Shown here: piece by piece, positions 1 through 64,000 of the stretch
Numbering within the stretch: position 1 is the first letter of the stretch
Layout: every line of letters begins with the position of its first letter
Assembly (NCBI GenBank): GCA_029964075.1
Contig: CM057129.1
Location: forward strand, 15,553,430 to 15,617,429
Origin: Patiria pectinifera
Lineage: Eukaryota; Echinodermata; Asteroidea; Valvatida; Asterinidae
Reading direction: 5' to 3'
Length of the DNA stretch: 64,000 nt
Program-made: the position numbers and the translations under genes
The notes under the pieces: generated by a model
Database searches by the model: none
What the model saw: only the letters and a program-made list of their open reading frames with translations
What the model was told of the DNA's origin: nothing

Positions 1-252
1 GTATGAACTGCAGTATCTTGACTATGTAGGCCCTCTGTTGGTTGGGTTATCCATTCCTTCTAAAACATTTCAAGTAGTGTTTTTTTCTCCTACATTTTGT
101 ATCCATCTTTGTGGACAGCTCTTTGACAAATACTTTGCTAAATTTCACTTTGAAATGTTTTTGTGACTTCAGGAATGTTCAGTAAATTAAAAAACCTCAT
201 CATGCTTGTGGTCAATTTGCTGTAGTACCGAAACAAATTATCCTCCCATTAA

Positions 253-959
253 AGGTAGGGTAGATCATTTGTCATTTGTGCATTTGTGCAACAAAAGTGC
301 TCAAAATACTAAGACGGGTGCTTAACAATTTACCTAGTGATGTTTTAGCTCGGTGAATATTTTGAGAAAACAATATTCTAAGATCTCGATTTCATTTCAA
401 AAGTTGCCGAGTCATGTTTTGAATTAAGCCCGAAATCAGCATCCGGGACACCTTTTTTTTTTCATTCAGCCTATAGGTCTTGTTCAAATGACGTCATTTC
501 CTACAGACATTCCACGTGCAATCGGCTGCGTCGTATTTCGAACACATTTTGAACGATAAGTGCGCGTGTTTGGAACATTTTCAACACTGCGCAATGTGTG
601 CTTGATTGCGTAAAATACGCAGCTGCAGTTCTTCTACAGAGGTGGCCGTCATTGAGCGAGCCCTATTTCATCTACACGATGTCACGCACTGCACCAATGA
701 ATCACAGCAACCGCCTGCGCGCATCCATTCACAGATTCGCCCAATTACAAACCAACTACTAACGAAATTTCCAAAAATACATCACTTGATGCATCTTTGG
801 AACTGGCAATCTTTTATTGTTTTCTTCAACATGACGTCTTGCCAGAAGAAATAATTTCACAGGGAGTTCAGTGCCATTACTATCTTTAAACCAAGTAAGA
901 TTGTCAACAATAGTTTTGTCAGTTACTTTTTGGATAGGTGCAAATGATCTACTCTACCA
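253..959. mobile_element. TTAA-flanked MITE, family A (divergent 707-bp copy)
   Basis: The element is bounded by TTAA at 249-252 and 960-963. Its inverted ends read AGGTAGGGTAGATCATTTG and CAAATGATCTACTCTACC. The right side contains the complement of the family-A subterminal block (cagttactttttggatag), also found at 7887, 49621, 49796, 58702 and 62548. It has no coding capacity and lies in a TRPM intron. Confidence 0.7.
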
Positions 960-1397
960 TTAAGCCCACTTCATGATGTTTTGACCAATACAAGCGTTTT
1001 CAATGTCTGACATAAAAGTCAGTCATGTGTGCTCTTGCATATCATGCATGCAGTTGGAACATGTAGTGTGACTTGGAGAGGTGCACATGTTGCGAGCATG
1101 CAAAGTGAGCCGGGCCTAATAGAATAGTCTGTTGTTTCCTCTGTAACAAAGTGAAATTATGTACCAATGCATGGGACCAATTTAAAAAGACGTAATTCAA
1201 ACTTTAGTTACATGTCAGGGAACTGCCCATGGTCTGAATTGAGACAGCAATGTTCCCTGTGGAAAATCCCAAGCATTTGAACCTACCCACTTGTCCCTCT
1301 ATGGAGAAGTGGCCGTAATATTTACCGAGAAATCTTGACAACCGTTGTTTTCATTTGGATTATTTTTTCCCTATTTTCGGTTGTTTTTTTTCTCCAG

Positions 1398-4300
1398 ATT
1401 CTAGCCTCAGAACCAACCCGCCTGTCCCTCAAGCTGCGAGTCTTCTACTCCTCCTACTGGCACCTCCATGAGGCCCTGGCCATCACCTTCTTCCTGATTG
1501 GGATGGGCTTCAGGTTTGCTCCGGCCACTAAGTCCGCTGGACGGGTCATCTACTGTGTGGTCATCATCATGTGGTACCTCAAGGTGCTGGAGATACTCAG
1601 CGTCAACATCTACCTGGGACCCTTCGTCAACATGATTGGCAAAATGGTCAGTATAGTGCATAATATTATTGTCGTTTATTTTTTTTCTGTAAATGAAACG
1701 GAGGATCCCTTAGAAGCACCCATGGCTTTGTAGCCCACAAGCTAGAAGAAACCTATTGGAGAGAACACAATAAGGGCCCGTGACCATTCAGCCCCGGTAT
1801 GAAAAGGGCCCCCCAGTAAGCTCGTCCCCTCCCAAGAAGTCCTTTCGTACCGTCCCAGCTACCGGCCCAGGAGCTGGTCCGGTTGCTAATCAGGAACTCC
1901 TCTATCCTGGGGTCTATTGTTTGCAAGTATTGACACATGTAATATATCCCAGAAGAAACCCGCTTGTGGTTTTCATCTCTCAGCGCGAAACAATAGAACA
2001 CTTTCGTCGGCACAGATCAAAACCCCTGCCATGCGGTTTCGCGCACAATGGGACCGTAAATTACCAAGGCGTTATGGAAGGATTTTATCTTTAATCCGGT
2101 AAGTCTGCTATTGTTCTGCTCTGGACGTTCTCTGAAGGGCAATAAATTGATGCGCCTGACTGACTTCAAAACTTCTGGTCAGACATGACCATGTACCGGA
2201 CGAGACTGGGCTGAAGACCGGACTGGCTTTGGACCGGACGAGGTACCGGGGGGCCCTTTTCATACCAGGGCTGAATGGTCACGGTCCCTAAAGAAATGTT
2301 AGATTTAGATGTGGGGGTAAAAATCCTAGAAGAACATTCTGGAGAAAGCCCACAGAATCAGGTTCGGACCGATTTAGACTGGACTACTATTTGGAAACGG
2401 GGAAATAATAAGAACCTTGACCACGACGAAATAGACATCTGGTATAAAATTAAACATCGCATTATCCCAACGAAAGCATGGCTTAACAGAATAGGTGTCA
2501 CCGAAGACGACAACTGTGTTTTATGCAACTTTATTTGGAATTTGCGATGTGCCATTTTGATAAACTATATTGACAGAATAGGTATCACCGAAGACGACAA
2601 CTGTGTTTTATGTAACTTTATTTGGAATTCGCGATGTGCCATTTTGATAAACTATATTGACTCTGATGTTGATATGCTGCAAAGATTCAAAACTAACCTG
2701 AAGCGTTTTGTTTACTTTGAAAAAAGCAGATTAGATGGCAAAGATCTTCAGAAACTGTATCTTAAGAATAACGCCATTGGTAAAATTGTTGATAACAAGC
2801 TCCTCTTTGCTTTTTGACCTGCTTTGTTTGTATTTTCCTGCCTGATTGATTTTTATTCTAAATTTCCTTTTTGAGATCCATGTGAATCTCAGTCAATTTT
2901 TTGTACATACGTTATAGATATTTTTACAGTAACAGATTTTTATTTTTCTTCATTAATTTTTTTCAGTTTGTGCTATGATCATATTATTTAGAAACTTTTA
3001 GGATACGTAAACGTACAATGTATATTTATATTTAATTTTTTTTCACATGATTTATTTTGTTTGATTTCCTTGTTCATCAATTACCCTGTTTACAGATTTA
3101 TTATTATATGTTTTTGCTTTGGAACTGTTATTTGACGTTGGTTTTGGAATTGAATAAATGAGTTTTCCTAAACGCTACAGAGATAAAAAAAAAAAACGCT
3201 GGGACTAAAAACCCAGTCCACGTGTTGATCTGGGAGGGAATCGAACCCGGGCCACAGTGCTGAGAGGCGAGGGAGAACCACTGTACGAACCCCACTCCTT
3301 CACCACTGATCTAAGTGACAGTTTTATTAATTTATTATGCCCAACTTAATCGGTCCATAAGTGTGCCGATGTGGAGGGATAACTTAGTTTTCAAAATTCA
3401 TTGGTGTCATTTAAATGTTTTTTTAATAGAAGGTTGTATTTTTCTATTATTGATGATCTTTTTACATTTTAATGTTTTCAAGTACTGCTTTGGGAAAGAA
3501 TGTTGCATTCTAACACCCCTTTTTTCATCATATATTTTTTCAGTAAAGGTCAGTCATTGCAAAAATGTTGAAAAGACAGGAATCTGGGACTGACAAACAT
3601 TTCTAAATTTTGTTAAAAAATATATATATATATATTTTTTTTTTAATGCACTCGACTCACCACTCGTAACTTTTGTTTAAATTAACTTGCATGCACCAGG
3701 CCTTGAATTTGGAAATTTGTAGTGCAAGGCCACTTTGTCCTTGAATGAAGCAACATTATAGAGGGCACCAAGGCCAGTAGGTAGGGCACTAAGGCCAAAT
3801 AATATCTGCAGAAGGGGCACGGAGACCGGCTAAAAAAAATGTGAATATTATTTTGGCTATCGTGTAGTATAGGGCCCCTCTTTAGTTTCGATCAAATTAG
3901 AGTCAAGGTTGTTTTTTATCACTCAAAAAATATCTTTTCAACCTAAAGCAGATTTCTCTCAATTAAATGACACCTTGTTTTGTAATTTTGAACAGTTTCT
4001 TGGGTTAGAAATTACGTTTTTTGTACGCAGTTTTATGGTTGGTGCCGTGCAAATCGCCATCTTTATTTTTCGTGTTCAGTTTTGTCTTCATCATCATTTT
4101 TACCCCCCAAATTCCCCTCAAAAATTCAAAACCTTGCCCTCTATCTATGACCTACCTGCATGTTCTAAATGTCGCCAACTAGTTTGGTAAATATAAATTA
4201 GAAGTGAATTTTGTTCTCTTAATATAGGGAACAGGTCCTGTAACTGCACGATCGCCATTTAGATCTTTTGACAATCGGAACACCCCGTGCACGCGTGTTG

Positions 4301-7300
4301 TGACTATCCTCGTTGGCCTCATACACGAACATCAATGCATATTGTGTACGCGCATTGCGCGCATGCAAGCACTGAGAAAAAGAAAGTCGGTTGTCTTTGC
4401 ACATAAGATCTGCCGTACGTACTCTTGCTGGTATGTGTGTGTGTACGAATACAGACCTTTTTTTTTCGCAGCGGGGGTGTCGCTACTTGAAGTTTGGGCA
4501 TACTCCAGAACTGGACTAGATTCAATTGTGGTACGATTGTGTATATGAACATATCGTACATAAATGTACAGTGCATTGGAAATCGCAATGGCCATGTGTG
4601 TGATTGATTCAGGATCATCAAATTACACCACAGTGAGAGAATGAATAGCTTAGTTGGTGAAGCCCCAGGACAGTGTCCATGAGGTTACGGGTTCAAAGCC
4701 TACCCAATTTAATTATGTTGTTCGATCTCATTTTGATCAAACTTTTGAACAAATTTCACTGAGCCCTTGTTACATTTCACTCACATATTTTGTTTTCACT
4801 CTTGTCTTTCCTAGATGCGAGACATGTGTTACTTCATCATACTCCTGATCATTTTCCTGATGGGCTTTGGTGTGGTGCGACAATCCGTCCTTCATCCTAA
4901 CGAAGAGTTCTCGTGGGTCCTGTTGCGGGAAGTTTTTAAAGAACCCTACTTCATGATCTATGGAGAAGTTTATGCCGACAAAATCAATCGTAAGTTCACA
5001 ATGTCTTGATCCATTAGTTACCATAGTGACCAGAAGCTGCGAAACTGAAATGCTTGTAGCAGCCACAGACAAACCAACATTTAACTTATGCGGTTTTTTA
5101 CATCCCACTGTCATTTCACAGTGAAAAGTTCCTAATTTTGTAAATTGTCAAATTAGGCACCAAAAAACAACAAATGCTCAGTAAATTTGCAAAGACAGAA
5201 ATTATGTCAGAACTTGCAATTGTCTGAAAATTATATTGACTAAAAGTAAACATTTTCAAGCTTAAAATTTGATCCAAGGGACATTTCCAGAAATTTGTTG
5301 CCATACATTTGAACAATTTAAGTGAACAGTTAAAAAAAAAAACAATTAGTAGTATTTAATATGTTGTTTTGTGTGATATTAAACTAAAAAAAAACGTTAT
5401 CAGATTGCTTTAGTTGGAAAATGTTTTGGACTTCATCCGACTTTTAAAGAAAAGTGTGCACTAAAAGGTCTATGTGAATATTTAGACAGTTCAGGGAACA
5501 TTCCAATGTGGTGATCTCTCACCATCAGTGCAGGATTCATCTTTCTGAACATACCAATTAGCTTTTAGATCGAAAGTTATTCCGAAATGCAGTTTTAACA
5601 CAAATTACTAGTAAATTAAAAATATCACTTTTACCCCTCCCAAAAAAAATATATCATTGCAAAATTCACATCAAAATCTTGTCCATTAATCTTGTCCTAA
5701 AAGTCTTTTGCAAATACAGTGGAACGTCACTCCTAAACACCACTATTCCGAACATTCGGCTATACCGAACATCGTCCTTGGCTCCCACTTTTTTTGCACA
5801 AAACGTACCGAACGTTGTTGTTGAGAAATGTCAACAAAAGAGCGACAAGTGGCTATTATTTGCCCAAGGAAAAGAAGGGGAAAGCCACCCATCAATGTAG
5901 GTAATAAGCTCAAAAACTGCGTAAGTACATAATTCAATAGTCGGCACTTGTTCAAAGTCGTCTTTCAGTAACTACCAGGGCATGCAGGGTGGAGTTCTGA
6001 AGGGCGCTATTTATTGAAAAGTGAGTACCGGATCACCGGCAGCTTAACCCTTTCCTTACCATGGGCGACTTTTGTCGACCAGAAGTACCCCCCTGCTGGT
6101 TCCCATGGGCGACTTTAGTCGACCAGGAAACCACACACAAAACACCCTCAACACAGATATATTCACTACTTTTCAGAAAGGCGGCATGTTGATATGTTTG
6201 GCCGCCCATACATCAACCACATACCATCTGAAAGAGTGTTTTCGGATCGTCCTAATGGTGTAGTTTATTCATAGTGTTAGCATTACACAAAATTGAGAAA
6301 AGTGCTTTAGAAGTATCTGAACACAATTTGAGGTATGGAGTGCCATCTGGTAATGTGGTGAAATGGCTTGCAATTTGATAAATGGGATCAAACGAACAAG
6401 AAGGCATAACTTCCGCATATCTGCACATATGGACTTCATTTTAACATCACATAAAAGAGTAAGCTTCATGAAACAATCTTTATACACAACATATATGCTT
6501 TAAATCACTCTATGGCAGTGAAAATCTGGATTGAAAAAAGTGAGTTTTCGACTTTAGTGATTTCCGCATGACTGAGCAAACAATTTGGTCCTGGGGAGAG
6601 CCAAGTCAATAAACAATGTGGTAATGAAAGGGTTAAAATTGCTATACCGAAGGATCACTACTACAAACAATTTCTGTAGATCCCGTGGCGTCCAACTGTA
6701 CTCCCTTTCACCAGTTATACCGGTACTTGATATTCCGTAATCGGAAACAGATTCTCTACACTTCTTTTATGTTTGTCATCAGCTCCTTGTGGAGAGGGTA
6801 CGAAGATGGGCCCCTGTCCTCCAGGCCATTGGACCGTCCCTGTTGCCATGGCAATATATCTAGTAGTCAGCATCATTCTACTGGTCAGCCTCTTGATTGC
6901 GGTATTCAAGTGAGTGATTATTTGTCAGGTGATTCAACTTAATCAGTATTGGATTATTTGAATTTCCAATTGATGGAAAATTCAGTTTTGCAATTTAAGA
7001 AGTATCTGAATACTGTAATATTTAGTTGATGTTCATTTATTTTTATACTTCTGAAAAGAGAATATTTAAGTATGTTTCTATGTTGTGGAGATAAAGATGT
7101 ACCTTTTTTGGTAAAGGTCACTTTCAAAATGCCAAGATTGGATTATCGAAGAAAACTTATGTTTGAAGCTCAGTCCAAACTAAAAATGTGGCTTTCGACT
7201 TTTGGCTTGAAGGCTTTTGACTAACCCCCCTCCAACAAAGACATTGACAAAATGGGAAACTGTCGACAGAGGGCTGGATAGCTCAGTTGGTAGAGCACCG

Positions 7301-10300
7301 GAGCGGCTACCCGGAGTTCAAAGGTTCAAACCCCACAACTTCTCAGTTCAAAATTATGTTTGAAAAGAAATTTTCAGTTGAGATGTTCCTTTGGTTTCCA
7401 GTTTGATGTCAGAAGATTCAGGAAAGTTCCTAGTAAAATTCCTTAGGGAGTAAGGGTTGAGGCTTGCATTTCTTCCTTCCTTCAGCAATACGTTCAACGC
7501 TGTCAACTCCATCGCCCGCCAGCTCTGGCAGTTCCAGCGCTACCATCTGACCATGAACTACGAGCAGAAGCCTTTTCTTGCCCCGCCGTTTATCATCTTC
7601 AATCACCTCTACCAGCTGATCAAGTTGGCCGTCTGTCGATGCAAGCGGTCCCGGCCCAGCAACATTGACCAGGGGCTGAGTAAGTCCATCCTGGGGAGGG
7701 AAGTGGAGAGGGGAGAGTTGTTGGATGAAGAGGTCAGAGGAAAATAAAAGGGAGACAAAAACAGACATAAAATGTTTTGGTTGAAGCAGCGGTTTTGAAT
7801 GACCAAAAAATGGCAATATGTATGAGCACACTTATTGGGAACTCAACAGTCAGTGCAGCATCTAAAAACACTTCAAAACTCCTTAAAGCTACAGTCCATC
7901 ATTTGCAGCTATCCAACAAGTAACTGACATAATTAGTGAAAAACATACTTAGTTGAAAGATAGTAAGGGAACTAAACTACCTATGAAATTATTCTTTCTA
8001 TACACGAAAGAAGGCCTTTCCAATGATGCGTCAAAAGACGCATCGTTCGAAATTTCCATTTGTAGTTCGTTTTTTATTCGGCGAAGCACGCGCAAGCATT
8101 GACACAACGCACACGCAGGCGGTTGCTTTAATTTGTCGGATCAGTGGGCGGATCAGTGAGCATAGCTGCATTCGGCTAATTGAGAACGTGTCTCAGACGC
8201 TGAATTCAGGCCCAATTCAAAACATGATTCAGCAACTTTTGATTTGAAATGGAGATCCTTAAATGTTGTTTTTCTCGAAATATACAGCTGAAGCTGAGCT
8301 GAAACTTCATTAGGTTAGTTGTTCAGCACCCTTCTTTAGATTTTGAGCACGTTTGTTGCTTCAAACGAACAAATGCACAAATGACAAATGATGGACTGTA
8401 CCTTAAAGGTAAAGGGTTTTGAAGTGTTCAAGTAACTGTGCCATACAGAGAGTCACTGCACAAAAAAGCACTGTGGAGAGCAGTGAAGTATGACAGAATC
8501 CTGATTGCCCTGAGCTTAACAGCACACAAATAAATCGTGTAGGAATTTTGAAGTGTCATCCGTACTCCGCGGGAGATGACTTCAAAGGATTTTGAAGTGT
8601 GGGTGCTCACTCTATGAGCAAAAGTGTGGAGGCAAAACATAGAATATATGTGAAATGAAAAGACTAAGAGGGTCAATTTCATCACCCAGCAGGCCCTCCA
8701 CTGATTACATTTGCTGAAATATTGTTCTATTAAGTCTGAAGCTATACCAACTGTATTGGTCTAAACCTCTCTCACAAAATCTATCCAAAATGAGCACAAA
8801 GAACTAATAGGGCACTGGCACCCTTGGATAGAGTGTTGGGTACAATTTAAGGTCACATGACCTTTTAAAAATGACCTTTAATACTTTATGGAATTGTACC
8901 AAAAGTAAATACTGTGGCTGTTTTTCATCTTTACTTACAATATCTCGTACACCTTATTGAAGATGTAAAAGTTATGAAGGTTTTGGGTACCAAGTTCACA
9001 AACTACCTGTTAATCTATTCTACATTGTGGGGAGTGTGGCCTAGTGGTTAGGGCTCGTGACTCATGATCAGAGGGTCAGGGGTTCGAATCCAGCTGCTGG
9101 CCATATGTTGTGTCCTTGGGCAAGCCACTTTACCCCCACTTGCCTCTCTCCACCCAGGAGTATAAATGGGTATCGGCATCAGCTGGGGAGTAACCTGCAT
9201 GGACTAGCATCCCATCCAGGGGGAGTAGAAAGACTCTTAAATGTTTTATGCTATTGAAACCGGAGATAAACGCCGGCCTGATGGGCCACATTGGCTCGTG
9301 ACAGAATGTACTTTACTTTTACATTGTGTGACATTGTATTTATTCCATGACAATTCCATAAAACCACAGATTGCTTGGGTGGTTTGGGAAAGCACTGAGA
9401 CTCATGGATTAACGCGCAACCGTATTCCCAATCCTCCGCATCTTTTTCCTTTGAGGACGCACCAATCAGACAACCAAGACACTTGGGCCTCACATGTCTT
9501 TATCTTTTTATTTTCTTCTCTCAGAGCTTTTTCTGCCTCCAGAGGAGGTAGAGAAATTGAGAGATTTTGAGGAGGCGTGTCTGGAGTTGTACTTTAGAGA
9601 GAAGAATGACAAGAAACAGTCCTCCAACGACGAGAGACTTAAGATAGTCTCCCAGCGGTAACATTAACTGTTTTTTTTTTTCCCCCCTATCAAAATGGAT
9701 GGAATTTGAGAGCAAAGAAATCACGCTTACTTTCTGTCTAGAGAGACTGATATTTTGAGATGCAGTGCAAAGAGCTAATTACAACTACCCAACTGCAAGG
9801 AAAAATACTTCTGACTCTTTTCTACAAAGCTAGCTTGATGGTTAAAAAAGGAACTAATTCTTGCATTGATGTCTAAGGTGCAATGTGGAGTTGTAATTCA
9901 GATAATTGTAAATCAAGTCACAAGTCACATGTTAAGTAACAGGGAAGCTACAGTGTCAAAGAATGCCTTTGTCAGTTCATTCGATTAGCTTGACTTGAGA
10001 CTGGATGACTTGTTATTGAATGGTGCACTCACTTTTTTTTCTTGCCCCATGTCAGATTGCAGGGTGGTATGGGTTGCTTTTTAAAATATCCCGTTGAATT
10101 GACCATTCCCACCTTGCTGTTCACTGCAGAATCGAGGGCAACTCGCTTCGCTTAGAAGAGATTGTGGAGAAGGAGAACCACACTAAGTTGAACCTGAGGG
10201 CCTTCGACAGGCGCCTGCTTCACTTAGAGGAGCTGGCCTTCCAGACGACACACTCGATCTTCAACATCCAACACATGCTGAGTCTGGCCCTGACTCAGAT

Positions 10301-11402
10301 GGCAGGATGCAGCGACATGGAGAGCAGCCCTGAGGATCCTGCACCAAGCAGGGAGCACAGCCAGAGACTCCGTCACCTGGCCTTCATTCAGGACAGGGAG
10401 GAGACCGCAAAGGTGCCGCTGGAGGAAGGTCTGACGCCGGACGAACAAGTCAGATCAAAGGCAACCTTCCACCTGAGTCTCAAACGGGACCATTTCAGGT
10501 CCTTCTCCATGGACAGGACAAGCATCCCTGAAGAGGACATGTCAAGTGCAATAGCCAAGCCTCGCAGAGTCATCACAGACAAGACTGCCAACAGGTCTGA
10601 AACGGTAAAGCTGAAAAGGCCAGAATTCCTGGATCAGCTGCAGAGTACCTTAGGGAAAGAGCAGCTGCAAGTTGGCACCAAACCAAAGAAAATATCAGAC
10701 TCCAAGTCGGACAACTTGTCCAAGACAAAAAGCCCTAAGCAATCCAGGCTAAGCACATTTGAGCGGTACGCCTCAATGATTGAGCAGCAGTCCCCTGTCA
10801 AGCCAGTTGCAGCACCGATGCCAATCAAGAGACAAGTTGGATACAACGCATCAACACCGGCTTCAAGGAGCACCAATCACTTGGAGCCCAAGCTGCCATC
10901 GCGGGACTCGGACAGCAACCTCTCCACTTACAGTTCCTCCAGCATGAAGAATGGACCACACATGAGCTCCATGCCCAGGTCCACGCCTTACATGAGCGCG
11001 CCGGTCTACTCCACCATCACAGACCACATTGACTTGACCGGATTGCAGATGAGTTACCGTGGGCTCCCTTCGGCAAGCGCCAACACCAGTGCGGGTTACT
11101 TAAACCTGGATGATAACCTGACCAGCTTTGATGGGGAGGTGCCCGTGTCTCCCTTGCCTCCGTCAGTGCACCGGGAATCGCCACTCTCGGAAGCCTCCAG
11201 TGGGGGTCTTCAGCAAGCTGAACGTCGATGCTTTGAGATGATGGAGGATGCGACAGGAGACGAGACAGAGACTGTGGATGCGACGGATGATGAGCTAGAA
11301 GATGATGAAGATGACCAAGGAGGAATCCAGTTCTCCGTCAAAAACGAGGTAGAAATACACACAAACAGTATTGGGAATTCCAAAGCAGAGACAACATTTT
11401 AG
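1398..11402 (+). CDS. TRPM cation channel, TRPM1/3/6/7-type, 3' part (six exons, incomplete at 5' end)
   Basis: Coding exons 1398-1646, 4815-4989, 6783-6909, 7486-7679, 9525-9657 and 10130-11402 join with matching phases into 716 residues plus stop; all introns are GT-AG. The product is a tetrameric plasma-membrane cation channel. Exon 1 encodes S3, S4 and the S4-S5 linker (ends IGKM). Exon 2 encodes S5, the pore helix and a filter reading YGEVYAD. Exon 3 carries a Cys-containing pore loop (CPPGHW) and S6, ending AVFN. Exon 4 holds the TRP helix (WQFQRY) and the FLAPPFIIFNH block, exon 5 the connecting helix (RDFEEACLELYF), and exon 6 a coiled coil and a long polar tail. The GEVYA filter and the FEE..IEEYF-like stretch fit the TRPM1/3/6/7 branch rather than TRPM2/8. 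The last exon shows neither a Nudix domain nor an alpha-kinase, which favours a TRPM1/3-like architecture. Earlier exons lie upstream of the window. Confidence 0.93.
1774..2288. mobile_element. 515-bp MITE with about 42-bp terminal inverted repeats
   Basis: Left arm 1774-1816 and right arm 2247-2288 are near-perfect inverted repeats (core TGACCATTCAGCCC and GGTATGAAAAGGGCC). It has no transposase frame and abuts a LINE remnant on its right side. The superfamily is not clear. Confidence 0.75.
2289..3195 (+). mobile_element. 5'-truncated LINE remnant with poly(A) tail
   Basis: A frame ending at 2817 encodes the C-terminal part of a non-LTR retrotransposon ORF2: an IWYKIKHRIIPTKAWLNRIG block followed by a Cys-containing stretch (NCVLCNF) like the zf-RVT region of L1/Tx1-type elements. 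About 29 residues around RIGxTEDDNCVLCN are tandemly duplicated. A roughly 370-bp AT-rich 3' region ends in aataaatgag and an A-run (3186-3195). The reverse transcriptase core is missing, so it is dead. Confidence 0.65.
3855..4560 (+). mobile_element. Family-B repeat containing a MITE with GCGATCGTGTAGTG-like ends
   Basis: The part 3855-4257 has inverted ends (ggctatcgtgtagtatag and ctgcacgatcgcc). The whole block to about 4560 matches the reverse complement of 33870-34560 at high identity, including the stretch cgccaactagtttgg and a segment whose chance translation reads KICRTYSCW. A shorter copy is at 39394-39797. There is no believable coding region. Confidence 0.65.
4641..4715 (+). repeat. 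tRNA-derived SINE head
   Basis: A-box-like tagcttagttggtgaag is followed about 40 bp later by a B box (acgggttcaaagcc). No acceptor stem can be formed, so it is a SINE relic and not a tRNA gene. Confidence 0.4.
4815..6909 (+). CDS. TRPM pore-forming exons (S5, selectivity filter, S6)
   Basis: Exon 4815-4989 (acceptor ttcctag, donor C|gtaagt, phase 1) gives a hydrophobic S5 (FIILLIIFLMGFGVVRQSV), then EPYFMIYGEVYAD. The filter Glu matches the acidic residue conferring divalent permeation in TRPM3/6/7 family members (family knowledge). Exon 6783-6909 (acceptor gtcatcag, donor AA|gtgagt) gives two pore-loop Cys in CGEGTKMGPCPPGHW, then S6 (YLVVSIILLVSLLIAVF). The intron 4990-6782 contains one TTAA-flanked MITE at 6048-6632. 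Confidence 0.9.
6048..6632. mobile_element. 585-bp TTAA-flanked MITE with CCCTTT ends (piggyBac-like)
   Basis: TTAA at 6044-6047 and 6633-6636 flank ends CCCTTTCCTTACCA and TGGTAATGAAAGGG. Just inside the left end, the motif CCATGGGCGACTTT(T/A)GTCGACCAG occurs twice (6059 and 6103). TTAA target duplication with CCY-type termini is typical of the piggyBac superfamily. No transposase is present. Confidence 0.7.
7263..7345 (+). repeat. tRNA-like sequence (SINE head)
   Basis: tRNA-like A box (tagctcagttggtagagc) and B box (ggttcaaaccc) are present, but the first and last seven bases do not pair. Interpreted as a decayed tRNA-derived SINE in a TRPM intron. Confidence 0.45.
7887..8402. mobile_element. 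TTAA-flanked MITE, family A (516 bp)
   Basis: TTAA at 7883-7886 and 8403-8406. The ends read AGCTACAGTCCATCATTTG and CAAATGATGGACTGTACC. It shares subterminal and central sequence with the copies at 49796-50304 and 62548-63054, including the words gaaagaaggcctttcc and agctgaagctgagctgaaac. Confidence 0.8.
9028..9320 (+). repeat. tRNA-derived SINE, family 1 (full copy)
   Basis: The head ggggagtgtggcctagtgg (A box) is followed by ggggttcgaatccagc (B box), a body containing gagtataaatgggtatcgg, and a tail aaacgccggcctgatg ending near actttactttt. A second copy with an internal deletion is at 52097-52305. Confidence 0.75.
10130..11402 (+). CDS. Terminal TRPM exon: coiled coil and disordered tail
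   Basis: The acceptor is cactgcag at 10122-10129. The first residues (IEGNSLRLEEIVEKENHTK, then heptads with LLHLEELAFQ) form the TRPM assembly coiled coil. The remaining roughly 350 residues are polar and Ser/Thr/Pro-rich, with a basic-serine patch (HFRSFSMDRTS) and an acidic run near the end (DDELEDDEDDQGG), closing with TAG at 11400-11402. No catalytic domain is visible. A weak alternative is a donor at about 11348 (GAG|gtagaa), which would trim the last residues and require another exon; none is evident downstream. Confidence 0.85.
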
Positions 11403-11464
11403 TTGAAAAACACAACCATCTAAATTGTTGTCCATGTTTACACATGAACCGGGATTGAATACCA

Positions 11465-11470
11465 AATAAA
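11465..11470 (+). promoter_or_regulatory. Possible polyadenylation signal of the TRPM gene
   Basis: AATAAA lies about 60 bp after the TRPM stop codon. Other AATAAA words occur further downstream, so the 3'UTR could be longer. Confidence 0.35.
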
Positions 11471-12004
11471 TCTTCATTCCAGGGTAGAATTAACAAGTTC
11501 ATTTCTGCATTTTTTCTGTGTACAATAATTACAAAATATAGAAACAACTTTGGATATGTGGTGTTAGAATTGTGTAGTGTACTTCAGACGCACAAAGCAA
11601 CTTTGAAATGAGCAGCTCAGGATTTTACATTGATTTTTTTTTAATTGTTTTTGTGTTAAATTCACGAGGCACTATGCTGCTATGCTGTCACGCTTGAGAA
11701 GCAATACCCAATCACTGGCTGATTATATAGAGATATATTTTAGACTTTTTGTAGATTTTTCTAGAATGTAAGTAGACATTAATGCATATGATGAGCACAT
11801 GTGATTTGTGAATTGTAATCGAGTCGATCACATGTCAGTGTCGAGACAGTAACAAAAATCATATTATTACAAGTCGAAATTACAAGTGTGGTAACTAATC
11901 ACAGGCCATTAGATAAACATTGACAAAGGAATGCCTTTGTCTAAATTCATGTGAATAGCTTGTAACTTGACACAGAAAAAAATTGTGATAGACTTGATTA
12001 CAGA

Positions 12005-12660
12005 GATTCCATAGCAGTGTTATAGTCAAGTCAATCATAAGTCCATCACAAGTCCTTTCATAAGTGAATCGCAAGTCCTGTCACAAGTCCTGTCACATGT
12101 AACAGGAGATTGCCACAGTTCATTTGAATAGCTTATGACTTGGCACTGAATAACTTGTGATGAATGAGTTTGAATACAGAGATTCCATAGCAGTGTTATA
12201 GTCAAGTCAATCATAAGTCCATCACAAGTCCTGTCATAAGTGAATCGCAAGTCCAGTCACAACTCCTGTCGCAAGAAACAGGAGATTGTCACAGTTCCTT
12301 TGAATAGCTTATGACTTGGCACTGAATAACTTGTGATGAATAAGATTGAATACAGAGATTCCATGGCAGTGTTATAGTCAGGTCAATCACAAGTCCATCA
12401 CAAGTCCTGTCGCAAGAAACAAGAGATTGTCACAGTTCCTTTGAATAGCTTATGACTTGGCACTGAATAACTTGTGATGAATAAGATTGAATACAGAGAT
12501 TCCATGGCAGTGGTGTAGTCAGGTCAATCATAAGTCCATCACATGTCCTTTCACAAGTGAATCACAAGTCCTGTCACAAGTCCTGTCGCAAATAACTGGA
12601 GATTGCCACACTTCATTTGAATAGCTTGTAACTTGGCGTAGGACTGAATGACGCTGGATT
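12005..12660. repeat. ACTTGTGA-family tandem array (about 176-bp units)
   Basis: Four units start at gattccat(a/g)gcagtg, positions 12005, 12181, 12357 and 12498 (spacing 176, 176, 141). Each unit holds several tcacaagtcc words followed by gaatagcttatgacttggc. The units match the interior and ends of the dispersed ACTTGTGA MITE (20641-20819), so the array looks like tandem growth from one insertion. Confidence 0.75.
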
Positions 12661-13203
12661 GACTTTGTGATGAACTCGGCCATAACACTGCTGCATTGGG
12701 CATTCAAATTACATTAATTTGAAGAAACAATAAAGTAATTTTATTCAGGGTTATGTGGAGTTGTGTACCATGTAGTCTTCCAGAAGGCAAGCTTATCCTA
12801 GTGTGTGCAGATATCGTATTATCCAAAAAAATTGAATAAGAAAAAGTCAATTTAATGAAGTACTCAAAAATTTTAACAGAAATTTGATTGTTTTGTTTTA
12901 AATGGTATACTGCACTGAAATAGGTAAATAGCAATTCAGTACGCTTCAGTTATTTGTTGTCTGTGAAACAGTCTGGAAAAGAGGCCACATTTCAGAGTGA
13001 TGGGGATGCTCTAATAATGCATTTATCCTATTTTCTCATTGTACATGCTGTGTAGAAAATTAGCATGAATATTGAGAAAGAAGCATTTGAATCTTTGGCA
13101 ACACTCTATGAAATATCTTTATTACTTCCGCCAAGGATGGGGTTATGTTTTCACTGGCGTTAGTGGTTTGTCTGTTAACAAGATAACTCGAAAAGTTATG
13201 GAC

Positions 13204-13566
13204 GGATAATAATCAGCATTTTTAAGAACGCTCTTATTAGTAAACTAAATCACAGCGCTTACAGTATTATTATTACCTCGATCATTGGGCCAATTAAACA
13301 TTCCAAATACCATCTCAGCTCTCTGGGGAGTATGCAGCTCGATGCTGCCTGTATTATTAGGCACTAGCAAGCTTATTCAATCACAATATAAACCATCTCT
13401 GCCCTCACAGGTACCCATTTTCTCCTGGGTGGGGAGAAGCAATGAGTGACAAAGTGCCTTGCTCAAGGGCACATGCACCATGACCCCGGCTGGACTCGAA
13501 CCCACAACCCGCAGCTTTACCCACAGACTAGGAATCCAGTGCCCTTAACCACGAGGCCACAGCACA
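13204..13566 (-). repeat. tRNA-derived SINE, family 2
   Basis: In reverse orientation the head is tgctgtggcctcgtggtta, with B box gggttcgagtccagcc, then the core agcaaggcactttgtcactc and a tail with repeated att. It closely matches 57829-58179. Confidence 0.75.
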
Positions 13567-15424
13567 GATATTCATGAAACTTTTTTGGGGGGTGGTCCTT
13601 GGTACATATACAAATCGATTAGATTTTGGAAGTGATCTGCATCTGGATGCAGGAATTTTTTAACCATGATATGGAAAACTTTCACCCTGTGTGACCATGC
13701 CTTATCACCCACCTAATCTAATCACACAGGTCAATGGACTAGACCATTATATGCAATGGGGAGGTGCAAAGGTAGACCAACAGAGACGTATACATGAAAA
13801 TTACACAATGCTTGAGTTTAAGGATTTGTTTTAGATACCACATTTGTGCATTGGTGCTGTGTGTAATGGGGGAAATTGTTTAGCCTTGTGAAGGTGTACG
13901 CTGTCTGAGTGCTTCCTAGTTATCTGCTAAAATCCCTTATTCAGGCAGCCCGGATCAATTTGTATTACAATAAATCATAAATTTTCGCAAAAGAATGTAT
14001 TTGACTAATCAGCACAAGTGTAATTTTGCGTGTTTGTGGTGCGACATTTTGTGCCAAATTTTGAACATTTTGATAAGATTACCCAGTGCTTGGTTGTATT
14101 ATCGTTGAATAAGGGGGACGATTTTGTGAAATAGTGTTAAAACGCTGCTCATCCACAAGCTTGTGTGTGATAAAATAGAAATGTATTGGAACAAACGGGT
14201 AAATATCTGGCATACTCTGCAAAAAGTCACATTTTTTTTTGTCTCTTTGTCTCTTTGAGCATCTTAATGATCAATTCTACATTTTGCGCTCTGAAGCAGC
14301 CTGCGTAGACAACAGACAGAGATGTGTTGCTGCGGCTGATTTCTCGCAGTGCATAACTCAGCATGTGCAATATTTTGTTGACACGCAACATTTCGCGCTG
14401 GGCAACATCTTAATTGTAATACGTCATATTTCACAAAATGTCTCAATGGGTAAGTCCCCAACTGATCTGGATTGTTGTGGAGCATGTCACTGCCCAACTT
14501 CAAGGTCGATACAAGAACTTTACGGCTTTGCTTTTGAAGTAAACAAATTGTTATTTTACCTGTAACAGAAATATATTTTTAACTTCATCGTAGATGTTAA
14601 AATCAACGAAAGCATTGTGCATTTACACCAAGTTTAGTGTAATCAATCGTAAGTTTATTGCACAGCTTTGCAACAAATGTTTTGAGTAGGTTCTACGCAT
14701 ATACAGGGTGATTCTGTGGACAGAACTTTAAAACGGTGCTGGTGTTTAAAATTCCGTAACTTGAAAAGTACATGAGTGAGTTGAATGATTCTTGTACTAA
14801 AAGAAAGCTTATTGGTTGGGCTTTCACATCCTAGATTTTGAAAGTGCTACATGCAGAACTTCACTAAAACAATGGTCCCGACATCTGGGGTTCGTTTGTT
14901 TTAACTCACCCTGTACACATTGTGCAATCGGCTGCAGTGGCCAGCAGTGAACAGTTAAAAATAGAGAAGTTTCTATCTTGGCACACTCCTGCTTTTCTAC
15001 CACTGCAGAAAGAGATTTGTGTAAACAAAGGTAACAAACTCTAATGAATTGTGATCAAGAAAAATGTGCTCAACAGTGCCAAAGTTCCGAGTATTAAGAG
15101 GGTATAGCCAAACCCATGATAATATCTTTGCCGAGTGTGAGATGTGTAGTTATAGATAAATAACAGTACCTAATTCTATACACAGATGCATACTGAAATG
15201 CTGGCATAAATAAACATTCCGTTTGTTGTGTTCAGTTTTCAATATTTTTGCTGTTGTTGTTTTTTTTTTAGAATTATGATAAAGTGTATCTATTTTTCTT
15301 TCTAGTTATATAGGGTAAGTTGAATATAACATTTTGTTGGACGTATTTTTAGAATTATTGGAAACAAGGGTAGAGTCTTTAGTTTCTGGTTGGAATTGAA
15401 GTTTGATTTTCAGTTGTAATTAAG

Positions 15425-15745
15425 TCATTGCAAGTCAATCACAAGTCCAGCACAAGTCATCACAAGTCAATAAAAAGTCATAAGTCAAACACAATTTATC
15501 ACAATTCATCAGATGTCATCACAAGTCAATCACAAGTCATCACAAGTCAAACACAAGTCAAACAGGAGTCATCACAATCCATCAGATGTCATCACAAGTC
15601 AATCACAAGTCATCACAAATCAAACACAAGTCATCACAAGTCAAACACAAGTCATCACAAGTCAAACACAAGTCCTTACAAGTCAATCACAAGTCATCAC
15701 AAGAGAACATCCATTTATCATTCAGTCCCGCTTACTTGTGACAAG
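15425..15745. repeat. Short-period array of TCACAAGTCA words
   Basis: About 30 copies of a 9-11 bp word (tcacaagtca or acacaagtca) in one orientation, with a longer order of about 100 bp marked by atcagatgtcatc at 15510 and 15583. It ends with a single complementary acttgtgac. The Ser/His-rich frames read through it are artefacts of the repeat. Confidence 0.8.
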
Positions 15746-17317
15746 GCTTGAGATAAAATTGATTCACACTTTTCTTCAGATTCCAGAAACTCAAGACTTT
15801 TCTTCAGAGAGGTAAATAGTTGGCACTTACAAGATTGGACCAGTACAATTAACTTTCAAAAAGACTATAATTTTATATTTTATTTATATCATGCGTACCT
15901 CCATGTTTCGATCTAAACTCACTGCTCTCAGTACTGCTGAATGCATTGTACAATAGTCTCTATTAGTTCTGTATTTGATTCTTCGCATAGTATAATTGAA
16001 GAAAAAAAAGTGATTTATGAAAAGTGTCTGACATTTTAAGCCGCCTTGGTTTGAATGATAAATTATTTTGTAAATGAAAAATGTAGATAAGATAATTAAT
16101 GTGGTCAGTGTACTATATTTATGTCATCTAGGGTGCTAAGCGTCTTGGGAATAATGTTTGCATACTTGTTTTCTTACTACTATGCTGCCATTGAAAAGGC
16201 TAGATCTGGTTAGGGATGTTTGTTTGGCTTTGCATTATATCTTTTCCTCATCAGCACGTCTGCCATTTACCTTCAACAAAATCAAGTATCATTGTATGGA
16301 TGCCAAGAAAGTAAATGAGATAAAGATAAATGGGTCAAGTTGGAATGCTTATTAGGGAATGTGCCAAACTTAAGTAATTTCAATATCAGATTGATGCAAT
16401 ACCAGCTAACCAATGGTGAGGGGTTGTTGAAAGTTCAACTGTTTAGTACAAAGTAATTCTTTGTATTTTCTCTTCTGTGTCATTAAAAGAACCTGCATCC
16501 CACCAAAACCAATTAAAATTGGTCTTTTTTTTTTCAAATTTGATCAACGATGACATTTATGTTTTGACAATTTTTCATAGGTTTGGTATTTGTATATTTT
16601 GGGTTTTTTTTCTTCTCTTTATTGATGAACCGAGTTGGACTGAAGTACTGTGTACTGGAAAGGATGCGAATTTGGTAGATGTACTTTTTATGAGGTATTA
16701 TACAACTGGTGATGGGCAGACAACAGCATTTTATTTTTTTTTTAAAAGAGGCATGATTCTTGAGCAACATCTGTCAACGCGTGTGCCCCATTTCTGTGCT
16801 ATTTGTAAATACATAAATTAAGTATTTATTATTAAATACATGTTCACAAATTGAATAATTACTTTAATGCCCAAAGCCAGTATTAACCGGTCATTGAAGT
16901 ACGTTGCACATTTTTGTTGTCAAATTGTCCTCCAAGAGTACTTGAATTTCTTGTTTTTAGGTAAATCTTCCATTGTTTAAAGAGTATGCACAATTTTGCA
17001 CATAGACCGTTTTCAAGGATACTGAGTTAGACTAGTGGTTCCATTTTCAGGCTTGCCAAAGAAGCCAAGGCTGTGTCCAGATTTCTTCAGTCTAAGGCTA
17101 TATTGTAGAAGTCATCGCCTATTATGTCAATGTGGGAATATGCTGAAATAGGCATAGCCTTAGCTCTAAAAGCAATTTTAGAAACGGCTAATCTACAAAT
17201 GTAATGCCCTTTATAACATGTGTGAAATAGAACGTAATAGGCTGCCTTGTAAAATGTTAAGTCTCAATACATTCGATGTTGGTTTTTTTATAAACACTGT
17301 ATACTCAGTGTAATATA

Positions 17318-17435
17318 TCCCGAGTGACTGTGGGAAAAAATCACTCGGGTGGGACTCGAACCCATGACCTCTTTGTGTACTGGTGCAGACGTATTACCAA
17401 GTGGCCATCGAGCCTGCCGGGGTCGGCTTACCATG
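17318..17435 (-). repeat. tRNA-derived SINE head, reverse orientation
   Basis: The reverse strand has tggccacttggtaatacg (A box) and gggttcgagtcccac (B box). A related partial head is at 25495-25550. Neither forms an acceptor stem. Confidence 0.5.
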
Positions 17436-18119
17436 TTTAAGGTTTTTTAAGGTTCAAAGTACAATTTTATGACAAATTACAAGAAAGAGAGTCCAGTTGT
17501 TACAATCTACAGTACTCCAGTTATTTTGTGTTTGATGATGCCATTGTCTGGACATCTCACAGTAAACAAATATGATACAAAGTAAAACTTGATTTCCACA
17601 TTTTTATTCAGCCGTCTTTCTGTTTTTCCTTCAAGAAATATCCTACTGCTATATTCTTAGTGATGGAGTAGAATTGGCTAGATAAAAGGTGAAATGTGTG
17701 CTACTGGATGAAATTTTAATAAAGAAATATTAACTTACGATAAAATGGTTCAAGCATTCTTTTTTTCTTGAAATTGCTGAGGTATTCTGTAGTCCTAGAC
17801 AATGATGCATGTAATTACGTAAAAGTTGATTTCAGTGCAGCATCTACTGCCACGGTCTGATTTATATATGTTTTCTTTTTTATTCATTCTCCTTATCCAG
17901 AACCTCTTCAGGCCATTATACCTACAAGTACAGTTTTCATGTAGTTATTACTCTACAAAAAAAATAATATTTTTGATACCTAGATTGGTTTATGAAGACT
18001 ACTTGTAACAAATAATTGCACATGAACAGTGATGAATTAGTAAAAGATTGATAATGTTTAGCCAATTGTGTACATTTACATACTGTGAATGTTCTGGTAT
18101 TACTGTTCAACTAAAGTTT

Positions 18120-18665
18120 ATAGCCTGCAGTGCTGTAAGTTGAGTCAATTACAATTCCTGTCACAAGTAAATCACAAGTCTGGGCACCAGTAACAGAGGA
18201 TGAACAATGAGGGCGACATGGGTGGCTAGTGTGTAAAGTGCTTGCCTCTCACCACTGTGGCCTGGGTTCGATTCCCGGCTCGGAGTAGAGCTGTTTGGAT
18301 TCTCTCTTGTGCAGTGAGGGTTCTTCTCCGGGCCCTCCGGTTTTCCTCCCTCTGCAAAAGACAACACCAAACTGGCTGTGCTCCGTGAGCAGACAGGGGT
18401 CGTATGGTAGCTGCCTAAGGCGACTTGTAGCTGCGTCCTTTGCAATTCAGCTTCTCAGCTACGAGTAAGGATGATTAGCCCCCAAATATTATGAATTATT
18501 ATAACAGTAACGAAGGAATGCTTTTGTCACAGTTCACTTGTAGGCTTGTCACTTGGCTTGGGACTGAATAACTGTGCAAATGGTCTGTGTTGTGACTGAC
18601 TTGTAATGGACTTGTGTGGACTTGTAAGACTTGTGCATGTCATGAACTTGACTACAACATTGCTA
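18120..18665. mobile_element. ACTTGTGA-family MITE interrupted by a SINE
   Basis: The left end contains cagtgctgtaagttgagtca and two tcacaagt words. The right end contains atgaacttgactacaacatt. Between them, about 18209-18487, lies a different tRNA-derived SINE with head gcgacatgggtggctagtg and B box gggttcgattcccgg. The sequences on either side of the SINE (cagtaacagagga and cagtaacgaagga) look like a target duplication. Confidence 0.6.
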
Positions 18666-18768
18666 GCCTCCCCATCAAAATTGAGTGTTGCTCCAGTTAG
18701 GAACAGATGGACTATTACATCTGGATCATGATCTCTAGATCAAGAGCTAGCTCCGGTATCGGCCACTC

Positions 18769-19203
18769 TCATTCAAGCTTAGGTTCAGCAGCCACCCGAC
18801 CATAGAAGCACTTAGTCTCCAGTCCCCCAGCTGTGACGTACTGGATGACAAGTCGCTTGTCGCAACCCACCACCTCGGATATCGTCGTCCATCGTCCCCC
18901 GTCACCGGGGCTCCCCACCACCAGTCTCCGCCCCTCCCACCTAGCCACCCTGGTTTCCTGGGCCCAGTGGTTGCGGTCCACCTTGGGGACCCCCACAGTC
19001 ATCGTGTGGCTGGTGGTCTCACCCCGAATGGTCAAGTCGTCCCCCTTCACGCTGATGTCCAGGGTTTTGGACGGGGTGGTGAGGCGTCGGGGCTCATCTG
19101 GTGGGCTGTCGCGGTACATCTCTTCGATGAAGGACTTGTAGTTCTCGCTGTTGATGAAGCGCCAGGAGCCATGGAAGTTGGACCTGTCCTTGGCGGCGGC
19201 CAT
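18769..19203 (-). CDS. Fatty-acid-binding-protein-like (calycin), uninterrupted CDS
   Basis: The 144-codon CDS starts at ATG 19203-19201 in a good context (ccaagATGG) and ends at TGA 18769-18771. The product resembles intracellular lipid-binding proteins that carry fatty acids or retinoids in the cytosol: the N-terminal FABP signature is visible as FHGSWRFINSENYKSFIEEM, followed by alternating beta-strand patterns such as KGDDLTIRGE, WEGRRLVVG and RLVIQYVT. It is paralogous to the + strand gene starting at 20261 (shared RWEG..LV and GRWTT blocks) but lacks the intron present there. A possible 5'UTR acceptor (ttacttcag) lies 16 bp before the ATG. No ligand can be assigned. A retroposed origin is possible but not shown. 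Confidence 0.82.
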   Translation of the reverse strand: MAAAKDRSNFHGSWRFINSENYKSFIEEMYRDSPPDEPRRLTTPSKTLDISVKGDDLTIRGETTSHTMTVGVPKVDRNHWAQETRVARWEGRRLVVGSPGDGGRWTTISEVVGCDKRLVIQYVTAGGLETKCFYGRVAAEPKLE

Positions 19204-20260
19204 CTTGGATTGCCTCTGAAGTAACAACACTCTTAATCAAGTCTACTACTGCCTTCCAAGGAACAACTGATGCTAAGATCAGGCAAGTGATAACCAATCT
19301 TTGAAGAAACACAAGATTAAAAATCTGCATGCAGAGAACGACTGGCAAGTATGCAGACTGTATTTGGAAGTCGAAGCAATCAAATCTAAACCAGCCCTTT
19401 AGGCCTATTTCTAGGCCCCTAATTGATAAGTGTATATTGCTACACTCCCACTCTTCGCTTTAAAATTACATTTAGTACATAATGCAAATGTGCAATTGAC
19501 ACTCCTTTATCTTAACTTTATCTCAAAAATTGTACCATTTTTGCTGGCAGTGGCACAGTATTTCATTATCTCAACAGAATGAGCCGTGTTTACATGTGAT
19601 TAATATCTTCATATTTATTTTTGATATGATTTACCCTACTTTTATTACCACAGATGTTAAAAAATGACTTGAATGCACTCCATTCACAAAGAGATAAATG
19701 GATAAGTAATCTCTTTTTATTACCCAAAATATAAACAACTTTTTTGCAAAAAAACTATCTTGGAGGAAGTGTTGGTTGATATTATCTCTTCAGATAAACA
19801 ATTACTTCCTGAAGTTTTAATTTGCTGGTACCCATATGAGAGGATAAAACCTCACAATAGTGTTCAAAAGGGTTGCCTTTGAAAAGATGTGGTTAAGTTT
19901 AAAACAAAAAATTGAGACCTGAGTTACTGCATTGTTTTTATATCATTTGGATCAAAGATTGATTTCCCTGCACACATGAAATACAATTTTTCCTTTTACG
20001 TTTGGTTCACTAACCATCAACAGTTGTTGGATGTTTGCTGGTTTGCTCTTTCAAATGGTGAATGTGTTTCTATACCAAAATAAGATTTGAAGATTTGCAT
20101 CCAATAAGAGTAAGTTAGTGGCTTCGACCCATGACGTGTGAATTGATGATGGTGTACACCATAGACTTCCTCTTATTGTATACCAAAATCCTTGACAGCT
20201 ATCCAAAGTGCTCATTGTATCTCAACTTTCTTGGGCCATTTCAGCTCCTTGATCATCATC
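19204..20260. promoter_or_regulatory. 1.06-kb divergent region between two FABP-like genes
   Basis: The two FABP-like start codons face away from each other across this AT-rich interval, so both promoters (or 5'UTR introns) must lie in or near it. No TATA box or known element can be assigned by eye. A possible acceptor for the - gene lies at 19219-19221, and a ttcag precedes the + ATG by about 18 bp. Confidence 0.4.
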
Positions 20261-23200
20261 ATGTCTGGCAAAGGCGGCTTCAATGTCAGTGGCAAGTGGG
20301 AGCTTGAGTCGACCAAAAACTACCCGGAGTGGCTTGAGGACATGGGAATACCGGAGGCTGAACGCCAGAAGAGCCTGGCCAATACACCGAGCCTGGAGAT
20401 TGTTCACGAGGGGGACACCTTTGACTACGTGTCTCGGAAGGGTGAGGTGATGAAGAAAGTCACCAAGAAGATCGGGGAGGAGTACTTGGATACTGCGCAT
20501 GGCTTGAGTGAAACCAGGGTAAGTCTTGATAATTATTTGCAACAGAACAAGGAGTCTGCAATCTGTTGTGGGTTCCAATGAAAGCTTTGGTGTAACTTCA
20601 TGGTTTATTTTGAAAGATGGACTCCCGAGTCTATGGTGACCAGTGTTGTAGTCAAGTCCATCACAAGTTCTTACACATTCTCACAAGTCCATCACATATA
20701 TCCATCACAAAAAGTCCGGTCTAAAGTCAAGTCACACTCAACTTTCATAAAGGCATTCCGTTGTCATTGTTTCACCGATTATTTGTGATGAACTTGTGAT
20801 GGACTTGACTAAAACACTGATGCATGTACATTGAAAACACTCAAAAGCACAGATTCGTTGTTTATGCTAATTGACAATGCCAAATCATGTACAGTTCTCC
20901 AAAAAAAAACAAAAAAAACAACCAGTAACAAATAGCAACCCAGTCCAAGATTATGTAAAGAGCAAGTCCAAGAAAAGGTCCCATACGTAACGCACTGTGC
21001 CAGTGTTTTCTTTAATCATCGAAAAGAATTTACATATAAAATGTTGTGGGTATTCTCCGTGCAGATGCCCAAAATTAGATTTAAAAAAATTTAAATCAAT
21101 GAATATCTTATTGGTTTTAGAGGGTTAAACTTTTGTTACGTATGGGACGTAACATGCGCAAATTCTAGGACTTCACCTATAACTAGTTGACAAGAATTTA
21201 TTAAGATGGACTTTTGCATCAGAGCAGACAAATAGTTGTCTAACACATTCTATGCCTGTTTCTTGATTAGATGCTTTATTTCACCATTATTATTCACATA
21301 TCCAATCCCAACTGCTATTCTGAAAAAATAAGGCAGTTATTTCATGGCTTACAATTTTCTCCCACAACCATGACGACCTCCAGTAAAATATTTCAACATT
21401 TCAATATTAAGCGGTAGGACCAATTAAGTATGATTGCTCAACAGAAAATGTTGATGATTGTGTTTAGCTCTCATTGTGAGTTTTAAATGTTGTTGGTCAC
21501 ACTTTACATCAAAGATATCCCAACTTTGATCATAAGTACATCACAATTAACGCTGGTCACAAGTAATAATAACATATTCATATATACCTCAGACAGTTTA
21601 GCTATTCCTATTGGTCGAGAGCCCGTCACGTGGCCGGTCTTAAATGGATGATAAAGACATGGCTAGCTGGTCTTAAACACTTTTCCAGTGTCACAATAAA
21701 ATGTGGACTCCTAAAAATCCAGTGCCTCTTACCGTTTCATTGGTTGAACGTTCACAATCCTCACGTAGGCATGCGCAACACTACCAGTGAGTCAGAATTT
21801 TACAGTTCAAAATTCCAAACGCAACGCCCCAGGTGCGTTCTGCGCGACATCGCGCAGAACATGCCACTGTGGCGTCAATCGCCATAAAAGGGTTGTTTAC
21901 ATCTTACTCGCCAGCTGAACACTCCATTATTTTGCCAGAGGGATGTTTCAAAAAGCATGAAGTGAACTTGTTGAACAAAATTGGGATTTTTTGAACGAAT
22001 TATTTGATATTTTTTAACCGAAAAGGTATTTATGAATGGGAATAAATATGTGCTCAGTCGGTATTTATCACTCTGTTTAAGACCACTTAGAGTCTGGGTG
22101 CTGATAATTACCCTCGCCTCCGGCTCGGGTAATTATCAGCACCCAGACTCTAAGTGGTCTTAAACAGAGTGAAAAAAAACCTCTCGAGCACACATTTATT
22201 CCCTTAATAATAATAACGGAGTCTTATATAGCGCACGTATCTACCAACAATTAGGTACTCAAGGCGCTGGAAATTATGTCTATTATTAAAGAAAGGTAAA
22301 TAAAGTATATGAGAAATATGAGGCCCATTATGTAGCACCTTATAAGGGTTGACATGGTGCCGCGGCGCATATTGCAGCCACTGCCAGAAACACCGGGGCA
22401 AACCCCTTCTCTTAATAGCGATAAGTGTTACTGGGTTCTAATAACGTGCATTACACAACACACGGGACCTACGGCTTTACGTCCCATCCGAAGGACAAAG
22501 CAATAATGGTAAAGTGCCTTGCTCAAGAGCACAAGTACCATGTTCCCACGGTCAGGATTCGAACTCATGTATCAAGGCACACAAATCGAACACCGTAACA
22601 TTGGACCACAGCACCCCACCAAGGTTCTTATGAATAGCTTGTACGTGGGTTGAGTTTAAACTGGATGACTTAAATTGTGATTGACTTAAAGCTACTATCC
22701 ATCATTTGCAGCTATCCAAAAAGTAACTGACGTAATTATTCCACTCCTCTTAAATGTATGGAAACTATTTGACATCCCTTTTTTGTTAATTTCATTGAAA
22801 AGTGCACTTCTTTAAATGTTAAAAAAATGTCTGTGCTTTTCTCTGGACAACTGAGGGTACTGTTGCTATCATGTCATTAGGTGGTTCAGTTTAGGGGGTT
22901 TCTGTTCAAATTGTGAACCCATCATTTGCTCATTGACAACAATTGTGAGAAAAGTTTACTCATTGAGTTACTGCCATGTAGTGACACAAATCACCAAAGA
23001 AGACTTGAAAAACTTTATGACGCAAAATATCCAAAATGCCAGCAACTTTTTGTGCTGAAATAGCTGCAACGTTGAGGTTTCTGCCAGGAATGACATCATG
23101 ATTTTGCTCATGAATATGTAAAAAAGGTACCAAAATAACCTTCAAAATGGCAAAACAAAAATTGGAAATAAGGTTAAATGGGACACAGAGGTGCATTGTC

Positions 23201-23549
23201 AACAACTGCATTAAACAGTTACATTGCATGGGTCCTAAGTTAAGACAGGCTTGTGATGGCTTGTGATCCATCGATCACAAGCCATCACAAGCCGTCACAA
23301 GCCCGTATTAACTACAACACTTTTATCGGACAGGTTCCACGTTGGGAGGGAGACAAATTGGTCATCTCAGCTGCCAACAACCCACCGGGCCGATGGACCA
23401 CAACGTGTGAGCTGGACTGCAACAGACTACTCCTGACCTACACCAGTCATCATGACGGAAAAGATGGCGTCACTGCAAAGAGATGGTTTGCTAGAGTCGG
23501 GGAACCAGACTCGGATTTTGTGCTACAGCAGAAAACAGAGCAGAATTAA
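20261..23549 (+). CDS. Fatty-acid-binding-protein-like, two coding exons
   Basis: Exon 1 (20261-20518, 86 codons, donor AGG|gtaagt) and exon 2 (23334-23549, acceptor cggacag, 71 codons plus TAA) join in phase 0 into 157 residues. The FABP signature is VSGKWELESTKNYPEWLEDM, followed by a helix-turn-helix segment (GIPEAERQKSLANTP) and barrel strands (LEIVHEGDTFDYV). Exon 2 supplies PRWEGDKLVISA, a Cys pair region (TTCELDCNRLLLTY) and WFARV. This corresponds to a cytosolic lipid carrier; the ligand is unknown. It is longer than the usual 130-140 residues because of extra N- and C-terminal residues. The 2.8-kb intron holds an ACTTGTGA MITE, a long hairpin, a SINE and a MITE fragment. Confidence 0.85.
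20641..20819. mobile_element. ACTTGTGA-family MITE, compact 179-bp copy
   Basis: The 30-bp terminal inverted repeats have a single mismatch (cagtgttgtagtcaagtcc at the left; ggacttgactaaaacactg at the right). This copy defines the family ends used to interpret 12005-12660, 18120-18665 and 23248-23320. Confidence 0.8.
22070..22170. repeat. Perfect 44-bp inverted repeat, 13-bp loop
   Basis: Arms 22070-22113 and 22127-22170 are exact reverse complements (outer part actctgtttaagaccact). The words tcttaaa(t/c) and gtcttaaac also occur at 21632 and 21670, so the hairpin may be one end of a longer decayed element from about 21590. It lies in the FABP-like intron. Confidence 0.85.
22205..22617 (-). 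repeat. tRNA-derived SINE, family 3, with LINE-like 3' tail
   Basis: On the - strand the tRNA-like head (tggggtgctgtggtccaatg; B box gagttcgaatcctg) is followed by the core ttgagcaaggcactttacc and a tail gtgcgctatataagactcc plus (att)n. The tail matches the 3' end of the LINE at 52399-55119. Confidence 0.75.
22690..22800. mobile_element. Family-A MITE, left-end fragment
   Basis: TTAA at 22686-22689 is followed by agctactatccatcatttgc and atccaaaaagtaactgac, as in full family-A copies. The rest is lost or too diverged. Confidence 0.55.
23248..23293. repeat. 21-bp inverted repeat just upstream of an acceptor
   Basis: Arms 23248-23268 and 23273-23293 are exact complements (ggcttgtgatggcttgtgat). 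With the following actacaacac this is an end of the ACTTGTGA family, 40 bp before the FABP-like exon 2 acceptor. Confidence 0.7.
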
Positions 23550-25689
23550 CAAAATTCATCTCGGAAACAGAGTTCAGCGTACTTTCTAGTGAGTACACAA
23601 AAAGAGAAGGAAAATATTGGTAGATTATACACAGAGAGAAAGAAAATGTTATATGAAGAGTTTAGTTCCAAAACGCAACATATCCCTTTGGAGGTTATAA
23701 AACTTTAAATAATATAAACAATATAACAGCTGTTTCTAAACGCTGTATATTGCATTTTGGAAATAAAATCTTCATGTGTATATAGTACACATTTCAAATT
23801 CCAAACATAGGATGTCAAGAACCAACCCCTATTCTCATTGACCCATAGCCAGGCCTTGCCAAGTGTCGCAGAACAAGATCTCTTATTGGCTGTTTGCCCC
23901 TCCAAGCCTTCTGTAGCAATTGGTTAAAATTTGTGGCTGTTGTTTGGCTATTCTCCTGTTTACAGGATCCCACTTTTGTCACAAAAATTGTCTATGGGGT
24001 AGACAATTGTACAAAGTTCTCCTTTGCAACGATATAGCTGTACACGCTTGACATCATAGACCAAAAAGAAGGAATTATTCAGAGTGCAATACATTTTATT
24101 TATTAAATTCAACTTTGGTGGCATAATCTATTTGACAAACATAAATCACACTTATATAGCACACAAAGTATAGCTAGTATATCTTTCTAGACATCTTGTG
24201 AATCATAAAAATGGTATCAGAATCCTTTTACATAACTTTATACATCTCAGAATTGTACAATTTTCTTTAGAATACTTTTAACTTACAAGTACTTTACAGG
24301 ACAAAGGACAAGCACACAAGTTTACTTCTGGCAAAAATAAATATCAATTTAAGGCAAATATAAATATGTAAGGCTTACTTACTGTGCATTTTACTATGAA
24401 TACAATGTTTTTATAGGCACATTCTATGATAATCTCATAACTGGATAGTAAACTTATTCAATTCAACACCAGAAAAGTAATTAAATTCATGAATCGCAAG
24501 TCATTTATTCATCCCTTCCCCATGGAATAGAAACTCACAAACCTTTCTCCAAATATTTGTTTTGTTCTTTTAACCGTTTTTAAAATGCGTAATGAGTTTG
24601 TATTCAAACTGTATTAAAACTCCAAGAAAATTACCTTTATTTATTACATCTAACCTCAATTATTTCTCAATTATATTGTGCAAATTTGCTCTTATCTTGA
24701 TTTAAAGTTAAACACAAAGAATAGACAGCTGTGTACAAGTGCATGAATCTTGCCTACTATACGCCATTTTAAAAGGTTTGTCAAATAGTCAAATATTTGA
24801 TCAAATACGGCATCACTATTTGCCCCAATTATTCAGAAACGACATGAGTTGAAAGTCAGTTGTTCATCAAAATATGAGAAGTTGTTCACTATTTCTGCAT
24901 TGATATAACTGAAGTTGTTACTGTACTACTGACCCAATATTGTCCTGCCAGTGTTAAAGTCAGTTTTATTAGCAGTGCTGTCTAATACCTAGCCTTGTTC
25001 CAGGCGGTCTCTGGGCTTTTTGTCGAAGGGAGATAATCGGGCCCTGCACCCACAATCAACGCGGCTACGTGCGTGTACCACCGACCCTTGTCCGTACGAA
25101 CGGTTCGGTACTAACACAACCAGCAAGCACACACACATGAGTACGGACTGTACGCATGGTGTAATAAGGCAGTAAATGTAGGCCTACTGTGTTCTGCGTG
25201 TGGGTGTACGTACGTACGTGTGGGGGATATACGCGCCGCGTGGCCTGTCGAGCATGGCTGTTGTACATGTAATGTACATGTACGAGTACGTACATGCGTA
25301 CGTCCTCCATGCTGTATGGTACAAGTTACTTTCTCACTAGCAGCGTACGGGCATCGATATATGCACGCAATTATGCCTTGCCAAGTTGATTAGGGATTTT
25401 CTTATCGGCGATTTTTTTTTATCGGCGAATCGATAAGCCCAACGCCTTGGTCAAGGCTATCTAATACCCTGCAACAATACACAAGCCTGGCCATGCGGGA
25501 CTCGAACCCATAACCTCCAAACCACTAGTGCAGACGTCTGTGGACAGTTGGCCCAATAAAATACCCAAAAGATTCAATCTTACGAGATACAGTGCTGGTC
25601 TATCTGAAAGTTTTCGGTGGCATAAGGCAGCTTCATTGTAAAGGACAAAAATGCTTGATGTACAGATTCACAATACATTTACATTCTTG
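23550..25689. other. Gene-free interval after the FABP-like gene
   Basis: AT-rich DNA without a supported exon. At 25065-25320 there is a stretch rich in gtac/tacgtacg words and at 25495-25550 a tRNA-like B-box fragment. Nothing else was recognised. Confidence 0.5.
23762..23767 (+). promoter_or_regulatory. Possible polyadenylation signal of the two-exon FABP-like gene
   Basis: AATAAA about 215 bp after the stop codon is the first such word downstream. Confidence 0.4.
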
Positions 25690-27823
25690 ATTTTTCAGAA
25701 AAAGAGATATTTTGCCCAATTTTCTTAAAAATACAAGGCTAACTAACCCCTTATATTTTTGATTTTTCAGAAAAAAAAGTCAAAAAAAATGTAAGGCTAA
25801 CCCCTTACATTTTTCGATTTTTTAGAAAAAGTCAAATCTTGTCCAATTTTGATAAAAATGCAAGGCTAACCCCTTACATTATTTGATTTTTCAGAAAAAG
25901 TCAAATCTTGCCTAATTTTGATAAAAATGCAAGGCTAACCCCTTACATTTGTGATTTTCCATAAAAAGCAAAATTGCGCCAAATTTTGATAAGAATGCAA
26001 GGCTTACCCCTTACATTTTTGGATTTTTCAGAAAAAGCCTAATTTTGCCCAATTTTGATAAAAATGCAAGGCTAATCCCTTACATTCTTGATTTTCCATC
26101 AAAAGCAAAATTTGTCAAATTTTGATAAAAATGCAAGGCTTACCCCTTACATTCTTGATTTTCCATAAAAAGCCTAATTTTGCCCAATTTTGATAAAAAT
26201 GCAAGGCTAACCCCTTACATTTGTGATTTTCCATAAAAAGCCAAATTTTGATAAAAATGCAAGGCTAACCCCTTACATTCTTGATTTTTCAGAAAAAGAG
26301 ATATTTTGCCCAATTTTGATAAAAATACAAGGCTAACCCCTTACATTCTTGATTTTCCATAAAAAGCCAAATTGTGCCCAATTTTGATAAAAATGCAAGG
26401 CTTACCCCTTACATTTGTGATTTTTCAGAAAAAGCCAAATTTTGATAAAAATGCAAGGCTAAACCCTTTACATTCTTGATTTTTCAGAAAAAGAGATATT
26501 TTGCCCAATTTTGATAAAAATGCAAGGCTAACCCCTTACATTCTTGATTTTCCATAAAAAGCAAAATTTTGTCAAATTTTGATAAAAATGCAAGGCTAAC
26601 CCCTTACATTCTTGATTTTCCATAAAAAGCCCAATTTTGCCCAATTTTGATAAAAATGCAAGGCTTACCCCTTACATTTGTGATTCTCCAGAAAAAGCCA
26701 AATTTTGACAAAAATGCAAGGCTAACCCCTTACATTCTTGATTTTCCATCAAAAGCAAAATTTTGTCAAATTTTGATAAAAATGCAAGGCTAACCCCTTA
26801 CATTCTTGATTTTCCATAAAAAGCCAAATTTTGCCCAATTTTGATAAAAATGCAAGGCTTACCCCTTACATTTTTTGATTTTTCAGAAAAAGCCAAATTT
26901 TGCCCAATTTTGATAAAAATGCAAGGCTTACCCCTTACATTTGTGATTTTCCCTAAAAGCCAAATTTTGATAAAAATGCAAGGCTAACCCCTTACATTCT
27001 TGATTTTTCAGAAGAAGAGATATTTTGCCCAATTTTGATAAAAATGCAAGGCTAACCCCTTACATTCTTGATTTTCCATAAAAAGCCAAATTTTGCCCAA
27101 TTTTGATAAAAATGCAAGGCTAACCCCTTACATTCTTGATTTTTCAGAAAAAGAGATATTTTGCCCAATTTTGATAAAAATGCAAGGCTAACCCCTTACA
27201 GTCTTGATTTTTCAGAAAAAGAGATATTTTGCCCAATTTTCATAACAATACAAGGCTTACCCCTTATATTTTTGATTTTTCAGAAAAAAAGTGAAATCTT
27301 GCCCAATTTTGATAAAAAGTGCAAGGCTAAGCCCTTACATTTTTTGATTTTTCAGAAAAAAAGTCAAATCTTGCCCTATTTTCATAAAAATGCAAGGCTA
27401 ATCCCTTACATTTGTAATTTTCCATAAAAAAAACACAAAATTTTGCCAAATTTTGATAAAAATGCAAGGCTAACCCCTTACATTCTTGATTTTTCAGAAA
27501 AAGAGATATTTTGCCCAATTTTCATAACAATACAAGGCTTACCCCTTATATTTTTGATTTTTCAGAAAAAGTCAAATCTTGCCCTATTTTCATAAAAAAT
27601 GCAAGGCTAACCCCTTACATTCTTGATTTTTCAGAAAAAGAGATATTTTGCCCAATTTTCATAACAATACAAGGCTTACCCCTTATATTTTTGATTTTTC
27701 AGAAAAAAATTGAAATCTTGTCCAATTTTGATAAAAATGCAAGGCTAACCCCTTACATTTTTGATTTTTCAGAAAAAGTCAAATCTTGCCCTATTTTCAT
27801 AAAAATGCAAGGCTAACCCCTCA
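25690..27823. repeat. Satellite array, about 66-bp units, roughly 33 copies
   Basis: Each unit contains tttgataaaaatgcaagg, then ctaaccccttacatt, then gattttccataaaaagc or gatttttcagaaaaag. Units alternate between variants (agatattttgcccaatttt versus gccaaattttgcccaattt), hinting at higher-order periodicity. Short units lacking the tttgcccaa part occur repeatedly. The frames read through the array (PNFDKNARLTPY-type) are repeat artefacts. It lies between the 3' ends of convergent genes. Confidence 0.9.
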
Positions 27824-28170
27824 GGCCAAAAAAAAGTCTCCGGTTTCTGGTATGGAGCTTGCCCAAAAAGTGGTGCGGCGACGCAGCTTTTGTTTGTTTT
27901 TTTACCTGTTTTTTTTGCTTCAAATGTCGGCTGATGACTGCAAATGGTGCCCGGCTAAACTTATTGCAAATATATGAAAGTCCTGAGAAGCCACATACAG
28001 CTTATTCACGATCATAACCCCATCTAAAAACATGTTAAAATTGTGCAGCAGCAGGATTCCAATCAAACCAGTGAGTTTGGCGGTTTTGAGACATCATCTT
28101 TTATGGAATTTTTTTTTCTTTTTATTTTGCCGACGCGCATACCAGAAACTGGAGACTTTTTTTTTTTGCC
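27824..28170. mobile_element. 347-bp MITE with A-rich inverted ends next to the satellite
   Basis: The left end ggccaaaaaaaagtctccgg, then tttctggtatg, is mirrored at the right by cataccagaaactggagac and a T-run ending gcc. It abuts the last satellite unit, which stops mid-word (ctaacccctcagg). Confidence 0.65.
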
Positions 28171-28980
28171 TTATATACAATACAGTAGTTACTTTAACAG
28201 TCTCAGATACTATGTACATCAACGTAGATATTCCTTCATAAAATGACCACGGCAGTGGCAATACTGAATAATAAAATACCTCCATTACAAAATGTGTGTA
28301 TCATATATTAATGTTAAATCTTTACCTTTCTATTTGTAATATCTATTCACAGGAAACAACTTTTTATTGCACGTCGATAATGAATATTAGAATATTTGTT
28401 TTTGTCTCAGTTTTAGGTCTTAGTTGTATGAAAATGAATCATTGTAATTAATGCTAACACAACATTATGTGGAAATAAGTCTTAAAAACTTTTTAAAAAA
28501 ATAAAAAAACTCTGATAAAAGAATGGTCACAAAACCATTTACCATGAGTATACTGTAAATTTTGGAATGTATCTTTATGAAATAAGTGCACCATTCCTGT
28601 AGCACACAATGGTTTAAATGGCAATATTTAGTCATGTTAGGTAACAGTTGCTACTATGTAGTGATAAATATCTTCTTATTCAATGAATACTTAAATTTCT
28701 GGACCTCCTTGATAAACCAAGTTGAACACATTTGCAATACCCTGGAACCTAATTGAGTTGAAAGTCAAAAAAAATCTAAATGGGCAATTCCATCGTTATG
28801 GATGTAACATTCAGAGCTAAAACCCAATTTGAAACAACACAATAAAATACTTGACGCAAAAGCAAATTGTACATATGAAACAACTCTAGCTTGCCCTTAA
28901 TGTACAACGTTACACTGTTAATGTAGTGTTAACTGACTTAAATGAGACATAAGCTCATAAGCTGTGTAAACGACCGTTAC

Positions 28981-29336
28981 CAGGCGCGGTTCTACGGGGG
29001 GGCTAGGGGGGCTGTAGCCCCCCCCCCCCCAAAATAAATTCCGTAAAAAAAAAATTGCATTAGCAAAAAGAAGGATTGTGATGTACATGTACATGCGAAC
29101 GGTCTCCGCCTCAAGAAGAAATAGCCGTGACAAGGGTGTATTAGCTAATATAGTAAGAATGATTTTAGGATTTTATTGGCGCTCCCCATTGAAAATATGG
29201 CATGAGTCCCCCTATTGATTTTCGGAGGCCTAAGTGTCTGGAAAAAATAACCGGTCAACATTTCAGCACGCCTCCCTGAAAAAATCTGGATCCACCGTGC
29301 TAGCCCCCCAAAATATTGGTTCTAGAACCGCGCCTG
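28981..29336. mobile_element. hAT-type MITE with 8-bp target duplication
   Basis: Ends CAGGCGCGGTTCTA and TAGAACCGCGCCTG are perfect inverted repeats. The flanks 28973-28980 and 29337-29344 are identical (ACCGTTAC), the 8-bp duplication expected of hAT transposons. It is 356 bp, C/G-tract-rich and non-coding. Confidence 0.85.
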
Positions 29337-30823
29337 ACCGTTACGGATGTTATGCTTTGAGACATAGATTTGGATTTTCAGTATTCAATGATAAAAGTCT
29401 TTGAAGTTCCTTGCAAGAATTTCATGAAATTACAATGTTGTGGTAGATATAGGTTCACTCTATAAAAACACCGATGATATTTTGAAAACAAGATACTGTG
29501 ATGCTGTGGGATACATCATGTTTTTGTTATAAATACGGATGTTACATTAAAATTGTACAAATGTTCTGAAATCAACCACACTATGAGATAAGAAACATAC
29601 TTGATCATGATATTCTTAGTTCTGTGTTATTTTTTAAAAATATGAACGTTCCTTTCTGCTAGCAATTTTGCATGTGGAAACAAGATGCCAAAATGACTAC
29701 CTAAAATTTAAATTTTAGCCCCCAAACCATTTGCAAAAACATGCATTTTAATCACTTTTTACTTTATTACTGGTACACCACTCAAATGAAAGGTCTTAAT
29801 GTCCCCTTTTATTTGATACCAAATTGAGGTTGTGATGCTTGTAGTTCTGAAGATTCCATAAATTATCCAATTTTCAACCATGTCTACTTTCCGTGGAATT
29901 GCCCAAATTCAAAAATAGTACCTTTTCCTAAAGACATCTATCATTATACCGTGGTGTGCCATCCTCAATTAATTCAATAAAAAAATACGAATGACTGGAG
30001 CAAATCGAACTTGCTGGTCGACTAAAAAAAAATGAAATGAGTTTAAATGTGTCATCCAGTAAGGATTTCATCTGCACCAATCAATTATTAGGGAAAAACC
30101 CAAATGGTCCACAAGATGGCATAATTTGGCAATACAATGTGTTGACAGATCTCCGTGTTTTCAGAACGTCCATTCAATTCAATTTAGTTCATTTAATGAA
30201 CTGTGGAAAATTAGTCCAATTGACTTTAATAAATCCTGAATGATGTTTTGGAACCTAGCCTACATTATACATCAGCCAATGCAAAAAAAGAAAAAAAGCC
30301 AACGTAATTGTTCACTGTTTAATCATTGCAGGTATTGTCTTCGTCCAAATACTACGGAGAAAGAACTTGAGTTGGTTCTTTATTCAGTGACACAAGTTTA
30401 GGCGTCAATAAATACTGTTACCTGGAGTTGTAACATTGCAAAATAAATTCATTTACATACGACCCAAAAAAATATATGTATTTTTAAATTTTTAAATACT
30501 GCTGTGTACTCAAATGTTCGGTGCATTAACACATTGTTAAGGCCATATCGTACTTCTTGGCCCTGCCCGCCATCCCACTTCGCCCAGTCCCCTCCCCTTT
30601 TTGTGAGATGTAATTTTAAGAAATGTAATACGATTCCTTTGGGAAAAAAGTACAATAATAATTATACTGGCACAAAGTTCTGGGAATGCTTCACGGGACA
30701 TGTACAAATGCTGTAATTTTTTAACCAGGATTTCTAATGGGAACTCGGAAAGTGTTACCATCAAAGAGACATTGCGCAGATCGCCTGTCACTTGATACAT
30801 TGCGATCAGGGCAGCTAAGTACC

Positions 30824-33800
30824 TTACTTATTTGTGTCAAACTTGACCAGGCAGACCACCAGCACAACGGTGAAGGCAACCAATGAAAGCAGGGCGATGG
30901 ATACCAGGCAAATACACTTGCGACGCTGGTGGGGGTCATAGGTCGTCTCCTACGGCAACAGAAATATGGAAGTCTTATGTTAGGCATTGTTCAAAAGATG
31001 TATTGGAAAATCGCAGAACTATCAAGAAATATCTCACAGCAAAGTTGGAAGTCCTCATCACAAGTCAATCTCATTTTATCCAATTTCTAACCATGTATAT
31101 CCACGAGGATTTAAAAACAACCTGGAATATTTTGAAGGCTTAACATGGAGGTGTCAAATATACTTGGGGGTTTCTGGGTTGTGATCATCGCAAAACGTTG
31201 CACACCTTGCATGCAAAGATTTATGAAGTCAATCCAACCCAGTGTATAAATTACGCACTGTTTTGTTACGTCCACTTTTGCAGTCCAATCCATTGCAAGA
31301 AAGTCATAAGTCAAATCACATTTCAGGTCAAAGTAAACAGGGGATGGAATGCCTTTGTCATGATTCACTGGAAAAGCTTTTGCTGGACAAAACACTTGAC
31401 GACCTGCGATGGACTTGTGACTGACTTGAAGGACTTGACTACATCTCAAAGGCCAACTCAGACTTAAGGTTGGTTCATATGTCACGCGAAAGCAAAAGCA
31501 CTTTCCCAACGTCAACAATTGAAGTTTCATGGTAAATGTTATGTCCGTCGTTACCCTAATGAATTCGCTGCACACTGAAATTCCCATGAAGTATGAACTC
31601 TACCTTGCCTCACACATATGATAAAATGTAGGCCGGTTCATACTACATCTCTAGCGCCACCTCAGAGTTAAGGCCGGTTCATAAGTCACGCAAAAGTAAC
31701 AGCAAAGCCACTTTCCCAATGTCAACAATTGAGGTTTCATTGTGAATGTGACGTCCACCGTTTATATACCCTAATGCATTTGCTTCACATTGAAATTCCC
31801 ATGAAGTATGAACCGGCCTACATTGTATCATACGTGTGAGGCAAGGTAGCACTCTCAGTGATTCTGTGATTCTGAAATCTTACTGGCTGCAATGCATCTT
31901 GACTATGCCAATTTACCCATCCTGTGATTGGCCTACTTCTATGTATGCATGCGTCATGTGACATAGCATGAGGTGCACTATTGGTTCGTGTGTGGCTATT
32001 TAAATCAGATTAAACCCTACATCACAGGTCAATTGGCGAATGATGTGCTGGCCCGTCCCAGCCACTAAATCTGCCGTGAGAGATTTAGCTGTGCGAAGAC
32101 TTCCTCAGGGTGTGTACTCACCGTTCCGTTAGACGATGCAATATCGCTTAGCGAGGACTGAGACTTCTCATAGTCCAGCTTGTAGTCCAGTAAGGGCTCT
32201 ATCATCCAGGGTTTGATGTCTACGCGCCGCTGCATCTCAGAGATTAGATTCCTCAGCTCCAGGATATCTCTGGGGTTGTGGTGAAAACAGATGAAAAAAA
32301 ACCCTCATTCATTGGTACATCTAATACTTTCCTTTACAGCTTAGAGAAAATTGTATTAAGGACCACTGCCTCAACCAGCGAACTTTTGCCTACACCATGG
32401 GTGTGAGTGACCACTGATAAAAATTGCTGAAAACAGCTGACAAAGGTTTAAAAAAGCTTAACTTTGTAAATCTCCTATACTTTTGTACATAGCAAGTGAG
32501 GAAAAAAGCTGAAATCCAAAACAAAAAAAGCTGAAATCAGCTTTAAGCTGAGATTTCACACCCCTGCTACACACTAAAAGCAAAGTTTAGAACACTATAC
32601 ATTGTACATGTGATTTGTGCTTGAACTACGATCCAACTGTATATACGTAGATAGCACTGTGTTACTTTCCCAGATTCCAAATAAATTACACCCCCCCCCA
32701 AAGTAAAGTTTGTGGTACTGCCACCATCACATCTTCCCTTCTTGCCCCTTTACTACCCTCCACCCCTTCCAACCTCCTCCCCCCTCCTCAACCTTCTGGT
32801 CTCTCTCTCACCTTTCCTGGTTCTTCAAGTCTTCTCTCTCCAGCACCATGCGATCTACAGACGGCACGTCAAGGTTCTCCACGTTGACTGGAATGTTGTC
32901 CACCCCGACCGGTTCCATCACGCCCGTGTTGATCAGAACATGGGGGCCTGCAGAAAAGACAAAATCAGTCACATTCACAGTGTTCTCCAACATGTAGAAC
33001 AAACCTGGCACCCCGCCATGCTTTCTGCGGCGCCCGCCATGTTTAAGAAGTCCCCGCCAAGCTTTAAAATCCTGCCGCCAGGTTTAAATTTTTTGACTCT
33101 ACAGTGTACATTTACAACTAAAAGAATTTAGAAACAAGAATGACCACTTCATTTTCGAATAAAATTGAATGACTTCCCGCTGAACCTAGTCTAAGTTTGC
33201 GATGCGCGCGGTTCACAACTCACTTTACTATTCTCTATGATCGATGCAGTTTAGTCTGGTTCTGACTATTCCGTTCTCCTCTATCATCATATTATTCGGG
33301 GATCGTATGGTAACAAGATGTACCTTGTTCCATGCAAAATAATTCTACACGACCTACGTACTGTACGTATACGTACATGTACTGACACACGTGTACTGCT
33401 TGGACTGCAGGCCTGGCGACGTGCGTGTTACTGTTAAATACGTTTGCGGAATTTGCAGCGGGCATTGGCATCGTTTTTAATAGTCTTTGTTTTAAACCCT
33501 AGACTTCGGGGTTAAGGCTAACTTTTGTTGGATGTTGTAGGCCTATTCCATGAACTTCAGTTGTAGATAGCCTTATAATATAATAAAATGTTTCGTTTGC
33601 TTCCCAGTAAATTGCAGGGCTTGAAACGACGGCCACGACGGCCAGTGCCGTCGTTGCCTTCTCACTAGCCGAGGTGCCCCACAAAAAAATCCCCGTCTTC
33701 ACGGCCAGTTTTGCCTTGCCCCATATTTACCTTGGCCGTCGTGCCCTTTTTGCAAAAACATCCATCAGCCTATTAAAACCACTACAATCCTTGATTTCAG

Positions 33801-36800
33801 TTGTTTTTCCACACATTGACAATGTATTTCGATGTCATCCCAGCCTGATCGGGGTTGTCTTAAAATCTCGCTGAATCAATCACACGCACGGCCGGCCGGC
33901 CGTGGCCAAACACCAGCGATTCCCCATGCACTGTACGTACTAGTATTAGGTACGATGTACACACACTGACAACTGAATCCCCAGTTCCAGAGTGTGCCGA
34001 TACTTCAAGTAGCGACAACCCCGCCGCAAAAATATATATCTGTATTAGTACACACACACACCAGCAGGAGTACGTACGGCAGATCTTACGTGCAGCCAAC
34101 CGACTTTCTTTTTCTCAGTGCTTGCAGTGCACGCGCGGTACACAATATAATACGCATTGATGTTCTTGTATGAGGCAAACGAGCTCGAGGCCAAAACACG
34201 CGTGCACATGGTGTTCCGATTGTCAAAAGTTATAAATGGCGATCGTGTATGGGCCCGGTTCCCTAAGAGAACAAAATCCACTCTTAATTTAATTGACTTG
34301 CCAAACTAGTTGGCGACATTAAGAACATGCAGGTAGGTCATAAATAGAGGGAAATTTGGGGGGAAAATGACGATGACAACGACAAAATGCAACATGAAAA
34401 TAAAGATGACGATCGCACGGCACCGGCACCACCCATAAAATCGCGTACAAAAACCGTAATTTGTATCCCATTTTTTCCCCTCAAAATTACAAAAAGGTGT
34501 CATTTGAACTGAGAGAAGTCTGCTTTGGTTGAAAAGGTAATTTTTGAATGCTAAAAAAATCGGGGGAACTGGCCTGGAATTGCCTTAGATTGCACCACAG
34601 AGCATCTAGAATCCAAATTTGCCGGGGCCCTTAAGCGGGCCCCGGACCCCACGCCGTAAGGGCTTCGCGCTCCGCGCTCGCAGGAGTCCCCGCCGACCCC
34701 AGCGCCAACCTTTAATTTTCAAAGTTGGAGAACACTGCATTCACTCATAACAGAATTATACTTTATGAGGCAATAATCACGTAGTAGACTCTGTGTAGCA
34801 GTGCTTATCTTAGCCCTCCAGCACTGTAACCCCAGTTCAAATCCCTCCCAAATGATTTGTGGATTGGGTTTTCAGTCCCTATCGTATGGGTTTTCCCTGG
34901 AATATATTAAGGAAGAAATTTTTCTTCCACTACTAAAGCTATACTTTTCTTCCCATTCCTCTATCACGTGGCCCAATGGAAATATGTCAAAGACATCCGT
35001 GTGCTATTCCAGCCAAATGATAAACAATAAATGAAGGAATGTTTTTGTTTTTTTTAATTTAGGGATGGGATGGGGTAGGAGTGGGGCTTCGGGGTGGGGT
35101 TGGATGGGGTAAGAAAAGAGGTTCAAGTAAGGGGTGGGGGTGGGTCAGGTTTGGAAGTGGGTGGGTGGGTTGAAGTAGCACTTCCTCTTATTTGCCAGCC
35201 CTGTCATACCTACCAGCATGGATGGGGAATGCCCTCTCAAGCTCTAACGACTTGCGCAGGTGACTCTCATACAGCTCAGCACATGACACAAACATGTTCC
35301 ACAGTCGTTCATAGTCCCCACGCTCAGACTTGAAATCCAAATCCCTGCAAAGTCATAAGGTGATGCAACATTTGCTTTTGCTGTAATTTTCAGAAATGGA
35401 TGGATTTGGGAGGTTAGTATTTTATAGCAAATATTGTTACACTGACTTACTGAAGTTTTGTATTCGTAGATGCTGGGGAAAAAAAACAAGAAAAACAATC
35501 GTGTTCCTTTAAACTAGTTCCCTGACCACACGTTAGATGAGAGGGAGCAATTTATAGACGTCGGGGAATGGTAAGGTCAGGGAATCAGTCTAGCTGGCTT
35601 GTACCCGTTCGTAGGTGTGTAATCAATTGCAAACAAAATCCAGACTAACTAAAAATGGTAAACTAAAAGCCAGTTTTTCCAATGCTGGTCAGCTGACCAG
35701 CATTTGAAATTGCTGCAAAAATATCACTTTACTTGAAAATGGCAGCACACCAGGTTCCATTATTTTACAGGATGTTTTAGAATGTCATTCATTAACAGTC
35801 CATTAAGGTATCAAGGTATCTCACAATAATTTGTAAGTTTTGCTTTTTAATGTTATCATGTTTGCAAATGTTGTATATTCCCTTTAAGCAAAAAATCTGC
35901 AGAGAAGCAGCCGCCAGCAATCAACAGCAGGTGGCATTTTAGCCGGTAACCTATTACTGCTAAGCAAATATTTTCTGTGTTTAGCAGATTTCTGTGCTCA
36001 GCAGCAAGGACCCGGGTGAGTGTTACTCACGCTTTGAGGTGAGGAATGAGCATTTGTTTGCTGCGTCTAGCCAGCTCCGATGCATTGTGTCTCGTCTTCT
36101 TGAGTTCATCTCGTAGGTACTCGGAATCGCTGGAGCCCCCGAGCGCCAGGACCAGATCGTGGTAGCGTGCCGTCTCGGTGTTAAACTCCTTGACAAGCTG
36201 CGGGGAAACATTTGGAACAAAAACATGTTTGTACAGAAAAACGCTTTCCCCTAAATTCCTTACCATTTGTTTTGCTAAAAGCTTTCCAAATCTTTTCAAA
36301 CAAAGGCTTAAGCAGAGTGCTGTCTTGCCATATTTGGACATCTTGTAAGCAACTTTTGATAAACCATTTAGCAAATATATGCAAAAGCAGAAAACTTATG
36401 CTTATTTTATATTTAAATGCCTAGCAAAACACTGGCAATAACTGTACAAAATGGCAAAGACTGAGAGATGCGATGACAAGTTTGCCAATGGAAAATGTAA
36501 GTCTTAGGCACAATAATTTGAAAATGGCTGAATAAGATCTTTCTAGTGCCTGGGACTTTATGCATTGGTAGGACGGATTAAATAATGTTTGCTCTATAAG
36601 GACTGTGTAGAAATATAACATAGTCAATAATATTTACCACAGTCAATTTTGAGTGGGAACTTTCAGAGTGTCATACATGTATTCCTTCACTCACTTAGAA
36701 AGCATTCATAGTTCAAACTTTGACAGAGCATATGTATTCAATTTTTGTTTAGACAAATACAGTACAATGTTATGATCAGTAACAAGTCAAACTGTAATTT

Positions 36801-37535
36801 CACCTTCTGTGCATTAATTATATAGTATTGGATGGCTTTGAGATGGATACAAGAATATATTGCACGAGCTATGACAATATTGCACGAGTCGAAATATTGT
36901 CATAGCGAGCTATGACAATATTGCACGAGTCGAAATATTGTCATAGCTCGTGCAACTTATTCTTGTATTCACTGTAAAAAGCCATCCAATATTATTATTA
37001 TTGTTTATATCAGGCTGACTTGATCCGCAAGAAATACAATTCAAAACACTGTCTTTATTTCATCTTTTTCGTCAAACTATTTGAAGCTGCCACTGTAATT
37101 GTTGACAACAGTGCACGTATACCTGGCCTTCTTTGCGCTGCATGCGCGCAGAGTGTTCCGTGTTCGACGGTACGCGCGCGCTACGCTCTGTTGAGCGGTT
37201 AACAACTGTGACTTTCTATGCTCTTGATCATGCGGGAACCAGCGAAAATGCCCGGATGACTGAAATAATAGTATTATTGCAGTCAACCAGGTACTTTTAC
37301 TGACATAATATTGCAGTAATCTGGGTACTTTTTATGAAAGCATACAATATGCTGATGTACTGTTACCGCTGGAAGCCTGATATGAATAATAATATTGAAT
37401 ATTTCAACTTACGTTTTGGCACTCGTCTGTGCCACAGACTTCAATCTCTGCACTGTTCTCAGTATGCATGGTAGACTGCACCGGGGTACTGCTGTGACGT
37501 CGGATCACAGAATCCTCAATGTGGGAATGAACCAT
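30824..37535 (-). CDS. RGS7BP/RGS9BP-like R7-RGS anchor protein, six exons, complete
   Basis: Exons in transcript order are 37535-37413, 36197-36031, 35344-35214, 32947-32812, 32269-32122 and 30949-30824; phases match and give 276 residues plus TAA. R7BP/R9AP proteins bind R7-type RGS-Gbeta5 complexes, bring them to membranes and accelerate G-protein deactivation (family knowledge). The family block is exon 2: ETARYHDLVLALGGSSDSEY, then LRDELKKTRHNASELARRSK. Exon 3 continues with ERLWNMFVSCAELYESHLRK. The last exon gives RRKCICLVSIALLSLVAF and VVLVVCLVKFDTNK, a C-terminal transmembrane anchor preceded by basic and Cys residues. This tail-anchored SNARE-like form resembles RGS9BP, whereas vertebrate RGS7BP uses palmitoylated Cys. 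Length fits the family (about 235-260 in vertebrates). The start is the first ATG in frame; no upstream coding exon was found. Confidence 0.88.
31468..31820. mobile_element. Two adjacent small MITEs (family C)
   Basis: The first copy follows TTAA at 31464-31467 (ggttggttcatatgtcacgc) and ends near agtatgaactctacc. The second, 31672-31820, follows TTAA at 31668-31671 and has ends ggccggttcata and tatgaaccggcc. Interiors match (cactttcccaa.gtcaacaa). A relative is at 61365-61471. Confidence 0.65.
33870..34560 (-). mobile_element. Family-B repeat, reverse copy
   Basis: Reverse complement of 3855-4560, including gcgatcgtgtatgggccc, cgccaactagtttgg and gatctgccgtacgtactcc. It lies in the RGS7BP-like intron 3. 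Frames in it are not coding. Confidence 0.7.
35062..35172 (+). repeat. G-rich tract, potential quadruplex former
   Basis: Many G3-G5 runs (gggatgggatggggtagg, ggggtgggggtgggtcagg, gtgggtgggtgggttg) occur within 110 bp on the + strand, 42 bp downstream (in transcript sense) of an RGS7BP-like 5' splice site. The pre-mRNA carries the C-rich complement. Confidence 0.7.
35365..35800 (+). repeat. Dispersed repeat (family D), copy 1
   Basis: Shares with 59325-59700 the blocks catttgcttttgctgtaatt, agctggcttgtacccg and gtcattca.taacag in the same order. Both copies begin about 20 bp upstream (transcript sense) of a minus-strand exon. Confidence 0.6.
36825..36993. mobile_element. Foldback MITE with duplicated inner palindrome
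   Basis: Outer arms tattggatggctttgag and aaaagccatccaatatt enclose tacaagaata and its complement. The centre has two copies of gagctatgacaatattgcac, each followed by gtcgaaatattgtcatagc, itself an inverted repeat. Nearly the whole 169 bp is self-complementary. Confidence 0.75.
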
Positions 37536-38633
37536 CTTGATGACAGTCACTCAAGCATCAAGGTGTTTCTGTGATATTAGCATCAATGAAGATTTACATA
37601 CTCGTATAAGTTAAGAACATCTCATCAACGTGATGATATCCAATATTAGTATACAAGCTGCTAAGTTGTAGAAACAATGTGTACAATTTTTTTTTCATGT
37701 TTTTTTTTCTGGGGTTGCAGTGGAGCCCAGTACACAGAAGGAGTACTGTCCCATTTAAGTCTTAAAATGGGACTAAGCTCTCCATATCAATATGTTCTAC
37801 GAGTGTGATGATGTGTGTTAATCAAAAACTGCATTAGTTCCCATGGCTTCATTTGTCCAGTTAAAATCTTGCAGTTGTTTGGGATAAAAGTTCTCTGGTT
37901 TGTATTAGCGGGCCTATCTCTTTTCTTTTTTTTTCAGTCAAAATTGGAAATGTTTCTCAGTCTCAGATTCATGTCTTTTCAACATTTTTGCAATGACTGA
38001 CCTTCATTGAGATGATATCCTCGATGTACTGGTTTTTGAGAGTGTAAGATTTATTTCAAGCGAGAGAAAAACACCGACATAGCCTTCTGTTTCCAAATTT
38101 GTTGGGCTGGCGGTGGAACACGTACCGCACACACAACAAATCAACTGGTTGTGTGTTACGAATATATGCGCATGTGCGCTGCTACAAGGTCAAACCTCGA
38201 AAACTTGATGCCCTGAAAACAGGTGGGGCCAACACGGACGATTTATGAAGGAAAAAATGGCGTCAGGTTGCAACATTCTCTCCGGGCGCTGTACAATCTA
38301 GTTGGCTTTTTCCGGCTGAATATCCACTATTGTTTTAAATCCAATCCTACATCAAATTGCAGAATATTTCGTCTTCTTTGAGTTAACTCCATCATCTTCT
38401 TAGGGAAAAAATTGAAAGAATATTGGAAAGAATGTTGCAACCTGACACTGCTTTTTTCTTCATATATCATCTCAATAAAGGTCAGTTATTGCAAAAATGA
38501 CTGAATGAATCTGGGACTGAGAAACATTTCCAATTTTGTAAGGAAATACTTAGAAAATTTTCTTGACTCTCCATAGACTTTGTACACGACCACTGAAGTA
38601 GCGTCAGGTTGCAACATTCTTTTCATTTAGATA

Positions 38634-39192
38634 GTGGATATTTTGCCGGAGGTAATGACGGCAAACTAACGATTACCAAAGGTTTGCCGGCGGCAATCCA
38701 TATCAACAGAAGGCGCTGTACTCTTTAAAATAGGGCTGAATTATAAGATGTATTAAATTCCCGCTAAAAGTTGTGTAGCACGTTTGGTGTAATGGTTAAG
38801 CAAAGGCTCTAGTAAGCGGGATGACTCGCGTTCGATTCCGACCGCACCACATTTTAAAGTTTTTTTTTCTCATCCCCAAATAAATAAGAATATTCTTCTT
38901 TTATTATTTTAACATGTCTCAAACATTTTTTGCAGAGTATTACATTTTCTTTTTCAGATTTGTGGCTCTGGAGGATTTTTTTTAAAAGAGAAATAAAGTC
39001 CGAAATTATAAAATGGTCTGAATCCCATCTTGTGAATACGAGGTAACAACGATTAATTTTTGGCATGGAGCCAGACTAAAACCTGTCACCGGAAAATGTT
39101 TAAGTACAAAAAAACAGTAACTGCGCATGTTCAGTGCATATCCGGCAAACTAACGTTTACTAAAGGTTTGCCGTCTCCGGCAAAATATACAC
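38634..39192. mobile_element. 559-bp inverted-repeat element containing a tRNA-like stretch
   Basis: Ends gtggatattttgccggag and ctccggcaaaatatacac are inverted repeats with one mismatch. Just inside each end ggcaaactaacg is repeated. At 38775-38852 lies a tRNA-like sequence (tttggtgtaatggttaagc, gcgttcgattccga) whose acceptor bases do not pair. The small frame at 38854-39066 (- strand) has a CxxCLRHV-like segment but no recognised homology. Confidence 0.6.
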
Positions 39193-39393
39193 TGCCTTTC
39201 ATTTACTGGACTAGTAAATACTAAATTGGCCACATTTATGGGGCTAAATGAAGGTCAGTCAATGCAAAAATGAACCTTCTGAAATTTATACTGCATAAAA
39301 ACGCCTGGGATGGCTTTCTAAACATACAGTACATGTACGATATTAAAAAGACATGAATCTGGGACTGAGAAACATTTCCAATTTTGGCAATCG

Positions 39394-39797
39394 TGAGGTG
39401 TAGGGCCCCTGTTTTGTTTTGATCAAATTAGAGTCAAAAATATTTTGTATTGCTCAAAAATCACCTTTACAATCAAAAGCAGACTTTTCTCAATTCTAAT
39501 GACAATCGTTTTGCAATTTTGAACAGAATCTTGGGGTAGGAATCACGATTTTCCTGCGCAGTTTGTGCCTTGCGATTCAGCGTGCCGTGCATTTATATTT
39601 CGGGTCGCGTGTTGTCGCCGCGCTGTCATCGTCATTTTACCCCAAAATTTCCCACAAAAAATCAAAACCCTGCCCTCTATCTATGACATAGGCCTACCTG
39701 TTTATTGAGAATGCCGCCAACTAGTTTGGTAGGTCCAATAATTTTTAAAGTAGATTTTGTTCCCTTAGGAACAGGGCCCTACACTACACGATCGCCA
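39394..39797. mobile_element. Family-B MITE, compact copy
   Basis: Ends ggcaatcgtgaggtgtaggg and ccctacactacacgatcgcc are inverted. The interior matches 3855-4257 (ttgatcaaattagagtcaa, ctatctatgac, cgccaactagtttggta). Confidence 0.75.
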
Positions 39798-39930
39798 ATA
39801 TCCGACTTCAGCCAGTTCAGGCGTCGATTGCTCAAAGTCAAACAAGGTTTTGGGGGACATTCCTCATTTTGCCTCAATAGGTCATGTAGATACGGCCCCA
39901 AACCACTGGACTCCTAAGCCAAGCAGGGGA

Positions 39931-40083
39931 AGATTCCCATATCTGGCCATCACTTGTCACCCTGTGCACAAACCGTATGAGACTGGTCTGAAAATTTCTA
40001 AGTGTTTTCTCAGTAAATTGATACATGATGTAGCATTGTAGGTCACTGAAGGAAAAATTAGTGATGGCCAGATATGGGAATCT
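39931..40083. repeat. Inverted-repeat element, 23-bp perfect arms
   Basis: agattcccatatctggccat at 39931 is mirrored by atggccagatatgggaatct ending at 40083. The 153-bp element is otherwise featureless. Confidence 0.7.
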
Positions 40084-41141
40084 TTCCAAAACCTACCTTG
40101 CACTGCAGTTGCACATCACTCAGTGATCCATTGACAGCGTTTCCTTATAATATCTGAGTACAGGTAGGTATACTGCTGAAACGCGGAACACGACCTTAGT
40201 TAGAGTATTTTAATTATTTTCAGAATTTGTCTTGATGAGTGGAATAACAACCTCGATGATCGTGTAAAATATTCCTTCAACTCATTATTTATCAGTCTGG
40301 TGCCGTCTGTTTATACATGCTAAGAACACGAAATCAATCCTTGAAGTCTAGGTGATGTACATGACCACCAAGGGTTTTTAAATCTCGGCTTCGTATCGGT
40401 ATAGGATCAAGGAGATGAGACATTCGACTTAAATGGACCCTTGCCCGGTGCTCTATTTGGGAAACATCAGTCACGTAATACACAATAATATGAATTGAAA
40501 GTTTAATTTACGTCCGCTTGTTATGGAAATTCAAAATTGAATGCTTCTAAATTATTTCGAAACCTGTTTTGAAGATACAGCTGGAGAATGAGACCATAAT
40601 TTGGAGAACCTCTTGTCAATTGCTGATGTACAAAGAGGGCGCTATGATGGATGAGCGAGGGAGGAAAAGTCAATGGGCCGAATACATAAAAAAAAAAACT
40701 AGCAGTTGCTTATCATAATTAGCTTAAAGCATTCAATTTCTTCTTTTCTGCTACCCGAAAAGCAAATGTCCAGTTTCGGCCGCCGAAGTAAAATCTGGAA
40801 GCTGAAAAGCGTAAAAATGGAAATCAGTTGTCAAAACTGCTTGTCTTTTTTCGGCCGTCCGCGCTGGTTCAAGTTAAAATCTGCCTGTCATTTTACTTGG
40901 TTTCCGGACGATAACTTAAGAAATACCTGACGTATCAAATTGAAATTTCATCTCGTTATTGGTCGTACTATATAACACAATTCTGATGAATATCGAACTA
41001 GTTTTTCAATAATTGAAATAGTATAATTATAACCAAAACTATGTTGTGTGCTAAGCGCAAAACAAAATATATGCCATCCAAAATGAAGCCAACGCGATAT
41101 AAACAAAGTTATTGTAACTTAAGCTCATAGAATACCCCCCC
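40084..41141. other. Gene-free interval
   Basis: No supported exon, RNA gene or repeat of clear structure was seen here. Confidence 0.4.
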
Positions 41142-41227
41142 AGCTCTACTGAGTGGAGCGTTGAATTACGGGTACCCCTCCATGTATGGAGGGGTACCCG
41201 TAATTCAACGCTCCACTCAGTAGAGCT
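41142..41227. repeat. Perfect 42-bp palindrome with 2-bp centre
   Basis: Arms 41142-41183 and 41186-41227 are exact reverse complements (outer part agctctactgagtggagcg). C-runs flank both sides (accccccc on each), so the symmetry extends beyond the counted arms. Confidence 0.85.
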
Positions 41228-41743
41228 ACCCCCCCCCCAAAAAAAAAGCACAAAAAAAGAAATGACAACCTCTTGTGGGGGAGGGGGGCTCAAGCCCCCC
41301 CCCCCCTCCCCGTGAGGCCGCTCCCCCGGGTGCGGCACTGTGTTGTATTCTTTTCTTTAACGGTTTTTCTCGAATTTCAAATGAATTGTTTCGTATATCA
41401 CAATCAATTATGCTACGCAATTTCAAATCAGTGCATTGTGTTTTTCGTGAGTTATCGTCTCCACAAAGAATGCTTTAGGCCTAAGCTTGATCTTTTTTCC
41501 ATAAAAACAGTGATTCGAATTCGAATTGGACTTTTCGCGATTAGTATCTGTATTTCCTTCAATCATATTAAATTTATTCTTCAATGGATCCCGTCGATTT
41601 TCGAACTATTTGAGTACTATATTCGGAACAATTAGTGGACGAAGTTTCAATTCAGTGCAATGTGTTTTACTTGAGTTATTGTCTCCACAAAGCGCTTTAT
41701 ATTTGTTCAATTAAAAGTGTCTTGAATTAGGATTGAACGTTAA

Positions 41744-42177
41744 CCCTAAAGGGGCCGGGTTATTTTGACCATCTCTCAGCCGGGGGCGGTTCCGCCCCCT
41801 AAGATCTCGGCCATCGAGTGACGAAAAATTTTGAAACTCGGCACATGCATAGAACAACTCTTCCTAAACATACCCAAGAAATTTCATGACTATAGGTCAA
41901 AGGGTTTTGGAATTATGGCTAATTAATTATTCATATGTACGAATGGCAATTCTGCTCTGTGTACACGACGTATATGCGAAAATTCAGTTTTCACAGAAAA
42001 TTTTTCGCTACGCGGCAACCCGTGGTCCGATTTTTATGTTTTTGGTATCAAAAGATGCACAAAGCTCGAGGCTAAAAAGTCATAACAGCTCGGGTCGCGA
42101 AAAATTTTTTTTTAGAGGCTATCACGGAAAATGTTGAGGGGGGGGGGGCGGATTCCGCCCCCCCGGCCCCTTTAGGG
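41744..42177. mobile_element. 434-bp TTAA-flanked MITE with CCCTAAAGGGG ends (piggyBac-like)
   Basis: TTAA at 41740-41743 and 42178-42181 flank ends CCCTAAAGGGGCCGGG and CCGGCCCCTTTAGGG. Subterminal GC-rich blocks (gggggcggttccgccccc) form further hairpins. Confidence 0.8.
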
Positions 42178-42181
42178 TTAA

Positions 42182-45100
42182 TAAACTGTACTTAAATTGT
42201 ACTATACTGATTGCTTTCTTAGACGGTTTCTGTCGAATTTCACATCAGTGCAATGTGTATTTCGTGAGTGATCGTCTCCACAAAGAGTGCTTTATTTTTG
42301 TTGCATTAAAAGTGACTCGGATTCAAATTGAATTTTTCCCTATTAGTACACTGTATTTCCTTAAATCATGTTAAATTTATTCTTCAATGGTTCCCGTCGA
42401 AAATCAAATATTTTGTGTCCCATATCACAATTTTCCGCGGTGAACACACTCGATTGTTTGGGCTATAATATTTTCATTGTTTAATGATTTCTCTCAACAA
42501 TCAACAGACTTGTGCTTTATATCCCAAACAAATAACCAGACCGAACTTCAACTCAATACATCAACATTTTCTCAAATTTTCGTTTGGAAAACAAGTGTAT
42601 TGTTTTCCCCCCTTAAAAGTTGCCTTTTCTTTTGGATTGTATTCATGTAGAATAATTGTGCTGGGTTTGATTAAGATCGGTCAAGGTCTGCTCAGGTTAT
42701 GGCGTTTTGTTTCGTCCCCTTCCAACCCTTTTGCTAAAAAAATGCATGTAAGCTCAATCAGAGGCGGTTCCAATAAGTGGCCTCCTGAGAGACTGCATCC
42801 CTAAATTTTCACTGTTAACATTTTTTTTTTTGCTATTGGGGACATGCCAAGGATTAAGCAAATATCAGTGGGGTGGGTTCTGGGGGGGGGGGGGTGTGCA
42901 CTGGGACCCCCATAGCCCACGGACTATGTGTCGTATCCACTGAGCTGAAAGTTGAACAGGTAAGGTTTCGACCATTCTACATTCGAGAAGTGGAATTGGA
43001 AACGAACAGAGCACTTGAAAAGCAAATGATACGTATGCCTTTAAAGCATTAGGAAGACAGTGAAATGTCTCCCTCATGACCAGTGTCTCCCTGGAAGCGC
43101 CTCTCTAATTGTAGATACGTTTATTGTTAAAACTCGTTTAAAATAAAGGGACAAAAGCAAAAATAAAAGCACTCTTTGTAGTAAGTACAAAAATCCGTTT
43201 ATTTAGCTCTCTTCAGTCAATAAGTACAATGAAAGTACACAACGGAATGAAGGCAAGGCAACAAGATTTTAGTACAAAATTTGATGACACTTTGATGACG
43301 TTGGTCACGTTAAAAAGGCAGTTACTAAAATTACTTGTTTAATTATTTCCGAGTAAAGTACATGATTTTGTTTACAGCCAAAAATACTGAGTCCTGCGAG
43401 TATATCTGAAAATGCTTGGCATTTGAATCAATTAAAACATGATCTTTCATTACGTAAACTATGATTTTGCTTGAGATATGATTGCAGCATTCAAAGTCCT
43501 CTTTACATTCAAGATGATATAGTTTTTGAAATGTATTTTTGGGTTTCAAGTTAATTTGATGTTTTAGCCTCAAGGTGCTACACAATTCAAGCTCTTTATA
43601 GAACTTATTTTTATTTGATCATTAATGAATAATTTAATATAATAGTTTTTATTACTTTGATGTATAACTGGACGGAGAGAATTATTGCAATCCACACAGG
43701 TTTTTTGTGTGTGGTGTCACTCAGTCAATACCTGTAGTGTATTTAAATGAATACTTTGCTAGAAATAAAATGTTCTATTAGAGGATATATCAGGATTTTA
43801 ATGAATGAAATGGGAATGTCACATACATTTAGAATGCCTTGGAATGTTTTACAAAAGGACGGATATAAAAAAAATATTGCGCTGGAAAAAGCCTAATGAT
43901 TTGTAATTTTTTTTCATGTCTATATTCAAAGGACTTTGGTAGAAGTACTTTTGCAAATATCTTAAGAAGTAAACCATCATAATTATTTAATAAACCTCTT
44001 CATGACTTAGGCATTTTGTAAAGTTGAATAAACTTAAAGCTAACAAATATAGTCAAGGCCTCTTACCAGAAAACAAAGAGTCTAAACATGCTCTTTCTAT
44101 CGACAAAGGGGGTAAAAAGTCACATGATGAGATTTTATACAAATATTGACTGCTTCAAGATTAAGCAGTCAATATTTGTTTTATAACACCTCTTCCAAAG
44201 ATTCTGCTTGATATCAAGCCATAACCAATTAATTTAATCTAAATACAATTAAAGTGTACTTCTATTTGAATACAAAATTAAACACAAATTTACTAGCACT
44301 TTTCCAAACTACCCCTTCACGAAATGTTTGAACCCAGCCCTGTAGCGCTAGCGCTTAAGAACAATACGTGCAACGCGCACACCCGTATGCATTTGCACAC
44401 AATAACGATTGCTATGCGTATAGTACTTTGGTTGCTACGGGTATAGTTCTTTTGGCCGTGCACAGCAAGGTAGCAAAAATAGAAAACACATGTAGTCTGT
44501 GACTGGCCCTCGGCCAATCAAGGTACAGAATCTGTGGGTGAGGTGTTATCAATACAATTCATATTAACAGCGGATTTGTTCACATCTAGAAAAAACACTG
44601 AGTAAAAACTCATGTATGAGCATTGCTGTAAAGAGATGAACATTACTTTACATTCATGGGGAAAAAATGCCTTGATTCTGAAACAAGCTAACTACAACTA
44701 CACTTTAAGTACTGAATTCACTACAAAAGTATACTATGGATTAAAAGATGGCCATAAGAAAACATGCACAGCAACAATGTACAAAAATATCTATGTCTTC
44801 ATTAAGTACAAAACGGTGTAAGTCCACATCTGTGTAGTAAAGCTTGTACAGTTTTGTACAATTTAACTCCTAATAGTAATATGGCACTGAATACATGAAA
44901 AAAAAAGGCATCAAAGACGAAGTTAGGGTACAAAAACACAAGCTCTGAATAACTGACTTTAACTTAGTTTGAAATTAACGGTACACTGTCCGTGCTTTTC
45001 ATCATACTGGAGTTTTTGTCCTAATAAAGTTTATATTTGTATGTTGTATTTTCTTGAAGAAAAAAACAAAAAAAACCCCACTTTTATTTCTATTTTGGGC

Positions 45101-45644
45101 AATCGCAAACCTCCGAAAGGAATTGAATTACTGGCGGGCCCTCAACTGATTCAAAATTGGAAAAATATTCTAATGCCGATTGTTTTTTTTTCATTTGATG
45201 TCTCATTCAAAATTCAGTATTATTTGTAATGCTTAGAAAACTAGCAGTTTCCAAATCAAGAGTGAAAACCTATTATAAGATGGGTGAAAACCGTAAAAAG
45301 CACGGGCACTTCAACTTTAGCACTTAAAATTGCATCCGACAGCAGCAGAAAGGAAGTTCATCATGGGGAGGCACATACAACTTACTGTCACATGATTGAC
45401 AAGCCGACTCGTCTATATTGATCAAGTGCTCATTACATAAATGTCTTGATAATTCATTATTTTATATAAAAAAAAAGCTTGCATCAATTGGAAGTCTGGC
45501 AAATGGCGTATTCAGGACTTTGGAGAATTTGCAAATAAACAATGCGCGGATACAACACAGTGCATTTGCAAATTACTCGCAAGTTTTATTGTCCACCATG
45601 CAAAGCCACAAATGGAATTCACTCCTAGACCGTTTGTGCACAGA
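42182..45644. other. Gene-free interval downstream of ADGRV1
   Basis: It contains a family-A MITE right-end fragment at 42934-43060 (tatccactgagctgaaagtt, then aaagcaaatgatacgtatgc) and otherwise AT-rich DNA. The 3'UTR of ADGRV1 probably occupies part of the right side. Confidence 0.45.
45585..45590 (-). promoter_or_regulatory. Possible polyadenylation signal of ADGRV1
   Basis: AATAAA on the - strand about 55 bp after the stop codon. Several later candidates exist, so the used site is uncertain. Confidence 0.3.
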
Positions 45645-46091
45645 TCAGAGATGCGTATCGGCGATTTGTATCCGTCTCATCTCGTAGTGGTCTTGCGTAG
45701 CGTCTCCCGTCATGTCCATCATTTCCCCCATCTGGGAATCGTCCTGCCAGTTGCTACTGACCCTCGACGACGGCCGGCTCCGCGACTCCCCCTCCTCTTC
45801 CCCTCGCACGTAGGCCCCGCCCGTCTTGAGGGCAAAGATCAGGTCGTCGAAGTCCTGCGAGTCGGTGTCGTCGTCGTGGTGGTGGGTCGGTGGGAGAGGG
45901 GCGGGGACATCTTGGAAGGGTGCAGGGGCGTAGAGGTTGTTCTGCTCCGGTCTGCTCCGGTTGCCGCCGCCGCCCCGGCTTGCCACTGAGCCAGGTCGGC
46001 TGGGCTGGGATTGGTTTGTCTTACTGTGCTGACTGTGATGACTGTGCTGGCTGTGTTGGCTTTGACGACCGAGGGACTGGGTATCCCACTC
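45645..46091 (-). CDS. ADGRV1: ADGRV1 last exon: cytoplasmic tail with PDZ-binding motif
   Basis: The 148-codon exon opens with EWDTQSLG, then a Ser/Gln/His-rich stretch. It carries a highly conserved acidic block (DSQDFDDLIFALKTGG) and ends RRIQIADTHL. DTHL is the class I PDZ ligand known to bind scaffold proteins such as whirlin and harmonin in vertebrates (family knowledge). The opposite-strand frame is an antisense shadow. Confidence 0.93.
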   Translation of the reverse strand, partial: EWDTQSLGRQSQHSQHSHHSQHSKTNQSQPSRPGSVASRGGGGNRSRPEQNNLYAPAPFQDVPAPLPPTHHHDDDTDSQDFDDLIFALKTGGAYVRGEEEGESRSRPSSRVSSNWQDDSQMGEMMDMTGDATQDHYEMRRIQIADTHL

Positions 46092-49000
46092 CTGAAACAA
46101 ACAATTATGCTGAAGTTACTCACTCCTGAAAATCAGCCCAACTTGGCAGGAGATGATGTTTTACCTTCTGTTTTGAACTTCAGGGTTGCAAGTAAGGTTG
46201 TCAATGGAGAGCTAGTAAATAATCTTTTTAGATGACACCACACTGACAATGTTCAAGTTCACCATCTTAATATACTTGTCCATTAGTTTTGGATTACCCT
46301 TTTTGATACATGCTGTACAGCACCTGAATATGAAAGGGAGAACACCTAGTTGAATAATGGTCAAAAGTCATTAGGAAACTTCTCTATATATTGACTCCCT
46401 GTGTACATTCCAAAACATGCATTACAATACATGCATGACAACCCTCAGTAGACTGGTCTGGACTAGTTGACTGAAGTAGTCCTCACATCACTGACTAGTG
46501 TATGTTGGATCAGAACATGGTTTGCTATCGTAAACAGTAGGGTTAACCACAGTTACAATATGGTTAACTACAGTTAACAATATGGTTAACTACAGTTAAG
46601 AATATGGTTAACTATACATAACACTATGGTTAACTATAGTTAACAATATGGTTTACCATTGATAACATTATGGTTAACCGTGGATAACAATATGGTTCAC
46701 TTTGGTTAACAATATGGTTAACCACGGTTAATCATATGGTTAACAATATGGATCTCTATCATTTTTGATCGAACTAGCTCCATGTTTTCCCATTTCTTTT
46801 GACCACTGGGAGCAGTGTACTCACATCATGGTTGCCTATGATGGTCACCCCAGGCGGCTGTTCGGCCTTGGTCAGCAGGACCCTTGACCCCTTCTCAGAC
46901 CCCGCGGCCATCAGTCCGTTGCCCACATACTGGCTGTTGTCCAGTAACATGACGGAGTTGTCAAAGCCCGAGGGGTTGAGTGAGTAGTTGCCCTTCCTGG
47001 GCCGACAGATCTGGTTGCGTAGGATGGTGTACACGACAAAGGCATACAAACCCTGTGTAAAAATCAAATTCTCAATTACATTACCATTAGGCTGAACAAA
47101 CAGGTTTCAAATCCAAGGAACTAAATTCCTTCTTGATAAGATTACATACCTTATAAATTATAACATTTGTTCGATCTTGAGTTATTTGGAGTAGCAATGA
47201 TAAGGTAATGATTTTATGATGAAATATCCAAAACTAAGGTGTTTTGATACAAAATGTTATCAAGAAAAATTCACCGGTAAAATCACAGAATCCTAAAATT
47301 CCACGTTAGTAATGACTGTTTATAGTATGAAGGAACTGAACAAATAATTTTGAAGCGGTTCAACAGGTTTGAAAGGCTGTGCATTCTGACCCCTTTTTTG
47401 GGTTAAAGATTCTGTCTTTAATTAATATTTCCCTCCCTTGTAAGATTCACCAGTCCAAACTGCAAAAAAGGTCAACTTTGAGAAGGAATTTAAGACTCAT
47501 TTTGGGCTTTGTTTCCAAACGGGCCTCATAGCCGAGCGTGGAGCTACAGAGTGGAGCTACAGAGGTTGGCGGTTCGAATCCCATTCGGACCAAAAACTGG
47601 AAAACTCTCTCTGACGACTCAACAGTAAAATTGGAACCCGATTCGTTCAGGGAAGGTAAGACGGCGAGAGGAGAGGACTGGGCACCGCCACGCATATGCC
47701 GCGCCCAAGACACAGTGGACCTCTAACACCCCACTGCCCCTACGGCCAGTAGACCTTTACCTTTTACCTTCCAAATCAAATGTTCAAGGATTCAAAGACT
47801 ATAAACAGTCAAGGTTTTTTTTTCACAGCAAGGGAGGATTTTTGTTTCCAACTTGCCTGAACAATGTTGAAGATGACAAAGACAATGAGCAACCAGAGGT
47901 AACTGTAGGCCATGTGTAGACCGCCGAAGAGACAGGTTAGAAAGATGATGGCCCAGAACACTAGCAGTAACTGCACCTCTGTAAGATGGAAATGAACATC
48001 AGGATTTTTTTAAAAATAATTCACGATAATGAAACCTACAATCGGCAGAACAAATCATTTTTTCCCCCTTACGTGGAAAACTGAATATGGTCTAGGAACA
48101 GTCCTAGACCATGCTGAAATATTGATTTTGCAATAGGTAACAAGTACTGGGTAGTTTTTACTTTGGGACACAAAAGCTAATTTTTCCCCCTATGATTCAT
48201 TTTTTCCCCACAAAAATCAAATTATTGGCTTCTAGACAATACCCCAGCTCTCACAGGGTAGGGTCATTTGTACGCAGAATACAATTCCTTTTCAGAGGGT
48301 TACAGATGCCCGAACATCAGAATAAAGTAGTTTTTTCCCATTAAAACAAGTCATACAAATTGAAAATTCATCAGGAGATAACAATTCATTGTTGGAAGAG
48401 CACAGGGTATGCATTCTTAAGAGGCTTCTGAATGCACTCATTTGGGGGTATCACACAGATACGTAACTGCAGAGAACATGGGGTTTAAACATGGATAATT
48501 TAAGGCATACACTTGATGATGGGGCACTGTATTGTAAATATCTTAAATTGGTACACATCAGGTATTCACGCCTTTCAACAGATCAAAGGCCCAACTTTGT
48601 AGAGGTTTGCACAAGATTTCCTGTTCACAGAACCGTGTCACGGAGATAGAATTTATTTTTCCGTTATTAAAATTTCAATCAAAGGCACGGTCTGAATGCT
48701 GATCGATCTTTATAGAATTGCGATTGTATTTCTAGTATTTCTGATCAACCCTGTACCACCCAAAACCGGCCCGCCGGTTACTCCAAGAGCCACCCCAAAC
48801 TGTCCCAGCACTAAAAATGGGATTAAAAACACAATGTTATACAATGTTATACAATGTAATACAATGTAAATACAATGTAAATACAATGTAAATACAATGT
48901 AATACAATGTAAATACAATGTAATACAATGTAAATGCAATGTAATACAATGTAGTACAAGTGTTCAAGGGTTAAACAAATATACAGATTTGAGTTGACTA

Positions 49001-52000
49001 GCTCACCAGTGGTATTGTAACTGCCCATATAGATGTCATCATATCGTTTCCACTGCGGCTTGACTTGGTAGGCATTGGTGAACACAGTGGCTACACCAAA
49101 CAGACACAGGATGGCTGGGCCGACTGCGCTGGCCAGGGCGGCATAGCCGTTAGGCATGAAACAACTGAGGACCAATGAAAAACAAAACCAAAGAGACTTA
49201 GGATTGATCTATTTTAAAGAAGCTGGCCACATTTCATGGGGCTGGGGCTGCTCAGACGGAAACTTGCTAAGCATGGAGAGTATTTTCTTAGCAAGATTAC
49301 AGGTTACCAGCCAAAACGTCATGCAATTTATATTGTTCGTGACTGGTTTCCATCTCATTTTTTTTCGCTAAGTACATAACTTCACAAAGTAATGTATTCT
49401 ACTTGTCGTTCAGAAGTTCACTGGACATTTTCTTGAAATTTCCTTAACTTGGATTCTCAGCAAAATGGCCCTGAAAATAAAGCTTTTGATCGGCTTAAGC
49501 TTTCGGTAACCATAACAAAAGTAAAGAGGCTGCCATAGCTAAAATGATATATTTTTTTTTTAAATTTAAACCACACATGGAAAGCTGATAGTCTGGAAAT
49601 CTAATTATACTGCATTTTAAAGCTATAGTCCATCATTTGCAGCCATCCGAAAAGTAACTGGCGTAATTATTGTTGAAAAACAAACTTGGTTGAAAGATAG
49701 TAAGGGAACTAAACTCCCTGTGAAGTTATTCTTTCTGGGAAGCTGTCATTTTGAAGTAATCAACGAAAGAAGGCCTTTCCAACGGTGCGTCTTAAAGCCC
49801 GAGTCCATCATTTGCAGCTATCCAAAAAAGTAACTGGCGTAATTATTGTTGAAAAACATACTGGTTGAAAGATAGTAAGGGGACTAAACTCCCTGTGAAA
49901 TTATCCTTTCTGGCAAGCTCTCATTTTGAAGAAATCAACGAAAGAAGGCCTTTCCAACGGTGCGTCTTAAGACGCACCGTAGGAAAATTTAAATTAGTAG
50001 TTTGTTTTGTTATTCGGCGAAGCGCGCGCAAGCATTGGCACGATGCACACGTGCGCGCGGTTGCTATAATTCGTCAGATCAGTGCGCGACATCGCGTATA
50101 GCTGCAATTCAAAACAATTCAAAACATGATTCAGCAACTTTTGATTTGAAATTGAGATCCTAGAATGGTGTTTTTCTCGGAATATACAGCTGAAGCTGAG
50201 CTGAAACTTCATCAGGTTAGTTGTTCAGTATCCTTCATTAGATTTTGAACACTTTTGTTGCTTCAAACGAACAAAATGCACAAATTACAAATGATGGACT
50301 ATCTTTAAAAAAGAGCTTTCACAAGAATTATCACTCTATTTCCAATTCATTAAAGAAATGTCTGAAAATTACAGCCTTACTCACTGAGACAAGTGAGAAA
50401 ATATATTCTTATTGACTGTAATACTTCTACTTGAAGGAACATTTTTCAAAAGTTAGTGGTATTAGGAAGTTGCAAGTTCAAATCCTGCTCCGATTATTTG
50501 TTGAGTTTCTATTTTTCTCAATGTCTTTATTCAACAAAATATTTAACTTTGTCTTTATCTGTGATAGCTGCTGATTTTACAAAAAAACTGCTCAATGGAA
50601 ATATCAACACTTGGAAGCCTTTAAAAAAATGTCCCATCCCAAAAAGTAACATTGTTGGATATGAACTCACATATCTCCATTGAGATGCACGTCTCCATAC
50701 ATGGCCGCAGGAGATGACGGGTCCGCAATAGAAGTATCCAGCAGGAACGGCCAGTCAAACACGGCGTAGGTTATCACCACGTAGATGACGATAGCTACAA
50801 CGGGCAAACCTGGGTATCCAAACCAATGAATGGGGGATTAGTTCCATCTACATGGAATTGATAACTTCATTTGGAACTTTCAATACTTGTAGTAATGTTA
50901 ATCATATTGATGATATGGATAGAGAGGGGGGAAAAAAAAGCCAAGCTCATAAAGTCAAGGTTGCGCAGAGATCTTTAATCTGTTATCAAACTAATAAATC
51001 TTCTCACATCACCCCCATCTTAACCCTAACCCCCTAGGCCCTTGTTGCTTACAACCATCCTCAATCCTCCAAAATCCTCCAAAATTTTGCAACTCCGCCT
51101 AAATTTTTCAAAATTGTCAGACAGTCCTGCCTCAAAATGCATTCATCCTCAATCCTCCAAAATCCTCATTCCAAAATTTTGCACTCGTGTTTAAATTAAG
51201 GATAACCAACGCCAAATCCTTCAAAATCATCAGACAGTCCTGCCTCAAAATGCATTCATCCTCAATCCTCCAAAATCCTCTCGTGCTTCAATCATCATTC
51301 ATCCTCAATCCTCCAAAATCCTCATGTGCTTCAATCACCATTCATCCTCAATCCTCCAGAATCCTCATTTGATTCAATCACCATTCATCCTCAATCCTCT
51401 AGAATCCTCCAAAACCGCCAGGAGGATTTTGGAGGAGTGAGGTGGGTTAGGGTTAAGACGTTTAAATTCCGGATCATTTACAAAATTATGCTTATTGTCT
51501 TTAGAGCTCTCAGTGGCAAAGCCCCTTCATACATCATGGACATGCTCACAATTCATAACCAATCTCGGAATCTACGTTCATGTAACAAACATCTTCTCTA
51601 CGAGCCTAGATCACACAACACACTTAGGGAGACAGGTCTTTGTAGCAGCGCTTTTAGGTCGTCCGTTTCTGATGACAAAATGCTGTGTCCTACAACCGCC
51701 ATGTTGCACGAAAGCTCATCTCTGCTTGTAAATAATGCGTGTGCATCGTGCAATAATCCCCCTTGCGCATTTATGTGCCTAAGATGAGCTTTTCGCTTAA
51801 CATGGTAGTTATGGGATGCAGAAATTTCAGGCAAATGTCAGGTCTAAGCTTTTTTTAAAAAGATGTCTATGATGATGATTTGAATACATCTTAACGTATA
51901 CTGCCCTCTACGGGGAATGCATAGATGGGATAGACAATGTTGCTGTATATTATTTTTACTCACACCAGCCGATGACAAAAAAGAGAATGTAGTATCTCTC

Positions 52001-55000
52001 AGTGTGCTCGTCGTTGATCACAAACACCTTCCACAGATTGAAGGCCTGAAAATTAAAAATGAAAGCAAATTAAACATTAAATATATCAGAATCAGGGGGA
52101 GTGTGGCCTCATGGATACGGTTCGTGACTCATGATCAGAGAATCAGGGGTTCGAATCCAGCTACTGGCAACTTGCCTCTCTCAACCCAGGAGTATAAATG
52201 GGTATCGGCACCAGCTGGTGAGTAGCCTTTCAGTCCTTTCATGATAACCGGTGATAAACGCCGGCCTGATGAGCCACATCTTGGAACAGACTTTACTTTT
52301 ACATACTAGAATTTAAAAAGGTGTTTGCGTGATGCTGACTTTTAAAACCTTTTTCAAAAGTGGAACATTGACTCCAAAACAGTAAATCAACATTCTTAAT
52401 AATAATAATAATAATAATAATAAACAGTTCTTATATAGCGCATAATACAATGAAGTCTCTATGCGCTTGTGCGAGTGAACAGGTGAGTTTTAACAAGTTG
52501 TTTGAATTGATCCAAGGTGGGACAGGTTTTGATATGGTTAGGGAGATCATTCCATAGTTTGGGAGCAGTGAATTGAAAGGCACGTTGACCGTATGATTTG
52601 GTGGTAACTGGATAAGGAGTGAGAAGATCTTTGGAACTAGAGCGAAGGGTTCTTGGTGGTTGATATTTATTGATTAATTCTTGGAGGTAAATTGGGGCTA
52701 ATCCGTGTATGCATTTGTAAATCAGAACCAGTAATTTGAAAGTTATGCGGGATTTCACTGGTAGCCAATGCAGGTCATGCAGTACTGATGAAATGGGTTC
52801 ATGCAAGCGTGTTTTGGTGACAAGCCTCGCCGCAGAGTTCAGTATCCGTTGGAGTTTATTAAGTTGGGAATCTGGCAATCCGTAAAGGAGACTGTTGCAG
52901 TTGTCGATGCGACTTGTCACAAATGCATGGATCAGCCTTTCTGTTGTTGACTGATCCAAAAATTCTCGAATTTTTCCAATTTTATGTAAGCCAAAGGAAG
53001 AAGCACGACATATATTACTGATGTGCTTTTCCATAGTTAAGTGTTCATCGATGATTACGCCAAGATTCCGTGCACTTTGAATTGGTTGAAGAGAAGAATT
53101 GTCGATGGTGATGGGTGGAATTGTTTTTTTGTCTCTATAACGGGAGGACATGTGGAGTACCTCAGTCTTTTCCTCGTTCAGTTTCATACCATTTATGGAA
53201 GACCACGCTTTGATGTCATTCAAGCAGGCTTCAAGATTTGGAATGGCCTCAGTCTGATCAGTATGTTCCATAATCGTATATAACTGGGTGTCATCTGCGT
53301 ACATTGTGTAGTTAATACCATATGACTTGATCACGTCTTCTAGTGGAGAAGAGTATAAGTTGAACACAGTGGGCCCAATTACTGAACCCTGGGGGACACC
53401 TCGTTGCACGGGATAATTGCTAGAAATCTGGTCTCCGATGACGACTGATTGACTTCGGTTGATGAAATAGGTCCGAAACCAGTTGAGTGCTTGGTCACGG
53501 AAGCCAAATCTCTGCTCTAGTCGTTTGAATAAGATGTCATGGCTTATCGTGTCAAAAGCCGCCGAATAGTCTAAAAGTAACAAGACTGCTTCTCGGCCGC
53601 TATCCAGTGCAAGCAATAGATCGTTGCAAACACGAAGTAAGGCCGTTTCACAGCTGTGATTTTTTCGATAGGCTGACTGCATTGTTGCATTCAAGTCATT
53701 TGCAGACAGGTAGTGCTGAATTTGACAGACAGCTGCACGCTCAACCGTTTTGGACAAGAACTTCAAGTTGGCCACAGGACGGTAATTCTTAAAGTTCTCG
53801 CAGTCCAAGGAGGAATTTTTCAGAAGCGGTGTTATATGTGCACGTTTTAGGCTGTCAGGGAAGTTTCCATCTATAAAGGATCTGTTGATAATGCAAGCGA
53901 TGATTGGTGCAAGTTCATTTGCACATCGTTTCAGAAGACTTGTAGGGATAGGATCAAGGCCGCAGCTAGATGTCGGGGAATCGGCTATTAGTCTCTTGAC
54001 TTGTTGTGCAGACAATGGCTCAAAACGATTGAATACAGTGTCACAAGTACGGAACTGGATGTGTGAAGTGTCATGGGTTGTTTTCTGAAGCTCACTTGCT
54101 ATCCGCTCAATTTTCTCCGTAAAGAAAAGGGAGAAACGTTCTGTTAATGGTCCCTGAGAACTATCTGCAGATGGGGTGACTTTCAGGGATGTCACTTTAC
54201 ACATTTTGTCAACTTTATGAAAGAGTTCACGTGAGTTACAGTTTTCAAGTTGTTTAGTGTGGTACTCTTTCTTAGCTTTAAGAATCATCTGATTATAGCA
54301 ATGACTCTCAACTCTGAAAATCTGGCGATCGACCTCGAGTTTTGATGATCTCCAACGACGTTCTAGGCGCCTGAGATTTTGTTTGACTTTGCGTAGTTCA
54401 TTGTTATACCAAGGTGCATTTGGACGACATGTTATTGAACGCGAAAGAAGGGGGGCATGTTTTTCCAGGAGCTTGCTGAGAACGGCCTCGTACTGTGAGA
54501 CCAACTGATTTGCATCAGTCGAATGGGATGTATAGAGCTCGGAATTAAGAATATCTTGACGAAATCCATCAATGTCAATGTCGCGTATTTTACGCGTCTT
54601 GATGTTCATTTTGACGATGTCAGGCCTGCCGATGTTAAGCAGACAGGTCACTGCAGCATGGTCAGATGGTAGATAGTGGGTGGTTGACATGTCTGCAATT
54701 AATTCGTCTGGTGTACGTGAAAGAATCAGGTCAAGCGTATGACCTAAGCGATGTGTCGGAACCAGGACGTGTTGTCTGAGATTGAAGGAATCGATAAGTT
54801 CAGAAAATAATACTGCTTCACGATCGGTTTGATTGTCCATGTGGAAGTTGAAGTCACCTGTGATTAACAAACGATTTGGTTCCGAGACCAGTTCTTCGAG
54901 AAATGTTGAGAAATCATTCATAAATGTGGGAAATGTTTGTTGTCGGTTCTTAGTTCTTTGCGGCCTGTAAACCAATATTAGCCGTAGAGTTGTGTTGCGT

Positions 55001-58000
55001 TGGGCAGTTACAAGCAGGTCAATGTATTCGAAAGAGTTCCATGGTTTACATTCATTATGGCGCACTCTAAATGTTTTCCGTATACATACACCTACTCCAC
55101 CACCGGCTCTATTTTTTCATTCAACAATGACACTCTACAGCCTCATTAATGGACTTAGTCTTAGAAAATTTAAACAATTAACTAAATAAGATTTGGCAAG
55201 CCTAGTAAAGCCAGCCCAAGATCACTTTTTGGTCTAAGGGGTCCGATCACCTGAATTTTTTTTTTAGGCTTAAGCAAGTCTAATTCACAAGTGAATGAGT
55301 CAGTGTGACAATCGGTGAGTCAGTGAGGTACAAAGAAGACTATAGGCTGGCCCTCTGGGACTAACAAATATGAGATCTTGAAAGCTCCTGAAAGGTCTCG
55401 AACCAAACACTGACCCGAGATGTGAACAGAAGATTTTTTTTTTTTACCTGTACAAGCATCCAAGTGAATTGAGCAAGAAAGAAGAAGTGAATGAGAACCC
55501 CCAGGACCGCACAGGAGGCTGTGGAGATGTAGCTACTCACGTACGCTGAGGTGACAAAGACAACCTAGACACACAGAAAAAGAGAAAAGGGGGAGGGATT
55601 GTCACTGCTCATACTACCAAATAATAACATGAAAGCCTGAGTTCTTTTACCAATTATTCACGGAAGGTCTTATACCTGTTTCGAACTTGCAAATGTAAAT
55701 GTGCATATTGAAACAACGGTGACTTGTTTTTTTGTAATTGAATGTAGTGTTACCTGGAGTGACATGGCAGCAAAGCACATGTGTATGAGAAGCTTGGCAG
55801 AGAACATGGAGTAGACGGAGCAGACATTGTGAGCAATGATGGCACAAACGAGACCAGCCTGTAGAGAGAAAAGAAAATTGAACAAATCCCAATAACACAA
55901 AGCTGAAACACAACAAAATGAATCAGCGGTTCTGCAAATATTTACAATACTATATTCAAATCAAAACCCTCCTCAATCCTCCTCAATCCTCAAGGCGGTT
56001 TTGGAGGATTTTGGATTATGGCTGAATGGCAAAAAAGTGTTGGTTGAGTTTGGAGGATGCAATGTGTCGAGTTCGTAGGCTGTACCCTGCATTGTTTATG
56101 TTCAGTCATGCATCACTGAGCTCTGCATTATGCTGAATATCATCCGCACTGCTTCTGAATATCATCTGCACTGCCTTATCCTATTACAGAGATTGTTAGA
56201 GGATTTTGAAGGATTGAGGCAATGGTCACCCCTCCACTGAACAAATTCAGGAAATAACGGATGACTTTGGAGGATTGAGGCTGGCTCTGATTTTTACATG
56301 GTGGCAATTGGAGGATTTTGGAGGATTGAGGATGGTTCCTCGCAAAAATGACCTAGGGGGTTTAGTGAGTGCAAGTAAAACCCTGCATTACGTAATGCTT
56401 ATGTGCTCCATACGCTGCAAAGATTGTTAAGAATCCGAAAAGAATTAAGATATAAAAAAAATACACAGGTAGCCCAAACCCCCCAAAACAGAATATTTAA
56501 AATCAAATGTTCACGCCTTTATAATAAACTGAAAGATCTCCTACTCACAATGCAGATGAAACAGGACACGTAGATGTACACATTGTAGCCAACCAGATTA
56601 TCTGTTTCACCCTGGGCTGCGTAGTCTGACAAGTGAGTGCAAGAGCACTCCACATAGGCTCCCTGCTGCGTCTGCAGAAAAAAAAGATAAGAAAATTGAC
56701 CAATCAAAACCTATGTCTGATGTCAATGAAATAAAGCCAGCCAATCATGGCATTTCTCTCAGCATAGTCAGGCAGTTGAGTGCATGAGCACTCCACAAAG
56801 GCTCTTTGGTCAGTCTGCAGAAAAAGACTTAAGAGAGAACTGACCAATGAAAAGCACTGTATGATGTCAATGAAATAATGCAGCCAATCATGGAAACTCT
56901 CTTATCATAGTAAGGCAATTGAGTAAATGAACACTGAGTCAACAGAGGCTCCCTGATCAGTCCACTGAAAATAAAATAAAGAATGGACCAATGAAAAGCT
57001 CTGTCTGATGTTAATGAAATACTGCAGCCAATCACGGCACCTCTCTTGCCAACATCAGTTAGACAAATGATTGAATTTATGACATCTCATCAACTATGAA
57101 CTCAAAAGAACCGAAGGAATATAGAGTACCAAAGCGTGACGTCAGCTTTCATTGTTCTGGTTCACTCTGGTTTGCGTAGGAGGCGCACTTCGGTACTCTA
57201 TTTTACTGTTGTCTATTTTGTAATTTGTGCAAAAGAAGCTGTGTTCTCCCTCCATTTGTCATTTCTCAAGTTTGCAGCACTATTGTCATCACCAGCATCA
57301 TAACTTTGGGAGTGATCACTGGCCAACGTGAAATAAACAACTCTGGAGTTTGCCAAACTTTTTTATTGGAATAAAAGTTTCTGCAATACAGCAATTCTTC
57401 ACTCAACAGTATACACAGCCACAAGTACTGGGCCCAGACCTACCAGTATTTGACAGCTGTCCGGTCGCCAGCGCTCGGTGGGTCCGTTGAAGATGACACA
57501 GCTGGCTCCCCGCGGTGTCACCCTGGCATTGTCGGTGTAGATGCGGTAGGTGACCGGTGTGGACAGCCTGGTGAAATTCTGCTCAGCTCCCTTGATGGCC
57601 ACGGACAAAACCTGACACACAAAGAGACACAAAGCATGTCTTCAATGCTTGACTATCGCATGACTTTTCTGTGCGTGTATGTGTTCATACACGATTCCCA
57701 GCATACGTCCGCGATTGGGGTCGTGTGCAAAACATATGGATGTCTTCCTAAAAAGTTACGAGTGCAAACAAAAGAGGGACAATAGGACGTCCACGATCGA
57801 CGGTAAACACACGTTTGTGTGTATGTGTGGATAATAATAAGAACGCTCCTATTAGTAAACTAAATCACAGCGCTTACAGTATTATTATTATCCCTGATCA
57901 TTGGGCCAATTTAACATTCAAAATACCATCTCAGCTCCCTGGGGAGTATACAGCTCGATGCTGCCTGTTAGGCGCAAGCAAGCTTATTCAATCACAATAA

Positions 58001-61000
58001 CCATCTCTGCCCTCACAGGTTACCCATTTTCTCCTGGGTGAAGAGAAGCAACGAGTGACAAAGTGCCTTGCCCAAGGGCACATGCACCATGACCCCAGCT
58101 GGACTCGAACTCACAACCCGCAGCTTTACTCACACGCCACGAATCCAGTGCCCTTAACCACGAGGTCACAGCACCCCACACGGGTGTTATGGGGAAGTTT
58201 TGTATTGTTAGGCAAATTAGGTCCGAGTTATGAGGACTTTCTGCTGTCCCCACAGCGTCTTTAGTCCCATTTGTACCATGGGACATATGTATCCTTCTTT
58301 GTACCTGGTTATTGAGAGTGCTTGCTTCGTTGGCACCATAGAACCACTGCTGGCTGCTGTACTCAATGAAGTGAATGTCTTCACAGGATGAGGATGCACT
58401 GGTGTCCAGTAGGTTAGTAGGCATGGTGAAGCTGTTTCTGTCTCTGTGGAAGGGAACCAGGGAGATTAGTTATGAAAACACAATTGAGCAAGGCGGTGTC
58501 TGAATAACTTGGCTACGACTATGTATCTAATGCAGCTAAGACATTTTGACAATCACACTGGTCAAGAGTTCCCGCGTACAAGCTACATGCGACTGTGGTA
58601 TCATCTCCGTAATGGTTTTTCAGACCATTTAGGCAAAACCGGGGCACTGCTAGGGTTAATATCTTATCTATTTATCTCATCATGTAATCATCTCTGCTTA
58701 AGGGCATACAGGATCATTTGCATTTATCTCAAAAGTAACCTACCAAATTATTATCAAAATGCTTACTTGGATTAAAGATCGTAATTTTATTGAACATCCA
58801 GTGAAATTATTCCATCTGGCTTGCTGTCATTTACAAGAAATCCAGAAATGTAGGTGATTTCCAACGATCAGTCAATTGAGTGATTTTTGGGTACAAAAAG
58901 TGCTATTTATTGATGAGCTCAAGATCAAAAGATTGTGCATGGATTTCCACTGTTTTCTCAAAAAGTGTAATATCCACTGAGCTGAAAATTCAACAGGTTA
59001 AGTTTTGAACATTCTTCTTTGGATTTTGATAAGTGCCGTTATTGAAAACAAACAAAATGCATGAAAAGCAAAAGATCCTACATGCTTTTAATTTGTTTTA
59101 GTGCAAAAAGATTCTTCATGTCCAGTGTCTGTTCTTACTTTCCCTGGAAGTTATGTCCATTGATTCTCCCCCTAGACCACCGGCCCGTCTCTACCACGGC
59201 ATGATCACAGGACAGTGTCTGGGGGTCTTGGGTCTCACACGGCAGGTCAGTCACTAGGATGAAGGCAAAGGTACTGAAGGATTCCGCTAGCTGGTAGGCA
59301 CCCCTGTGAGGTTTAAAGGGAATTAATATACATCATTTGCTTTTGCTGTAATTTTCAGAAATGGATTGAATTGGGTGGTTGGAAATATATAGCACATATA
59401 GTGAGGTTTTGGAAAAAATGCTATAAAAAAAAAAAAAAAAAAAATTTTCCTGGTTCCTAGTCTCTGACTGAGAGAAAAAAGAAGGCAGTTTACATATATA
59501 TATTGGGTCAGGTCAGGTCAGGTCAGGGAACCAGTTCAGCTGGCTTGTACCCGCTCATAGGTGTGTAAACAAGTGCAGTCAAGTGGGATGGTGGGTATTT
59601 GAGAAAAAAGCCATTTTTTTAACGCTGATGAACGATCAGCGTTTGGAAATTGATACAAAAATGCTTTACACTGTCATTCACTAACAGGAGTCCATAAAAA
59701 AATGTAACGCACCAACAACCATTAAGCCATATCCAAATATCTTATCTAGAGATTGTCTGGCTCTTTTTCCAGTACAACTACATGGGAACAGGCTGACAAT
59801 AGACGTAGCCGTAGCCCCAAAACTGTCTTTTGGACACAACCTTATTGTAATTGAATATTGGAATACTGAAATGTTTTGGCTCTGTATGGTGGGGGTGTAA
59901 TGAAACCACGTTTTTGTGATATATACGTATCATACAATACTGAAGTTATGATATGATATAAATCAAGGAATGCACCACAAACTAAAGTATAAATGGCAGG
60001 AATGATGTCAATCAAACGTCCTGCCAGGATTCAAACTGTTTAATTTGTGTATATTTATGGTCAATCCAGTCAGTAAGCAGTTTACAGCAGTTATATTCAT
60101 TTTAAATTTTTTTTTTTAATTATGGTAGCTGTTTGACATGTATGCAGTTATTGTATTCATTCATAACTTGTCTACCTGATGGGTATGTATGATTGATTGT
60201 ATTTTTTCCCCAATGTTTGTAATTCTGCGTAAATCCTAAAAATGCTTATTTGTTCTCAATGATCATTATGGGAAAAAAATATTTTTTACATAGTTTACAT
60301 TTTGTTCACAATTACAAGAAGTGTTGATACAACTTCAAATCTCTGGTGCCTAAAATAGTGTGTTCAGAACTTGTTACAGAAAGCTAATTACCTGTGCTGC
60401 TTATTTATAATTATGCAAAATTGTGAGCGTAGGACAATGTATATAATCTAAATGTTTTCCTTCATGAGCATACCTTGTGTCTTGCCTGTCCGGATTCATC
60501 AACGTGCAGTAGATATCCATCAGCTGAGTCAGCAGGTTGCTAGGCAACTTCCTCCTCCCTCCCTCGGCAACCACCATCCCGATGGTATCCACGACGACGG
60601 CCAGTTGCTCCTCCGTCAGCTGAGCCTTGACATGCTCGGCCATATCCAGGAGAACATTATAGATGTTGTCATTGCTCAGACCAACGAGGGCGCTATAGCG
60701 GTTGTCCCAGATGTCGGCCGTGCGCTCGTCCTCCACTAAGGTAATGCTGGCCGTGCCGTAGTCGGCGTGGATACCGGCGCCGTTGGTAGCCTGCATCAGT
60801 CTGACCTGCAGGAGTTTTGGGTATTCAGCTGATGACGCGGGGGTCTCTGGCAGCAAGACCACGTCTAGTGGAATCCGCCGGATGCCGGAGCTGAAATCCA
60901 AGACTCCCGAGGTAGCCACATAGTCCGTGTCTGCGATGGCCGGGTAGGCAGTCAGTCCGGCCAGTTTGATGGGGGAATCGAGCTGGAACGTCCCCCAGGA

Positions 61001-63530
61001 CACAGCGCTGTCCTTGGTGCTACCACCAATTCTCTCTACACGCAGGCTGATCCGCTTGGTGTTGCTGTGCACTGATTGGAACCTGAAAAATACACAGAAA
61101 GAAGACTTAAGTGTTTTCAGTCATTCTTAAAATTTAATGTGACAAAACACTGGAGGCAATATTCGGTTAAGTCATGCATTAAATGAAGCAAATTTGCAGG
61201 TTTGCAAAACTTGCTGGGAAGTCTCAAAATCATGTTCACATTTGGATCTACACTGAGTTTGAAATGCCCTTACACTTTCAGTGTGAATATAATACTAATA
61301 AATACTATTTGATGTGTCATTTCTCTTTGCTCAATGCAGGCTTCTTCAAAGCTCTCATCTTTAAGGCTTGTTCATACTTCACGTGAATGAAACTACGAAG
61401 CGATCTTTTGCGAATTTGCAGCTCCACAAATTTGCGTTCACGAAGGCTTTCACACTGAGTAAGAACCAGCCTTAAGGCAGACTTCAGGCAGTTTCTAGGC
61501 ATCTGGACTTGAGTAATTTGACTCCATTAAGGTAAACTCTTTGCAAGGAGCCATCAAATTTTTGAAGGTGCCAAATTGTTTAAAATTTGTATTTGGTTCG
61601 AACACCTTGGATTTCTGAAATTATTCTGGTGCCAGGAAAGTAGCTGGAGCAAGAAAGCCATAGCCTGAGTCGTAGCCAAATCCTTACCATGGTATTACCA
61701 CTCACCTAGCCATAGCCTGAGTCGTAGCCAAATCCTTACCATGGTATTACCACTCACCTAGCCATAGCCTGAGTCGTAGCCAAATCCTTACCATGGTATT
61801 ACCACTCACCTAGCCATAGCCTGAGTCGTAGCCAAATCCTTACCATGGTATTACCACTCACCTAGCCATAGCCTGAGTCATAGCCAAATCCTTACCATAG
61901 CATTACCACTCACCTGGTATCTGTGGTAAACTGCAGCAGACCGTACGGATAGTCACTGTCCAAGGTGGTAATGTTGGCTAATCGCTGGGCTTGGTCCAGA
62001 CTGGCTCCTTGTCCTACCCCAACCAGCTCCACTAGGAACCAGCTAGCAAACTCGGGCTCCTGTCGTCCAAACATAAAAACCAATGAGCTCAATACCTTGA
62101 TTCCATTCCAAAACCTCAACAAATTTTTTAATAACCCTCGGAAAACAAGCACCACACTTTGTTAATGCTCAAAAGTCTTAACTCAAACATTGCCCGACAG
62201 ACATCACAGTGTGGTTCCTACCTCGTCTTGTCGTAGCGTGATGTCAAACGTACACAATCGCTGTTCGGCAGGACATGTCACCATACCCTGTGCCTGCTCA
62301 AGCTGATTGGAGAGATCAGCGTCGTTGGTGATGTCACCGATAGCACTGTACGTTGCTCGCCACTCCACCTAAATGCGGCAAAAAGCAGATGGACGACTTG
62401 TGTGATTGAATTTGACATTTGATATGGACTAATCTGACAAACAGAAGTATTATTGAGGTTGAACCAGGCTCGCCCGCAGGTGGTATGCATCACTCACAGT
62501 TCCTTCTACCAACCGGGTTTTCAAATTAAACGCGTACCTCACGTTAAAGCCCGAGTCCATCATTTGCAGCTTTCCAAAAAAGTAACCGGCGTAATTATTG
62601 TTGAAAAACATACTGGTTGAAAGGTAGTAAGGGGACTAAACTCCCTGTGAAATTATTCTTTCTGGCAAGCTCTCATTTTGAAGAAATCAACGAAAGAAGG
62701 CATTTCCAACGGTGCTTCTTATGAAGCACCGTAGGAAAATTAAATTAGTTGTTTAGTTTTGTTATTCGGCGCAGCGCGCACAAGCATTGGAACGACGCAC
62801 AGGCGCGCGCGGTTGCTATAATTCGTTGGATCAGTGCACAACCATCGCGTAAAGCTGCGATTCAAAACAATTCGAAACATGATTTAGCAACTTTTGATTT
62901 TAAATTGAGATCCTAGAATGCTGTTTTTCTCGGAATATGAAGCTGAAGCTGAGCTGAAACTTCATCAAGAAAGTTGTATCCTTCATTAGATTTTGAACAC
63001 TTTTGTTGCTTCAAACGAACGAAATGCACTAATTACAAATGATGGACTATAGCTTTAAGCGGAACGCATGCAACATGCCCGTGAGCATCGCGCCACCTCA
63101 GTATTTCCGATCTCCAGAAATGTCTCTATGCTGATATCAGAAAACATGTAGAAATACTTTCCGACACCATTGAATTCAATAAAGATTCAACCATGCTATT
63201 TTTCTGCATTTTACAGAATATCGTTTTTCCATTGCCATCTATCATCCCAAGCGCAACTGTGCAGAAGTGGTAGCTAGAATGTAATCATCATCACTAATTC
63301 AAAAACTTTGATCCTTTCACGGAACATATTTATATAAGGTCTTTTTAATAAGCTGGGGGGGGGGGATGGACACTCACCGTGACTTCACCAAAGAAAGCCT
63401 GCCCTCTATCTAGCGTGAGTGTAATGGAAGGTGTGACATCCTCATCGACAGTCACAAATCGTGACTCTTCAGCAAAGCCGATCACGCCGTTGAAGTTGTC
63501 GCTCCCGACGATGGTGAAATGAGTGAACCC
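45645..63530 (-). CDS. ADGRV1: ADGRV1 (VLGR1/GPR98) adhesion GPCR, 3' part, 16 exons
   Basis: Exons in transcript order: 63530-63378, 62368-62222, 62059-61914, 61082-60474, 59303-59139, 58443-58305, 57611-57444, 56671-56549, 55858-55754, 55564-55448, 52045-51964, 50809-50671, 49164-49007, 47978-47857, 47052-46825, 46091-45645. They join in frame into 1015 residues plus TGA. ADGRV1 is a giant surface receptor with many Calx-beta repeats, known from stereocilia and synapses in vertebrates. Visible parts: two Calx-beta regions, a GAIN domain with four GPS cysteines, seven hydrophobic segments, the AYQVKPQW and GGLHMAY motifs typical of this receptor, and a C-terminal DTHL PDZ-binding motif. One intron (47856-47053) starts with GC rather than GT. 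The giant 5' part lies beyond the window. Confidence 0.95.
46535..46755. repeat. Minisatellite, about 23-bp units
   Basis: About nine imperfect copies of aatatggttaactacagtta, in the ADGRV1 intron before the last exon. The unit contains the palindrome gttaac. Confidence 0.8.
46825..55858 (-). CDS. ADGRV1: ADGRV1 seven-transmembrane exons
   Basis: Exons 55858-55754 (TM1-TM2), 55564-55448 (TM3, starts VVFVTSAYVSSY and includes the conserved Cys), 52045-51964 (AFNLWKVFVINDEHTERYY and TM4), 50809-50671 (TM4 end, ECL2 with WPFLLDTS), 49164-49007 (ECL2 Cys in CFMPNGYAA, TM5, AYQVKPQWKRYDD), 47978-47857 (TM6, FGGLHMAY, TM7 start) and 47052-46825 (end of TM7, GLYAFVVYTILRNQ, then tail). Phases match at every junction. 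The intron 55447-52046 contains the LINE. Confidence 0.9.
47505..47765 (+). repeat. tRNA-derived SINE, family 4
   Basis: Head ggcctcatagccgagcgtgg with a duplicated gtggagctacaga, B box ggcggttcgaatccc, and a tail ending cagtagacctttacctttt. It lies in an ADGRV1 intron. Confidence 0.6.
48835..48960. repeat. Microsatellite-like array of AATACAATGTA units
   Basis: About eleven units of 10-12 bp (tacaatgta with a or aa spacers) in an ADGRV1 intron. Reading frames through it (YIVLHCI-type) are repeat artefacts. Confidence 0.85.
49621..50304. mobile_element. Family-A MITE, full copy (49796-50304) preceded by a half copy (49621-49791)
   Basis: TTAA words at 49617-49620, 49792-49795 and 50305-50308 bound the pieces. 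The half copy ends in ccaacggtgcgtcTTAA exactly where the full copy begins. Inside the full copy the corresponding site reads GGTGCGTCTTAAGACGCACC, a perfect palindrome centred on TTAA. The right half of the first copy is absent. Confidence 0.75.
51024..51453. mobile_element. 430-bp TTAA-flanked element with a CCTCAATCCTCC minisatellite
   Basis: TTAA at 51020-51023 and 51454-51457 flank ends CCCTAACCCCC and GGTGGGTTAGGG. The interior is made of cctcaatcctccaaaatcct repeats, partly in longer units with cattcatcctcaatcc, and ends with an inverted ggaggattttggagg. Confidence 0.7.
51465..51890 (+). pseudogene. Relic of a CR1/L2-like LINE, C-terminal part
   Basis: Broken frames give FRIIYKIMLIVFRALSGKAP, then SYIMDML and, in another frame, LLYEPRSHNT. 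The order and spacing match the end of the LINE ORF at 52459-55116 (FKLLVLIYKCIHGLAPIYLQ), but identity is low and frameshifts are present. Confidence 0.55.
52097..52305 (+). repeat. tRNA-derived SINE, family 1 (internally deleted copy)
   Basis: Matches 9028-9320 at the head (gggagtgtggcctcatgg) and tail (aaacgccggcctgatgagcc). About 35 bp after the B box are missing. It lies 50 bp upstream of an ADGRV1 exon. Confidence 0.7.
52399..55119 (-). mobile_element. 5'-truncated L2/CR1-like LINE with endonuclease and reverse transcriptase
   Basis: An open frame spans 55116-52459 without a natural start; TGA at 55119-55117 precedes it. It begins inside the APE-type endonuclease (GGGVGVCIRK, RLLITGDFNFHMD, LPSDHAAV). 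It continues through RT motifs (PVANLKFLSKTVERA, QSAYRKNHSCETALL, LLLLDYSAAFDTISHD, QRGVPQGSVIGP, YADDTQLY) and ends in a CR1/L2-type thumb region (WNDLPNHIK). After the stop comes a short 3' end (gcgctatataagaactg) and (TTA)n. It was inserted into an ADGRV1 intron in gene orientation. The RT is intact by eye, but the missing endonuclease N-terminus makes this copy unlikely to be autonomous. Confidence 0.88.
55960..56366. mobile_element. CCTCAATCC-minisatellite element, inverted relative to 51024-51453
   Basis: Contains cctcctcaatcctcaaggcg, then ggttttggaggattttgg, and in its right half several ggaggattttggaggattga words. It ends with cctagggggtttag, the counterpart of the ctaaccccctagg end of the element at 51024. 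Confidence 0.6.
56549..56671 (-). CDS. ADGRV1: ADGRV1 GPS and TM1 exon
   Basis: The 123-nt exon (acceptor tttctgcag, donor ATT|gtgagt, phase 0/0) encodes TQQGAYVECSCTHLSDYAAQ, then ETDNLVGYNVYIYVSCFICI. The CxCTHLS segment is the GPS with the His-Leu-Ser autoproteolysis triad; the tethered agonist follows. The remainder begins TM1. Decayed copies of its 5' half lie upstream in the intron (56761-57048). Confidence 0.92.
56615..57048 (-). repeat. Threefold tandem duplication of the GPS exon start plus flanking intron (about 143-bp units)
   Basis: Units are approximately 56615-56760, 56761-56903 and 56904-57048. Each has an exon-like part (cact.cacataggctccct in unit 1, diverged in the others), then gaccaat.aaaag and tgatgtcaatgaaat and ccaatca.gg. 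Unit 2 keeps an acceptor (tttttctgcag) and an open copy reading TDQRAFVECSCTQLPDYAER. Unit 3 has a frameshift. Neither has the TM1 half nor an evident donor. Confidence 0.85.
57444..59303 (-). CDS. ADGRV1: ADGRV1 GAIN-domain exons
   Basis: Exons 59303-59139, 58443-58305 and 57611-57444 encode the GAIN beta-sandwich. Exon 57611-57444 ends with the first two GPS cysteines (ASCVIFNGPTERWRPDSCQI). Several NxS/T sites are visible, e.g. NFT. The intron between the first two exons holds a family-A MITE (58702-59087); the next holds a SINE (57829-58179). Confidence 0.85.
57829..58179 (-). repeat. tRNA-derived SINE, family 2 (second copy)
   Basis: Closely matches 13204-13566 (aagaacgctc.tattagtaaa, ccatctctgccctcacagg, tggactcgaac). 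Head at the high-coordinate end, (att)-rich tail at the low end. Confidence 0.75.
58702..59087. mobile_element. Family-A MITE, divergent copy
   Basis: TTAA at 58698-58701 and 59088-59091 flank ends gggcatacaggatcatttgc and gcaaaagatcctacatgc. The interior retains ggatttccactgtt and gagctgaaaattcaacagg. Confidence 0.6.
59325..59700 (+). repeat. Dispersed repeat (family D), copy 2
   Basis: Matches 35365-35800 as described there. It also contains a (a)22-like run at 59425-59445 and four tandem aggtc words (ggtcaggtcaggtcaggtca). Confidence 0.6.
60474..63530 (-). CDS. ADGRV1: ADGRV1 exons: Calx-beta repeats and start of GAIN
   Basis: Four exons. The first three give one Calx-beta unit (EDVTPSITLTLDRGQAFFGE, VTVEWRATY, then EPEFASWFLVELVGVGQGA). 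Exon 61082-60474 (609 nt) carries a second (RISLRVERIGGS, DTDYVATSGVLDFSSGIRR, IPLDVVLLPET, YGTASITLVEDE), then the helical GAIN subdomain A (LSNDNIYNVLLDMAEHV to LTQLMDIYCTLMNP). Calx-beta domains bind Ca2+ through acidic residues in loops such as DTDY. Confidence 0.9.
61365..61471. mobile_element. 107-bp TTAA-flanked MITE (family C relative)
   Basis: TTAA at 61361-61364 and 61472-61475 flank ends ggcttgttcatacttcacg and cgaaggctttcacac...agaaccagcc. Confidence 0.55.
61656..61915 (-). repeat. Five 52-bp tandem copies starting at an ADGRV1 5' splice site
   Basis: Unit starts: 61656, 61708, 61760, 61812, 61864; length exactly 52 in all. On the - strand every unit begins AG|gtgagtggtaat, identical to the authentic donor at 61914/61913. 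The copy at the exon differs from the other four at several positions (e.g. atagcat versus atggtat). Confidence 0.92.
62548..63054. mobile_element. TTAA-flanked MITE, family A (507 bp)
   Basis: TTAA at 62544-62547 and 63055-63058; ends AGCCCGAGTCCATCATTTGC and CAAATGATGGACTATAGCT. Nearly the same as 49796-50304. It lies in an ADGRV1 intron. Confidence 0.85.
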
Positions 63531-64000
63531 CTGAACAAGAAGATATGGTAATTATTGAACTTACACTATTCAAAACGCTAACTGAAATGTGTTAAATGAC
63601 CCAATGCAACAAAATGAGACATGAATTCAGTTATAACTCTGTCCCTTTAAAAATTTGTTACACAATGGAAATCAACATGAAAAATCACTGCTTTCAACAA
63701 TGCAATATCAGCACATCTCCAAATAAATAACATTCGAAAAATTCTTTTGACAACACATGAAAGTACAGTTTTAAAAAATATCTTCAAGACTGTCTTGTCA
63801 ATACACTCAATGGTTGCTATATTTTAATGGGTGATCTAATAATGACATTTTCAAAATGACCTAAATTTCTTGGTTAAAATTGGCAGTAACACATGTATCT
63901 ATGGGAAGTGGATTAATCCATAAGTACATGTGTAATTGCAAGCTGTAGACAAGTATTATGAACCCGGTGCTTAGATTAAATATTGTATTGGCTGCTGTAA

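Follow-up and report, generated by a model that had tools for sequence, protein, structure and literature searches.

The window analysed here, a 64,000-nt stretch of contig C1 in a genome of 613.5 Mb assembled into 1020 contigs, carries on its minus strand a gene whose identity as ADGRV1, given in the original prediction, is supported by comparison with PDB chains. In this search, restricted to PDB chains, 55 aa from a downstream exon match 9fte_A, 'Adhesion G protein-coupled receptor V1', with E=1.1e-12, the next best match having a value of 1.2. For the GPS exon together with the next exon, the value against this chain is 1.2e-9 (next best 3), the match starting at the second residue past the cleavage site. 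The seven-helix exons and the upstream pieces gave no Pfam match at the curated cut-off, the seven-helix and GPS exons being identified by the PDB search, and no Calx-beta or EPTP hit was obtained in the two upstream pieces scanned. When the exon preceding the GPS exon (57444..57611) is joined to unit 1 of the repeat described below, the Pfam GPS domain is recognized with 33.7 bits at a cut-off of 22.5. The C-terminal exon (45648-46115, minus strand) ends with ...IADTHL followed by a stop; this end resembles the PDZ-binding end of vertebrate ADGRV1 and is a further hint at the identity of the gene. Between the seven-helix exons, in gene orientation, lies an 885-codon open reading frame (52462-55116, minus strand) that looks by eye like a non-LTR retroelement protein.

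Features of the triplicated region of ADGRV1 (positions in the window)
Feature	Position	Strand	Description	Basis
ADGRV1 exon upstream of GPS exon	57444..57611	-	ends ...SCVIFNGPTERWRPDSCQIL, phase 0; donor GTAGGT	translation and flanking splice sites
Unit 3	56902..57048	-	intron end and exon copy with 4-nt insertion; aligned acceptor AG lost	
Unit 2	56758..56903	-	intron end and 57-nt exon copy (56758-56814), TDQRAFVECSCTQLPDYAE; open 56707-56814	
Inverted repeat around unit-2 acceptor	56803..56850	-	arms 56803-56814 and 56839-56850	
Unit 1	56615..56759	-	intron end and first 57 nt of true exon	
True GPS exon, first part inside unit 1	56549..56671	-	TQQGAYVECSCTHLSDYAAQGETDNLVGYNVYIYVSCFICI; acceptor CTTATCTTTTTTTTCTGCAG; donor GTGAGT	

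Repeat search, TRF and self-match all agree with the prediction that three tandem copies occupy 56615-57048. Copy spacings are 143 to 147 in three three-copy repeat families; TRF reports a period of 144, 2.9 copies and 77% matches, and the best ungapped self-match scores 51 at a shift of 144, the maximum in 200 dinucleotide shuffles being 17. In each unit, about 87 nt correspond to the end of the intron and 57-61 nt to the start of the exon. In the transcript the units follow one another in the order 3, 2, 1, and only unit 1 is followed by the remainder of the exon with its donor. The array, with head-to-tail copies across an exon boundary at a single locus, amounts to a tandem partial exon duplication. 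A search of the remaining intron (57049-57443) and of 56100-56540 detected no fourth unit, scores staying within those of shuffles. About 70 bp upstream of unit 3 there is a 93-bp element (57115-57207) with 20-nt inverted ends (85% complementary), similar to a small MITE. Since the 434-bp array has one match in the genome, in a search that skips very common words, the array is not a dispersed repeat or transposon.

The alignment of the three units suggested along with the original prediction gave, gap columns aside, 113/144 identical positions for units 1 and 2, 105/141 for units 1 and 3 and 114/142 for units 2 and 3. The corresponding K2P distances over the unit are 0.25, 0.31 and 0.23.

Unit 1 translates as CTHLSDY and thus has the H-X-S/T motif at the predicted cleavage site; together with the Pfam score given above, this bears out its designation as the true exon with His-Leu-Ser. 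The expected open GPS-like copy reading QLP was found in unit 2, which translates as CTQLPDY and lacks H-X-S/T at the corresponding site. Its frame continues into intron-derived sequence and stops after 36 residues, so the early stop that had been anticipated is there, at a somewhat shorter distance than the 40 or so residues foreseen. Joined to the upstream exon, unit 2 still reaches 25.4 bits for Pfam GPS (cut-off 22.5), although the shared upstream exon accounts for much of this score. In unit 3, which contains a 4-nt insertion, TQLPYY is readable only in another frame, just as had been stated; the frame opened by its own upstream AG (exon base 56964) meets a stop after 19 residues. Units 2 and 3 have QLP in common and resemble each other slightly more than either resembles unit 1, hence unit 3 was probably copied from an already altered unit 2; the order of duplications is weakly resolved. 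As described in PMC13062082, cleavage at the canonical H-X-S/T uses the histidine as base and S/T as nucleophile, so that QLP has neither of the two. The same source reports that ADGRB2 carries HLS and yet was found uncleaved; the HLS motif of unit 1 is therefore no proof of cleavage.

The splice acceptors of the three units differ. In unit 1, 15/16 positions in -20..-5 are pyrimidines and the nearest AG is no closer than -40. Unit 2 retains CAG preceded by 13/16 pyrimidines, with AGs at -14 (inside the pyrimidine tract) and -26. Its acceptor, described originally as good, is thus kept, but is only moderate and weaker than that of unit 1, and would open the exon at 56814 instead of 56820. In unit 3 the aligned AG is gone, and another AG, with 13/16 pyrimidines, lies 3 nt upstream.

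Donors were scored against the consensus MAG|GTRAGT. Both true donors score 7/9. The interval from the unit-3 to the unit-1 acceptor contains 12 GTs, none of which reaches this value. The best of them, 6/9, is located in the intron part at 56844, and the four that follow the unit-2 acceptor have scores of 3 to 5. A score of 6/9 means little, because about 16% of all minus-strand GTs in the window score 6 or more. An alternative or mutually exclusive exon would have its own acceptor and donor; here the best GT stays at 6/9 vs 7/9, though a weak donor may exist. With no GT as donor-like as the true ones, use of the unit-2 acceptor, if it occurred, would extend the exon to 266 nt and place the stop 155 nt before the next junction. 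A stop so placed usually triggers nonsense-mediated decay. Consequently, of the outcome proposed for unit-2 use, loss of the motif, an early stop and absence of the seven-helix domain follow from the sequence, whereas not much ectodomain would be expected, as the mRNA would be a target of that decay.

If unit 2 were maintained as a decoy acceptor, its coding part should be kept better than the flanking intron copy. Comparison of the units revealed no such difference. Units 1 and 2 are identical at 42/57 positions of the exon part vs 71/87 of the intron part (Fisher P 0.30), and in the three-way alignment 35/56 exon columns vs 62/85 intron columns are invariant (P 0.20; gap columns left out). 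Units 2 and 3 differ by 6 synonymous and 5 non-synonymous changes, 3.1 synonymous ones being expected (P 0.039). This excess, obtained in one of three comparisons, over few sites and with the 4-nt insertion of unit 3 set aside, counts mildly against the copies being relicts. Synonymous excess is seen also between units 1 and 2 (7/13, P 0.006) and between units 1 and 3 (7.5/16, P 0.001), but here it is expected because constraint on unit 1 alone gives it, and constraint is not thereby proven. The best-kept piece of the array is the 5' intron block, with 49/61 invariant columns vs 48/80 (P 0.011; the boundary was chosen after looking). Plain decay does not predict this, and the observation speaks against it.

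The open frame of unit 2 could be compared with chance. In simulated neutral decay, run with branch lengths of 0.20 to 0.10 and an assumed indel rate, neither a stop nor an indel had arisen in the 18 copied codons in 14-35% of runs; the 18-codon intron-derived tail is open in 24% of shuffles. Treated as independent, both parts would be open together in some 3-9% of cases, which makes the complete frame of 36 codons mildly unusual but not striking.

The intron ATTGGTC block of units 2 and 3 is predicted to base-pair with the beginning of the exon copy, on the other side of the pyrimidine tract, with the AG included in the pairing. The hairpin thus formed by the inverted repeat of unit 2 has a comparable predicted counterpart in unit 3 and is not predicted for unit 1. 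In the predicted folds, the G of this AG has an unpaired probability of 0.02 in either unit with a hairpin, and the AG of unit 1 is free (0.94-1.0). If the acceptors of units 2 and 3 were decoys held in hairpins, opening or binding of the unit-2 hairpin would lead to a non-cleaving truncated product and the level of receptor could be tuned. The stability of the hairpins is not significant against shuffles (P 0.104 for unit 2; 0.298 or 0.11 for unit 3, by stretch folded), nor is the folding of the whole array unusual (z -1.09; 11/100 shuffles fold as well). Moreover, the acceptor AG of the preceding exon, taken as in use, is also predicted to be paired (0.07-0.09 unpaired), and AG pairing therefore does not discriminate decoys. 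On these grounds we reject hairpins as a means of hiding decoy acceptors and regard the model as very improbable.

The explanation we favour, with a probability of roughly 0.86 judged from sequence, is that units 2 and 3 represent a relict, left by a partial exon duplication, that is decaying and is not a working switch. A stretch of 143-147 bp, made up of the 3' end of the intron plus the 5' half of the GPS exon, would have been tandem-duplicated twice. Because the copied piece ended mid-exon, the extra copies would have an acceptor without the exon's donor and lie inside the intron. The 3'-most acceptor, that of unit 1, is continuous with the remainder of the exon and would be the one used, while units 2 and 3 would normally be spliced out with the intron and decay. 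Use of this acceptor in RNA, neutrality of the copies and the order of events are the parts of this scenario that we infer. Of the two possibilities named at the outset, the decaying exon duplication is favoured by the lack of extra constraint on the exon part, the weaker unit-2 acceptor, the AG loss and frameshift of unit 3, the lack of a GT equal to the true donors and a frame openness unsurprising by chance. For the regulated decoy exon, our tests added only the u2-u3 synonymous excess (P 0.039) and the non-significant hairpins. A relict of this kind would be a clear example of a mid-exon tandem duplication leaving behind competing acceptors that have to be ignored or disarmed, and ADGRV1 gene models in this genome should then not count the copies as exons.

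The frequency of tandem arrays on the contig indicates how often such an event may be expected. In 20 sampled 10-kb stretches of C1 there are 9 arrays of period 60 or more (present in 7/20 stretches), and the 64 kb window contains 6, the ADGRV1 array included. If the period is limited to 100-300 and the copy number to 4 or fewer, the 200 kb sample has 3 arrays and the window 3, again including that of ADGRV1. For a unit of 120-144 bp, we estimate the chance of an array hit per acceptor at roughly 0.2-1%, selection being ignored. In a gene of some 90 exons, a number assumed from the vertebrate ADGRV1 gene, between a fifth of an event and one event would be expected, so that one acceptor-spanning event is unsurprising but not certain. 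Among other GPS loci (the best 30 of 150 matches scored, partly close paralogues), arrays of period 60 or more lie over the GPS match in 0/30 and anywhere in the 3.1 kb of the locus in 2/30. The GPS matches are spread over contigs numbered up to C22 and a few high-numbered contigs, the latter with small coordinates. In this genome, GPS-bearing genes seem to have undergone large tandem expansions: seven GPS matches are found on one strand in C16:4109715-4126888, mostly about 3.2 kb apart (0.9 kb in one pair), and C4 carries many more.

A regulated decoy (poison) acceptor would work differently from a relict. Use of unit 2 would bring in the early stop, and either mRNA decay would lower the amount of receptor or an ectodomain without the seven-helix part would be made; the adhesion receptor would then have a splicing switch located precisely at its cleavage site. 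Unit 2 has what this requires to some extent, namely CAG with 13/16 pyrimidines, the 36-codon open frame and, with the upstream exon, a Pfam GPS score (25.4 bits) above the cut-off of 22.5, much of it due to that shared exon. The mild synonymous excess relative to unit 3 points in the same direction, and soluble N termini arising from alternative-splicing premature stops are described for mouse and human adhesion GPCRs in PMC6667449 and PMC11039983. The exon copy is, however, kept no better than its intron, the acceptor is weaker than that of unit 1 and has an AG at -14, unit 3 has decayed, and the openness of the frame is unsurprising by chance. Judged from the DNA, a decoy acceptor is therefore improbable.

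Even less probable is that the array acts as DNA, for instance as an intragenic promoter or enhancer just upstream of the GPS exon giving rise to a transcript of the C-terminal part. It contains six CCAAT motifs, two inverted ones per unit at matching places in all three units (56700, 56741, 56844, 56884, 56988, 57028). Six CCAAT/ATTGG in 434 bp compare with 1.1 expected, but the duplication itself inflates this count threefold, as the repeat alone triples one pair. The high invariance of the 5' intron block (49/61) would suit such an element, yet its boundary was picked post hoc. There is a precedent in ADGRB1, where, according to PMC11711277, an intron promoter gives a product close to the C-terminal fragment; the true GPS exon of ADGRV1, on the other hand, has no in-frame methionine codon. 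An assembly artefact or collapsed haplotypes, for which nothing speaks beyond the general possibility, is the least credible explanation of all, given that the units differ by 20-25%, far above sequencing error, and that the array has a single genome match.

Tandem exon duplication and exon-derived pseudoexons are of a known kind, and the ADGRV1 array resembles them in consisting of local tandem exon copies with splice signals inside an intron. Its copies differ in covering only the 5' half of the exon; since they lack the exon's donor, a role as cassette or mutually exclusive exons is unlikely for them. In the literature on partial-exon tandem duplication, the ADGRV1 array is unmentioned in the titles and abstract beginnings among the matches listed. 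The hypothetical unit-2 product would be N-terminal and without the seven-helix domain, like the truncation isoforms of adhesion GPCRs in PMC6667449 and PMC11039983; those isoforms were assembled from RNA data, while the unit-2 product is predicted here from genomic sequence. Cleavage-deficient GPS sites offer another parallel. In ADGRB3, R replaces the base H at the GPS and the wild type is not cleaved, as stated in PMC13062082, and the QLP of unit 2 is likewise without the H base and, in addition, without the S/T nucleophile. Unlike a site in a full receptor, that of unit 2 would sit in a truncated product.
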